DNA from: Omphalotus guepiniiformis | Taxonomy: Eukaryota; Basidiomycota; Agaricomycetes; Agaricales; Omphalotaceae | Reading direction: 5' to 3' | Assembly (NCBI GenBank): GCA_028554645.1 | Contig: JAQOOI010000013.1 | Location: forward strand, 558,001-622,000 | Length of the DNA: 64,000 nt | Shown here: positions 1-64,000 of the stretch, piece by piece | Layout: the number at the start of each line of letters is the position of its first letter | Numbering within the stretch: position 1 is the first letter of the stretch | Position numbers and translations under genes: made by a program | Notes under the pieces: model-generated | What the model was told of the DNA's origin: nothing | Database searches by the model: none | Seen by the model: only the letters and a program-made list of their open reading frames with translations

Positions 1-321
1 TGGCCTTCTGAGTAGTGCCGCGGTACTTCGTTACCTACGCGTTGATTTATATAGTATTGGGGCCATCAAGTTATACACGTTGGACCTTAGAACAAGTGCC
101 GCAACGCTTTACTTGAGTGCATACTTAGGTAATACCTACACTGAGAAGACCCATTTAGTGCTGTTCTACAGTCTTGTACACCTTTGTACACATATACTGG
201 TGGTTGAATGTGCGTAATATGCCGCGGAACTTAGGGCTATACCATGTACTTAGTAGGTTTGTACTGGAGCGATCAATCCCGCGAGGCCAAAAATGGTAGT
301 GGTATTTCTGCGGTCGTATCA
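1..321. repeat. Dispersed repeat, copy 1 (cut by window edge)
   Basis: This segment matches 18048-18368 over its whole 321-base length, with no net length difference and only scattered substitutions. Both copies stop being alike after the same bases (gtcgtatca), so the right end of the repeat is well defined and ends in CA. The left part is outside the window, but copy 2 shows at least 158 further bases. It could be an LTR of an unidentified element; no coding content is recognised. Confidence 0.75.
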
Positions 322-700
322 ACGTCGGCTTCAGCTAATATCTAATTGATTGCTTACTTACATTGCTTACCACGTTCTCAGCATACACCCCGCTCATCGC
401 CTCTCCTGTCCCTCGTGTCTCCCTCTCTCTCTTGCTTAAGGTACGTCAGCTCATATTTATCATTGTACCTGATGTCTGCAGCTACCTCATCAGCACCCTA
501 CGTCACTCGGCCTGCTCATCGTCGCCCGTCTCCTCTCCCTCGCGTCTCCATCTCTCTTGCTTAAAATACATCAGTGTCAGCCAATATCTATTGTAACTTA
601 TTGCTTACATTCTGCTTAAATCACTTACCACGGTGTCAGTGTGTGCTCCGCTCATCGTCTCCCGCCTCCTCTACCTCGCGTCACCTGCTCTCTTATTTGG
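322..700. repeat. Degenerate tandem repeat, about three units of ~120 bp
   Basis: Three successive stretches (about 335-450, 450-573 and 573-695) each contain a pyrimidine-rich block resembling 'gctcatcgtctcccgtctcc', followed by 'ctcgcgtc' and, in the first two units, 'tcttgcttaa'. The units are diverged. The overlapping open frames here are short and do not look like protein. The following bases to 952 show nothing recognisable. Confidence 0.5.
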
Positions 701-952
701 TTCAGGTACGTTGCAGCAGTTAATATATTCTCACATCACTTGCTAACTACCTCCATTGTGCTCCTGGATAGTCAGCCTATATTCCACACTCCAACACACA
801 CTGTTCTCGCCGACTTCATTCCCTTGGATTTCACCACAGGTCATTGCCAGCACTCTACACTAGGATTTAGTACATTGTATTTCCTGTCACTCCCAGGTTC
901 ATCGACACTGACAAAGCCCTCAAGTAATACCTCTCATCATCGTGTTCATTAG

Positions 953-3145
953 ATGAAACGGCGGGGGGTCTCAAGGAAGGTCAAGCTAACAACCGGCAGT
1001 GGGTGTTTGAGTGCAAAAGGAGTGAGCAGTATTCTCAACTTCACAGGCCTTGCCCGCAAGCATCAGAGAGCAGCAGAGGTGTATGCTCATAATATTGAAG
1101 GCAAGCATTCATACCATACTATTCATTCCATATGCTAAATCTTCTACTTCACTCAAGGACTAGGCACAGAGTATGTCCAGGCACTTGATGATCTGGCAGG
1201 TCACACACAGCCCTCACAAGTTGATGAAGACACAACAATGTTTGACAAGCCATTTAACACACCATTTGAGTCAAACAACAATAACAACGGCACTGGCAAG
1301 TCCACTGTCTCTCAAACAATTATTGTAGCTGTGAAGGACCTACTCGAGAGTAACCAGTGCGTCCTAAGTCTTACTTATCTCACTATGTACCAATAATAAG
1401 CTGAACATTACAGATGGTGTGGGCGCCGTTACTACAAAGATCAGCAAACCTGGAAATGGCGCCTGCAAGCATTTGATGCAAACTGGGAACCAGTCATGGA
1501 TGCGATCACTGACGCCTACATCGAGTGGAAGTATGGTTCGACGAAGAATGACATCAAGACATTTCAAGAGTCTGACACAGTTGTCGACACTGAAGAATTT
1601 GATTTCCCCATTGCAGTCGTTGATCATCACACACTTGCTTGCCTCGCTGTCATTCCACGAGACGGTAATACAGAAGCTTCAGTTGCATTTGCATGAGCAG
1701 GATTTCTTGGCAACATGCCTCTGCAGCCCTCCCTTGCCATATCCCTTCATACGCTAGAGCTCTTCTACATCATTAGGCTTTTCAAAGCATCATATAGCTT
1801 GGAGGCATTTGCAAAAGTTCTTTGCTATCTGTACAAAGTGAGCCAAATGTTCTCCTATTTACCTCCTATACACACTGACACATCATTGGAGATCCCATAT
1901 CAACACGGCTATTGCACTTCCCTCTCCACCACATACGTGTATGATATCTACCTTGCAATTTGGCGTCAAATTGATCAATGTGTTGCCAAGGAACTTGGAC
2001 AAGACCCACCAAATTATCGAGTCATGAACAGCTGCCCACCATGCCTGCTATGAGGTGAGATACATACCTACACAATAATATTTTATTCAGGATCCATTCT
2101 GTGACATATAGCTTGAGGACAAGCCTCCACTCACCTGGTCTCGCATGTGGGTCGTCGATGGTAACAATTCACTCAAACACATGAAGACTCTGGGTGGACA
2201 TACAACTGCCAACGTTTGGGTTTTTTCAGCAAGCGATTATTTTTTGTCTACAGAATTTGTCAATCAATATGCCCATGAGGTGAAGACTGCCCCACTCCTA
2301 TCTGTTGACAGCATTGTGGTGTCTGATAGCGAAGGAGAGGCTGATGAAACTGACAAGGGAGATCCAACCAATGGTGCATGGGCATCTGATGGGCTGAAAG
2401 GATGCATGGACAACTGGAAAGCTGCATGCAAGGACTTGGAAAAGCATACAACAGGATTGTTTGAGGAGGAAGGATTGTTTGCGAGCCCCTGTCCACATGG
2501 ATTCATTCTATGGGTGTGTGACATGGTTCGAAGTGGTGAGTTGTAAGTCATATGCATTGTCTTTGTGTTGTTGCAATACTCACACATGGGCAGGGCAAAG
2601 TACCCACTTGCAATGGTCGCCAAAGCAATAGAGGTCTTTGGAGATCAGTGGTTGATGGGTTATGACATTCGCTGTTGTTTCGGCACCACAATATTGAACA
2701 GTTCACTAGGACCGGAGTTCAAGAAGAAACAATGTTGAACATGTGTCAACGCGTTCCACGGGTATGCTCATAATGCATATTGTCAACTTCTCCATCATCC
2801 CCTGAACATCCCTGGCATGAGCTTAGAGGACCTCGAGACTCTTGAATGTGTCTTTTCCGCATCAAATTATTTGGCCTCCATCACTCGATATATGAGTGCT
2901 TACCACTGACACATCTTCATACACACCTACTTTCAACAATGGGATGCCGAGAAGTATCAGAATCTTGCAACAATGCTGCATAACAACTATGTCCAGGCCT
3001 TGAAGGTGATCAAAGAGGACAGTCACAATCTTGAGGACATGCTCAAGTCACTCAACATAACTGAAGGCAATCTCGAGCAGTACTTTGCTGACAAGGCACA
3101 ACATTTTGAGAGTCTTGGGACTGAAGCACAGGCAGACCTTCACGC
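953..3145 (+). pseudogene. KDZ-family transposase (Kyakuja-Dileera-Zisupton), decayed and truncated
   Basis: Separate open stretches in shifting frames together resemble the basidiomycete KDZ transposase, the DNA-transposon enzyme associated with CxC cysteine-cluster domains. Recognisable blocks in order are 1496-1696 (DAITDAYIEWK), 1715-2053 (LQPSLAISLHTLELF, then YRVMNSCPPC), 2115-2546 (LEDKPPLTWS, VDGNNSLKHM, SPCPHGFILWVCDMVRSGEL), 2594-2740 (KYPLAMVAKAIEVFGDQW, LMGYDIRCC), 2750-2900 (FHGYAHNAYCQLLHHPLN) and a C-terminal coiled region at 2973-3145. A short gap at 2055-2090 (gtgaga...cag) may be an intron remnant. Several in-frame stops and frameshifts break the gene, and its 3' end is cut off where the Gypsy A LTR begins. 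The family call rests on remembered conserved blocks. Confidence 0.75.
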
Positions 3146-4524
3146 TGATGCGCCAATTTTCGGCACCTGCATTAAAAGCCAGGTGATTAATCATTTTAGG
3201 CATTTGCAGTAAGGTATTAGAGGGTTGAAAGGTGCCCGCCTTGTCAATCAAAATGTGTTGTGATTTGAGTAATAAAGCATGTTCTATTACCTACGGTACA
3301 ACATGTGTATCAAGGTTCTAGGCTAGTCAGTACAGTTGTGATGTAGAGAATTGTTCAATAGCCATCCACTGTTGAATCAGACTCACCCAATCTCGTAACG
3401 AGAACTCTGACATCACAACGTCAATTGCATCATATAATTATTAGGGGAACATCTTCCTCCGGTCAATAAAGATTAAAAACCCGGCGGAAACTAAAAATGG
3501 ATGGAACGCGAAATAGAGTCGAAATAATGGATCTAGAATAGTTTTGGGGTATTTACTCCTTAATTAATCGCCAGGAACAAAAAGTTGATCAAGGAAATTT
3601 GCTTTGATTAATTGTCCGGTGAAAATTGCTTGACAAGAAACCGGTTAGGAGGTGTAAAAACTTGATCAGTAAAATTTCTCGGAATACTACTGAATTGAAG
3701 GAGTTCCTTTGACGGAACAATGTGATACTTTGAGGGGTATAATTTCTATCAGGTGATTAATCCTATGGAACCCGGATGCCCGAGAAATATCAAGGAAATC
3801 CGTAAAAATGAAATAAAGGGGCTGAATATTGCCTACAATAAAAATAATGGAATTAAAACACATTTTTTGAGGTTTGCCTCATAAAATAGATCTATAACAA
3901 GTAATAATGGACATACTTGACACAGATACTTACAACCTACATACACGGATATAGGTATATATATAAAACAGGACAGTTTAGCTATAATTTCTGTTTTTAT
4001 TAATTTTGGACTGGCAGTATGTATAAAAGGGCAGTAACTTGGAGAGAGAAAATCCAGGAGAGTACCATAGAGTCACAGGGTCACTGGGGATTGTCTTTAT
4101 AACGTGAATCGTGCCTGTGAAGGGAAATCCTACCAAAAACATAAAGTTGCCCTGGTCTGTTTATAGTCCGGTGTTTATTGCAATATTGTATAAAGATCAT
4201 TATTGGTTGAATTGAACTGGTTGTGTTATTGGAATTGGTTGTTTGATCTTGTGGTCAATTGGTTGTGATTGTGCAGTGAACACCTGTCTTGTTCAAAACC
4301 GTCTTGTGCTACTTTTTGCCTTAGTGCATTTTAAAAGCTCAACTATAAAGTCCTTGTGATAAAGATATAAAGTTCTAATAAAGAAGCCATAAGTTTGGTC
4401 GTGCGGAACCTTCGACAACGCCCCCTCAGACTCGCACCTTTCGAGTGACTTGGTTGTTTTGGTTGTTTTTGGGTTTTTGTTCATTAGCCCTTTAGCAGTT
4501 CATTTCCCCATTTTATTCACATCA
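3146..4524 (+). repeat. Gypsy A 5' LTR
   Basis: A 1379-bp direct repeat of 16511-17889. It begins TGATG and ends CATCA, a perfect 5-base terminal inverted repeat typical of LTRs. A TATA-like box lies 876 bases in, at the same offset in both LTRs. It begins inside the KDZ pseudogene. Confidence 0.93.
4022..4029 (+). promoter_or_regulatory. TATA-like box in the 5' LTR
   Basis: TATAAAAG lies 876 bases into the 1379-bp LTR and is identically placed in the 3' copy (17387). It is the most plausible RNA polymerase II core promoter for the element's genomic RNA. The transcription start site is not visible. Confidence 0.5.
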
Positions 4525-4526
4525 TC

Positions 4527-4544
4527 TGGAGCCCACCGCAAGGG
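4527..4544 (+). other. Gypsy A primer-binding site
   Basis: Two bases after the 5' LTR end lies TGGAGCCCACCGCAAGGG. It starts with TGG, the complement of a tRNA CCA end, as expected for minus-strand DNA priming. The matching tRNA was not identified; comparison with the tRNA set of the genome would settle it. Confidence 0.65.
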
Positions 4545-5051
4545 TTAAAAGTACAAATTGACTTTGTGAGGGACGAATTTGTGGCTTTCTAACGGAATTT
4601 TACCGACTGAATTACAAGGAAATTTGTGTTGTGCAATAAAAAAGTACTGTTTTGTTCTATACAGTGCTACATAGAGCTTTTGCTTTATTTTGGATTGTGA
4701 AGTTCACTTGTCAAAATTAGTGGACCTAGCAAACCTAAACCAAAATGTCAGACAAAGAATTCCCAAAGAGCTGGTGAAGAAGTTTTAAACTTTCAATCCA
4801 GATCTTCTACAAGAGAAAGAAGTGTTACTAGTTCCGCATCTAAGGGCAAAGGGAAATCAGTACCAGAGCCTGAAAGTGCTGATCCAGTATTACCTGGATC
4901 TTTTGTTCTGTCATCTGACAATAATCGGGAGTTCATACCCGGTGAATTTGATCGTTTACGTCCGCCTAAATCTACTGTTGGATTTGGAAAGTCTTATAGA
5001 CTACCTGCTTCAGCACAAAAATCTAAAAAGAGTTTCAGAGAAGTTACTACT

Positions 5052-6524
5052 ATGCCTGCTACTAGTACTACTGGTGCTGGTCCAAGTGGACAAGGTAGAG
5101 GAGATGATGATATACCCAGAAACAATGATAATACAAGGACAACTTTTGTGGGAGTTCATGAACTTTCCCCAGAAGCATTGAAGGAAATCCAGAATGATAA
5201 GCTTCCTAAGAAATCAAAAATGGCACCTATCTTTGACCATGTAGATCCTGGCAGTTTGATAAGCTGGTTGGAACAAGTGGAAGAAATATTCTTGAAAATG
5301 GGAATTAAAGATGATGCAGCAAAGATTTACTTAGCTACAGACTGGATGACTCATGATACAAAGAAAAGGGTTGAAGCTTACCCTGAAACAAAAAGTAGAA
5401 AGTGGGGAACATTCAAAGATGCTTTGAAACAAAACTTTCCAGAGTCTTCTTTAGAAGAAGGAGGTTCTCTGACCAAGTTGAGAAAGTTAAATTCAGAGTA
5501 TGCATATATTCCATTGAAGAACTTTGATAAGTTCTTTAAGTTTAAAAGGCTGTTTGAATATGAGTATAAGAAAGCTGCAAAGCCACCTGCTGTTATCTCT
5601 AACTTAGAGGCAGTAACTCTGTTTGGCAGATCCTTAGAACCTGCTTTCTGGGATAAAGTAAAGGATAGACTGGAAAAGACTTATATAGCTAATCCAGATA
5701 ATTTTAGAAGAAGGGAAGACAAGTATCCTATTGAGGATGTGATAGCTGCTGCTGCCCACATCTGTGAGAATAACATGGATGATGGTTTTGCAATAGTTGG
5801 AATGTCTTTGGCTTCTGAAACAGAAAGAGAAAGAAGTTACACACCTTTTAATATTAAAAGGGAGAATGTTGAGAAGAATGAATTTGAAAGAAAGATTGCT
5901 GATACAATGGATAGGCATGAAGTTGCCTTGAAACAGGTGCAATCTAGATTTGAAGAGAATCAAGCTACCTTGATCTCTCAAGTTCAAAAAGTTCTTGCAG
6001 AAACTTTAGGTGGTAACAATGATATGAATATACCACACATGCAATCTATTGCTATGGGTCAGAACCGTAGTAATAGATATGCAAACCCACAAGGACCTAC
6101 AGAATATTCTTGTTATTTCTGTGGTGAGAAGGGGCATATTGCTACAAATTGTTTTCATCAGAAATCACAGTTTGAGAAGGGATATTTAGTTAGAAATGCA
6201 AGAGGAATGATATTCATGAAAGATGGACAAGTGGCTCCATCTGGTAATATGAATTTTTCTAGAAAGGACAAAATTGAAGCTATTGCTAGACAAAAGGGTT
6301 GGGATAAGGAAGTTGGCAAAAATGCCTTCATCTTTGCAGAAGAAAGTGACATGGGATATAATATGCCTAGTGGACCTTCTGAATCTCAACATAATAGTTT
6401 TGATATGTCAGTCTTTACCAACACCTTGTTGAAGATTTCAGAAAGATTGGACAGAATTGAAAATCAGGATAAAAGCCAGACTTCAAATGGTCAGGCTTCT
6501 TACTTGAACCAGTCAGGAAACTAA
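5052..6524 (+). CDS. gag: Gypsy A Gag (capsid-nucleocapsid)
   Basis: A 490-residue protein for retrotransposon particle assembly and RNA packaging. A capsid-like helical region spans roughly residues 40-240. A charged coiled segment follows. One CCHC zinc knuckle (CYFCGEKGHIATNC, C-x2-C-x4-H-x4-C) lies near residue 355. The first ATG in this frame is at 5052, but the frame stays open and coding-like back to about 4743 with a Ser/Lys-rich sequence and no ATG. An ATG at 4745 lies in another frame and soon meets a stop, so the true N-terminus may have been lost by a single-base change. The next ORF (6533) lies in the -1 frame; the two frames overlap from 6473 to 6524 without a canonical slippery heptamer. 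Confidence 0.9.
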   Translation: MPATSTTGAGPSGQGRGDDDIPRNNDNTRTTFVGVHELSPEALKEIQNDKLPKKSKMAPIFDHVDPGSLISWLEQVEEIFLKMGIKDDAAKIYLATDWMTHDTKKRVEAYPETKSRKWGTFKDALKQNFPESSLEEGGSLTKLRKLNSEYAYIPLKNFDKFFKFKRLFEYEYKKAAKPPAVISNLEAVTLFGRSLEPAFWDKVKDRLEKTYIANPDNFRRREDKYPIEDVIAAAAHICENNMDDGFAIVGMSLASETERERSYTPFNIKRENVEKNEFERKIADTMDRHEVALKQVQSRFEENQATLISQVQKVLAETLGGNNDMNIPHMQSIAMGQNRSNRYANPQGPTEYSCYFCGEKGHIATNCFHQKSQFEKGYLVRNARGMIFMKDGQVAPSGNMNFSRKDKIEAIARQKGWDKEVGKNAFIFAEESDMGYNMPSGPSESQHNSFDMSVFTNTLLKISERLDRIENQDKSQTSNGQASYLNQSGN

Positions 6525-6532
6525 GTGTTCCG

Positions 6533-7927
6533 ATGATGGGATCTAGTACTAGAAATGTGTACAGTACCACAAAGAAGGTCCCTGAGGATAAACAAAGAGT
6601 TGGTATTAAAAAGAGAATGGAAGTAGAAATTATAAGGCCTAAGGGATTTGATAAAAGGTTGTATGTACCTCCACCCTTGAGAATGGAGGAGTTAGAGAAA
6701 GAAACAAAGGATAATGAAGAGGCTTTACTAAGAGATCAAGAGGATATAATGGATCCTTCTATAAAGGATATGGTTATTCAACCAGGTCAAAAAGAGATTA
6801 ATGTTGAACCTGCTAAAGAAAGGCCATTTGATAGAGTGGAGCCATTACAAAGAGATCCTATTCCTAGTAACCAAGCTTTGAACAAAGTTAGAAATGAAGT
6901 GGTGGAAAAAGTTAGAAATGTTCAGAAAGAAAGTAATAAAGAGAATGCTATAGTTTATAAAGAAACAGCTAGAAAGATTGGAGATTTTAGACATACTTCT
7001 ACTTTATCTAAACCAGGTTTAGAAGAGGAAATGGCAGAAAAGATTTTCAATATGGATATTACTGTTCCAGTTGGAGACCTTATGGCTGTATCTCCAGACA
7101 TTAGAGCTGTTATATTGAGAAAAGCTAGAAATAAAAGGGTTGTTGAGAGAGCAGAGAAGGCTTTCTTGCAGATAGAACCTAATCAGAATGATTTGAATCC
7201 TATTCAAATAGACTCTGAGGTGGAACCAATAAGGAAAGTAAATGTTGAGGATATTTGGTCTTTAAAGGAGACTTTCATTACATTGACAAAAGATACTGGT
7301 GAATTGAAAGCTGGTACTATTGTTCACCAAGATGTAGTTGAGCAATTTCTTAGAGATCTAGGTCCTAACAAGAAAGATAAAGTTATACTGGTTGCTAGAG
7401 AGTCAGAAGGACTTAGAGTGGTATTCCCAAAAATCAATAACTCTGATGAAACTGTGGAAGCTGTTCTAGATAGTGGTTCTCAGATCATATCAATGGATCA
7501 AATGGTAGCAATGGGACTTGGAATGTCATGGGATCCTGATGTAGTGATTCACATGCAAAGTGCAAATGAGAGTTTAAAGCCTACTAAGGGTATAGCTAGA
7601 AATGTACCTTTTGTATTTGGGGACTTAACAGTCTACTTGCAAGTTCATATTGTGGAAGAGGCTCCATATCAAGTTTTACTTGGTAGACCTTTTGATGTAA
7701 ACACCCAAAGTATAATAAAGAACTTTGAGGATGGAGGTCAAGAGATAACCATAACTGATCTAAATTCTGGCTACAAGTGTACTATTGGAACCTATCTGAG
7801 AGGAAGAGGTGTTAGAATTGAACAGAAGAAAGATGGATCTACTCTTAAAGAGATTTGTAGACCTCCACCTGTGGTACCTAAAGATGTACAAGAAGGGGTT
7901 GTAAATTTTCAGACCTCTATGATCTGA
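6533..7927 (+). CDS. Gypsy A linker region and aspartic protease
   Basis: A 464-residue frame. The first ~290 residues are a charged linker. A retropepsin-like domain follows at about residues 300-400, with the active-site triplet in AVLDSGSQIISM and a later VLLGRPFD segment equivalent to the second conserved protease strand. It would cleave the Gag-Pol polyprotein. It ends at 7927, and the coding sense continues in the -1 frame (DLYDLIGPQGEVALRVGL) into pol. A heptamer AAATTTT at 7903-7909 sits at the switch. Either programmed frameshifting or a single-base indel could explain the break. Confidence 0.85.
   Translation: MMGSSTRNVYSTTKKVPEDKQRVGIKKRMEVEIIRPKGFDKRLYVPPPLRMEELEKETKDNEEALLRDQEDIMDPSIKDMVIQPGQKEINVEPAKERPFDRVEPLQRDPIPSNQALNKVRNEVVEKVRNVQKESNKENAIVYKETARKIGDFRHTSTLSKPGLEEEMAEKIFNMDITVPVGDLMAVSPDIRAVILRKARNKRVVERAEKAFLQIEPNQNDLNPIQIDSEVEPIRKVNVEDIWSLKETFITLTKDTGELKAGTIVHQDVVEQFLRDLGPNKKDKVILVARESEGLRVVFPKINNSDETVEAVLDSGSQIISMDQMVAMGLGMSWDPDVVIHMQSANESLKPTKGIARNVPFVFGDLTVYLQVHIVEEAPYQVLLGRPFDVNTQSIIKNFEDGGQEITITDLNSGYKCTIGTYLRGRGVRIEQKKDGSTLKEICRPPPVVPKDVQEGVVNFQTSMI
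7903..7909 (+). other. Candidate -1 ribosomal frameshift heptamer
   Basis: In the protease frame the codons read gtA AAT TTT cag, so A AAT TTT fits the X-XXY-YYZ rule. A -1 slip here leads straight into TCA GAC CTC TAT GAT, the open pol frame. The upstream frame stops 16 bases later at 7927. The sequence fits the rule, but the function is inferred. Confidence 0.4.
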
Positions 7928-7980
7928 TTGGCCCTCAGGGAGAGGTAGCTCTAAGAGTTGGCCTGAAAGAAAATGGTGAA

Positions 7981-8478
7981 TTGTTTGTGGATGGGTATAA
8001 ACTACCTGATGAAGATGGAACTTTTAAGAAAGAAGAATTGGCAGAAACTTTTGTATTTGCTGCTAAAGAGTATGTGGAAAAAGATAAAGAAGCTGCAGGA
8101 GTGCTAGATGCTTATATGAACTCTACTACTATAAAGAGTAGGGGAAAAGACAAGCAAGTGTTCTGTAGTTGGAGAGAAGAGTTGAAAGAAAAGAAGGATG
8201 CTATGTTTCAAGAGGAGAATTCTGGTAATATAGAGAAAGAGAAAAATGATAAAGAGTTTGTAGATGTGTATGGAAAGTACAAATCTGTAAAGGATAAAGT
8301 TAGACCGGTTAAAGCTACTTTACCGGCTGAGTTTCGTGTAGAAAGGAATATTTTTGGTGATCCGTTAGCAGAAATGCCGGAATTATCTCTAAATCCACCC
8401 GAGTTCACACCGGGTGAAAGATACAATGAAGAAAGAAAGAATATCATAGACAAAAATCATGATGAAGGCTTTTTATAG
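7981..8478 (+). CDS. Gypsy A pol, N-terminal segment ending at an in-frame TAG
   Basis: This stretch is in the same frame as the large pol ORF that follows and is separated from it by one TAG at 8476-8478. The context GFL-stop-PEEMKLVHHLMKQQ resembles related fungal Gypsy polyproteins that have tryptophan at the stop position, so TGG to TAG is the simplest explanation. The frame is already open upstream of 7981, back to about 7882. The segment is the highly charged connector between protease and RT; no separate function is assigned. Confidence 0.75.
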   Translation: MFVDGYKLPDEDGTFKKEELAETFVFAAKEYVEKDKEAAGVLDAYMNSTTIKSRGKDKQVFCSWREELKEKKDAMFQEENSGNIEKEKNDKEFVDVYGKYKSVKDKVRPVKATLPAEFRVERNIFGDPLAEMPELSLNPPEFTPGERYNEERKNIIDKNHDEGFL

Positions 8479-8487
8479 CCAGAAGAA

Positions 8488-11400
8488 ATGAAGTTAGTTC
8501 ATCATTTGATGAAACAACAGGAAAAAGCTTTTGCTTGGGAACCTGCAGAAGGAGGAAACTTTAGAACAGATTTCTTCCCACCTGTGAAAGTTCCAGTCTT
8601 ACCACATGTACCTTGGGTTGAAAGAAACATTCCAATACCACCTGGTATATTTGATGATGTGTGTAAGATTATAAAGGCAAAAATTGATTCTGGAGTTTAT
8701 GAACCTTCAAGTTCTTCTTATAGATCAAAATGGTTTTGTGTTTTAAAGAAAGATAGAAAAAGTTTGAGATTGGTGCATAGTCTGGAACCATTGAATAAAG
8801 TTACTATACAACATTCAGGAATTCCACCAGCTACTGCAGATGTTGCGAGAAACTTTGCAGGAAGAGCATGTCTAGGAACACTGGACATCTTTGTTGGATA
8901 TGATGAAAGGTTGATAGATGATGATTCTAGAGACTTAACCACCTTCCAAACACCATTTGGCCCACATAGACTAGTAAAACTGCCTATGGGTTGGACTAAC
9001 TCAGTACCTATCTTTCATGATGATGTTACTTTCATTCTAAGAGATGAAATTCCACATGTGACTATACCTTATGTTGATGATGTACCTGTAAGGGGTCCAG
9101 CAACAAGATATGAGTTACCAGATGGCAGATATGAAACTATTCCTCAAAACAATGGTATAAGGAGATTTGTATGGGAACATATACAGAATATGAATAGAGT
9201 GATACAAAGAATGAAATATGTTGGTGGTACATTTTCTGGTACAAAGGCATTCATTTGTGTAAAAGAAGGCATGGTTGTTGGTCACCGTTGTTTATATGAG
9301 GGTCAAGCACCTTCTAATAAGATAGCAGAAGTGGTCACCACATGGCAAAGATTTGACTCTAAGACAGATGTCAGAGCTTTCTTGGGTACTGCTGGCCAAC
9401 TTAGACAATTTATAAAGGACTATGCTAAAATTGCTGCACCTTTGCAATATTTGACCAGAAATGTTCCATTTGAGATGAAGGCTGAACAATGGGATTCTGT
9501 AGTAGCTCTTAAGGAAGCTATCAGAGTTGCACCTTGTTTGAGACCTATAGACTATATGTCAGAAAATGGGATTACACTTGCTGTAGATACCTCTTGGATG
9601 GCAGTTGGATATTATATATACCAAACTGACCCAGAAGATCCTAAGAAGAAGTACTTTAACTACTTTGGTTCAATTACATTGAATGAAAGGGAAGCAAGGT
9701 TTTCTCAACCAAAGAGAGAGCTGTATGGTCTGAAATTAGCTTTAGAAGCTTCTTATTACTTGATTTATGGGTGTAGGAATTTGACTGTGGAGACAGATGC
9801 TAGCTATATAAAGGGCATGTTGGATCATCCCAGTTCAGGTCCTAATGCAACTATAAACAGGTGGATAGAGGATATAAGGAAATATCAGTTTACATTGGTA
9901 CATGTTAAGGGAACTTTACATGGACCGGATGGTCTATCTAGAAGGGGTCCTGGAGGTATAACAACTGAAAGACCACCTGTAAATGAGGAAGACTATGTAG
10001 ATGAAGATAATGGAGAACCATTACAGTTTAGAATGCAAAGTGAAGAAGATGATATACCACTAGACTTTGAGTCTTTCAGAGATAAAATAGACAATAGAGG
10101 TGGTTATCTTCTTGAAATGGCAAACTCTGAAAATGATTTTGAAGATGATTTGCAAGAATGCATAGAGGAAGAGAGGATTGCAGAATGTTATAGGATTAGA
10201 ATTTTAGAAGCTCATGGAATGGTGAAGAGTGCTTTTGCTCAAACTTTAGTAATTCCACCAGGAGATCCAGAGTGGAGTAATTCTCATCCTTATAGTGAAG
10301 TACATAGAAGGGATGAAGGAAAGAAGATGGATGATCTTCTACCTTTAATAAAGGATTGGCATCAAGACAAGAACTCAGCTGTTATTAAAAGTTTGAATAA
10401 AACTGAAAAGAGATCTTTTCTAAGACAAGCTGTTAAGTTCTTTGTTGATAAAGATGGTAAAATGTATAGAAGGAATGAAGAACTAGATGGTCAACACAAG
10501 TTGGTTGTATCTAAAGCAAAGAGAATGTACATAATGCATGCTGCACATGACAATTTGGGTCATAAAGGGATGTTTGCAACTAAAGCTGTCATAGACAAGA
10601 GATTTTGGTGGCCAGATATGGAGAAAGATATTAATTGGTTTGTCCAATCATGTCAGGCTTGCCAAAATAGAAAGTTGGAACTTCTGAAAATACCACCTAC
10701 TCTTACTTATACACCTTTGTTTCAAAAGGTTCATGTAAATGTGTTTAAAGTGTCACCACCTAGTAATGGCTGTTCAAATGTTGTTCATGGTAGATGTGCA
10801 TTGTCTTCTTGGTCAGAAGGTAGAGCATTGAAATCAGAGACAGCAAGGTTAATGGGTGAATGGTTCTTTGAAGATATTATCTGTAGATGGGGTTGCCCGG
10901 ATGAGGTTATCACTGATAATGCCCCAGCTATGAGAGCAATGTTGAGATGGTTGGAAGAGAAGTATGGTATAAAGGGTATTACTATATCTCCATACAATTC
11001 TCAAGCCAATGGGAAGATAGAAAGAGCTCATTTTGACATCAGAACTGCTTTGGCAAAAGCAACTGGTGGAGATTTGAAGAGATGGTACTGGTTTCTGAAA
11101 CATGTCTTTTGGGCAGATAGAGTGACTGTTAGAAGAGGTCTTGGATGTTCTCCACACTTCATAGTTACTGGGGCAGAGCCAATACTACCTTTGGATATTG
11201 TGGAATCAACTTGGTTGGTTAAACCTCCAGACAGAATTCTGACTCATGAAGAATTACTTGGATTCAGAGCACAAGCTCTAGCTAAGCATAGAACTCATGT
11301 GAATGAAATGAGGGAAAGAGTAGATGAAAACAAAAGAAAAGCATTGATAAAGTTTGAACAAGAATATGGAAACACTATAAAGGATTATGACTTTAAACCA

Positions 11401-11892
11401 GGGACTCTGGTGCAAGTCAGGAATACTCAGATTGAAAAGAGTTTAGACAGAAAGATGTATCCAAGATATAAGGGTCCCATGATTGTCATCAGAAGGACAA
11501 AAGGTGGATCATATGTTATTGCAGAAATGGATGGATCAGTGCTCAAAGAAAAAGTTGCAGCATTTAGAGTCCTACCACATGCAGCCAGATACGAACCTAT
11601 ACAATTGCCAGACAATATTCATGAACTAATAGACTTGGATAGTAAGCAATTGGAAGCTATGATTGAGGATGAAGATAAAGACTTGGTCAAAAATACAGAT
11701 TATATTTTTGATGCCATACCCAATCTTAGGCTTGAAGGGGACGATTCTGATGAAGAAGACAGTGATTCGGATCTTGGAGATGACTTAGAAGACAATGAGG
11801 AACCAGATTGGGATGAAGGAGTCAAAACAGGTCAAAAAGACAGACGTAAACTCAAAGTTGCAACTAGTATTCTTCATTACAAAGTTATCTAG
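8488..11892 (+). CDS. pol: Gypsy A Pol: reverse transcriptase, RNase H, integrase
   Basis: A 1134-residue frame. RT spans about residues 40-320, with the catalytic motif as YVDD (near residue 199). RNase H spans about 360-500, with the Asp in LAVDTSW, the Glu in QPKRELYG, the Asp in VETDASY and the Asp in HGPDGLS. Integrase has an HHCC zinc region (HDNLGH then CQACQ) and a catalytic core with Asp in VITDNAP and Glu in NGKIERAH. The expected first catalytic Asp appears as Asn (KVHVNVF, codon AAT at 10738), which would disable integration if the alignment is right. An acidic tail follows; no chromodomain is seen. The element therefore needs at least two repairs (TAG at 8476 and this Asn) to be autonomous. 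Confidence 0.93.
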   Translation: MKLVHHLMKQQEKAFAWEPAEGGNFRTDFFPPVKVPVLPHVPWVERNIPIPPGIFDDVCKIIKAKIDSGVYEPSSSSYRSKWFCVLKKDRKSLRLVHSLEPLNKVTIQHSGIPPATADVARNFAGRACLGTLDIFVGYDERLIDDDSRDLTTFQTPFGPHRLVKLPMGWTNSVPIFHDDVTFILRDEIPHVTIPYVDDVPVRGPATRYELPDGRYETIPQNNGIRRFVWEHIQNMNRVIQRMKYVGGTFSGTKAFICVKEGMVVGHRCLYEGQAPSNKIAEVVTTWQRFDSKTDVRAFLGTAGQLRQFIKDYAKIAAPLQYLTRNVPFEMKAEQWDSVVALKEAIRVAPCLRPIDYMSENGITLAVDTSWMAVGYYIYQTDPEDPKKKYFNYFGSITLNEREARFSQPKRELYGLKLALEASYYLIYGCRNLTVETDASYIKGMLDHPSSGPNATINRWIEDIRKYQFTLVHVKGTLHGPDGLSRRGPGGITTERPPVNEEDYVDEDNGEPLQFRMQSEEDDIPLDFESFRDKIDNRGGYLLEMANSENDFEDDLQECIEEERIAECYRIRILEAHGMVKSAFAQTLVIPPGDPEWSNSHPYSEVHRRDEGKKMDDLLPLIKDWHQDKNSAVIKSLNKTEKRSFLRQAVKFFVDKDGKMYRRNEELDGQHKLVVSKAKRMYIMHAAHDNLGHKGMFATKAVIDKRFWWPDMEKDINWFVQSCQACQNRKLELLKIPPTLTYTPLFQKVHVNVFKVSPPSNGCSNVVHGRCALSSWSEGRALKSETARLMGEWFFEDIICRWGCPDEVITDNAPAMRAMLRWLEEKYGIKGITISPYNSQANGKIERAHFDIRTALAKATGGDLKRWYWFLKHVFWADRVTVRRGLGCSPHFIVTGAEPILPLDIVESTWLVKPPDRILTHEELLGFRAQALAKHRTHVNEMRERVDENKRKALIKFEQEYGNTIKDYDFKPGTLVQVRNTQIEKSLDRKMYPRYKGPMIVIRRTKGGSYVIAEMDGSVLKEKVAAFRVLPHAARYEPIQLPDNIHELIDLDSKQLEAMIEDEDKDLVKNTDYIFDAIPNLRLEGDDSDEEDSDSDLGDDLEDNEEPDWDEGVKTGQKDRRKLKVATSILHYKVI

Positions 11893-12005
11893 TCACTACA
11901 CGACTCTGAGTATGAACATAATGTATAGTAAGGACAGTGTTTAGGTATATATAATATATGCCGGACATTTAAAAGAACGTTGTTAATAAAGTGGTACCAG
12001 GGAAA

Positions 12006-13324
12006 CTACTCATCAGTAGTCATGTCGGTGGTAGAGGTAGAATCTACTGAGTCCATGGAGTCATCTCCATCCACATCGGAACTACCTTTAATGGACTTCT
12101 TCTTAATAACTAAGGAAAGATTGTCTGCTAGCTTCTGCATGTCACGATAACGAGCGCCATTGGTTTGAACAATGTGTGCGAGGGTAGAACACTCGGTACG
12201 AAGGCAATTGTGTATAGCCTTAAGAGATTCGAGTGTGAGCTGGTCGTAATCGTAGTATGGAACAAACGCAAGTATCTTAAGAACACTGGTATGAGCCATA
12301 TCACGTAGGGCCTTCTCAACTATAAAGAATAATGTCAGAATGTATATTGAATACTATTAAGTGTGTACTTACAGTCAGTTTCTTCACTAAGGTTTGAAAC
12401 AGCTGTTTCCAACTTAAGTCGTTTTTGGCTGGATGTCACAAAGCCCTTCGAAATGTAGTGGTTAGCCTTCCTGTATGCGCCAGAGGATTGATTCCAATCC
12501 AGGGACTGCTGAGTATGGCATGCTTACAACGGTGTGTTGGTTTGCAATAAGTTCTGCCTTACGGAACTAGTAACGAATTAATATATGTCCGGTTGAAAAT
12601 AATGAGTGACTTACAGTAAGATTCTTGATGGCACTAGCTTCTTTAGCGCTGCTAGAGCCCTTGGTACCGTCAGTCATCTGTAAGAACAATGTGTACAAAA
12701 TGTTAGTACAAAGTATTAATTACCGGGTGGAAATTACTTACAAGTGCTTCACCGACAGTTTTGTCGAGAGGAGGGGTAATAATGACTTCAACATTGTCGT
12801 CGTCGTCACAAACAGCCTTTGACTTGGGAGTTTCCTTGCCCTGGAATAAAGTTAGATAATGAATATAAGTCCGGTAGATATTCGTACCTTGCGTTTACGA
12901 TTGTTACCTTCTTCCTTAGCCTTAGCGACTGCTTCAGCAGCAGCAGTGGCATTCTTGAGATGTTCTTGAACCATACGGTCAAGGTGTTTCTGAAGTCTGG
13001 CTACAGAACAAAGAGGCGACATTTGAGGACGAGCCGCCATAACCGCCTGAAGGGCAGTAACGTTGTCTTCAAACTTCTTGAAGAGTTCATCGTCGGCAGC
13101 TGTAGTAGCCATATTGAGGGGTTTAACCTTAAACTCAATTTATTATTAAATGCTGGACGATTATTAAAAATGAAATAACGTACCAGGAAGTCACAAAGTG
13201 TCTTAGCAAATTGGAACATCTCTCCATCGGGAACATTACGAGCACGAGCACAGTCAAAGGTGCCGCGACGAAGTTCCAGCAAAGCAAGCCAGTCTTCTTT
13301 GATGAAAGAGGGAGTAGGGGCCAT
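12006..13324 (-). CDS. Antisense cargo gene 2 of Gypsy A, unknown function
   Basis: Reading leftwards from an ATG at 13324, seven exons can be joined: 13324-13184, 13127-12888, 12840-12742, 12677-12615, 12566-12528, 12505-12373 and 12319-12006. They give about 342 residues. All introns except one have GT-AG ends and 46-64 bases or so. The exception, between 12528 and 12505, is only 22 bases (gtaagc...gcag) and must be removed to keep frame. The protein starts MAPTPSF, has a central basic and Ala-rich helical part (AAAEAVAKAKEEGNNRKRK), an acidic stretch (DDDDN) and a Ser/Asp-rich tail. No known domain is recognised. It lies just downstream of pol, in opposite orientation, and in tandem with cargo gene 1. 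Long reconstructable exons suggest recent protein-level selection. Confidence 0.7.
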
Positions 13325-13510
13325 TGAGAAAGTAAGAGCTTGTGATAACGAGTTATAGAACGAATGAATGTTGGTTCAATGCAATTTATGATCCATATGT
13401 TTGTTCTTTTATAGCTGGAAAATGTATTGTACCTGGCTGAAAATTTTTGAGGTCAAAAAATCATCTTCAAATTGTCTTAGGGGTATAATGTTCAGCGGGG
13501 GCGCTGAAAT

Positions 13511-13527
13511 TTTTAGTTTGGGGGAGA
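13511..13527 (+). other. Internal second copy of the polypurine tract
   Basis: The 17-base string ttttagtttgggggaga is identical to 16494-16510, the tract that directly precedes the 3' LTR. It lies between the two antisense genes. It could be a central polypurine tract or the scar of a duplication that brought in cargo gene 1. The surrounding 13528-14007 shows no gene. Confidence 0.6.
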
Positions 13528-14007
13528 GGGTGACAAGTTCTGGAAAACTTATCAATATATTTATTATCCAGTGTATATTTGTCCCTCAAATTAAAAGAAA
13601 CATAAAGAACAGAAGGAAAAACAAAGTAAAAAGAATGTAATATTGAATGTTGTGGTCATTTCTTAATATAGAATTTAAGCGCTGAGTGTCAATCTTTGAT
13701 TTTGAATTTCAGCCGGACTTCAGAAAGTCAGCTGCAACTTCGATTTCTTAGAATCTTAAGGCTTGAATTCACTCATAATAAGCAAAAGAAAGCACAATGA
13801 CAATGATATTTTAGTACCCTAAGTGTCTACAAGCAAGAGGTAGAACTTAAACTTAGGTACAAACAGCGGTATGGTAAAGATAATGTTCGTATAAAGTGTT
13901 CGTTTCGACGAGTGGCAACCTACAACGAAATAAGACCGTCAAGAAAAGCAGAGATAAACACGTTCAAAAGAAGGAGCTGGGGTGAATAGAAAGTGTAAGT
14001 CCAGTGC

Positions 14008-15943
14008 CTAAGCTTCTGGACTTACCTCCTGCAATTCCCCAACTCCTGCACTTTGATTTGCAGTTTCTCTAGCCTTGTCTAAAAACGCGGGATCTACGGC
14101 TATCAGTTCGCCTTGGTCGTTGGTGCTGATTGCGCTACGGAGCCGAAAGTCGTTGACTTGCCACCCGAGAGCAGCGGCTAACAATTCCATCTGGCCTTTA
14201 TTCGCTAAGAATTCCGCATCCGGCTCGAGAGAACGAAGAATGCTGCGAGCATCTACACACGATTCGCGAAGACACTGTTGTTCGGTTTGAATCAATGAAC
14301 TCAAATGTTTGGCGGACTCGCGAGTTTGATTTGATTGTCGAACGAGGTTGTCAAACTCAGCGTGAAGTTGTAGTAAATTCGAAACGTGTGTGTTGATCGC
14401 TAATAAAACGAAATTAGAAGGAACAAAAAAGATTAAAAATGGACTACGTACCAGCAGGGTGTTGACGTCCTTCCTGGAAAGCAAGGTCGCGCACCTTTGT
14501 GATACCGTTGAGCGAATATTGAAAAGAACAAGGTCGTTTCCATTTCTCACAGACGCTACATTTGTTGTCCTCTCCGCGCCATACACACGGCTGACTGAGA
14601 TTGCCAGCTAGGCATCCAGCGCAGATGGGGTTCAAGCTGTAACCTTGGAGAGACCGATTGATGGTGACGAGGTCCTTGAACTTGTGTCGTAAGCTGGTAG
14701 GATCAACGAAATTGAAGGGAATTGTAGCTGCGGAGGTGGCAAGGCGTGAATCTCTGATAAAGGATTTCTTGCTGCCGGTTGGCTAAAGAAAACAGTTAAG
14801 AAGCAAAAAAATAAAGATATAATGTGGAACTTACTGTGTTGGTAGCGTATGTAATTTCGTATGGGTTGACAGTAACAGTTTCGACTACCTCGCCGTCTTC
14901 ACCAGCGCTAACCTCAACTGTTTCCTAGAAATGGGATTAGTTAGTAAACATAATGTTAATGAAAGAATTGAATAAAGATACCTACCTCGGGTTTGACCTT
15001 TTTGGGACGACCTCGACCGTGTGAAACACCGGAACGAGTCGATGTAGGAATCGAAGTCGTCGACCGAGTTTGAATCTGCGATCAAAGTGCTGGGGAAGGA
15101 ACACGCTTCACCTTTTTCTTTGGCGGAGACTCCAACTCGTCCTCTTCCTCTTCTTCGTCGTCAAAATCGTCATCGTCGCCAGAAGATTCTTCAACGGGAG
15201 GCGACTCTTTGAGTTTTTTTGGAGAGGCTTTGGACGGAAGTTCAGGAAGCGCCGAGACATCGAATTCTGGAAGGGAGGAGAAGTCAAAGGAGTTCTCGTT
15301 TTGAAAACGATAGGATTCGACGGGAGGGAGTTGACGAGATAAAGGAAAAGGCTGAAAAAGAGTCATAAGTAACGATACAAAAAGAAGGATATGAGGAAAA
15401 CGAACCTTGAACTTGAGCGCTTTTAGCTCACGAAGCATTGCCTTGGGAATTACCATTGGTTCGAGAGTTTCGAAGTCAGAAAGGCCGGTATCTTGTAGAC
15501 ACCAAGCTAGACGAGAGATTGACCACCAAAAACATCTCGCGTAGTAAGGAAAATTGTCGTCAGAAGTCCAGTCTTCATAGAATGTGTGCTAGAAAGTAAT
15601 AAAGACCTTAGTAAGGAAATATATTGAATAAAACATAATGGATCTTACCCAGGTGGTATAAGCGTTATCCAAGGGCGTGATTAGATGAGCAACTCGGAAG
15701 CTAGGATCGTCATCTTTTTCGAAGAGGCAAATATAAACCTCTGAGACATGGCGCTGGATCGCAACCATAGCCTCTTGGAGCGCGATGTGCTGCACACGAG
15801 GAAGAGAAACCGGTGAAAAGACAGGGGGAGCTTTCTTACGGGGAGCTATAGTGGACGTCCCTGCGGAAGTCGTTTGCCCAGAGTCGTGTTTCTTCTTGTT
15901 ACCTGAGCCGTCTTTCTTGGGAGCCGTCTTTCTTGGGAGCCAT
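14008..15943 (-). CDS. Antisense cargo gene 1 of Gypsy A: Cys-cluster, AT-hook protein
   Basis: Six exons join on the minus strand: 15943-15649, 15588-15406, 15351-14986, 14924-14835, 14782-14452 and 14399-14008. Intron ends are GT-AG. The product would be about 546 residues, beginning MAPKKDGS. The middle has an acidic run (DDDDFDDEEEEEDE), a basic nuclear-signal-like segment (PPKKKVKR) and an AT-hook-like GRGRPKK. Then comes a six-cysteine cluster, C-x2-C-x8-C-x8-C-x2-C-x6-C, close to but not identical with fungal Zn2Cys6 spacing. A helical C-terminus follows. This suggests a nuclear DNA-binding protein (inference). Two lesions are visible: an exact 16-base tandem duplication after the ATG shifts the frame, and exon 3 contains one TGA (15082-15084), avoidable only by a 36-base mini-intron. 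The local copy is probably disabled. Confidence 0.7.
15909..15940 (-). repeat. 16-base tandem duplication at the start of cargo gene 1
   Basis: On the minus strand the unit gctcccaagaaagacg occurs twice, exactly and back to back, directly after the ATG at 15943. With one unit the reading frame runs MAPKKDGSGNKKK into the long downstream frame. With two it hits a stop after 14 codons. Confidence 0.85.
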
Positions 15944-16493
15944 TGGAGCAAATGAAGTAGGGAGAGGATACAACCAACAAAGAAGAAGGATAGAACGATT
16001 GAAAGCAGTAGAATGAAGGTCAGAAGGGAGAGAACCAAGTTCCTGCTCGTTCTGTAAATTCTGAGAGTCGGAGGGATAGAAATCATATGAAGAAAGAAAA
16101 AACGAAGTTGAACCCATATATAATGAAGTGACGAACGTGAAAAGCAAAAAGATGTGAATAAAAAGATATGACAATGTATAAGGTAATAATGACTCACCTA
16201 TGATGGGAAACAGCTCGTGTTGAGGGCCAATATTCCAGAAAAAACTTTAAAATGAGCGAGTTAGGAAAACACACTTCTGAGTTCGTGAGGCCAAAGCTGT
16301 TTGTATTCAGTTCCGGCAGTTCAGCAAAAAGTCATGTGATCGTGCCATAGCGGCTTTCAATCCGGTGTTCGAATAATGGAACATTGACCGGGTGAATAAT
16401 GTTGAAGGAAAATTTTATTGAACTCTTAACAACTGCTGTACTATAAAATAAAGTCAGTAGATTGGCTGAAGAATTGACTGGGGACGGTCAAGA
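15944..16493. other. Non-coding stretch upstream of the antisense genes
   Basis: No conserved protein is seen. The open frames on the minus strand are hydrophobic, T-rich read-through of AT-rich DNA. By position it should contain the promoter or 5' UTR of cargo gene 1, but no clear motif can be named. Confidence 0.4.
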
Positions 16494-16510
16494 TTTTAGT
16501 TTGGGGGAGA
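16494..16510 (+). other. Gypsy A polypurine tract
   Basis: ttttagtttgggggaga ends directly at the TG that opens the 3' LTR. A purine run (gggggaga) next to the LTR is the plus-strand DNA primer of LTR retrotransposons. This adjacency shows that the DNA at least immediately left of the 3' LTR belongs to the element. Confidence 0.85.
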
Positions 16511-17889
16511 TGATGCACCAATTTTCGGCACCTACATTAAAAGCCAGGTGATTAATCATTTTAGGCATTTGCAGTGAGGGGTATAGAGGGTTGAAAGGTG
16601 CCCGCCTTGTCAATCAAAATGTGTTGTGATTTGAGTAATAAAGCATGTTCTATTACCTACGGTACAACATGTGTATCAAGGTTCTAGGCTAGTCAGTACA
16701 GTTGTGATGTAGAGAATTGTTCAATAGCCATCCACTGTTGAATCAGACTCAACCAATCTCGTAACGAGAACTCTGACATCACAACGTCAATTGCATCATA
16801 TAATTATTAGGGGAACATCTTCCTCCGGTCAATAAAAATTAAAAACCCGGCGGAAACTAAAAATGGATGGAACACGAAATAGAGTCGAAATAATGGATCT
16901 AGAATAGTTTTGGGGTATTTACTCCTTAATTAATCGCCAGGAACAAAAGTTGATCGAGGAAATTTGCTTCGATTAATTGTCCGGTGAAAATTGCTTGACA
17001 AGAAACCGGTTAGGAGGTGTAAAAACTCGATCAGTAAAATTTCTCGGAATACTACTGAATTGAAGGAGTTCCTTTGACGGAACAATGTGATACTTTGAGG
17101 GGTATAATTTCTATCAGGTGATTGATCCTATGGAACCCGGATGCCCGAGAAATGTCAAGGAAATCTGTAAAAATGAAATAAAGGGGCTGAATATTGCCTA
17201 CAATAAAAATAATGGAATTAAAACACATTTTTTGAGGTTTGCCTCATAAAATAGATCTATAACAAGTAATAATGGACATACTTGACACAGATACTTACAA
17301 CCTACATACACGGATATAGATATATATATAAAACAGGACAGTTTAGCTATAATTTCCGTTTTTATTAATTTTGGACTGGCAGTATGTATAAAAGGGCAGT
17401 AACCTGGAGAGAGAAAATCCAGGAGAGTACCATAGAGTCACAGGGTCACTGGGGATTGTCTTTATAACGTGAATTGTGCCTGTGAAGGGATATCCTACCA
17501 AAAACATAAAGTTGCCCTGGTCTGTTTATAGTCCGGTGTTTATTGCGATATTGTGTAAAGATCATTGTTGGTTGAATTGAACTGGTTGTGTTATTGGAAT
17601 TGGTTGTTTGATCTTGTGGTCAATTGGTTGTGATTGTGCAGTGAACACCTGTCTTGTTCAAAACCGTCTTGTGCTACTTTTTGCCTTAGTGCATTTTAAA
17701 AGCTCAACTATAAAGTCCTTGTGATAAAGATATAAAGTTCTAATAAAGAAGCCATAAGTTTGGTCGTGCGGAACCTTTGACAACGCCCCCTCAGACTCAC
17801 ACCTTTCGAGTGACTTGGTTGTTTTGGTTGTTTTTGGGTTTTTGTTCATTAGCCCTTTAGCAGTTCATTTCCCAGTTTCATTCTCATCA
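16511..17889 (+). repeat. Gypsy A 3' LTR
   Basis: 1379 bp, TGATG...CATCA, about 98% identical to 3146-4524. Most differences are A/G or C/T. Its right flank (tcgcg) does not match the left flank of the 5' LTR. A minus-strand open frame inside it is present in both LTRs and is a by-product of base composition. Confidence 0.93.
17387..17394 (+). promoter_or_regulatory. TATA-like box in the 3' LTR
   Basis: TATAAAAG at the same offset (876) as in the 5' LTR. In this position it would drive read-out transcription into the right flank rather than the element itself. Confidence 0.4.
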
Positions 17890-18368
17890 TCGCGGTAGTT
17901 CGCTAACACTATGTCTCCTTACGTGTTCTACTTCCGCGTTGTCGGAAGTACTTTGTGTTACATCGTACGTCTAGACCCTTCTGTAGCTCAACAGAGGTCA
18001 TTAGATATGACTAGTGCACGGAGCTACTGCTACCTGGTTTCTAAGTCTGGCCTTCTGAGTAGTGCCGTGGTACTTTGTTACCTACACGTTGATTTATACA
18101 GTATTGGGGCCATCAAGTTATACACGTTGGACCTTAGAACAAGTGCCGCAACGCTTTACTTGAGTGCATACTTAGGTAATACCTACACTGAGAAGACCCA
18201 TTTAGTGCCGTTCTACAGTCTTGTACACCTTGGTACACATATACTAGTGGTTGAATGTGTGTAATACGCCGCGGAACTTAGGACTATACAGTGTACTTCG
18301 TAGGTTTGTACTGGAGTGATCAATCCCGCGAGGCTGAAAATGGTAGTGGTATTCCTGTGGTCGTATCA
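17890..18368. repeat. Dispersed repeat, copy 2
   Basis: 18048-18368 matches 1-321 along its length; 17890-18047 is the extra left part not visible in copy 1. It starts exactly where the Gypsy A 3' LTR ends, so the LTR or a recombination event cuts into it. The two copies are in direct orientation and bracket the KDZ-Gypsy A block. Confidence 0.75.
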
Positions 18369-19787
18369 CTGGACCACTAGTAGGATATGATCTGCAAGGT
18401 ATGGGTGTGATACATGTATAAATACTCACATAAATAGCCAAATACATACTGGTCTGATAAATTTTCTCACACTCAGAATTCAATCCAATAAATCTGAAAA
18501 GTTCCATAGGATCTGGTGCACAGAATCATCATGTACAATGAGCATTTTTAATTGTTTTGCACAGCCACTTTGCACAGGCTATCCTATTAGTGGTCTGCAC
18601 CCGTGGCAATGTTTTCAGAATTTTCCAAAATTTACCTTCTGACCCTATACTACCCATAATAATGTTTGCTTTGACATTTTATGGATTGATGGCTCAAAAA
18701 GCACCCAAAATATCCTAAAAAGCAGATCTAGTGAGTGTGGGAAAAGGTAACCTAAAGCAGGTCTACTGACCATGGGAAAAATATGTACCCAAAGCAGACT
18801 GGTGTACTGTCAACTGTAAGTTGATGGACTGTGGACAAAGTATCCTTATGTAAAGCTATAGTCCATGAGAAAAAAGGCCTCTCAAAGCAGTCAAGCAGCC
18901 CTCTATACTGATTTGAAACTCAGCTACATGCCAGAGTATAGCAGATTTATAAACTCTACTTCTAACCCTACCTTGTCCTGTGCTTTTGCAATACAGATTG
19001 TGAGTGACTTCCTTCTTTTTTAAAAATATTTACCACATCAACTGCAGCACCCAGGACCTACCACAGCCCTCGTCTATGCCAACTCCACCAAAAACTGAAG
19101 CTACTGGACGCTACACTAAAAGACCATGTAGGGTCTTTGATTGTGTCTTGATATGTCCCCAGGTGAGATCAAGATTCGATCAAGATTCTCGCTTGGACTC
19201 ACCTATGGTCTGACCCTCACCCAGCAATTGAAACCCCTCAGATCGCTATTGACTGCCCAAAATTCCTCAGCGACTTGGTTTAATCCCATTGGAAGTAACG
19301 TGCGGAAGCGAAGGGGTCAAACTGCCACCGTGTCTTCAACACACTTTACAGCTTCTTTAGCGCAGGCCATCAATGCCTCTAGCAGGGCTCTCTAATAATC
19401 TTTCCCGAGCATCAAACAGTTCAATCATGATTATGAGGTTGACTTCAGTAGTGAATGCAAAAATAGCAAATTATTAGCATGAAATACACTCATCTATACA
19501 CAGTCTATTTAACAACTTAGGTTTCCTGCTAATATCAAAACAAACCTCATATTTCAAAAGCACACAAATACTCAGGATATTATGGTTAAACAGCACATAC
19601 AGAAATTATCAAGAACAGATTAAACCCTAAGGGACCGCGAAGGGAGTACAGGGGGTCGTTTCAGTACGTTAAGTGTGTTTTGAACGTAATATTGTGCCAG
19701 CTGCCGTTCCCATTCTTCTCCTCGAGTAGGTAAATATTGTAGATTGATGTCAATGCCATGTCGTCAAGTGGTGGGTTTCATACCGTG
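18369..19787. other. No gene recognised
   Basis: Short open frames only. No domain, RNA or repeat shared with the rest of the window was noticed. A possible exon-like stretch at 19141-19395 (+) has no recognisable similarity. Confidence 0.4.
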
Positions 19788-21038
19788 TCAGGCATCCATC
19801 AGCTTCCAAAAGTCTTTCAAGGCACCGTAGTGGTCATTCCATGCATCAGCCACAAGCCCAATGTTCTCCTCACTTAACAAAGAGAAAACCACGCCAGTGA
19901 ACATCTTGGCAACAAGTGCTTCCTGATCACAACTATGTTGCGCCTCAGCAATTGCGAGCTGTGCAGAGCAGATGTGTGGAGTGGATGTGCGGGCGAGATG
20001 AGTCAAGGGCTCGGTCTACCTTGATGATTTCGTACTGAAAATTGATCATGGAAAGCTCTCATATCAATGTTCGACCACGCCTGCATTCGAAAGGCCCAGT
20101 TGCCGTGGTCGTGAGAGTGCTGTTTTGCCCAAACAACTGTACCGTCTCCTGCACAAGCTGGAATGCCTCATGGATCTGTGACTGCTTCTTGGTCTCTGCC
20201 ACTCACCCTTCGTCTCTGGACAAAATCGGCAGGTTGAGAATGTTCCTCCATGTCTCTGTGCTCTGTGCAGTGGGAGCCTCTCTTGAACTGCCACATCTTG
20301 CTAACCATGCTGGCCTAAAGTGCTCCCATTGATGCAATTGTTGAGCCTGACGTTCTCCTCTCCGTGCGCCGGAAAATAGACCTGGATCAGGCACAATGAA
20401 TAGTTTTTTCACTGGCTTGACTCCAAGCCTTTGGATGGTCATGTTCGCCTTCTCCCAAGCTCAGGCGGGTGGTGGTGTCATCGGATCGTTGGCAGGAAGA
20501 TCATTGTATGGGTTATGTTCCTCAGGCAGGGCTAAAAATGGATTAAAAATGTGTTAGAAACGCGCTCAGCAACGGATGGCGGCGGAAATTGTACCTCCCA
20601 TGCCTTTACCATATCAATTCTTTACAACGGCTCGTTTCTCTGCATTACAGTGAGGCTTAGAGTGCCCTGATTGATTTCCCAACTCAGCTTGACTTTCCGT
20701 GGCCATGCTGGACAGCGAGAGTAACGGAGAAGGTATTCTCCCCTTGCCTAATGTGTACGAGGACTCATAGGTGCGAGGATAACGGCCGTTCTCAAATGGA
20801 CTGATCCCACTGACACATTTCATGGCAGTAATGTGTATGGCTGCAAACTTCGCCTCAGAGCCAGCCTGGCCAGTGGCAATTGGAGGGTAAGGGGGTTGGG
20901 CTGGTTTAAGGACAATCTCGGAGGGACAGGCTGAATGAGTTTGATGGCCTTCAACACAATCTGACGGCTAAATTGGGTGTACGGTTGAACAAAATACATA
21001 GGAAGGCCAGCGCAGTGTTGCGCTGAAAACGCATACAC
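19788..21038 (-). pseudogene. Unrecognised decayed minus-strand gene
   Basis: Reading leftwards, amino-acid-like stretches follow each other: 21038-20820 (hydrophobic, Leu/Pro-rich), 20823-20614 (TYESSYTLGKGRIPSPLL), 20442-20203 (GVKPVKKLFIVPDPGLFSG), a continuation to about 20040 with one stop, then 20006-19788 (LSEENIGLVADAWNDHYG). The pieces look like exons of one decayed multi-exon gene, but frames and splice sites could not be joined with confidence. No family is recognised. It may be connected with the block at 22532-23261 on the same strand. Confidence 0.3.
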
Positions 21039-22244
21039 ACCTGAAATGCCTCAAATTAAACAGTTTCTACTGTGAATATGATGGGAATAAAGGGCTAGAC
21101 TATGTCCCATAGTGCTAGCTAAAACATAGAACAAGAATAGTTAAAGGCTCAAAGTGAAAGGACTACAATGTACAAGTATGCATCAAGACCTTATGGCTGA
21201 TATGCCTCTAGACCTTCGATGAAGTAACTACCTGCTGCAAGACTGTACAGTATGGTCAGATCCACCCTGCCTGGCAAAGAGCCCTTTGTCTGGAAGTCGC
21301 TATTCAAGTATCTGTGTAATCCACAGGACTTAGAAAGAAAGAAACTACACACACACGGGCATAATAGCCTCATGAGCCTGAATAACGTCAAAAGGACAAA
21401 GCTAGAGGTATCGCCGAGCCATCAAAAATGGTTTGTTTGAACTTAGCCGACCTCCTAAAACCTGCAGATTGATGATATACTGGAGATAACACTTTATGAT
21501 TGGAAATATATGATCAACAATTCCGTTTTAAGATACCAGATGGTCAAAGCTATGAAAATGATTGGTCTTGATGACTGTATAACAACTTGTTAGTAAAGTA
21601 ATAACAGAATTGGCCTTTGAGCACTGGATATTTGCATATCTACGAGGTGCTATGGGGTCTAGATGTAGGAATAGGAGAATATACGGAAGCCCAACGGGAT
21701 AAATGACTGGAAAATGCCCTTGGCACCCCTATAAGTACACTGTGAAACAGTTACAAAGGTGAATAATAACAAAATGCATAGGAGTAGTCCGTTTAGAATG
21801 GCTCGAGCGCATGATAAGAAGGGTCTAGATGTACCAAAAACCTCACTAAAATATAATACTTACACATATATACCCAAGAACTGCACATAATTACCTTCTA
21901 GACGTGCCTACTTACCCAACTCAGTTATATTGTTTCTGTTTATATTCATTTTATACTTGATGTTATCCTCTGTTCCTTTTACTTACTCCACTCAGTTTTC
22001 TATCTATTTATGAAATACTTACAAGCAGTAGAGTATATATACTGTCATGTATAGGGTCGAGCACTCTAGGTTATGACTGCCTGCCAAATTGGAGAACTTT
22101 ACGTATCTTCTAGAGTGTTAAATCGCAGAAGGCCTCTTGATTGTGAATGTCAGGCCCCGGTTCTTCGAACTGGTAGAGGCAGACTATTAGGAATTGCAGT
22201 GCTTTAATAGAGTACTAAATATCTGAAGATCTGTTGTGTTTGAA
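21039..22244. other. No gene recognised
   Basis: AT-rich, with short frames only and no match to other parts of the window. Confidence 0.4.
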
Positions 22245-22245
22245 C

Positions 22246-22276
<31 letters not shown>

Positions 22277-22312
22277 GTCTGTCTGTCTGTGTCTGTCTGT
22301 CTGTTTCTGTCT
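22245..22312. repeat. (GTCT)n microsatellite
   Basis: An imperfect run of the tetranucleotide gtct, interrupted by gtgtct and gtttct variants. Confidence 0.9.
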
Positions 22313-22531
22313 GCTTGCTGTTTTCTGGTACTCGTCGATGGGTCTAGACGGTGATCTTTCAGTTCAGTTAGTCTTTCCTACAGTCTAGCTCAACTTTAGT
22401 CAGTTTTCTGTATGCGGAATCTTTGCCAATGCCAGACTACACTCGCTTTTACAAGGCAACCTTTGAGTTTAGACAAGTTTCTACATCTTAGAGTGCTCAT
22501 TTCACTGCTATTAGCAGAAGAGCGACAACGT

Positions 22532-23261
22532 CTATGCATCATCCCAGACAAACACTCCCATGCATTTCAAGTGGACGTTGACCACTCTGTTTTGCTCGCC
22601 TCTCATGCGTGGCGCAAAGGCGTCAGCGTAGTCGAAAACAGCTTGCCGTGTTAGCCAGGTGCACTGCAATTCCACGAAATTGTGCTTTAAATCTTGAAGA
22701 GAGGATGACATTGTTGTGATATGAGTGAGACAAACTTCCATGGTCTGGTGCAGTTCTCCTACAAGGGCTCGATCATGGGCATTGGTTGAAACAAGGAAGA
22801 ACTTTTCTACGCGAGTTTCCGCAAATTCCACTGCAATCCTGATCCCTCTCAATCCTCCTTGAAATGATCCCCTCGCCTCGATCCTGTTCCTTCTCGCTTT
22901 GTTCAATATCATTTTCTGTCAAATTAGACCACATTACCATGAACAGATAAAACTGCCAACAGTCATCTTGAGGCTGCACTGGAACACACGCAAGGTAAGT
23001 GTAGAGTGGATTAAATGGTTGCAGCCAGCAGCAAGGGTCATTGGGTCCATAGCAGGCATCGTCACAGCAATATAGGTTGTGCGTTGAACCGTAGGGAGGC
23101 TCTGGAATCTTGCCCATGTTTGGTGAGGTGATGAAATTGCACATCTCAATTAGAAGGGCACCAACCACGCCGTTGGAGTATGTGAGAGTATAGTCTTTGG
23201 GCGGTAGATTGCTGGTAAGGTCGGATGATGTGATATTTCGCTGTTTTGACAGTGTCGACAT
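22532..23261 (-). CDS. Unrecognised minus-strand gene fragment
   Basis: From an ATG at 23261 the minus strand encodes a Cys-containing N-terminal part (CCDDACYGPNDPCC near residue 65-80). The sense then shifts to another frame (22912-22532), which includes FAETRVEKFFLVSTNAHDRA and ends with VHLKCMGVFVWDDA. The frame switch around 22920 coincides with GT-AG pairs: a 22-base pair (gtaatg...gacag) restores frame, and a ~75-base alternative starts further upstream. It is probably a two-exon portion of a host or element gene. No domain is recognised. Confidence 0.35.
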
Positions 23262-24126
23262 GCTTACAGTTTAAACTCGGGATGTGCAGTGAAGTGTATC
23301 ACATTATATTTCATCAAAAAATACAAGTACCTTGGTTGAAGTGTATTTGACTGCAATAATTAAGGACCAACAAGCCTTGTGAGAAGACCTTTGAGATGCT
23401 GTGTGTGGTAATAGATGGACAGTTACAACTGTGTACTAGTTGGGTCCCTAGGCCCAGAAGCTAGGTTCAAGCGTGACTGGATTGATTGTGCAATGGTGTT
23501 CTGCCAAATGGTTAGTCATAAAAAATTGAAGCAAAGAGTGTTAACAGTACATTCTAAGTGGCTGTGGTTAAGTTTGTACCTGTAGTGCAGTCAAGTCAGA
23601 CACTATCACTGTCAAATATCAAAGCAATCACTCCCTCTACTATTAGACCCAACAGCTGAAGATAACCCGCCAATGTACAGTTCAGTCCGAATTCCATTGA
23701 ACTTACAAGCCGTTTTCTCGCTTACTCTCCTTCTGGTAGGCATCAACTTTCAACTATCTGGTGTAATTGTTTGCTGATACTCAAGTGTTCCCAGAAACTT
23801 TGAAATCGGAAGTAAGCCCTGCTGAACGGCAAGATAGTCGAGGCCTGAACTCTAAGATCACAGCTCGCATGTAATGCCTGCCTTGTATTGTTTGGGCCGC
23901 ATTTCCAGCGTCAATGTATGTTTTATCATGATAGTTTTGTAGCCAGTAAGTAAACAGAGTTTGAGCAGGACAAATACAGAGATTTACCTCAACCAGCCTG
24001 GCTTTGCCCGGTATCTTTTCCTTTTCTTTCCTCCTTCTTTGCTTTGCTCAATAAAACTGAAACTTTCCCCTTCGTTTTCTCAAATTTTAATTGCTTTGTA
24101 AGTCATATTAAGTGAACACTTTTTAG
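23262..24126. other. No gene recognised
   Basis: Only short frames. The last ~130 bases are pyrimidine-rich and could be the promoter side of the plus-strand frame that follows. Confidence 0.35.
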
Positions 24127-24588
24127 TTGCAACAAATGACCCCTAATTTACAGTTTGATATGAGTGGCTCAGCAACCACTGACCTCTTCACTACATTTTT
24201 GCAGTTTCTGGCAAATACCTCTGCAGGAGCGCCAGGATCAAGCACCAATCCACCACCACCTGCCACCTCTCACCCAACGGTGCCAGATGTACCCAGTCCC
24301 AATCCTTTTTCTGTCTCCAGCTACCCTACCTCTACGCCTAATAACACCACCTCTCCTGCTTCATCAACAGCTGCTATGCCTGCTGCTGCTCCGGCTATTC
24401 AGCCCTACACATCGGTAGCATGTTCAGCAGCAAACATGATCCCCCAAGGACACCCAACTGCAGCTATGGTAGCAGAATCTCAAGACTTGTGGTGCACAAT
24501 CCCAGAAACAGCGCAAGATTCAACACACCAGCAATTCAACAGCATGCAAGCCGTTGGGTTTCATCCCTTATCCTCATCCTGCAACTGA
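24127..24588 (+). CDS. Pro/Ser/Thr/Ala-rich low-complexity protein, possible fragment
   Basis: A 153-residue frame rich in Pro, Ser, Thr and Ala (for example SSTNPPPPATSHPTVPDVPS). No domain or signal peptide is recognised. A Copia solo LTR inserts 107 bases downstream, with a CGCTC duplication. Possible exon-like sequence resumes beyond it (about 25500-26060), so this could be the first exon of a gene disrupted by the insertion. Coding status is uncertain. Confidence 0.35.
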   Translation: MQQMTPNLQFDMSGSATTDLFTTFLQFLANTSAGAPGSSTNPPPPATSHPTVPDVPSPNPFSVSSYPTSTPNNTTSPASSTAAMPAAAPAIQPYTSVACSAANMIPQGHPTAAMVAESQDLWCTIPETAQDSTHQQFNSMQAVGFHPLSSSCN

Positions 24589-24956
24589 GATCGTATGGCC
24601 TCATCTGCTTGCACACAGCCTCAAACCTGAACTTTGATTAGAAGGCATTCAAGAGGAGTGGCACAAGCACCTCCAGCATTGCCTGTAGTTCGCTCTGTTA
24701 GAATCTAAGACAATGCACTACCAGTGATACACTGATCAGACACAATGAATAGAGTTCAATTACAGTTCACTGAGATCACTAAAGCGTTGTAATAGTAGCT
24801 TAATGCACAAGAATTGCTTTCCAAGTGTCTTAGATTTCTCCAGACATGTAAGGGTTTACATATTGTTTGGTCCTGTTGTGTCAGGCCGCGCATGAGGCGT
24901 GAAAATGAGGGTCCACATTTTCGCGCGCGCTCTAAACACTCCAGAATGACCCTACA

Positions 24957-25220
24957 TGTTGGGAATCAAGAGCTCCATGTAAACAAGGCCAAATTAATGG
25001 CAGCAACTTGCTTACGGTCAAGTGACCACATAACAAAGTAGGGGAAATGTATTGGCATGAGCTGGGATTGAACCAGCGACTCCCAGCACACATAACTGGT
25101 GCTCTAACCAACTGAGCTATCATGCCGTTGGTAGAGTATGGAGGTTAGTCCATCTCGCTATGAGTGGTGTTAACACTCAATGGTGGGGTTAGCACCAGGT
25201 CTTCTATTGCTCATCCAACA
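24957..25220 (-). mobile_element. Solo LTR of the tRNA-bearing TRIM (TSD CTACA)
   Basis: 264 bp, TGTTGG...CCAACA, with CTACA on each side. It is the same repeat as at 28273, 42329, 43536, 52468 and 52788. The element sense, judged from the primer site in the complete copy, is the minus strand. Confidence 0.9.
25054..25126 (-). tRNA. tRNA-like cloverleaf inside the TRIM LTR
   Basis: 73 bases fold as a tRNA: a 7/7 acceptor stem, 4/4 D stem, 5-bp anticodon stem with one G-T pair and 5/5 T stem. Box A (TAGCTCAGTTGG) and box B (GGTTCAATCC) are near-perfect. A TTTT run lies a few bases after the 3' end. The 7-base anticodon loop reads TATGTGT: position 33 is A instead of the near-universal U, and the standard anticodon position would read TGT. 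Decoding is doubtful. Confidence 0.75.
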
Positions 25221-25354
25221 CTACATACATGGTATAACTATCTACAGTAGGTATTAAAGTCATTAGTATAGTATTATATGTACTTGAAGGACTTTCTAAT
25301 GATATGTACAGTATTTGTATAGTATGTACAAGTGTTCTAGCACTTCATTCAACA

Positions 25355-26067
25355 CGCTCATGCCCTCCAACTCTATCAGATGCATTCTACCAGGAGAACA
25401 ATGAAACAAAGTGTCGGCTCTAGGTTCACATCCTTCCGCTAGCTCTAAACAGCGTGAGTGGGAGGTTCTTAAGAATAGGCTCAATTCACTAACAGCTTAC
25501 ACTCAATAGTCAAGAATACTGTTCCATCATATCCTCAGGACTGAAGTGGAAGACTTTCTTTCCGTCTGTGGCCTGAGCCATGACTTCAACCAGTCCTCTG
25601 CATCTACTCTTCAAAGTGTCATGGAGACCGCTCTGAAATAGACACTGCCATCATCTCTGCTCAACTATGGACCCACCCTTGGACAGGCTTCACCACATGT
25701 TCAGAGATCGACAGCCTCACAGCTTTTGCTCAATTTGTATTCCGCAAAGTTCATCCCATTCAAAGTGCCGCCCCTCGTTTGTCTTCTAGTAAAGAGGCAG
25801 CTGAAGCATTGCTAAGGCAAATACAGGTGTGCTCATGGTCTAACAACTATTCTTTGCTTCTCAGCCCCAGCCATTGGTTTGAAATGTGAGTCCTCACTTT
25901 AAGCCCCTTCTCTTTGGCTCAAGGTGTTGGAATAGAACTTTGGAAGATGAAGAGGGGCTCTCATTGTTTGGCCCTGGTATAGAGATTGAAATCTTGACGC
26001 TTGCTTGGAGTCTCTTAAGGGAGCACCACAGCAAGTATTTTTCCCAGGCTGTTATAGGGGAGGCACC
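25355..26067 (+). other. Coding-like but unrecognised stretch
   Basis: Contains phrases that translate smoothly and possible GT-AG introns (for example gtgtgctcat...ttctcag near 25827-25864), but several stops. It may be the continuation of the frame at 24127, split by the solo LTR. No family is recognised. Confidence 0.25.
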
Positions 26068-26454
26068 TGTAAGAATCTAAGACAATGCACTACCAGTGAT
26101 ACACTGATCAGACACACTGAATAGAGTTCAATTACAGTTCACTGAGATCACTAAAGTGTTGTAATAGTAGCTTAATGCACAAGAATTGCTTTTCAAGTGT
26201 CTTAGATTTCTCCAGACATGTAAGGATTTACATATTGTTTCATGTTGTGTCAGGCCACGCATGAGGTGTGAAAATGAGGGTCCACATTTTTGTGCGCACT
26301 CTAAACACTCCAGAATGACCCTACATACATGGTATAACTATCTACAATAGGTATTAAAGTCATTACTATGGTATTATATGTACTTGAAGGACTTTCTAAG
26401 AATATGTACAGTATTTGTATAGTATCTACAAGTGTTCTAGCACTTCATTCAACA
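26068..26454 (-). repeat. Copia 1 left LTR (3' LTR in element sense)
   Basis: Starts TGTAAGAATC and ends TTCAACA. It is followed by cagcccc, the reverse complement of the polypurine tract. It carries CpG-lost forms (tgtgcgcactct where young copies have cgcgcgcgctct). Confidence 0.9.
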
Positions 26455-26579
26455 CAGCCCCCTGATAGAACACTTGTGTAATGGAGGTGCTCTATTGATG
26501 AAGTGTGTCATCACATATCCCTCAACCTCTTCACTTTCCTCAACTTCTTCACAGCCCCCTGATGATGCACTTCTTCAAC

Positions 26580-28272
26580 CTAGGGGTTCTGTATTATGTG
26601 CAATCCCATCATCTTCCTCAACTTCTCCACCTTGGGCTTACTGAGAGGCTTGGTGAGCAAATCAGCTGCATTCTCATCAGTAGGCAGATATTCAGGAGCC
26701 ATGACCTTGTATTCAACTTGGTCTCTCAGCCAGTAGTAGTGCCAGTCAAGATGCTTCATCCTCCCATGATGCTCAGGATTCTTAGCAACCTTGATTGTGG
26801 ATTGATTGTCCATTAGCAACCTGGCTGGCTGAGGTGTCTGGTATCCCAAATCTTGTAACAGGCTGTTCATGGCACAAATCTCCTTGCCAGCAGCAACACC
26901 TGCCACATATTCTGCCTGTAGAGGAGAGTGTTACAAAGGGCTGTAGCTTACTGCTCCAGCTAACCACACCTGATCCAAGTTTGACCATATACCCACTAGT
27001 GGACTTTGAGTTGTCCCTGTTACCACCAAAGTCTGCATCACAGTATGTAACAAATAGATCTGGCTGGCAGGGATCAGGACCATGTTCAAGCTTCATGTCC
27101 ATTGTTCCCACTTCAGATATCTGAATGCATGCTTTACTGCAACCCAGTGTGCCATGCCAGGATTTGAATTGAACCGTGCCAATACACTAGCTGTGTATGC
27201 AATGTCAGGACAACTGGTGGTAGCAAGATACAACAAGGAGCCAACAGCACTAATATATGGAATTTTGGCCATCTCTTCCTTTCCTTCAGCAGTCTTTGGA
27301 CACTGTGCAGTTGACAGAGCAGCTCCTGGATCCATGGGTGTATCAACAGGTCTACAGTCAGACATTCCAAACTCATTCAGTTTGTTGACAATATATTGTT
27401 TCTGACCCATATACAATTTTCTCTCCTTTCTATTTCTTGTGATTTCTATTCCCAGCAAATATGGTGTAGGACCCAGGTCACGGAGTTTGAAGTGCTTTGC
27501 TAGCTCTGCCACAAAGTGGTCCAAAGATGCCTCTGACTTGGAAGCAAGAGTGATGTCATCCACAAAGACAGGTACAAAAACCTTAATGTCATCTTTCTGA
27601 TAGACATATAGGTTTGGATCAGATTGGGTGCGACTAAAGCCCATTGATTGTAACACTCCTGCAAGCTTCTCACCCCAAAGTCTGGGTGACTGCTTTAACC
27701 CATACAGGGACTTGTTCAGCCTGCAGACAAATCTAGGATCACGCTCCTTGAATCCTTCTGGCTGTGTCATGAAGATCTCTGTATCAATGTCACTATTGAT
27801 GAATGCATGAGAGATATTCACAGAGCGCAAATGCAAGTCCTCAATGGCAGCCAGAGCAAGAATAGTGCGGATTGTAGTCTGTCTCATAGTAGATGAGAAT
27901 GTCTCTAGATAGTCAAAGCCAGGTCTTTGGCTGAATCCTTTGGCAACAAGTCTAGCCTTGAACCTTTCAATGGATCCATCAGCCTTGTGCTTTATCTTGA
28001 ATACCCATTTGGATCCAATTGCTCTCTTATCTGGTGGAAGTTCCACAACATCCCAAGTGCCATTGGTGAGGTGTGCATTCATCTCCTCCATCATGGCCTC
28101 CTGCCATTGTCTGGCATTAGGTCCATCCATAGCCTGCTTGAATGTCAAAGGCTCTGGACCATTGTCAGTCATGATGTGGGCTTCCTCCATATTATCATCA
28201 TCATCTGGCACATCTGCATCCTTGTTTCGCTTGGGAGCAGGGAGGTTCAATTTCCACCATTCACCAGGAGCC
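26580..28272 (-). pseudogene. Copia 1 RT-RNase H portion, broken
   Basis: Homologous to the C-terminal half of the intact ORF at 46157-50302. RT motifs are present (KSLYGLKQSPRLWGEKL, VFVDDIT). However, the motif A region reads SVNISHAF where the intact copy has SVDISHAF, a probable catalytic Asp to Asn change. A two-base insertion near 27107 and a two-base deletion near 26920 shift the RNase H frame. One Arg to Trp change (LDWHYYW) also fits C-to-T decay. Confidence 0.9.
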
Positions 28273-28537
28273 TGTTGGATGAGCAATAGAAGACCTGGTG
28301 CTAACCCCACCATTGAGTGTTAACACCACTCATAGCGAGATGGACTAACCTCCATACTCTACCAACGGCATGATAGCTCAGTTGGTTAGAGCACCAGTTA
28401 TGTGTGCTGGGAGTCGCTGGTTCAATCCCAGCTCATGCCAACATATTTTCCCCTACTTTGTTATGTGGTCACTTGACCGTAAGCAAGTTGCTGCCATTAA
28501 TTTGGCCTTGTTTACATGGAGCTCTTGATTCCCAACA
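28273..28537 (+). mobile_element. Solo LTR of the tRNA-bearing TRIM in Copia 1 (TSD GAGCC)
   Basis: 265 bp, TGTTGG...CCAACA, inserted in Copia 1 between integrase and RT. GAGCC is on both sides (28268-28272 and 28538-28542). The uninterrupted site is visible in the intact Copia copy (caccaggagcctgtctcttc). Confidence 0.93.
28367..28439 (+). tRNA. tRNA-like cloverleaf inside the TRIM LTR
   Basis: The same 73-base fold as at 25054-25126, with a perfect acceptor stem (GGCATGA/TCATGCC), intact boxes A and B, and TTTT shortly after the 3' end. The variable loop reads GAGTC here, against GTGTC in the complete TRIM. Confidence 0.75.
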
Positions 28538-28542
28538 GAGCC

Positions 28543-30034
28543 TGTCTCTTCCGCTCAGACCTACGGAAAGCAATTGGTCTATTATCTACAGGGATATCCT
28601 CAGGTGGTTCAATCTGTTCCTCCTCTGCAGAACTATCATTGTCATCAGCAGGTTCATTATTCTGCTCAGGGCCAGTATTGTCTTGTTCTGTAGAGGACTC
28701 ATGGTCAGGTTCAGGTAATGCAGGGTCATCTGACTCAGAGTCAGAGTCAGAGTGAGGATTATCTTCAAGAGGAACATAGGAAGTATTGGGTGGTGTACTA
28801 GTTGAAGGTTTGGAAGGTGAAGGTTTGGAAGGTGGTTGTGAAGATCCAACTTTATAAGTGTACCTCTCATCAAAGTCAGCTCTCTCACTGATCACAACCT
28901 TCTTAGTGACAGGATTCCAGAACCTCCATCCCTTCACACCATCTGGATACCCAATGAAGATACACCTTTCCATATGGGATCCCAAGTGTTTCCTCTTATC
29001 CTTCTGAACATGCACATATGCAACACAACCCCAGACCCTCAGATGATCCACCTTTGGTTTCCTCTTGTACCATCCCTCATAGGGAGTGCAGCTTGGTACA
29101 GCAGATGTAGGGCAACAATTCCACACATGAACAAGTGCAGCCAGGCACTCTACCCAAAATGACTTTGGTAAACCAGACTCTTCTAGCATTGCAACAATCC
29201 TTTCCTCCATCACTCTATTTGCTCTTTCAGCAACACCATTCTGTTGAGGCCTATTTCTGACAGTGTATTGACGCTCTATTCCACAGCTGTCCAGAAATGC
29301 AATGAACTCCTTTGATATGTACTCTCCACCTTTATCACATCTAAAGATTTTGATTTTCTCTCCAGTGGTGTTCTCAGCCCAAGCTTTGTACTTCTTGAAT
29401 GCATCAAATGCATCACTCTTCTTCTTCAGAGGAAGTGCTGCACGGAAGCGCCACTTGTCATCAATGAATGTGATCCAGTATCTGTATCCACTAGGAGAAT
29501 GTACACCAACATCATGGAGATCAGAATGAATGAGGCCCAACACAGTATCAGCTCTGGTGTGTGAGGAATGGAATGGATGTGCATGCATCTTGCCAGCCAG
29601 ACAAGGTTCACAAACAGGATCTGGCTTTGCATTAGAGTCTAGTTTCAAGCCCTCTGCCAAATTATCCCTCAACATGCGCAATATATCATCGTGCCCATGA
29701 TGACAGAAGCGCCTGTGCCACAGCTTCAGATCCAGAGGGAGAGTTGTTGTCAAACAGAGGCTTTCAGACTTATCTATAGTATGTCCATTCAAGTATCCCA
29801 CATTATTTGCAGTAACACGCGCAGTAAAAAGAATAGGACCATTTCTATCAAATTCCATTCTATCAGACCAAATATGTACATGAAAGCCTTTATGTTTTGT
29901 TAAGTACAGAACAGAAAGCAGATTATTTTTAAGTGAAGGTACATGCAGTACTCTACTAAATTCAACATCCCTAGATACTTTTCCATCAATGATTGGTCTA
30001 AACACAACATTTCCTACACCTTCAGAATATATAA
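28543..30034 (-). pseudogene. Copia 1 protease C-terminal part and integrase
   Basis: An open frame on the minus strand covers the pre-integrase zinc region (LWHRRFCHHGH ... CEPCLAGK) and the integrase core with Asp (LIHSDLHD), Asp (FRCDKGGEY) and Glu (NGVAERANR). It is cut from gag-protease by the solo LTR at 30035-30426 and from RT by the TRIM at 28273-28537. The motifs themselves look intact. Confidence 0.88.
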
Positions 30035-30426
30035 TGTTGAATGAAGTGCTAGAACACTTGTAGATACTATACAAATACTGTACATATCACTAGAAAGTCC
30101 TTCAAGTACATATAATACTATACTAATGACTTTAATACCTATTGTAGATAGTTATACCATGTATGTAGGGTCATTCTGGAGTGTTTAGAGCGCGCGCGCG
30201 AAAATGTGGACACTCATTTTCACGCCTCATGCGTGGCCTGACACAACAGGACCAAACAATATGTAAATCCTTACATGTCTGGAGAAATCTAAGACACTTG
30301 GAAAGCAATTCTTGTGCATTAAGCTACTATTACAACGCTTTAGTGATCTCAGTGAACTGTAATTGAACTCTATTCATTGTGTCTGATCAGTGTATCACTG
30401 GTAGTGCATTGTCTTAGATTCTAACA
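30035..30426 (+). mobile_element. Copia solo LTR inside Copia 1 (TSD TATAA)
   Basis: 392 bp, TGTTGAATGAAG...TTCTAACA, flanked by TATAA at 30030-30034 and 30427-30431. It lies in the opposite orientation to its host element. The empty site is visible in the intact copy (gaatatataattctatc). It retains the GCGCGCGCG run typical of young copies. Confidence 0.93.
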
Positions 30427-31392
30427 TATAATTCTATCATCAGCCAATTTAATAGGTACTCTATAGGGGGTATAATTCCTAATCCAATGGCAATGTGGTG
30501 TCATATGAGAAGTGGCCCCCGTGTCTGTATTCCAATCAAGTATGTCAGAAGATGAAGTATCATTAGAAGAGAATGTACTTGCACTGCCAGCACTTTCAAC
30601 AACATCTTCCTCTTTCACTTCAGCCTTATTGGCCTGATATCTCCCATTCCCACTCTTTCCTTCATTCCTTGCTTTCAAGGTGGGACATTCAGCCTTCCAA
30701 TGCCCTTCCTTCTTGCAGTAATGACAGAACCCCTTCTTCCAATTAGGCTTGATATAGCCTTGTGCTTTGGCAGCAGCATTGGCCTTGTTAACCTGCTCTG
30801 CCTGTCTTTTCAGATTTTGTTCTTCAGCAATGAAGTACTGAAGAATCTTGTCCTTGTCCAATGTGTCCAATAGCAGCAAGTTTGCAGTGAGGTTAGATTC
30901 TGGGGGCAATGCACGGACCAAGGCCAAAGCCTGCAGCTCTGCATCAAGTTTCTCCAAGGTATATTCCTTGTCTCTGAGATTCCTAATGGTGAAGACTGCA
31001 TTTTCAATCCTTGTCCCCAGATCAACTAAACTCTCATCCTCCTCCTTTGTGATGCTGAACAGAGCATCATAGGCATTGAAGCGTGCACCTGGTGTCCTGG
31101 ACACATGCACTCTTTCTAGAGCTGACCACATGCCAACAGGATCACCACCAGCAAGATAGGACTTGACATGAACCTTCTGATCTTGTTCCAGAGAAAGGTA
31201 GATGTCACCAGCAGCTTTACTGGCTTTGATCTCGCAATTGGCCAGAGGTGAGCCTTCAGTAGGCTTTGACTCTGCACCAGAGACCAATCTCCAATAGCCC
31301 ATACGCATCAACCAAGCCATCATATCTCCACTCCATTCAGGATAGTTGGAGTTATTGAGAGGTTTAAATTTTGGTGTGTCTGAAGAAGACAT
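30427..31392 (-). CDS. Copia 1 Gag and protease N-terminal part
   Basis: From the ATG at 31392 (MSSSDTPKFKPLNN) the frame gives Gag with a CCHC knuckle (CHYCKKEGHWKAEC). The protease active site lies in DWNTDTGATSHM. The frame runs into the solo LTR at 30426. It is nearly identical to the first part of the intact ORF at 46157-50302, so the product would be a truncated Gag-protease. Confidence 0.88.
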
Positions 31393-31639
31393 AATTGTGA
31401 AGGAAGAATGAATGTGTTTGTGTGAATGTGTTCCAATAACCCAAGTGATTGTGTCCAGTCAATTAATGAACTGGTAACAATGAATGACAGTAAATGCCAC
31501 AAATCCAATAGAGCCAACAATATTTTGTACAGTCAATAGATTGACTTGTAAGGGGTTTCAATAATTGACAATAAATGTCACAGAGCCAACAATAGCAATT
31601 GAGCAAGATCAATCAGTTCTGTTCAAGTTTTAAAGGCCA

Positions 31640-31651
31640 GGGCCCATAACC
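31640..31651 (-). other. Copia 1 primer-binding site
   Basis: On the minus strand GGTTATGGGCCC follows the LTR directly. It is complementary to the anticodon arm of eukaryotic initiator tRNA-Met, the half-tRNA priming site known for Drosophila copia. Confidence 0.75.
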
Positions 31652-32041
31652 TGTTAGAATCTAAGACAATGCACTACCAGTGATACACTGATCAGACACA
31701 ATGAATAGAGTTCAATTACAGTTCACTGAGATCACTAAAGCGTTGTAATAGTAGCTTAATGCACAAGAATTGCTTTCCAAGTGTCTTAGATTTCTCCAGA
31801 CATGTAAGGATTTACATATTGTTTGGTCCTGTTGTGTCAGGCCGCGCATAAGGCGTGAAAATGAGGGTCCACATTTTCGCGCGCGCTCTAAACACTCCAG
31901 AATGACCCTACATACATGGTATAACTATCTACAGTAGGTATTAAAGTCATTAGTATAGTATTATATGTACTTGAAGGACTTTCTAATGATATGTACAGTA
32001 TTTGTATAGTATCTACAAGTGTTCTAGCACTTCATTCAACA
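31652..32041 (-). repeat. Copia 1 right LTR (5' LTR in element sense)
   Basis: 390 bp, TGTTAGAATC...TTCAACA, close to the young consensus. Its right neighbour is not host DNA but Copia 2 internal sequence (ccatcatcatctggc), showing that Copia 1 sits inside Copia 2. Confidence 0.92.
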
Positions 32042-34534
32042 CCATCATCATCTGGCACATCTGCATCCTTGTTTCGCTTGGGAGCAGGGAGGTTCACTTT
32101 CCACCATTCACCAGGAGCCTGTCTCTTCCGCTCAGACCTACGGAAAGCAATTGGTCTATTATCTACAAGGACATCCTCAGGTGGTTCAATCTGTTCCTCC
32201 TCTTCAGAACTATCATTGTCATCAGCAGGGTTCATTATTCTGCTCAGGGCCAGTATTGTCTTGTTCTGTAGAGGACTCAGGTTCAGGTAATGCATCTGAC
32301 TCAGAGTCAGAGTCAGAATGAAAATTATCTTCAAGAGGAACATAGGAAGCATTTGGTGGTGTGTTAGTTGAAGGTTTGGAAGGTGAAGGTTTGGAAGGTG
32401 GTTGTGAAGATCCAACTTTATAAGTGTACCTCTCATCAAAGTCAGCTCTCTCACTGATCACAACCTTCTTGGTGACAGGATTCCAAAACCTCCATCCCTT
32501 CACACCATCTGGATACCCAATGAAGATACACTTTTCCATATGAGAACCCAAGTGTTTCCTCTTATCCTTCTGAACATGCACATATGCAACACAACCCCAG
32601 ACCCTCAGATGATCCACCTTTGGTTTCCTCTTGTACCATCCCTCATAGGGAGTGCAGCTTGGTACAGCAGATGTAGGGCAACAATTCCACACATGAACAA
32701 GTGCAGCCAGGCACTCTACCCAAAATGACTTTGGTAAACCAGACTCTTCTAGCATTGCAATAATCCTTTCCTCCATCACTCTGTTTGCTCTTTCAGCAAC
32801 ACCATTCTGTTGAGGCCTATTTCTGACAGTGTATTGACGCTCTATTCCACAGTGGTCCAGGAATGCAATGAACTCCTTTGATATGTACTCTCCACCTTTA
32901 TCACATCTAAAGATTTTGATTTTCTCTCCAGTGGGGTTCTCAGCCCAAGCTTTGTACTTCTTGAATGCATCAAATGCATCACTCTTCTTCTCCAGTGCTA
33001 CATGGAAACACCACTTGTCATCAATGAATGTGATCCAGTATCTGTATCCACTAGGAGAATGTACACCAACATCATGGAGATCAGAATGAATAAGGCCCAA
33101 CACAGTATCAGCTCTGGTGTGTGAGGAATGGAATGGATGTGCATGCATCTTGCCAGCCAGACAAGGTTCACATACAGGATCTGGCTTTGCATTAGAGTCT
33201 AGTTTCAAGCCCTCTGCCAGATTATCCCTCAACATGCGCAATATATCATCGTGCCCATGATGACAGAAGTGCCTGTGCCACAGCTTCAGATCCAGAGGTA
33301 GAGTTGTTATCGAACAGAGGCTTTCAGACTTATCTATAGTATGTCCATTCAAGTATCCCACATTGTTTGCAGTAACACGCGCAGTAAAAAGAATAGGATC
33401 ATTTCTATCAAATTCCATTCTATCAGACCAAATATGTACATGAAAGCCTTTATGTTTTGTTAAGTACAGAACAGAAAGCAGATTATTTCTAAGTGAAGGT
33501 ACATGCAGTACTCTACTAAATTCAACATCCCTAGATACTTTTCCATCAATGATTGATCTAAACACAACATTTCCTACACCTTCCGGATATATAATTCTAT
33601 CATCAGCCAATTTAATAGGTACTCTATAGGGGGTATAATTCCTAATCCAATGGTGATGTGGTGTCATATGAGAAGTGGCCCCCGTGTCTGTATTCCAATC
33701 AAGTATGTCAGAAGATAAAGTATCATTAGAAGAGAATGTACTTGCACTGCCAGCACTTTCAACAACATCTTCCTCTTTCACTTCAGCCTTATTGGCCTGA
33801 TATCTCCCATTCCCACTCTTTCCTTCATTCCTTGCTTTCAAGATGGGACATTCAGCCTTCCAATGCCCTTCCTTCTTGCAATAATGACAGAACCCCTTCT
33901 TCCAATTAGGCTTGATATAGCCTTGTGCTTTGGCAACAGCATTGGCCTTGTTCACCTGCTCTGCCTGTCTCTTCAGATTTTGTTCTTCAGCAATGAAGTA
34001 CTGAAGAATCTTGTCCTTGTCCAATGTGTCCAATAGCAGCAAATTTGAGGTAAGGTTAGATTCTGGGGGCAATGCACAGACCAAGGCCCAAACCTACAGC
34101 TCTGCATCAAGTTTCTCCAAGGTGTATTCCTTGTCTCTGAGATTCCTAATGGTGAAGACTGCATTTTCAATTCTTGTCCCCAGATCAACTAAACTCTCAT
34201 CCTCCTCCTCATAGGCATTGAAGTGTGCACCTGGTGTTCTGGACACATGCACCCTTTCTAGAGCCTGCCACATGCCAATAGGATCACCATTAGCAAGATA
34301 TGACTTGACATGAACCTTCTGATCTTGTTCAAGAGAAAGGTAGATGTCACCAGCAGCTTTACTGGCTTTGATCTCTCAATTGGCCAGAGGTGAGCCTTCA
34401 GCAGGCTTTGACTCTGCACAAGAGACCAATCTCCAATAGCCCATACACATCAACGAAGCCATCATATCTCCACTCCATTCAGGATAGTTGTAGTTATTGA
34501 GAGGTTTAAATCTTGGTGTGTCTGAAGAAGACAT
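32042..34534 (-). pseudogene. Copia 2: gag, protease and integrase, RT and RNase H missing
   Basis: Starts at an ATG at 34534 (MSSSDTPRFK). Gag is frameshifted: short deletions around 34095-34210 remove part of it. A long open frame at 34084-32222 covers the CCHC knuckle, the protease motif (TDTGATS) and integrase. The sequence ends at 32042, where the Copia 1 LTR begins; that point equals the linker before RT. Several in-frame losses (for example in the Asp/Ser repeats) separate it from the intact copy. Confidence 0.88.
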
Positions 34535-34772
34535 AATTGTGAAGGAAGAATGAATGTGTTTGTGTGAATGTGTTCCAATAACCCAATTGATTGTGTAACA
34601 ATGGATGACAGTAAATGCCACAAATCCAATAGAGCCAACAATATTTTGTACAGTCAATAGATTGACTTGTAAGGGGTTTCAATAATTGACAATAAATGTT
34701 ACAGAGCCAACAATAGCAATTGAGCAAGATCAATCAGTTCTGTTCAAGTTTTAAAGGCCGGGGCCCATAACC

Positions 34773-35162
34773 TGTTAGAATCTAAGACAATGCACTACCA
34801 GTGATACACTGATCAGACACACTGAATAGAGTTCAATTCAAGTTCACTGAGATCACTAAAGTGTTGTAATAGTAGCTTAATGCACAAGAATTGCTTTCCA
34901 AGTGTCTTAGTCTCCAGACATATAAGGATTTACATATTGTTTGGTCCTGTTGTGTCAGGCCACGCATGAAGCGTGAAAATGAGGGTCCACATTCTCGCGC
35001 ACGCTCTAAACACCCCAGAATGACCCTACATACATGGTATATAACTATCTACAATGGTATTAAAGTCATTACTATGATATTATATATGTACTTGAAGGAC
35101 TTTCTAATGATATGTACAGTATTTGTATCATATCTACAAGTGTTCTAGCACTTCATTCAACA
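34773..35162 (-). repeat. Copia 2 right LTR (5' LTR in element sense)
   Basis: 390 bp, TGTTAGAATC...TTCAACA, preceded by the primer site complement gggcccataacc (34761-34772). Shared variants (cacactgaat, aaagtgttg, ccacgcatga, cattactatg) tie it to the LTR at 26068-26454. Confidence 0.9.
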
Positions 35163-36538
35163 TGAGAAGGAATTGACAAGAAACAGATGCGATGACAAGC
35201 AAACAGAAAGACCAGATATATATATAGCAGACCACTAAGGAGAAGGAGGGAGGAGTTCCAGTGGTCTAAGACAGGACTATGCTGGTGGATATCAATCATG
35301 CCAAAGCATATCATGTCCAATTTCTTTCATGCAGTATAGCTAAGTGTGAGCTTGCTATGATTAATATATCCTGCCTTAATCAATGACAACTGTTAACGTG
35401 TGTTGAGAATCACCAGAGTACATTGAGGTTCCATTGCCAGTTCTCTGATAACTATCTTTCACCTGAGCTGATTGTGTAGGGCGATCATCCCCATAGTGCA
35501 AGTCAAGTGTGTCCCAAGGTATTGATGTGAAACCACAGAAGCAGTCTTGAGCAAGTTCATAAACCTCTGCCTCCTTGTCATCCACAAGCCCTCTAGCATT
35601 CTATGGCAATCTCAAGCTTAGACACTTTGCTGGAAAAGCCAATCAATTTCTTCCGTGCTTACTCCTCAAGCAGCTTCAGCAGTGCATTCTTGGTTTTTGG
35701 CAGCTGGACATGGCCCTGTGGAAGCAGTGCAGAAAGCGGATAAGTTAGACACAGAACAGAGCGGCTTCACATGGAAACCAACCTGAAGATGTAAATTCAA
35801 CAGAAACACTGCAGTTTGAATGTTCATAAGGACTTTGTCCTTGTGCATGTTCTGGTGGTGTTGGTTCATGACCTTCAGTTGAAGCATGGCAGTCCGGACT
35901 AGCCTCTTGGTTGAGGTTGAGCTCAATGGTACCTCCGGTGTGCTGCTAATTGGTGGGGCCGCTTTCAAGCTTGTATTGAGACTTGCAAGCACAGCGGTCC
36001 ATCCCCTGCTCCACCTAATTGCTTCAAGCAGGTCTAAGGCACACAGTGAGCAGCCCCAAGCAGGTACAAATCAAGCCAGGCACACACACTATCTCTTTTG
36101 TGCGCAGCTCGGGGGGAAAGGGTCTGGCAGTACAGGGGTTGGGTTGAAGAGCTGCTCCGCCCTTGTATTTGAGCCCCAATATTGAGCATGTTCAATCCTA
36201 GAATCAACATGGAGAGTCATTGAAGCTCATCCCTCTCTGCTTCCACCACAGCGTCGGCCCACGCTGATTGTGCCAGCTGCCTGAGCCGATGGTGGCTGGT
36301 CAACTTGCTGTCATAATCAAACATCAGAGCCTTTGATAGGGTCTGCATATTCACATGGAGTTAGGCAGTTGAAATGCCGAGAATTCAGTGGGCAGTGCCA
36401 GGTCTCACTCATCAGCACTCTCGCGAAGATTTGTAGCCCATGGCAAATCACAAAGAAACTTTGTGGTACTGGGGTCATGGATGCCTGTGGAGGTACCTAA
36501 GTTTGCTGGAAGCTGTGGGTGAATGGGCTGTGGGGGAA
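35163..36538. other. Unrecognised, coding-like in places
   Basis: Minus-strand frames at 35585-35376 and 35992-35666 have normal-looking composition (for example VPLSSTSTKRLVRTAMLQLK), and possible splice sites lie between them. No family is recognised. A plus-strand frame at 35886-36185 overlaps them. Probably a decayed host-like gene. Confidence 0.25.
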
Positions 36539-36660
36539 TACATACATGGTATAACTATCTACAATAGGTATTAAAGCCATTAGTATAGTATTATATGTAC
36601 TTGAAGGACTTTCTAATGTACAGTATTTGTATAGTAAGTGTTCTAGCACTTCATTCAACA
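36539..36660 (-). repeat. Copia LTR fragment
   Basis: The last ~120 bases of the LTR in this orientation (tacatacatggtataac...ttcattcaaca), with small internal deletions. The other two thirds are missing. Confidence 0.88.
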
Positions 36661-37388
36661 CTCTCAACATGATGTTGAAGAGCTTCGGAGCTGCTCCCCA
36701 AATTCCTCAACAAACTTCCAGATCAGGCAGCGGATTGTATGACCCAGGATCAGTGGCCTTCCTTCACAGCCTGCCATGGTCCACTGACCTGGTTAGTGTG
36801 AGTGACAAGGAGCGGAACAATAGCTTGCCTGCTGAATCCATGGTGAGTTGGCCCACTTAATGCAGTATTGTCACTAGAGATTTCCAGAGGCTCTTATGTT
36901 CGACTTCCGTAATCGGCAGGCCTCCAAGCAAAGCTTGAAGAAGCTTACAGATGCTGCATGGATACGGTCTGCGGACCAAGCTGGGGCAGACAACCTGAAA
37001 GAGCTGTCAACCTTCACCATAGGCTTCCATCTTCTTGACATTGGAGCACAGGTTCATGGGAGGAGTGGGCCTGCAACCCAGTCTCTACATTGAGCCTTAT
37101 TTGCTGCAGAGCTTAGAGCAAATGATATTGTGAGTGTCCTCAAGTTTTACAGGGTTGGGCTTACCTATGGCCATACCTATGCTGAGAGGGATGGGCCTCG
37201 GTCCTTTGGCAGCTTCAAAATAGCATGGGTGCAGCTCCTACAAAGAGCATGCTTCCTGTCATTCCAGCCAATTCAACATCACAGGAGAGGCTAGTCCGGA
37301 CTTCAATCTGCCAGCTGGCAGAATTGAACAACCAATGTGCAAATCTCCACAGGGACAAGGCCTATGTAAACCTACAAATGGCTGCCTT
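36661..37388 (+). other. Unrecognised coding-like sequence
   Basis: A plus-strand frame at 36896-37093 (FDFRNRQASKQSLKKLTDAA) continues after a stop with similar composition to about 37250. No domain is recognised. It looks like an exon of a decayed gene between two Copia LTR pieces. Confidence 0.25.
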
Positions 37389-37778
37389 TGTTGAATGAAG
37401 TGCTAGAACACTTGTACATACTATACAAATACTGTACATATCATTAGAAAGTCCCTCAAGTACATATAATACTATACTAATGACTTTAATACCTATTGTA
37501 GATAGTTATACCATGTATGTAGGGTCATTCTGGAGTGTTTAGAGCGTGCGCAAAAATGTGGACCCTCATTTTCACGCCTCATGTGCGGCCTGACACAACA
37601 GGACCAAACAATATGTAAATCCTTATATGTCTGGAGAAATCTAAGACACTTGGAAAGCAATTCTTGTGCATTAAGCTACTATTACAATGCTTTAGTGATC
37701 TCAGTGAACTGTAATTGAACTCCATTCATTGTGTCTGATCAGTGTATCACTGGTAGTGCATTGTCTTAGACTCTAACA
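37389..37778 (+). mobile_element. Copia solo LTR, no target duplication
   Basis: 390 bp, TGTTGAATGAAG...CTCTAACA. Flanks gcctt and ctatc do not match. CpG-lost forms (gcgtgcgcaaaaatg) mark it as older. It abuts a deleted Copia remnant that runs in the opposite sense. Confidence 0.88.
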
Positions 37779-38675
37779 CTATCCCCAGCAGATATGATGT
37801 AGGTGCTTTGCTGGCTCTGCCACAAAGTGGTCCAAAGATGCATGCCTCTGAAGATGAAGTATCATTACAAGAGAATGAATGTACTTGCACTGCCAGCACT
37901 TTCAACAACATCTTCCTCTTTCACTTCAGCCTTATTGGCCTGATATCTCCCATTCCCACTCTTCCCTTCATTCCTTGCTTTCAAGGCTGTCTCTTCAGAT
38001 CTTCAGCAATGAAGTACTGAAGAATCTTGTCCTTGTCCAATGTGTTCAATAGCAGCAAGTTTGAGGTGAGGTTAGATTTTTGGGGGCAATGCACAGCCTA
38101 AGGCCAAAGCATACAGCTCTGCATCAAGTTTCTCCAAGGTGTATTCCTTGTCACTGAGATTCCTGATGGTGAAGACTGCATTTTCAATCCTTGTCCCCAG
38201 ATCAACCAAACTCTCATCCTCCTTTGTGATGCTGAACAGAGCATCATAGGCATTGAAGCGTGCACCTGGTATTCTCAGAAGGACACAGGCACTCTTTCTA
38301 GAGCCTTCCACATGCAAGATAGGACTTGACATGAACCTTCTGATCTTGTTCAAGAGAAAGGTAGATGTCACCAGCAGCTTTACTGGCTTTTCCCAATTGG
38401 CAAGAGCTGCACCTTCAGCAGGCTCTCCAATAACCCATACACATCAACCAAGCCATCATATCTCGACTCCATTCAGGATAGCTGGAGTTATTGTCTGATT
38501 GGGCCCCGGCCTTTAAAACTTGAACAGAACTGATTGATCTTGCACAATTGCTATTAGTCAATCTATTGACTGTACAAAATATTGTTGGCTCTATTGGATT
38601 TGTGGCATTTACTGTCATTCATTGGAACACATTCACACAAACACATTTATTCTTCCTTCACAATTATGTCTTCTT
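37779..38675 (-). pseudogene. Copia 3: heavily deleted and partly inverted remnant
   Basis: Short RT-linker pieces (37779-37850), then gag pieces (37860-38490) run in the minus sense with large internal deletions. A readable gag stretch at 38371-38072 includes FNAYDALFSITKEDE and ENAVFTIRNLSDKEYTLEKL. From about 38500 the sequence flips: the 5' leader of Copia (ggccccggcctttaaaactt) runs in the plus sense to the start codon (atgtcttcttcagacaca). It then joins an LTR at the shared cagacaca. Confidence 0.85.
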
Positions 38676-39026
38676 CAGACACAATGGATAGAGTTCAATT
38701 ACAGTTTACTGAGATCACTAAAGTGTTGTGGTAGTAGCTTAATGAACAAGAATTGCTTTCCAAGTGTCTTAGATTTCTCCAGACATGTAAGGATTTACAT
38801 ATTGTTTGGTCCTGTTGTGTCAGGCTGCGCATGAGGCATGAAAATGATGAGTGTCCACATTTTTACACATGCTCTAAACACTCCAGAATGACCCATATAC
38901 ATGGCATAACTATCTACAATAGCTATTAAAGTCATTACTATGGTATTATATGTACTTGAGGGACTTTCTAATGATATGTACAGTATCTGTATAGTATGTA
39001 CAAGTGTTCTAGCACTTCATTCAACA
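38676..39026 (-). repeat. Copia LTR fragment
   Basis: Lacks the first ~40 bases and ends TTCAACA. It is an old copy: the CpG run has become ttttacacatgctct. Fused to the Copia 3 leader at an 8-base shared string. Confidence 0.88.
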
Positions 39027-40204
39027 CTGATGATATCTTGAGAGATCTTTCTAGAATGACAAAAGATTCAGTCTGCTCCTCCTCCCTCTTTGTCATCTTC
39101 AGCTTTTCTGCTGAATTTTTAACAGCTCTATCTTCTCATATTCTTCCACTCTCGGGTCAGACAGAGATTGAGCCAGCAATTACAATGCTAACTGTAGTGT
39201 CACAGATCAAGCCAGCAATTACAAGACTAGCCTCTCTGATTTCTGAGAGGTTTTTATTCCTGGCTATATTGAGGCTGTTGTTGCCTTCCAACAAAAATAA
39301 TAGCAGTGTGCTACTCTCATATCCTTCTGTATGTACAATCCTGATGATTGACTTAGGTTGAGTCTCCATACACCTGCTTTTCCAAACATGCCCAAGAATG
39401 AAGGTGCATGATATTCCAGTCCCAGGGTGGTCACAAGAAGGCTAGCTGGAATGAAGCTGCACAGGTCAACTTTGTTGTAAACAACAGCCAATTACTAGAA
39501 CAAGCATCCAACAAAAACCTCTAGAGACTGTATGATCTCACCCCCCAGCCCACAAGAGACTCACTCTGTTAGAGAAAATCACAGAGTGCACCACTCAGTA
39601 CCATACAGTAGTCTGACATTGCATTACTATGCAAGTATGATTACGCTAAATTCCCAAGAGGGATTATAGCTATTGGACAGTATTTTAGATACAAGGTCTT
39701 CTTAATCATACAATACTTTAGATACATGAGCATGGACTAGTGGGCCATCCAGACAGGACAACAAGTCAATACTTACTCAAGTTCAACCTCTACTGCCTTG
39801 TCTGTCCAAGTAACAACTAGCTACTGGTGAGTTGTCATGGCCTGCTCATGTAGCTTACCTGTCCGCGGTAGTCCACTGTGACTTTCCAACAGGTACTGGG
39901 CCCTGGCTGCTGTTTCATAGACGGTTCATCACTGACTGACACTCCACTTCACTGTGCTCAATGTTTACAGCAGTGGACAAGATCATGTCCTAGAAAGGTA
40001 AAATTGGTTTTCCCATTTGAATGTCTCAATCATTACATGTGCTTCTCATCTCATGTATATTACCAGTTATGCCTTTCACTTTCTTCTAACCCAGTGTCTG
40101 GGCACCATATAATGCCTCTGCCAGACAGCTGAAGAGGAGTTTGTAAAACTTGAAAGAGTCCCCTATCTCAGACAACCATTCAGACTTGAGATTACATACC
40201 ATCT
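39027..40204. other. No gene recognised
   Basis: Short frames only. A weak plus-strand frame at 39027-39361 has no recognisable family. Confidence 0.35.
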
Positions 40205-40353
40205 GTGAGAATGAGCGTCCACATTTCCATGCATGCTCTAAACATGGTATAACTATCTACAATAATTAAAGATGGCATTCTATGTACTTGAGGAACTTTC
40301 TAATGTACAGTATCCGTATAGTATGTACAAGTGTTCTAGCACTTCATTCAACA
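40205..40353 (-). repeat. Copia LTR fragment with internal deletions
   Basis: Matches the LTR from gagggtccacattt to ttcattcaaca with deletions. The CpG run has decayed to ccatgcatgctct. Confidence 0.85.
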
Positions 40354-41511
40354 AGTGATGATACTAGGGTTATATGGAGTGGGCTTGTGTATGTCAGTAA
40401 CAAGGGCCGTACACACAAGTATAGATTGAATGGTTTGTTCACAGAAGCCATCTACACTATGTTAGTACATCCAGCAGTGCCACTTCATGTTCTGAGTATT
40501 AAAGCCTGGATGATTCCAGAAGTAAAAGAAAACTCACAACTCATCTCTAGCAATGTCAGAGCGCCCATCTATCTACTTGAAATTTCTCCCAAGATTTCCT
40601 TTTCACCACCTCATCTAATGCTGGTGAGCTTCACAGACTAATAGCAACTCCAAGAGAGAAAACAGTTCTGCACTTACTTCTACATGCTTGCAAGATCCAC
40701 CAAAGTGCAGATTTTAAGCGACAATTTGTAGATTCACTTGGCCTAAATCCAAACCCTATCTAGATACACAAGTCTCTCACTCAAATTGAGGTAGAGAGAG
40801 GTGAATTATCCCACACCTGGATACTGGCTCATAGAAACTGATTCAAATGAAAACCAGTGGAATGAACATCTTGAGGAGCAAAACTTTGACAAGCAAGTTG
40901 ATATGAGATTGGTCTAAAATCAAACATGTGTGCAGCTTTGATGAGGGCATTGTGCTTGAGACAGAGCTATTGAGGCATGACCAGCATTAACAATGCACCT
41001 TCTTGTAGTTAAAAAGCTCACTTACAATTTTTCTCTTCTCTTGATGTTTTTGTGTGCCCAAGTTTCATGTCTGGAATGATAGATGATATTAAAGAAGATA
41101 CATCGAGGCTGCTGGCTGAGTTTCAATAAGAACAGTGGACCCCTATCCAGTTCTCCATATTCACTAGCTGGAGCTCCAGTCTGCGAACAAAGAAACAGCA
41201 GGCTTCTTAAAAGGCTGCACAAAGAAGAGGGAAAGGCACATGCCCTATTCAAATTCAGCCTTCTGTGGGATCACAAGGGCTTGAAACACCAGAGCCTGAT
41301 AGCCCTCCAGCTGATACAATTGGGCCCTCCTGCAGATGAAGCTCTGAAAATTCATCAAAACACACTAAGTCAAGATCTGTTCTCCTTCAAGTATGATAGA
41401 TTTTGTATAAATGTGACTGTACAATACTATTAGTATTATAGGATTATTGTACAAAGTTCACTTTGAGTAAAAATACAATTGACTGTGAGTAATTGGGTAA
41501 TTCGTGACTAG
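40354..41511. other. No gene recognised
   Basis: Scattered frames, the longest at 41083-41433 (+), without recognisable domains. Probably decayed. Confidence 0.3.
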
Positions 41512-42141
41512 CTAGTAAAACAAACTAGTAAAGGAAGTTGGTAGGAAAGATGTGAGGTAGGGGTGAGTGGATTCCATCAGAAAGTTTATGCCAGTATACA
41601 TGCCTGTACCACCAGTCATGATACCACCAATCTGATTCATCCCATCAACAACAGACCCAGAATCTCCTGTGATGGAGAAAACACCAGCAGTGTCATCATG
41701 GGGAAGAATGACCCATTCCATTGAGTCCTTCATACTTGATAGAAGAGGCATAGTTGACATGACCTATGACCCAATTGTCTGTGTTCTTAGAATCTAAGAC
41801 AATGTACTACCGATACACTGATCAGACACAATGAATAGAGTTCAACTTAGATTTCTCCAGAGCAACTTCTTACTATCACCACCTTCAGCAAGGAAGAATC
41901 CCCCTGTGCCTTCTGCACATGTATTAGAAGTTGTAGATATGCCAAGCCCCAGGGTAGGGGTAAGTTTCTGCATGGAAACAGTGGGAGTTTCTTCTGAAGG
42001 CAAAATTTTGGGTGCAAAAAGCTTTGAACCTTCACAAATCTCAATGTCAGTGATTTTGGATGTGACAAGGATGCTATGTTCCGCTTTGGGCTGAACTCTG
42101 ATCCAGAGGATGACTGGGCTCAAAAGTTGAAATCTTGGCAC
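41512..42141 (-). pseudogene. Possible chymotrypsin-fold serine protease-like pseudogene
   Basis: Two minus-strand pieces. 42141-41862 contains PTLGLGISTTSN and GTGGFFLAEGGDSKKLL. 41760-41512 contains AGVFSITGDSGSVVDGMNQI followed by GGIMTGGTG. The GDSGS motif and its glycine-rich context resemble the catalytic-serine region of a trypsin-like family that I recall from agaric genomes. A Copia LTR fragment (41782-41860) sits between the pieces, and the His-Asp part of a triad is not visible. Family call is moderate to low. Confidence 0.4.
41782..41860 (-). repeat. Copia LTR fragment
   Basis: The first ~75 bases of the LTR (ttagaatctaagacaatg...gagttcaa) joined directly to 'cttagatttctccag', so the middle is deleted. 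Confidence 0.8.
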
Positions 42142-42328
42142 AAGACAAGTTGTTATCCCAGAACTTCTGGATAGGGCTCTGGGCCCCTGGCAGCCTTTTA
42201 TTCAGTGATGCTGGATTAGCTGACCAAACATGGAGCAGAGGGCAAGCCAGAATAATAAAACACAGATGGTTTCTCAGATAGATGAGGGACAACAGTTGAG
42301 GTCCAGCTTGAGTATCAGAGGAGCATTA

Positions 42329-42523
42329 TGTTGGAAGAGCAATGGAAGACCTGGTGCTAACCCCACCATTGAGTGTTAACACCACTCATACTGAGATGGA
42401 CTAACCTCCATACTCTACAAACGGCATGATAGCTCAGTTGGTTAGAGCACCAGTTATGTGTGCTGGGTGTCGCTGGTTCAATCCCAGCTCATGCCAATAC
42501 ATTTTCCCTACTTTGTTATGTGG
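42329..42523 (+). mobile_element. TRIM LTR, 3'-truncated
   Basis: Begins TGTTGGAAGAGC and matches the TRIM LTR to 'ttgttatgtgg', where it switches to Copia LTR sequence at 42524. The tRNA part is complete. Confidence 0.88.
42423..42495 (+). tRNA. tRNA-like cloverleaf inside a TRIM LTR
   Basis: Same fold and sequence as the complete TRIM copy: perfect acceptor, D and T stems and the same atypical anticodon loop. TTTT lies a few bases downstream. Confidence 0.72.
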
Positions 42524-42739
42524 CATTCTGGAATGTTTAGAGCGCGTGCGAAAATGTGGACACTCATTTTCACACCTCATGCCTGGCCTGACACAACAGG
42601 ATCTGTCTGGAGAAATTGAAGACACTTGGAAAGCAATTCTTGTGCATTAAGTACTATTACAACACTTTAGTGATCTCAGTGAACTGTAATTGAACTCTAT
42701 TTATTGTGTCTGATCAGTGTATCACTGGTAGTGCATTGT
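42524..42739 (+). repeat. Copia LTR fragment
   Basis: Runs from 'cattctggaatgtttagagcg' to 'gtgcattgt', lacking both LTR ends and a short internal piece. Joined to the truncated TRIM LTR. Confidence 0.85.
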
Positions 42740-42792
42740 TGCTGGTCTCAATGCCAGATTGACTGAGTCAAATCTTCTTGGAATCAAGTGAG

Positions 42793-43184
42793 TGTTGAAT
42801 GAAGTGCTAGAACACTTGTAGATACTATACAAATACTGTACATATCATTAGAAAGTCCTTCAAGTACATATAATACTATACTAATGACTTAATACCTATT
42901 GTAGATAGTTATACCATGTATGTAGTAGGGTCATTCTGGAGTGTTTAGAGCGCGTGCGAAAATGTGGACCCTCATTTTCATGCCTCATGTGCGGCCTGAC
43001 ACAACAGGACCAGACAATATGTAAATCCTTACATGTCTGGAGAAATCTAAGACACTTGGAAAGCAATTCTTGTGCATTAAGCTACTATTACAAAGCTTTA
43101 GTGATCTCAGTGAACTGTAATTGAACTCTATTCATTGTGTCTGATCAGTGTATCACTGGTAGTGCATTGTCTTAGATTCTAACA
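42793..43184 (+). mobile_element. Copia solo LTR (TSD GTGAG)
   Basis: 392 bp, TGTTGAATGAAG...TTCTAACA, flanked by GTGAG at 42788-42792 and 43185-43189. A clean solo LTR, the product of LTR-LTR recombination after insertion. Confidence 0.93.
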
Positions 43185-43535
43185 GTGAGATATGAAAATC
43201 ACAGAGTGAAATGACTCCTGTAATGGTGGTATTCAGCTGTTTTTCCCACATGTTGCAGGCTTTAGAAAAATTTTTAGCAAAATAAAACTAATTGACATTA
43301 TTTATTAATATTACCTTCATGCTTATATTTGCACAGTAGTGCACAGTTGCACAGTCTGCACAGTTGCACAGTATGCACTGTACCACTAAATTTGGAAAAC
43401 CGAAGAGTATATAAGTAGTCAAAATCCATGTAAAGAATAACAATAGCCTACCTACTTAGACACATCTGAATACAGTTCAAACTTATCTCAAGCTTACCTG
43501 TTAAACTCTTACCTTGCTGTTTCAAAGTAACTTCC
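43185..43535. other. No gene; short GCACAGT tandem repeat
   Basis: Contains a small imperfect repeat of gcacagt/tgcacag at about 43332-43380. Otherwise AT-rich with no feature seen. Confidence 0.5.
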
Positions 43536-43789
43536 TGTTGGGAATCAAGAGCTCCATGTAAACAAGGCCAACTTGCTTATGGTCGGTCAAGTGACCACAT
43601 AACAAAGTAGGGGAAATGTATTGACATGAGCTGGGATTGAACCAGCGACACCCAGCACACATAACTGGTGCTCTAACCAACTGAGCTATCATGCTGTTTG
43701 TAGAGTATGGAGGTTAGTCCATCTCAATATGAGTGGTGTTAACACTCAATGGTGGGGTTAGCATCAGGTCTTCTATTGCTCATCCAACA
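43536..43789 (-). mobile_element. Older solo LTR of the TRIM family
   Basis: 254 bp, TGTTGG...CCAACA, with an internal deletion. Flanks cttcc and cttgc match at four of five positions, so the duplication has probably drifted. Confidence 0.88.
43623..43695 (-). tRNA. Degenerate tRNA-like cloverleaf in an old TRIM LTR
   Basis: Same 73-base unit, but the acceptor stem now has one mismatch and one G-T pair at its end, both of the C-to-T/G-to-A type. Boxes A and B are still readable. Confidence 0.6.
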
Positions 43790-43945
43790 CTTGCAGCCTT
43801 TAAACAGTAAAGTACTCTGAAGTTCAAAGACAGAAACCTTTGAAAGTCAGAAAACCATTTCAACACCTCATTGAGTTCAAAGAAAGTAAACCCTTTGAAG
43901 TTAGTAACCCCTCTCACTATCCTTACTCACCTACTACCTCCCATC

Positions 43946-44390
43946 TGTTACAAACAGTTTTCTTTTTCATCTTATCTCATTGTTTGTACATGTAGACACT
44001 TTTATCATCAGTAGATAGCATCTTAAGTTATAGATTCAGGGTTATATTAAATATGCACGTAGGTAGCATAATGATCGTGATCAAGCATATAGTCCTCAAG
44101 ACAATCACAATCATAAATGAAACACTTAAGGTGATTGAACTCATGGTAGACACACAGTGGATTAGTCAAGGGTTATAGCCCAGGGTTTAGGGTTTTATTT
44201 ACATATATAACAAGTCTGCTTAGGTAGATATTTCTTTAGCTTTGATCTTGTCAATAACTCCTTGAGTTTAGACTTGTACTTTTCCTTGTATCATTTCTCT
44301 TCTCAAATTCTAATCTCTGCTCTCCTCTTTTTCGTGTGAACTAAGATTTTGTGCTGGGTTATTTGAGTTTGATAACTTGAGTTGCTGACA
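43946..44390 (+). repeat. Gypsy B 5' LTR
   Basis: 445 bp, TGTTACAAAC...GCTGACA. It matches 56182-56632 along its length with many substitutions and small indels, so the element is old. The stretch 44391-44859 that follows should be leader; no feature was identified in it. Confidence 0.9.
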
Positions 44391-44859
44391 TAATAAGACT
44401 GAAGCTACACAAAGCTGACCAACACAATATCTCAGTAGCAAGTAAGTTTCTCTTGACCCCTCACACGCTTACTTCAATTTTCTCCCTTTGATATTCAGTT
44501 TATCCGAATTAGGAATCTGTGCTCTATTAGAGTAATTGTGCCTATAGTACAAAGGAGTAACATTGAGTCCAACTCTGTACTGGTAGCAGACAGCATTGTC
44601 TTATAACTGACCTTTGGAGAAGGGACTTTGCGCTTGGGAAATGAGGTGCAATCCTAGAAAGGCACACCCAGGTTTACCCAGCAAGTGAGCATGGATTTAG
44701 GAGCTCATCTATTAGACTTTGTGAGGTTACTGACAGACCAAAGTAAACTCTACCATTACAGAATCTTGGGGAAACTTTAGTAGTCTCTTCGAAGAAACCA
44801 CTGTTCCATCACCTGTTACACCATCTCCATACTCTACTTGACCTTCTTACCCTATTGGA

Positions 44860-45236
44860 ATGTCTGGAATCACTGACACCTCGCAAGGAAAGTCACTCCT
44901 CAACAAACGTGATAACTTCACCATCATCAAATCTGAATTCAAAATTGGTGGCAGAAACTTTTTACCTACATCTGTGAGAAGAAAAATGGTATCACAACAG
45001 ATGATAAAAGGATTGAACAAGGCATTTCTAGATTCTGGTCTGCAGAGAATGGCTCAAGAAAAAGTTGAGCCATTAAAGCAAGAAGCAGGAACAGCGGAAG
45101 AGTATTTCCAGGAGCTGGAGATGTTGGCACCTGTTGTTTCACGCCTGCTCACTTTAGCAGAACGTTTGGATCTTTCAGATAAGTGGAAGGCGGAGTTTGC
45201 ACAAACTCTGCTCTCTAAACTTGTCTTGGAAAGTTG
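44860..45236 (+). pseudogene. Gypsy B gag, split by the Copia insertion
   Basis: The frame from the ATG at 44860 (MSGITDTSQGK) reads through a gag-like helical region (AEEYFQELEMLAP) to the insertion point. After the nested 45237-51216 block and the repeated AGTTG are removed, the same frame continues at 51217 (CLLEDHITDPSTS) to a stop at 51474. That gives about 212 residues of gag-like sequence; no zinc knuckle is seen. The exact frame match across the insert confirms the insertion site. Confidence 0.75.
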
Positions 45237-45365
45237 TGTTAGAGTCTAAGACAATGCACTACCAGTGATACACTGATCAGACACAATGAATAGAGTTCAA
45301 TTACAATTCACTGAGATCACTAAAGCTTTGTAATAGTAGCTTAATGCACAAGAATTGCTTTCCAA

Positions 45366-45755
45366 TGTTAGAATCTAAGACAATGCACTACCAGTGATAC
45401 ACTGATCAGACACAATGAATAGAGTTCAATTACAGTTCACTGAGATCACTAAAGCGTTGTAATAGTAGCTTAATGCACAAGAATTGCTTTCCAAGTGTCT
45501 TAGATTTCTCCAGACATGTAAGGATTTACATATTGTTTGGTCCTGTTGTGTCAGGCCGCGCATGAGGCGTGAAAATGAGGGTCCACATTTTCGCGCGCGC
45601 TCTAAACACTCCAGAATGACCCTACATACATGGTATAACTGTCTACAATAGGTATTAAAGTCATTAGTATAGTATTATATGTACTTGAAGGACTCTCTAA
45701 TGATATGTACAGTATTTGTATAGTATCTACAAGTGTTCTAGCACTTCATTCAACA
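45366..45755 (-). repeat. Copia 4 left LTR (3' LTR in element sense)
   Basis: 390 bp, TGTTAGAATC...TTCAACA, followed by cagccccctgat (polypurine tract complement). Nearly identical to 50562-50951. Confidence 0.95.
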
Positions 45756-46122
45756 CAGCCCCCTGATAGAACACTTGTGTAATGGAGGTGCTCTATTGAT
45801 GAAGTGTGTCATCACATATCCCTCAACCTCTTCACTTTCCTCACCTGAAAATGAGGGTCCACATTTTCGCGCGCGCTCTAAACACTCCAGAATGACCCTA
45901 CATACATGGTATAACTGTCTACAATAGGTATTAAAGTCATTAGTATAGTATTATATGTACTTGAAGGACTTTCTAATGATATGTACAGTATTTGTATAGT
46001 ATCTACAAGTGTTCTAGCACTTCATTCAACACAGCCCCCTGATAGAACACTTGTGTAATGGAGGTGCTCTATTGATGAAGTGTGTCATCACATATCCCTC
46101 AACCTCTTCACTTTCCTCACCT
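45571..46122 (-). repeat. 276-bp tandem duplication at the 3' end of Copia 4
   Basis: The block from gaaaatgaggg to ctttcctcac appears twice in a row (45571-45846 and 45847-46122). Each copy contains about half an LTR plus 3' untranslated sequence, so the polypurine tract occurs twice. Confidence 0.88.
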
Positions 46123-46156
46123 TCTTCACAGCCCCCTGATGATGCACTTCTTCAAC

Positions 46157-49100
46157 CTAGGGGTTCTGTATTATGTGCAATCCCATCATCTCCCTCAACT
46201 TCTCCACCTTGGGCTTACTGAGAGGTTTGGTGAGCAAATCAGCTGCATTCTCATCAGTAGGCAGATATTCAGGAGCCATGACCTTGTATTCAACTTGGTC
46301 TCTCAGCCAGTAGTAATGCCGGTCAAGATGCTTCATCCTCCCATGATGCTCAGGATTCTTAGCAACCTTGATTGTGGATTGATTGTCCATTAGCAACCTG
46401 GCTGGCTGAGGTGTCTGGTATCCCAAATCTTGTAACAGGCTGTTCATGGCACAAATCTCCTTGCCAGCAGCAACACCTGCCACATATTCTGCCTCTGTAG
46501 AGGAGAGTGTTACAAAGGGCTGTAGCTTACTGCTCCAGCTAACCACACCTGATCCAAGTTTGACCATATACCCACTAGTGGACTTTGAGTTGTCCCTGTT
46601 ACCACCAAAGTCTGCATCACAGTATGTAACAAATAGATCTGGCTGGCAGGGATCAGGACCATATTCAAGCTTCATGTCCATTGTTCCCTTCAGATATCTG
46701 AATGCATGTTTTACTGCAACCCAGTGTGCCATGCCAGGATTTGAATTGAACCGTGCCAATACACTAGCTGTGTATGCAATATCAGGACGGCTGGTGGTAG
46801 CAAGATACAACAAGGAGCCAACAGCACTAATATATGGAATTCTGGCCATCTCTTCCTTTCCTTCAGCAGTCTTTGGACACTGTGCAGTTGACAGAGCAGC
46901 TCCTGGATCCATGGGTGTACCAACAGGTCTACAATCAGACATGCCAAACTCATTAAGTTTGTTGACAATATATTGTTTCTGACCCATATACAATTTTCTC
47001 TCCTTTCTATTTCTTGTGATTTCTATTCCCAGCAGATATGATGTAGGACCCAGGTCACGGAGTTTGAAGTGCTTTGCTAGCTCTGCCACAAAGTGATCCA
47101 AAGATGCCTCTGACTTGGAAGCAAGAGTGATGTCATCCACAAAGACAGGTACAAAAACCTTAATGTCATCTTTCTGATAGACATATAGGTTTGGATCAGA
47201 TTGGGTGCGACTAAAGCCCATTGATTGTAACACTCCTGCAAGCTTCTCACCCCAAAGTCTGGGTGACTGCTTTAACCCATACAGGGACTTGTTCAGCCTG
47301 CAGACAAATCTAGGACCACGCTCCTTGAACCCTTCTGGCTGTGTCATGAAGATCTCTGTATCAATGTCACTATTGATGAATGCATGAGAGATATCCACAG
47401 AGCGCAAATGCAAGTCCTCAATGGCAGCCAGAGCAAGAATAGTGCGGATTGTAGTCTGTCTCATAGTAGATGAGAATGTCTCTAGATAGTCAAAGCCAGG
47501 TCTTTGGCTGAATCCTTTGGCAACAAGTCTAGCCTTGAACCTTTCAATGGATCCATCAGCCTTGTGCTTTATCTTGAATACCCATTTAGATCCAATTGCT
47601 CTCTTATCTGGTGGAAGTTCCACAACATCCCAAGTGCCATTGGTGAGGTGTGCATTCATCTCCTCCATCATGGCCTCCTGCCACTGTCTGGCATTAGGTC
47701 CTTCCATAGCCTGCTTGAATGTCAAAGGCTCTGGACCATTGTCAGTCATGATGTGGGCTTCCTCCATATTATCATCATCATCTGGCACATCTGCATCCTT
47801 GTTTCGCTTGGGAGCAGGAAGGTTCACTTTCCACCATTCACCAGGAGCCTGTCTCTTCCGCTCAGACCTACGGAAAGCAATTGGTCTATTATCTACAAGG
47901 ACATCCTCAGGTGGTTCAATCTGTTCCTCCTCTGCAGAACTATCATTGTCATCAGCAGGTTCATTATTCTGCTCAGGGCCAGTATTGTCTTGTTCTGTAG
48001 AGGACTCATGGTCAGGTTCAGGTAATGCAGGGTCATCTGACTCAGAGTCAGAGTCAGAGTGAGGATTATCATCAAGAGGAACATAGGACGTATTGGGTGG
48101 TGTACTAGTTGAAGGTTTGGAAGGTGAAGGTTTGGAAGGTGGTTGTGAAGATCCAACTTTATAAGTGTACCTCTCATCAAAGTCAGCTCTCTCACTGATC
48201 ACAACCTTCTTCGTGACAGGATTCCAAAACCTCCATCCCTTCACACCATCTGGATACCCAATGAAGATACACTTTTCCATATGAGAACCCAAGTGTTTCC
48301 TCTTATCCTTCTGAACATGCACATATGCAACACAACCCCAGACCCTCAGATGATCCACCTTTGGTTTCCTCTTGTACCATCCCTCATAGGGAGTGCAGTT
48401 TGGTACAGCAGATGTAGGGCAACGATTCCACACATGAACAAGTGCAGCCAGGCACTCTACCCAAAATGACTTTGGTAAACCAGACTCTTCTAGCATTGCA
48501 ACAATCCTTTCCTCCATCACTCTATTTGCTTTTTCAGCAACACCATTCTGTTGAGGCCTATTTCTGACAGTGTATTGACGCTCTATTCCACAGCTGTCCA
48601 GAAATGCAATGAACTCCTTTGATATGTACTCTCCACCTTTATCACATCTAAAGATTTTGATTTTCTCTCCAGTGGTGTTCTCAGCCCAAGCTTTGTACTT
48701 CTTGAATGCATCAAATGCATCACTCTTCTTCTTCAGAGGAAGTGCTGCACGGAAACGCCACTTGTCATCAATGAATGTGATCCAGTATCTGTATCCACTA
48801 GGAGAATGTACACCAACATCATGGAGATCAGAATGAATGAGGCCCAACACAGTATCAGCTCTGGTGTGTGAGGAATGAAATGGATGTGCATGCATCTTGC
48901 CAGCCAGACAAGGTTCACAAACAGGATCTGGCTTTGCATTAGAGTCTAGTTTCAAGCCCTCTGCCAAATTATCCCTCAACATGCGCAATATATCATTGTG
49001 CCCATGATGACAGAAGCGCCTGTGCCACAGCTTCAGATCCAGAGGTAGAGTTGTTGTCAAACAGAGGCTTTCAGACTTATCTATAGTATGTCCATTCAAG

Positions 49101-50302
49101 TATCCCACATTATTTGCAGTAACACGCGCAGTAAAAAGAATAGGACCATTTCTATCAAATTCCATTCTATCAGACCAAATATGTACATGAAAGCCTTTAT
49201 GTTTTGTTAAGTACAGAACAGAAAGCAGATTATTTTTAAGTGAAGGTACATGCAGTACTCTACTAAATTCAACATCCCTAGATACTTTTCCATCAATGAT
49301 TGGTCTAAACACAACATTTCCTACACCTTCAGAATATATAATTCTATCATCAGCCAATTTAATAGGTACTCTATAGGGGGTATAATTCCTAATCCAATGG
49401 TGATGTGGTGTCATATGAGAAGTGGCCCCCGTGTCTGTATTCCAATCAAGTATGTCAGAAGATGAAGTATCATTAGAAGAGAATGTACTTGCACTGCCAG
49501 CACTTTCAACAACATCTTCCTCTTTCACTTCAGCCTTATTGGCCTGATATCTCCCATTCCCACTCTTTCCTTCATTCCTTGCTGTCAAGGTGGGACATTC
49601 AGCCTTCCAATGCCCTTCCTTCTTGCAGTAATGACAGAACCCCTTCTTCCAATTAGGCTTGATATAGCCTTGTGCTTTGGCAGCAGCATTGGCCTTGTTA
49701 ACCTGCTCTGCCTGTCTTTTCAGATTTTGTTCTTCAGCAATGAAGTACTGAAGAATCTTGTCCTTGTCCAACGTGTCCAATAGCAGCAAGTTTGCAGTGA
49801 GGTTAGATTCTGGGGGCAATGCACGGACTAAGGCCAAAGCCTGCAGCTCTGCATCAAGTTTCTCCAAGGTATATTCCTTGTCTCTGAGATTCCTAATGGT
49901 GAAGACTGCATTTTCAATCCTTGTCCCCAGATCAACTAAACTCTCATCCTCCTCCTTTGTGATGCTGAACAGAGCATCATAGGCATTGAAGCGTGCACCT
50001 GGTGTCCTGGACACATGCACTCTTTCTAGAGCTGACCACATGCCAACAGGATCACCACCAGCAAGATAGGACTTGACATGAACCTTCTGATCTTGTTCCA
50101 GAGAAAGGTAAATGTCACCAGCAGCTTTACTGGCTTTAATCTCCCAATTGGCCAGAGGTGAGCCTTCAGTAGGCTTTGACTCTGCACCAGAGACCAATCT
50201 CCAATAGCCCATACGCATCAACCAAGCCATCATATCTCCACTCCATTCAGGATAGTTGGAGTTATTGAGAGGTTTAAATTTTGGTGTGTCTGAAGAAGAC
50301 AT
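46157..50302 (-). CDS. Copia 4 Gag-Pol polyprotein, intact
   Basis: 1381 residues in one frame from the ATG at 50302. Gag comes first, with a CCHC knuckle (CHYCKKEGHWKAEC, about residue 225). The protease active site follows (DTGATS, about 290). The integrase zinc region is HRRFCHHGH with CEPCLAGK; the integrase core has Asp (IHSDLHD), Asp (RCDKGGEY) and Glu (GVAEKANR). An acidic Ser/Asp/Glu-rich linker precedes RT with Asp (SVDISHAF) and the VDD motif (FVDDITLAS). RNase H has Asp (YCDADFGG), Glu (STEAEYVA) and Asp (LMDNQS). The integrase-before-RT order defines Ty1/Copia. No frameshift separates gag and pol. All catalytic residues checked are present, so the protein is likely functional. It is the probable source of enzymes for the related solo LTRs and perhaps the TRIM. 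Confidence 0.96.
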   Translation of the reverse strand: MSSSDTPKFKPLNNSNYPEWSGDMMAWLMRMGYWRLVSGAESKPTEGSPLANWEIKASKAAGDIYLSLEQDQKVHVKSYLAGGDPVGMWSALERVHVSRTPGARFNAYDALFSITKEEDESLVDLGTRIENAVFTIRNLRDKEYTLEKLDAELQALALVRALPPESNLTANLLLLDTLDKDKILQYFIAEEQNLKRQAEQVNKANAAAKAQGYIKPNWKKGFCHYCKKEGHWKAECPTLTARNEGKSGNGRYQANKAEVKEEDVVESAGSASTFSSNDTSSSDILDWNTDTGATSHMTPHHHWIRNYTPYRVPIKLADDRIIYSEGVGNVVFRPIIDGKVSRDVEFSRVLHVPSLKNNLLSVLYLTKHKGFHVHIWSDRMEFDRNGPILFTARVTANNVGYLNGHTIDKSESLCLTTTLPLDLKLWHRRFCHHGHNDILRMLRDNLAEGLKLDSNAKPDPVCEPCLAGKMHAHPFHSSHTRADTVLGLIHSDLHDVGVHSPSGYRYWITFIDDKWRFRAALPLKKKSDAFDAFKKYKAWAENTTGEKIKIFRCDKGGEYISKEFIAFLDSCGIERQYTVRNRPQQNGVAEKANRVMEERIVAMLEESGLPKSFWVECLAALVHVWNRCPTSAVPNCTPYEGWYKRKPKVDHLRVWGCVAYVHVQKDKRKHLGSHMEKCIFIGYPDGVKGWRFWNPVTKKVVISERADFDERYTYKVGSSQPPSKPSPSKPSTSTPPNTSYVPLDDNPHSDSDSESDDPALPEPDHESSTEQDNTGPEQNNEPADDNDSSAEEEQIEPPEDVLVDNRPIAFRRSERKRQAPGEWWKVNLPAPKRNKDADVPDDDDNMEEAHIMTDNGPEPLTFKQAMEGPNARQWQEAMMEEMNAHLTNGTWDVVELPPDKRAIGSKWVFKIKHKADGSIERFKARLVAKGFSQRPGFDYLETFSSTMRQTTIRTILALAAIEDLHLRSVDISHAFINSDIDTEIFMTQPEGFKERGPRFVCRLNKSLYGLKQSPRLWGEKLAGVLQSMGFSRTQSDPNLYVYQKDDIKVFVPVFVDDITLASKSEASLDHFVAELAKHFKLRDLGPTSYLLGIEITRNRKERKLYMGQKQYIVNKLNEFGMSDCRPVGTPMDPGAALSTAQCPKTAEGKEEMARIPYISAVGSLLYLATTSRPDIAYTASVLARFNSNPGMAHWVAVKHAFRYLKGTMDMKLEYGPDPCQPDLFVTYCDADFGGNRDNSKSTSGYMVKLGSGVVSWSSKLQPFVTLSSTEAEYVAGVAAGKEICAMNSLLQDLGYQTPQPARLLMDNQSTIKVAKNPEHHGRMKHLDRHYYWLRDQVEYKVMAPEYLPTDENAADLLTKPLSKPKVEKLREMMGLHIIQNP

Positions 50303-50549
50303 AATTGTGAAGGAAGAATGAATGTGTTTGTGTGAATGTGTTCCAATAACCCAAGTGATTGTGTCCAGTCAATTAATGAACTGGTAACAATGAATGACAG
50401 TAAATGCCACAAATCCAATAGAGCCAACAATATTTTGTACAGTCAATAGATTGACTTGTAAGGGGTTTCAATAATTGACAATAAATGTCACAGAGCCAAC
50501 AATAGCAATTGAGCAAGATCAATCAGTTCTGTTCAAGTTTTAAAGGCCG

Positions 50550-50561
50550 GGGCCCATAACC
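50550..50561 (-). other. Copia 4 primer-binding site (half-tRNA type)
   Basis: Minus strand GGTTATGGGCCC directly follows the LTR end TCTAACA. It is complementary to the anticodon stem-loop of eukaryotic initiator tRNA-Met rather than to a tRNA 3' end, as in Drosophila copia. Confidence 0.78.
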
Positions 50562-50951
50562 TGTTAGAATCTAAGACAATGCACTACCAGTGATACACTG
50601 ATCAGACACAATGAATAGAGTTCAATTACAGTTCACTGAGATCACTAAAGCGTTGTAATAGTAGCTTAATGCACAAGAATTGCTTTCCAAGTGTCTTAGA
50701 TTTCTCCAGACATGTAAGGATTTACATATTGTTTGGTCCTGTTGTGTCAGGCCGCGCATGAGGCGTGAAAATGAGGGTCCACATTTTCGCGCGCGCTCTA
50801 AACACTCCAGAATGACCCTACATACATGGTATAACTGTCTACAATAGGTATTAAAGTCATTAGTATAGTATTATATGTACTTGAAGGACTTTCTAATGAT
50901 ATGTACAGTATTTGTATAGTATCTACAAGTGTTCTAGCACTTCATTCAACA
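50562..50951 (-). repeat. Copia 4 right LTR (5' LTR in element sense)
   Basis: 390 bp, nearly identical to 45366-45755. It retains the full CGCGCGCGC run. The promoter should lie here, but no clear TATA box was pinned down. Confidence 0.95.
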
Positions 50952-51474
50952 TCCAAGTGTCTTAGATTTCTCCAGACATGTAAGGATTTACATATTGTTT
51001 GGTCCTGTTGTGTCAGGTGGCGCATGAGGTGAAAATGGAGTGTCCACATTTTTGCGCGCACTCTAAACACTCCAGAATGACCCTACATACATGGTATAAC
51101 TATCTACAATAGGTATTAAAGTCATTAGTATAGTATTTTATGTACTTGAAGGACTTTCTAATGATATATACAGTATTTGTATAGTATCTACAAGTGTTCT
51201 AGCACTTCATTCAACAAGTTGTTTGTTGGAAGATCACATCACTGATCCATCCACTTCTCCTCTTGACATCTCTTCACCATCACCTTCTCTGGTTCATATT
51301 CCTCCACCTGTTCCCTCTGACCTAAACTCTTGTCGAACCAAAATTCTTTGTTGCATCCAGAAGTTTGAACTCATTTTCTTTGCTACCAAGATTCAACTTG
51401 AACCTATTTTTAACAAGTTGAATGAGGATCACAATGAGAGTTTGGGACTTGCTGTCAAGGTGTCCGGAGGTTAG

Positions 51475-52467
51475 AGACAGTTTATAGACCTGGTGGAACC
51501 GTTTAGAGGAGTTGTATCAGAATCTTGAGGTGATTGGACATTCATTGACCAATTCTCAGTGGAGACAATTGTAGGGGGCTTTAAAGCGTATTGGTAGCAT
51601 ATCTTTTGAGAACTTAAATAGTCATATACCAGACATTTGTACTAAGTTAATGAAACTAAACCTCACATTCCCTTAGAATACAGTTCTCTTTATTGGTATT
51701 AATGGCAAAAGGCGTGATTCTTTTCTTTATACTTTGACATTCTTCTTCATTGCAACTTGGCTGACTTTGAGGAGCAGAAATGTCCTGTTATTATTCCGCA
51801 TACCAGCCTGTAATGGAAATGGCTGATGTCAGCAATTGAGCTGATCTAGTTTCCAATGAAGTAAACATGGAAGCTATTGGTTTTGGTGAACCAGAACTAA
51901 GCGCTCAAGTTACTTGCTTGTTCTGCAATGCCTATGAAGCTACCACTACTGTGGTAAAGACCTATATTGATCAACATATCAGTGAGGTGACAGGCTGGTT
52001 GAATGGTGCCTTTGAAACCTCACACAATAGTATTGAAGGCTTAAAGACAGTAGAAGCCTTAGGCAAATTGTGGAAACACAAGCAGAACTGTTGAGATAGT
52101 AGTATGAAGCCCTCGAGCTTCAGGTATACCTTTTCTATTATACACGGTCTCTTTCTATCATACACGGTCTCTCATATTTATGTCTTTCCAAATCTAGATA
52201 CACGACTTCCTTTTATGATCATTCTCTCCTATTCACGTATTCTCCTGTTTCATCCATACTTACTATATCTGGTTGTATGATCGGCCACATATACCCTTTG
52301 TATTCACGTCATTTACACCTCAGTCGATTCCCACATACTGTGTACCGCCTGAGGTGTGTATTTTCTCATATTCCACTATTCACTACATTTTACTTACTTT
52401 GTTTCCTACAGTACTTCGTTCCGATACTTACGTGTACTCTTTTCTGACAGGTACTGTAGACGTTAAT
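51475..52467 (+). other. Gypsy B internal sequence, decayed
   Basis: Contains a frame at 51867-52094 (STEVTGWLNGAF-like helical protein, unrecognised) and pyrimidine-rich sequence. No protease domain was found where one is expected. The segment at about 52322-52450 recurs in part at about 53057-53130, on the other side of the TRIM. Confidence 0.35.
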
Positions 52468-52564
52468 TGTTGGGAATCAAGAGCTCCAAGTAAACAAGGC
52501 CAGATTAATGGCAGCAACTTGCTTACGGTCAAGTGACCACATAACAAAGTAGGGGAAATGTATT

Positions 52565-52637
52565 GGCATGAGCTGGGATTGAACCAGCGACACCCAGCAC
52601 ACATAACTGGTGCTCTAACCAACTGAGCTATCATGCC
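52565..52637 (-). tRNA. tRNA-like cloverleaf in the left TRIM LTR
   Basis: 73 bases with perfect acceptor, D and T stems, intact Pol III boxes A and B and a nearby TTTT. The anticodon loop TATGTGT lacks U33. Transcribed in the same sense as the TRIM. Confidence 0.75.
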
Positions 52638-52731
52638 GTTGGTAGAGTATGGAGGTTAGTCCATCTCGCTATGAGTGGTGTTAATACTCAATGGTGGGGT
52701 TAGCACCAGGTCTTCTATTGCTCATCCAACA

Positions 52732-52740
52732 CAGCCCCCC
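52732..52740 (-). other. TRIM polypurine tract
   Basis: GGGGGGCTG on the minus strand ends at the LTR. The Copia elements have GGGGGCTG in the same place. Confidence 0.7.
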
Positions 52741-52778
52741 AATTGAAGACCGGGTCAGGGAACTTCAATTACAAATTA

Positions 52779-52787
52779 CTGCTACCA
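52779..52787 (-). other. TRIM primer-binding site
   Basis: TGGTAGCAG on the minus strand directly follows the LTR. It matches the complement of the 3' end (CUGCUACCA) common to many eukaryotic initiator tRNA-Met molecules. Confidence 0.7.
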
Positions 52788-52884
52788 TGTTGGGAATCAA
52801 GAGCTCCAAGTAAACAAGGCCAGATTAATGGCAGCAACTTGCTTACGGTCAAGTGACCACATAACAAAGTAGGGGAAATGTATT

Positions 52885-52957
52885 GGCATGAGCTGGGATT
52901 GAACCAGCGACACCCAGCACACATAACTGGTGCTCTAACCAACTGAGCTATCATGCC
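52885..52957 (-). tRNA. tRNA-like cloverleaf in the right TRIM LTR
   Basis: Identical to 52565-52637, as expected for the second LTR of a young element. Confidence 0.75.
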
Positions 52958-53263
52958 GTTGGTAGAGTATGGAGGTTAGTCCATCTCGCTATGAGTGGTG
53001 TTAATACTCAATGGTGGGGTTAGCACCAGGTCTTCTATTGCTCATCCAACATTAATATCAGTCGATTCCCACATACTGTGTGTATCGCCTGAGTACTTCG
53101 TTCCGATACTTACGTGTACTCTTTTCTGACAAGAACTCCTTAGAGCATACAAGGCTCAACTTGACAGACTCCCAGCAGATGCAGGTGCAGGTCCCTTCAG
53201 AGGGCCAAAGGTGCCTGAACCACCAACCGTTTCAAGAACAGATAATAAGATGATCTTGGAAGA

Positions 53264-53376
53264 TGTTGAATGAAGTGCTAGAACACTTGTACATACTATA
53301 CGGATACTATACATATCATTAGAAAGTCCCTCAAGTACATAAAATACTATACTAATGACTTTAATATCTATTGTAT
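53264..53376 (+). repeat. Copia LTR fragment in Gypsy B
   Basis: The first ~112 bases of the LTR (TGTTGAATGAAG...atctattgta). Gypsy B RT starts at once after it (YPLNPSEQKVLDEF), so sequence was lost at this junction. Confidence 0.88.
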
Positions 53377-54736
53377 CCATTAAATCCTTCGGAACAGAAA
53401 GTTTTAGATGAGTTTATCAACAAAAATCTGAAATCTGGAAGAATCAGACCATCAAAGTCACCGATGGCATCATCATTCTTCTTTGTGGCAAAGAAAGATG
53501 AGAAACTCCAACCTGTCCAGGATTACCGGAAATTGAATGAAGCAACAATAAAGAACAAGTACCTGTTGCCGCTCATTCAAGAACTCATTGATAAACTGAA
53601 GGATTCAAAAGTATTTTTGAAAATGAATGTTCAATGAGAATACAATAATATCTGGATCAAAGAAGATGATGAGTGGAAGGCGGCATTTAGGACTAATCAG
53701 GGGCTCTTTGAACCAACGGTTATGTTCTTTGGTCTTACAAATTCCTTGGCAACCTTCCAAGCATTCATAAATCATATCTTAAGGGATTTGATCAATGAAG
53801 GTCATGTCATGGTTTACTTAGATGATATCTTGATTTTCACAAACACAATTAAAGAGCACGAGTCAATTGTAAAACAGGTGTTAAATATATATTACAAGAA
53901 CACAAGTTGTATCTTAGACCTGAAAAGTGCGAATTTGAGACCAACAATGTCGAGTACCTTGGAGTATTTGTAGGGGATGGACAAGTACAGATGGATCCAA
54001 AGAAAGTCAAAGCGATAAAAGAATGGAAAGTGCCAGAAACAAGAAGGAAGTATAGTCCTTCTTGGGTTTCTGTAACTTCTATTGATGATTTATCCAAGGA
54101 TTCAGTTAAGTGGCCATTGTCATCATTGACTGGGAATTCAAAGTGGAAATGGACAGAGCAACAACAGCAGGCATTCGAAGAACTCAAAAGTAGAATTGCT
54201 GAAGAAGTTATTCTAATCATATCTGTGATCATGGGCAATTCAGAGTTGAGGTAGATTCATCAGATTATGCGGATAGAGCTGTCTTATTGCAAAAGATAGA
54301 TGGAAAATGGTGGCCTATTGCATTCAGATCTAGATCTCTAAATGAAACGTAATGTAATTACAAGATCTATGATAAGAAAATGATGGCCATTATGGATACC
54401 TTAGCAGATTGGAGACAGTATCTAATGGGTGTGGAAGAGTCATTTGAGATCTATACAGATCATCAAAATCTTTAGTATTTCAAAAGACCACAGAAATTGA
54501 ATTGCTGACAAGCCTGATGGATCACTGAATTATCAGAATATGACTTTACATTGATTCATAAACCTGGAAAGTCAATGGGAAAGCCAGATGCATTGTCCAG
54601 GATGGCCAATCATGAGACAGGGGAGAATGACAATGAGGATGTGGTACTTTTAAAGCCAGAACTTTTTTCGATCAATAGACTAGAGATGCCCAAGGACAAG
54701 ATCTTGGATCTTATAAAGAAGAAGTCAAAAGTATGA
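53377..54736 (+). pseudogene. Gypsy B RT and RNase H, riddled with stops
   Basis: RT blocks: SGRIRPSKSPMASSFFFVAK, QDYRKLNE, then a stop at 53635 where relatives have Trp (FLKMNVQ-stop-EYNN). Then come AAFRTNQGLFEPTVMFFGLT, VYLDDILIF (catalytic YLDD), a frameshift near 53893 and YLRPEKCEF. RNase H follows: VDSSDYADRA, IYDKKMMA, TDHQNL-stop-YF, and PDALSRMA. Most lesions are what C-to-T or G-to-A changes would give (CGA to TGA, CAG to TAG, TGG to TGA, CGG to TGG). Confidence 0.9.
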
Positions 54737-54865
54737 GATAATCTAGTAGATAAGGCTTTAGAAGGAAAACAGAAGAATTGGTTTGAGTCAGAGGAAGGAA
54801 TTGTGACGTGACAAGATAGAGTTTATGTACCTATTGATAATAGGTTACAGGGAAAGATCATCAGA

Positions 54866-56166
54866 TTGCATCACGATACAGTTCTTACAGGACATCCAGA
54901 GCAGTTCAAAACCATGGAATTGGTGACAAGAAACTATTGGTGGCCAGGGATAACTCAGGATGTACAGAAACATGTTAGAGGATGTGAAAAGTGTCAGGCC
55001 ACTAAGATTCATCATTCCAAACGAATGGGAACACTAGTCACAAATAATGTTCTACAAGAACCCTGGGAAGTCATAGGAACAGATCTGATCAGAGAATTAC
55101 TAGAAGCTGGAGAATTTAATGCCATAAGTGTGACTGTGAATTATTTCACAAAACAAACACGTCTGATACCCACACACATGTCGTTAACATCTGAAGGAAT
55201 GGCCAGAATCTATAGGAACAAAATGTTTCCTATACATGGATTGCTGAGAAAGATTATTTATGATCAAGGACCCCAATATCACTCTCAATTCATGAAGGAA
55301 CTATACCAGTTATTAGGCATTCAGGGAAGCTTCACAACGGTGTATCACTCACAGATGAATAAACAGAAAGAACGGATGAACCAAGAGATTGAACATCATC
55401 TCCAGTTATTCATCAATCATCATCAAAACGACTGACATAAATGGTTACCAACAGCAAAATTTGTGTTGAATGATAGAATACACTCAACCACGGGTGTCAC
55501 TCCGTTCTATGCTGATATAGGATGACATTCATATAAGAGAATAGCTCCAAAGACTCAGAGGAAACCATCAGTCAAATACAAACCTAATGACAAAGTATGG
55601 CTTGAAGCGACAAATCTGACTTCTGATCAACCAATGAAGAAGTTGGATGATAAACAATCTGGTCCTTTTGAAGTTGTAAAGAAAGTTGGAGCAACATCAT
55701 ACCAGCTAAAAATCCCAAAGACTTGGAAAAGGATATATCCAGTCTTTAACGGAGTCCTACTGTTACCTTATCATCCACCCAAATTTCCCGAGCAACCCAA
55801 GAATGACAATCCGCCACCAGTGATAGAAGGAGAAGAACCGGAATTCGAAGTGGAAGAAGTGGTAGACTCAGGGAAGTATAGGGGAGGGAGATTTGGTTAC
55901 AAAGTACAATGGAAGGGATATTCACAGCACAAACAAACATGAAAACCATTAGCGAACCTTGCAAATGCAAAGGAAGCAATTGAGGACTTCCATAAAAAAT
56001 TCCCCAATAGACCACAACCACCTCAGTTAAGAAGGATTGAGGTTCCAATTTCCTTATTTCCAACATCATTGTTACGATCTATCCCTAAAGCATATACCAA
56101 AGTACTAGAAACAAAGATGCCAACAGAAGCATTAGCAGTGAAGTTAGGACAATGGAGACATCATCT
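54866..56166 (+). pseudogene. Gypsy B integrase with C-terminal chromodomain
   Basis: The zinc region is HHDTVLTGHPEQFKTMELV with CEKCQATK. The core has Asp (VIGTDLI), Asp (IIYDQGPQY) and Glu (QKERMNQEIEH region). A stop at 55433 replaces Trp (QND-stop-HKWLP) and another at 55524 replaces Arg. The GPFEVV and YPVFNGVLLLPY blocks lead to a chromodomain (EPEFEVEEVVDSGKYRGG, YKVQWKGY) interrupted by TGA where Trp is expected, then NLANAKEAIEDFHKKFP. This identifies the element as a chromovirus. Confidence 0.9.
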
Positions 56167-56168
56167 CT

Positions 56169-56181
56169 AAGGAGGGGGTCA
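56169..56181 (+). other. Gypsy B polypurine tract
   Basis: aaggagggggtca directly precedes the TG of the 3' LTR. Confidence 0.75.
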
Positions 56182-56632
56182 TGTTACAAACACTTTCTTT
56201 TTTCATTTTATCTTATTGTTTGTACATATAGACACTTTTATTATTAGTAGATAGCATCTTAAGTTATAGATCTAGGGTTATATTAAATACACACATAGGT
56301 TGCATGATGATCGAGATAAGCATGTAGTCCTCAAGATGATCATGATCATAAATGAAACACTTGAGGCAATCGAACTCATGGTAGACACACAGTGGATTAG
56401 TCAAGGGTATAGCCCAGGGTTTAAAATTTTATTTATGTATATAACAAGTCCACTTAGGTAGATATTTCTTTAGCTTTGATCTTGTCAATAACTCCTCAAG
56501 TTTATACTTGTACTTAGCATAAGTTCCTTATACCGCTTCTCTTCTCAATTCTAATCTCTGTTCTTCCTCTTTTTGTGTGAACTAAGACCATTGTGTTTGA
56601 TTATTTGAGTTTGATAACTCGAGTTGCTGACA
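56182..56632 (+). repeat. Gypsy B 3' LTR
   Basis: 451 bp, TGTTACAAAC...GCTGACA, matching 43946-44390 with many differences. Confidence 0.9.
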
Positions 56633-57400
56633 GGAACTGCAAGAGCACTTACTACGCACCAGTTGGGATGGCAGTAGGTGGGAAGTACTGAGAGGGATGA
56701 AGAGGCCTCATTAATGCAGGTGAGTAAGCCTCATTAATGGAGTGTCAACCCACATTAATGGGATCTATTGATGCATACATGTACTACATCTACCGGTGCC
56801 CATGTATCATGTATTACGAGTTCGAAATGAAATGTAGAATTCGTTCTTTCATGGCCATTTTTTCGCATTTTTGGTACCCGTTAAGTGTGATGCCGCTGAT
56901 TGCCGTTCCGGCCGGCTCTTCGTCTCGCGGCTTTTTCGCTCACTTGTGTCCACTTAAGCGTGAAGTCACGTGTCTCTTGTATCTGGGGCTTTTCGCTCAC
57001 TTGTGGTCCAGTTAAGCGTGCAATCACGTGCTCTTTGGGATTGGGGATTTCGCCTGCGCACAAGTTCCAGTTAAGCATGAGCTTATTACTCATCTCGCTA
57101 TCGTAACTCTCTTGAATCGTGCTCCCTTTGTCATTTCTGTTTGGTGTGACATTCATCTAATGTTTCGTTTTCTGTATTTCTACTCGACCTTTTCCTGACA
57201 TTTTCTGTTTTCTGTTTTTACTACCTTATCACATCTCTCTCCTATTCCGACGCTCGCTAGTTGTTCATCTCCATCCTACCCATCTTCGCGCTTGCCTCCG
57301 CTGCCATCTCGTCATCATAGTCTGCCTTACGCTTCAAGCTAATGATTGGTCCTTTTTTCGCCCCTGCACGTCGAGCTTCCTGTATAACCTGTGAGTATCA
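56633..57400. repeat. No gene; three degenerate ~60-bp repeats with CACGTG
   Basis: At about 56930-57085 the pattern (ttttcgctcacttgtg, ccagttaagcgtg, tcacgtg) recurs roughly every 60 bases; two units contain the palindrome CACGTG. The rest to 57400 shows no feature. Base composition turns more GC-rich from here to the window end. Confidence 0.5.
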
Positions 57401-57419
57401 GTTTTTTCGATAGTTTCTG

Positions 57420-58450
57420 CCACCTTACCTCTGATATAGTACCGTCCAACAACGTTATCGACCTCAGCACCGCAATAGTTCAGAACTTCTTTTTTCTATC
57501 CTTTCCCCTTCCACCGATCTCCACCATCATTAGCGTCAATTTCACCTCTACAATATCTCCTAACTTGAAGGCCACCGGCGCTATTTTCTTGAAACTGAAG
57601 GCCCTCCCTGCTTCAGTCCCACACTTGCTCATAATGCTCGAGCGCTCACCTTTGCTCGCCTATGTTGCTCACTCTTCTCTCGTAGTATCCCACCCGGTTC
57701 TCTGTGGTATGCACATACGATTTTCCCGCTATCTTCATGAGCCCACCATCGTCATCCACTCCCTCCTCAAACGCTACCTCTTCATCGCCTGCCATGTTGC
57801 GCGACGTGAAGTATCTGTTCGAGGTTTCAATGGTCTTGCAGCCTTGATACGTGCTGACGATCTGGTGGGCTTCTGTCACTTCTTCTGGGACGTTGCGGGC
57901 AAAGAGGGCGTCTAGGTCATCGATCCCTCTGACTGCATCCTCAAAAACTGGGTTACCCAGCCCCGAGACCTCGATACCCTGTCTAAGATAAGATGCTTTG
58001 CCCACTCTACGCGATTCTGTGAGCTATTTCAATGGCTGTCATAACGCTACACACTCACTTTATGTTAGGCTTCATCGGCGGAAGGTCCTTGTTGACGAGG
58101 ACACCTTGAATGACGAACACCGCCTCTTCACTGCCGCCCGCGTTGTCGAAGATAGCTCTCCATGCAGGCGGTGTTCCTGCAATCATTGTGCTCACTGTTT
58201 CTTTCCATCGATCCCCCTGTTGTGCATGTACAGACTATACGGTCAGCAAACTTTCTCTCGTGATCCCAGTTGTTGGACTTGCCTTTGTGAACGTAGCCAG
58301 ATGTACTGGGGCGAATTCTCCGTTCATTCTTGTCTTTGTCAAGCTGTCGAGCTGGGTAGCTGTTGGTATGTGTTGTTCGATAGTGTGTTGCTTGACGTTG
58401 AATACAACTCTTACCTGCAGCCTCGAAATCATAGAATCTTTTGTCCATTG
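57420..58450 (-). pseudogene. Unnamed basidiomycete repeat-associated protein, decayed
   Basis: Minus-strand exon-like pieces: about 58225-58070 (DRWKETVSTMIAGTPPAWRA, VLVNKDLPPMKPNIK), 58030-57650 (ALFARNVPEEVTEAHQI, ETSNRYFTSRNMAGDEEVAF, AGKSYVHTTENRV) and 57620-57430 (FKLGDIVEVKLTL, then a stop, then TIAVLRSITLLDG). The sequence resembles a hypothetical protein I recall as common in agaric genomes; its function is unknown. GT-AG introns can be drawn between pieces. A TGA interrupts the last piece. Confidence 0.5.
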
Positions 58451-59376
58451 TGCTGTTTGTGCCGTTTGTGTGTCAATTTTGCGCAGAGGGTATACTTTTT
58501 GGATCTCTTTTGAGACCTTTTCTCTAACCTCCGCTTACGCAGACAGTTCAGTCCTTGCCTTTTCCGATCACCGATTCCTGCGTCCCTCGTTTGCTGTCCA
58601 ACAGGTGCTCGCCCTCGTTCCTTCTGTACCTCGCTTCCTTCTATCGTTTTTCGCCTCACCATGTATGTCTCGCATGTGTTCCGTTTTTTTTTTTCTGCCA
58701 ACGCCATCGTTTCCTCCCGTCACCCACGCACTATCACTACGACTGGCTTGTATGGAGGACTCCGACAACGCTACACACACATCCTTTGCTCCTCCATTAT
58801 TCGTCCATGGTATTGGCCTTTTGTGGTCCCTCGTTTGATGTGTGGCTTCTTTAATGGACCTCGTCCATCCTTTGTGTCTTCTCACATCCTCTTCTGTGTT
58901 TGATTCACCCCTTCAAATTATGATGTCTCTCTGCCCTTGCTGCAAGGGTTGCCGATGGTGCTCTTGTTGTGTTTTCACCCTCTTGCTGGAGCAGTCTGCT
59001 GTGTTCCCTTTAATGTTTTTTGTATATCGTCTGCCTTGTTCTACATCTCTCTAGGTTTATTTTGCTTTGCCACTTTTTCGTGCGTTGCCTTCATTTCCGT
59101 GCTGTTGCCTTCGCTCTTCGGTTTACCCACTGTCAGCGGTGTGTCTGCTTCTCTGTCATTCGTCTCCATGCAGTGCGTGTACCATTTACGTTGATTTTGT
59201 AAAGTCCGAGGCTACTTGCCTTTAATATATTTTCCTGACGCAGCCACTCTTCTTCCTGGGTCCCAGACCACACTTAAAAACGAGAGTGAAGTGGTTGGTG
59301 TAGACACAAGTATCCAGAGTACCCCAATCTTGCTTTCTTTCGTACTCACCTACGCTACCTCTTTAACCTTTCTGCA
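58451..59376. other. No gene recognised
   Basis: Overlapping frames on both strands without recognisable domains; T-rich on the plus strand, with a run of ten T at about 58685. It may contain the divergent promoters of the genes on either side. Confidence 0.35.
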
Positions 59377-61861
59377 ATGGCCCCGAAACGCAACACTCGT
59401 GTTCCGACTGATGCTGCACCTGTTTCTGCTCCATCGTCTCCCAAAAAACGCTCCGCCAACCCCGCGGTGGAGTAAGTCGTACTTTGATTCGCGGTGAGTA
59501 TTGAGCTGACCTCTGCTTTTTTTGTCAGCGAGGGCTCGCCGACCAAGAAACGCGTGGCTTTGCCTGTTCCTGCTCAACCGTCGATCGAGTCTACGCCACC
59601 TCGTCGTTCAGCTAGGCCGTGAGTATGACGATCTTTCTCTGTTATTTCTGTACTGACCATGACCTCTGTAGACACAAGCCTTCCGCCAAGTTAGACGTGT
59701 CGCTTGGTGGCACTCCGTTTGGGACTGATGAACTTACTGTGCTCGCCAGTCCCGTCAAGATCAGCGACACAGGGTCCAATGCGTCCCCTTTGGCTACGAG
59801 GTATACCTTCATCTTTTCGACGTCTTTACTTCTGTGTTTAATCTGTACTTTGTACTACAGTCTGTCCAAGCTCCGTCTGCCTACAGGTAACACCCCTTTG
59901 AAGCCGGCTGGTAAGGTTACGGCTAGGTTTGTACCCCTGTGTTCTATCCGTGTTCTATCTGTTTGCTCACCTCTCATTGCTTTTCCCCCCCCTCTTCTTC
60001 TTGTTTCTGCTCGTCAGCCTCAAGCACAAGCCCGTTGTCAACACCCCGTCCTCCCCTGTGGTCATCTCTTCGTGAGTTCTATTCTAATCCCGTAGTGCAT
60101 CCTTCGTTCAACCTCTTTGCGTTTGCAGGGACTCTGACGACGACTCAATGCCCGAGGTCCATACACTTGTAACCTCTCTGAAAAAGTATGTGCTGCCCGA
60201 CTCGCTTTCGCTCCCCCTTCTGACTTCGTCTTACCTATAGAGCTCGCGCCACTCAGAAGGTTGCCTCTGCTGCTCCTTCAACTCCTGGGCCTATGTATGT
60301 GAATCTCTTAACCACCCATTCTCTTGTAGCCTCATGTTTCCTTCTTTTTTCCCTCTTTTTCTTTCAGGCGAACTGTTAAGGTTGAGCAGGAACATCAGGA
60401 CGATTTGGCCATGCTTTCCCCTCTGACCATGCACTCTGAGCTCGATGATGTCAGCGACGTTGCCGACGGCGAAGTTGCGGCTGACAGCCAAGTTACTGAC
60501 AGCGCTGGTGTCGCTTTTGTTGACGATCTTGCTTTATCCAACGACGACGTTGCTGTGCCTGCTCCTGATGTGGCCAGTGACACTGAAGACGGTGCTGAAC
60601 TTGCGGTGGATGCTTTCGCGGACCCGTTCATCTCTGATGACAAAAGACCGTACGTTACCTTCCTTCTGTGGTTGCCTAAACATTCAGTGACTCTCTCTTG
60701 GTCCAGGTCCGCTGGTGACCCCGTTGAAGAGGAGGATGGTGAGGTCGTGAACACCACCGTTCCTACTCCTTCTGTCCTGGACGTCGAACTTCAGCATGCT
60801 TCCCTACAGGGTTATTACAGTACATTGGTGCTCGTGCCGTCTCCTGCCTCTATGGTCCCACATGCTGGCTCTAGAAACGCCTCTACTAATGCTCTCTCTG
60901 CCAATTTCGGGCAAATCCTTGAGGCGTTGGACAGGAACGCGCGAGCGTGAGTTTTTCCCTCCAGCCTTCCGTTGCACTGTGTGCTGACATTTGCTCCAAT
61001 TTAAGACGTCTTCGTCTAAGTCTCAGGTTCGCCCAGCATCTCACCTTCATCAATATCGCGCGCCTTGCACCTGGGACTATTCGATCCGGTTTCGATTGCG
61101 CGCAAGTCGACAACCTTCCTGGACGCCGCGACAATGCGATCTTGACCTTGACTGGTCTTTGCAGCCTCAGTCAGCTCAGCGAGGGCACTGGCCCTCCAGG
61201 TTTTAAGGCCAAGAAAATCTGGGTTCGTCCATTCCAGCAAGAATACGAGCTCTTTCAGGCATGTATAGGTGCACACTTCGGCGTCGATACTTTTCATGCT
61301 CCGTGTGACGGAGGGGCGGTTGCGTTTCAGACTCGCAAGGAGGACTTCCAGCAGCGATCTGCTAAAGGTTTCTATGCACTTTTCACCTATCCCGGGTCGC
61401 TCGCTCATTGTCCTCTTATTGTCTGTCAGCGTCGGGTAACACTCATTCATCCAGCTTCACCTCGCCCGCAAAGTCCACTACGGTCGCCTCTGCTTCCTCG
61501 TCTTCTGCTCTTGGTCGTCTGTCTTTCTTGCCGTACCAAGAAAACAGTGTGTTTTTTACTTGGTGGTTTGCGTTTTTGTTTGCGGCGCTGATTTATCTGT
61601 ATAGTCCCTGTCTATGATGGACGTGCTCGTGTTGGCAAGGGTAAGATGTATAATGGGTTTGCGTTCCGCGCTGCTGATTGGGACGGTCTCACTTCGCTTG
61701 ATCGTTTCACCAAAGCAGAAGTTCCCGTGGACACGCTCGTCACAGTGGGCTTCACACTTTCTGGTTGGCCGGCTCTAAAAGATGCTCCTTATTTTACTGC
61801 ACACTTCAATTTGCTCTTTGTTATCTTGCTCACCGACCCAATTGGGAACGGCAACGCGTAG
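59377..61861 (+). CDS. Intact 12-exon gene, unknown function
   Basis: From MAPKRNTRVPTD at 59377, eleven GT-AG introns of about 50-90 bases can be removed without meeting a stop, to TAG at 61859. The N-terminal half is low-complexity and disordered: Ser/Pro/Lys/Arg-rich (SPKKRSANP, SPTKKRVALP, TPPRRSARP), then strongly acidic (SELDDVSDVADGEVAAD). The C-terminal half is ordered: RFAQHLTFINIARLAPG, KKIWVRPFQQEYELFQ, LGRLSFLPYQEN, VPVDTLVTVGFTLSGWP and FNLLFVILLTDP. The last block ends beta-rich. Basic-acidic low complexity suggests a nuclear protein (inference). The start and composition are like cargo gene 1 of Gypsy A, but no shared domain was found. Confidence 0.75.
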
Positions 61862-62087
61862 AAGAGGCTGCGCTTGCTCTCTCTCTGCCGCTCACAAAAA
61901 AAAAATTACCCGCTCTTCTAGTGTTCAAAAAAAGTCCAAAAACACTTTTTTTTTTTTTGTATTTCTCATGTTGATTGTTATGGGTGGGTGAAAAAGACAA
62001 TGTATATAGATCATTTAGTTACATTGTACTTCAGGCCGTGCTGTAGCGTACATCTATATACTGCAATGTTATATTTGTTTGAGTGTT
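61862..62087. other. Convergent 3' intergenic region
   Basis: Lies between the stop codons of two genes that run towards each other. It contains A9-10 and T12-type homopolymers; poly(A) signals for both genes are expected here. Confidence 0.5.
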
Positions 62088-63550
62088 TTACTTTCCCAGC
62101 CTCGCGTTTCTTGAAAGTTCGTCCCAAGTTGAAAACATCCCTAGAGCCCATGCACTTCTTTCTTTCCTTTCTTCCTCAAGTCTCTTTGCTTCCTCGGCTC
62201 TTTTTGCTTTGTTACCTGCCCTTTTTGCTTTGTCGCTGGCCCTTTCTGCTTTCTCCTTGACTCCCTTTGCCTTTAGCTCCTTTGCCGTTTGTCCTCCTGC
62301 ATCCAGCCACCTCCATATCCCTCCGGCGGTGTACTGTGTAATGGAGTACCGTGTTTCACCCTTCTGCACAGGTGTATTCGAATGACGTACGAGCGCGGAT
62401 GGTAAGAGAATAGTGCATCCCGGTGGAAATTCCATTATAATTTTCAGGTCCCACAGTATGATATGTCCACCCTTTGTGCTATCATATGACCCGCCTGATG
62501 TCACTGCACACATCCCATGTGCGGTGTTCTTTGAGTCCGTGTGAACGTATGTTTGAGTTTGTGGCCCAAAGTTAACAGTCGTGCATGTGAAAACGCTTCT
62601 AGGGAAGTTGGGTTGTAGATCCGGTAGTTTCTCGTACAGCTCTTTGTTACGTTCGAAGTAATATTGATAATTTTTGGGCGACCACGCTGCGTACGCTGCT
62701 GAGCAGGTAATTTAATCCTCATTGCCACCCTTCATTTATTTGCCCACTTACCGCTCTGAACTGCGGCGATGTTTCGGAAGCACGGGCGATCCAACAGGTC
62801 GTGCATCATTGCCTGGTGCTCACCTCCCAGTCGCATCGGCCGTGGCTGACCTTTCCCATACGATATGCCGTATGCAAGAGCCGGAAATTCCCCTCGCTTG
62901 TGTTTCTTTTCTTTTGCATCAAAAGTCGTATCGGTTCGCGCCTGTTCTATAAGTTCAAATGCCGCCTTTATATCCTCCTCATATTTCGGGTTTTTTAACT
63001 TTTTAACCCCTACAGCAATTAGCCGGTTTTGGCCATCTACAAGAGGCTTCGCTACTCTGCTGAGAATGTTAACTTGAGTTCACTTCCGGCCGTGACATGA
63101 TACTTACTCTCCGTGCCACTGCACGTATTGAAATCCTTCCTTTGCAAAATACTTGGGAGGCCTCGCCACCGTTCGCCTGTAAGGTTTCAAGTCAGTTCCC
63201 ACATATGCTCCGTTCGCCATTGGTAGACTCTCTGACTCCAGCCCAGTCGCCGTTGGCGAGGCAGTAGCTACTGCATTGGTGTAACCGTCAGCATGCCCCC
63301 TTTCTTCATACCGCTGTTGTCTTCGCTTTGCTCGCTTTCGATTGCTGTATTGCTGTTTGTTCGACCCCTCATCACCTTTGCAGTTTGCTGCCCGTGACCC
63401 ACCGTCAGTTCCAGGACTCTCCACTTCCCTGTCCAGCCGTTTCCTCTTCTCGCCAACGCGGCTTGTAGAGGCTTGACCATCTTGTTGCTGGACGAACTCC
63501 TCTAGCTCCTCGTCTAGCTCATTTTCCTCTCTGTCAAGCGCCTGCCTCAT
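62088..63550 (-). CDS. TET/JBP-like 2-oxoglutarate Fe(II) dioxygenase
   Basis: Three exons: 63550-63108, 63059-62752 and 62698-62088, with GT-AG introns of 48 and 53 bases, give about 453 residues. The N-terminal third is charged and low-complexity with a basic stretch (NRKRAKRRQQR). The catalytic domain contains the iron-binding HxD (TYVHTDSKN), the distal His (LVRHSNTPVQ) and the substrate-binding Arg (GETRYSITQYTAGG), around a GGHIILWDLKIIMEFPPG core like fungal TET/JBP proteins. The family oxidises 5-methylcytosine in DNA. A Lys/Glu/Ala-rich helix forms the C-terminus. No stop interrupts it. The start is uncertain: a small upstream exon near 63730-63680 is possible, and the gene could begin outside the window. 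It is convergent with the 59377-61861 gene. Confidence 0.72.
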
Positions 63551-64000
63551 GAGCGCATCCGTATCAACATTCGTGGAGATCCGAATGGGGTTGGATTCAG
63601 TCGCCCAGCTGGCGGAGCAAGGTACCACTGGCGTATACAAAATTCATATGCATGTGCTCTGGGTACAATGTCATATTCTACTTACTCTCGGGAATTCTAA
63701 GTCAAACGGTGCACGCCTACTTTGCCACGCCTATGCAACACCACGGGACTAGGCAGAGAATTTGATCCTTTGTTGTCCCCTAGTACTTTTGGTTAACCTT
63801 TTGATTCCTTTGCTAAACGCCCGGGCAGATGTGCAAATGCCTTGAAGCAATTCGCGTCTGGGCTTCAAACTCCGGGGTACACTGACAGCGTAGGTCTGTT
63901 TAGAGCTGTAGCGGGTTTGGACTTGCGTGCTCTGCAGTGTAGGTCCATAATTTGAACCATTCACAGCCAGCTTTGCATGCCTTCCTCCCACCATCTAGCT
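63551..64000. other. Upstream of the dioxygenase gene; possible further exons
   Basis: A minus-strand frame at 63994-63749 (SLKPRRELLQGICTSARAF) and a 45-base stretch with tag/gtaagt ends could be 5' exons of the dioxygenase gene or of an unrelated gene. It cannot be decided from the window. Confidence 0.3.

Follow-up and report, generated by a model that had tools for sequence, protein, structure and literature searches.

The window analysed here, i.e., the whole stretch of 64,000 nucleotides of Omphalotus guepiniiformis DNA, contains on its minus strand (52468-53051) a 584-bp TRIM, made up of two identical 264-bp LTRs separated by an internal region of 56 bp and flanked by a target-site duplication (TSD) reading TTAAT on the plus strand. 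This is the architecture of the original prediction, which saw in it a miniature LTR retrotransposon with one tRNA gene-like unit per LTR. The minus orientation is given by the PBS-like sequence TGGTAGCAG located past one LTR and by the purine tract (PPT), TTGGGGGG, located ahead of the other; in the sense direction, TGGTAGCAGTAATTTGT stands directly after the 5' LTR and TTGGGGGGCTG directly before the 3' LTR. The element leaves no room for a protein. Both LTRs harbor at positions 95-167, in the sense direction of the element, a 73-nt cloverleaf with the box A TAGCTCAGTTGG and the box B GGTTCAATCC, the acceptor, D and T stems of which are fully paired, as had been claimed. The other LTRs of this family (family 1) found in the window are listed in Table 1, together with a Copia element, the two LTRs of which differ at one of 390 sites. 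A further Copia-type PPT/LTR junction, GGGGGCTGTGTTGAATGA, occurs at 46022-46039. A second kind of LTR element was observed at 5052-11892 (plus strand), with ORFs of 490, 464 and 1134 amino acids, the latter with Integrase_H2C2 and RNase H domains.

Table 1. Features of the window (positions 1 to 64,000) and, in the last two lines, copies of family 2 located elsewhere in the genome.
Feature	Position	Strand	Remarks
5' LTR, family 1 TRIM	52788..53051	-	264 bp; identical to 3' LTR; PBS next in sense
3' LTR, family 1 TRIM	52468..52731	-	264 bp; purine tract just before, in sense
Internal region, family 1 TRIM	52732..52787	-	56 bp; PBS 52771-52787, PPT from 52732
TSD left, family 1 TRIM	52463..52467	.	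TTAAT; ATTAA when minus strand read
TSD right, family 1 TRIM	53052..53056	.	TTAAT; ATTAA when minus strand read
tRNA-like unit, 5' LTR	52884..52957	-	ARAGORN; Rfam RF00005, 57.8 bits
tRNA-like unit, 3' LTR	52564..52637	-	ARAGORN; Rfam RF00005, 57.8 bits
Solo LTR, family 1	24957..25220	-	TSD TGTAG (sense); tRNA-like unit 25053-25126, 58.6 bits
Solo LTR, family 1, 265 bp	28273..28537	+	TSD GAGCC; TTTT at LTR position 174; unit 28367-28440, 58.6 bits
Truncated LTR, family 1, 195 bp	42329..42523	+	TTTT at LTR position 174; unit 42423-42496, 57.8 bits
Older LTR, family 1, 254 bp	43536..43789	-	flanks GCAAG / GGAAG, no perfect TSD
Unit of older LTR 43536..43789	43622-43695	-	acceptor pair broken, 48.6 bits
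Copia 5' LTR	50562..50951	-	390 bp; then PBS GGTTATGGGCCCCG at 50548-50561
Copia ORF	46157..50302	-	1381 aa; Pfam Retrotran_gag_2, rve, RVT_2 and others
Copia 3' LTR	45366..45755	-	390 bp; PPT/LTR junction GGGGGCTGTGTTGAATGA at 45746-45763
Family 2 two-LTR copies	L099 (C14), L100 (C14), L101 (C22), L102 (C78)		tRNA-Pro(GGG), ARAGORN, 8/8 LTRs
Family 2 solo LTR	L110, C42:96903		93% identity

The LTRs could be functional tRNA genes contributing to the tRNA pool of the host. ARAGORN reads a tRNA-Thr(TGT) in the six copies of the window, and the Rfam tRNA scores of these copies (58.6, 58.6, 57.8, 57.8, 57.8 and 48.6 bits) lie above the gathering score of 29. A perfect acceptor stem is kept in five of the six, as stated previously, the odd one being the unit at 43622-43695. 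Furthermore, the Helenus description leaves this option open for the few fungal families of these tRNA-bearing TRIMs that read as tRNA-Thr or tRNA-His (Kojima, PMC10886601). Two lines of evidence speak against working tRNA genes. First, the position 33 of the unit, U in a functional tRNA, is an A in all 37 de-duplicated LTR rows (defined below), in keeping with the missing U33 noted at the outset. Second, the run of T that closely follows a functional tRNA gene is missing: the predicted TTTT terminator does not exist, the 584-nt sense strand being devoid of TTTT, and 49 of the 51 LTR copies examined have no such run (T4) after the unit. The two exceptions, both in the window (28273-28537 and 42329-42523), have TTTT at LTR position 174. 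By contrast, all 16 host tRNA genes sampled (14 from the best-scoring Rfam loci taken as nuclear plus two initiator-tRNA genes) are followed by four or more consecutive T, beginning no further than 25 nt past their end. Taken by itself, the absence of TTTT is within chance, since 16% of the dinucleotide shuffles of the 320-nt unit comprising LTR and internal region also lack it. We have rejected the working tRNA gene on the A33 and the missing terminator, and regard it as highly improbable; the earlier view that the unit is a promoter more likely than a decoding tRNA holds on the same two grounds.

A pattern search of the genome for a host tRNA-Thr returned none among its 12 matches, ten of which are tRNA-Ile-like, one (C13:321338) ambiguous and one (C20:2241509) a fragment of family 1. 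As a side observation, the contigs C50, C64 and C80 have many tRNA matches common to all three, in mirrored order on C50; these contigs probably come from the mitochondrion, with either an inverted repeat or a duplication due to assembly.

In minimum-free-energy folds, the cloverleaf of family 1 appeared only when the unit was cut out of its context, and the probability of the acceptor stem was 0.98 for the unit alone versus 0.07 with a 20-nt leader. The ten bases located 5' of the cloverleaf (52638-52647, minus strand) are complementary, with one bulge, to the D arm (52613-52623), and could refold the unit. Chance may account for this: 4.8% of the shuffled leaders (with an 8-nt trailer) gave a value as low, and the host tRNA L040 gave 0.025. 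We give no weight to this complementarity.

The original prediction had named as evidence against itself cloverleaf substitutions no rarer than elsewhere in the LTR, and this is what we found. From the 52 LTR matches of the genome we omitted an 88-nt fragment, leaving 51, and a 45-nt one below the 100-nt limit, leaving 50 aligned rows, from which nine second LTRs and four copies at shared insertion sites were removed, to yield the 37 rows. Mutated cells amount to 68 of 2639 in the tRNA part versus 146 of 6101 in the remaining LTR, and the shared variants to 10 per 73 sites versus 25 per 191 (Fisher P = 1). When only the D and T arms with positions 8-9 are counted, the shared variants are three per 36 sites versus 25 per 191 (P = 0.58). 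All 21 stem pairs are kept in 24 of the 32 complete rows, and the search for compensatory changes in the stems that had been suggested found no compensatory double change in any of the 21 pairs. Broken pairs number 10 versus 17.0 ± 3.3 in simulated placement (P = 0.02), a statistic that ignores shared ancestry. This equal variation takes away the argument that the cloverleaf is under selection within the family, but leaves the identity of the element untouched. Altogether, these data give no support to such selection, although the power of the comparison is low in a young family composed of dead copies.

The genome-wide count of complete and solo copies that had been called for was performed on the 42.5-Mb, Copia-rich assembly. 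The LTR of family 1 gave at least 52 matches, a lower bound because a further fragment (C20:2241509; 93 of 100 nt match in L115) was turned up by the pattern search. The internal region gave nine matches, every one flanked by two LTRs, which are identical in seven copies and show one difference in two. Perfect 5-bp TSDs flank eight of these nine copies (the exception being C27:70612-71195) and 14 solo LTRs, which represent at most 11 insertions because three of them have one site in common and two another. No match was found in the plasmid collection that we searched. It is worth noting that the repeated insertion sites carry solo LTRs of different length (C49:23043, C35:212681 and C51:169; also C33:42187 and C16:1023402); the presence of these sites on several contigs reflects either duplicated segments or haplotypes.

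This recurrence of LTR sites with identical flanks on several contigs would be expected if a tRNA pseudogene, caught once, had been spread by tandem or segmental duplication, the family not being a retrotransposon. Such an origin is at odds with the nine two-LTR copies, which lie at separate places, share one 56-bp internal region bordered by the PBS and the purine tract, and possess, for eight of them, a TSD of their own. The tandem duplication of a pseudogene, which had been foreseen as a way to overturn the prediction, is refuted by these TSDs and by the position of the PBS and PPT at the two ends of the internal region, and the probability that we leave to this origin is practically nil. 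Family 1 is young, and it was dispersed by integration.

The pattern of the initiator tRNA has four matches in the genome, two of which were read; the gene ends with AACAAGTTGCTGCTA. The 3' end of mature tRNAs is completed by the addition of CCA. The PBS of family 1 can pair with 17 contiguous nucleotides of the 3' end of the host initiator tRNA, through 15 Watson-Crick and two G.U pairs. The idea that the tRNA-like unit serves as its own primer was rejected, because it is the host initiator tRNA that the PBS matches; the unit of Helenus is likewise described as having no complementarity to the PBS (Kojima, PMC10886601). A genome search for the 17-nt site with up to two mismatches gave 33 matches: nine are the TRIM copies and two lie in initiator-tRNA genes, which leaves 22. 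The reversed control gave 38 matches, and with 22 remaining against 38 this search found no autonomous element with the PBS of the TRIM. Five matches of this search (L103, L104, L105, C16:719341 and C39:20765) belong to a repeat with TGGTCGCAGTGATTTGT; the three that were read are alike on both sides.

Unlike the PBS of the TRIM, which fits the 3' end of the initiator tRNA, the PBS of the Copia element, GGTTATGGGCCCCG, is complementary to the anticodon arm of this tRNA. A search of the genome for this 14-mer gave 51 matches, three of which fall in initiator-tRNA genes; the control gave no match. Twenty of the 51 sites were read (L116-L135); several different LTR ends lie ahead of them, and these sites apparently belong to several Copia-type families with the same primer. 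No tRNA unit occurs in the 464-bp stretches of the 20 sites read. The TRIM and the Copia element of the window nevertheless share 17 of the 18 positions of their PPT/LTR junctions. The junction pattern GGGGGCTGTGTTGRATGA has 44 exact matches in the genome, nine with a G, which are the nine TRIM copies, and 35 with an A, as in the window Copia (three of these 35, in the window, were read). Three more matches appeared at one mismatch, and none in the reversed control. Away from their ends, the LTRs of the TRIM and of Copia show no resemblance, as 136 of 500 shuffles align equally well. Based on the junction, Copia would be the likely helper of family 1, in line with the Helenus description, in which it is the likely helper of the fungal families (Kojima, PMC10886601), whereas the different PBS site and the unlike LTR bodies point against it.

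A second TRIM family turned up with the pattern AACATGGTAGCAG, which has 13 matches in the genome, i.e., the nine copies of family 1 and four others (L099-L102). Family 2 has LTRs of 175 bp and an internal region of 119 bp, as measured on L102. Its LTR has nine matches in the genome (eight in two-LTR elements and one solo) and its internal region four, and all five insertions have perfect 5-bp TSDs (CAGAG, CAGAG, CTTTT, GCAAC and GAGGC). The Rfam score of its tRNA-like unit is 47.8 bits in the four LTRs of L100 and L102; that of the solo LTR L110 is under the gathering score. The minimum-free-energy fold of the unit alone is not a cloverleaf. The position 33 is a C in the Rfam alignment, so both families lack U33. 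The pairing between the PBS of family 2 and the 3' end of the initiator tRNA extends over 12 nt, and a TTTT is found immediately 3' of the unit, at LTR position 144. The LTRs of both TRIM families are labelled as tRNA genes by ARAGORN and Rfam alike, a warning for genome annotation.

The comparison of the two families bears on the polymerase that would transcribe family 1. RNA polymerase II (Pol II) could start in the U3 part of the LTR (positions 1-94), the tRNA-like unit being a passenger left by an old capture. The tRNA part indeed varies like the remaining LTR, and the Helenus description itself expects the use of RNA polymerase III (Pol III) but calls it not validated (Kojima, PMC10886601). 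A passenger is however difficult to reconcile with the occurrence, in both families, of a complete unit with near-consensus A and B boxes within otherwise unrelated LTRs: the LTR parts located before and after the unit align equally well in 322 and 283 of 500 shuffles, respectively, versus none of 500 for the tRNA parts. We thus consider a Pol II origin of the transcript unlikely. For the internal regions of the two families the figure is five of 500, mostly through the PBS, and for the LTRs of family 2 and Copia it is 32 of 500.

From these lines of evidence, we consider it quite likely that family 1 is a young Helenus-type TRIM (TRIMp3), the tRNA-like unit of which would be a captured Pol III promoter rather than a decoding tRNA, and the mobilization of which would depend on Copia. 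Pol III would be drawn to the boxes A and B that the 5' LTR carries in its tRNA-like unit, start just upstream of LTR position 95, meet no run of four T in the element, cross the internal region and the 3' LTR, and stop at a T-run of the flank. Downstream of the 3' LTR, the nearest T4 is 25 to 759 nt away among the nine two-LTR copies. The resulting RNA would be reverse transcribed from the initiator tRNA paired with the PBS, within the particles of a Copia element, and the product would be inserted by the Copia integrase, because the ends of the TRIM LTRs are Copia-like. In budding yeast, a T4 is described as a weak terminator (PMC9278858). With T4 absent in family 1 and weak in yeast, we infer that Pol III could traverse the whole of family 1, and, by the same weakness, that in family 2 it might run over the first T4 and halt at the second.

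It is tempting, albeit rather doubtful, to go one step further and regard the two families, with their unrelated LTRs, different tRNA bodies, lack of U33 and primer site for the 3' end of the initiator tRNA, as having solved the terminator problem of a Pol III LTR element in opposite ways. Family 1, with no T4, would end in the flank, like a SINE, whereas family 2, with a weak T4 after the unit, would end in the 3' LTR, like the plant TRIM Cassandra. If Copia particles pack the initiator tRNA, the TRIMs would use another site of it than Copia does. The second family and this terminator contrast are the parts worth keeping. Two young families in one organism would provide a side-by-side system for studying Pol III transcription, termination with or without a T-run, and priming by the initiator tRNA.

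How does family 1 compare with the known systems? Like family 1, Cassandra carries in its LTRs a small-RNA gene with an internal Pol III promoter; this gene is the 5S rRNA in Cassandra and a tRNA in family 1, and Rfam finds only tRNA in the window. In addition, Cassandra is described as having conserved Pol III terminators (PMC7215508), while family 1 has none. The nemertean TRIM Ajax, as described by Kojima (PMC10886601), resembles family 1 in its Pol III promoter sequence in the LTR and its 5-bp TSD, and differs in being an animal element with a 5S rRNA-derived, partial sequence only. The tRNA-derived SINEs (SINE2), which the same source proposes as a source of Helenus, also combine a tRNA-derived promoter with a short non-autonomous retroelement, but they are presented there as having no LTRs, PBS or PPT and using target-primed reverse transcription (PMC10886601).

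The closest system is Helenus itself, a group of TRIMs with tRNA-derived LTRs described in 2024 in rust fungi, Agaricomycetes, animals and Selaginella (Kojima, PMC10886601). The statement that no tRNA counterpart was known in fungi is wrong in view of this description. No other paper on Helenus was found in a search limited to open-licence papers. In this description, Helenus has a tRNA-derived sequence in each LTR with the motifs TRGCY and YGG (box A) and GGTTC (box B), a PBS, a PPT, solo LTRs and, in fungi, a 5-bp TSD; among the primers listed for the fungal families is the initiator-tRNA 3' end (PMC10886601). Family 1 has the same composition: fewer than 1000 bp (584 bp), two LTRs, no coding sequence for mobilization, a tRNA-derived sequence with boxes A and B inside both LTRs, a PBS after the 5' LTR, a PPT before the 3' LTR, and the 5-bp TSD of fungal Helenus at both two-LTR copies and solo LTRs. 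No structural difference emerges between family 1 and Helenus as portrayed there (PMC10886601). As far as shown by this comparison with the published description of Helenus, family 1 appears to be a further Helenus family. What our analysis would add to the published system is the 17-nt pairing with the 3' end of the initiator tRNA, the match to the Copia junction at 17 of 18 positions, and a second tRNA-bearing family in the same genome. Together, these data bring one further genome in support of the recurrence of tRNA-bearing TRIMs.
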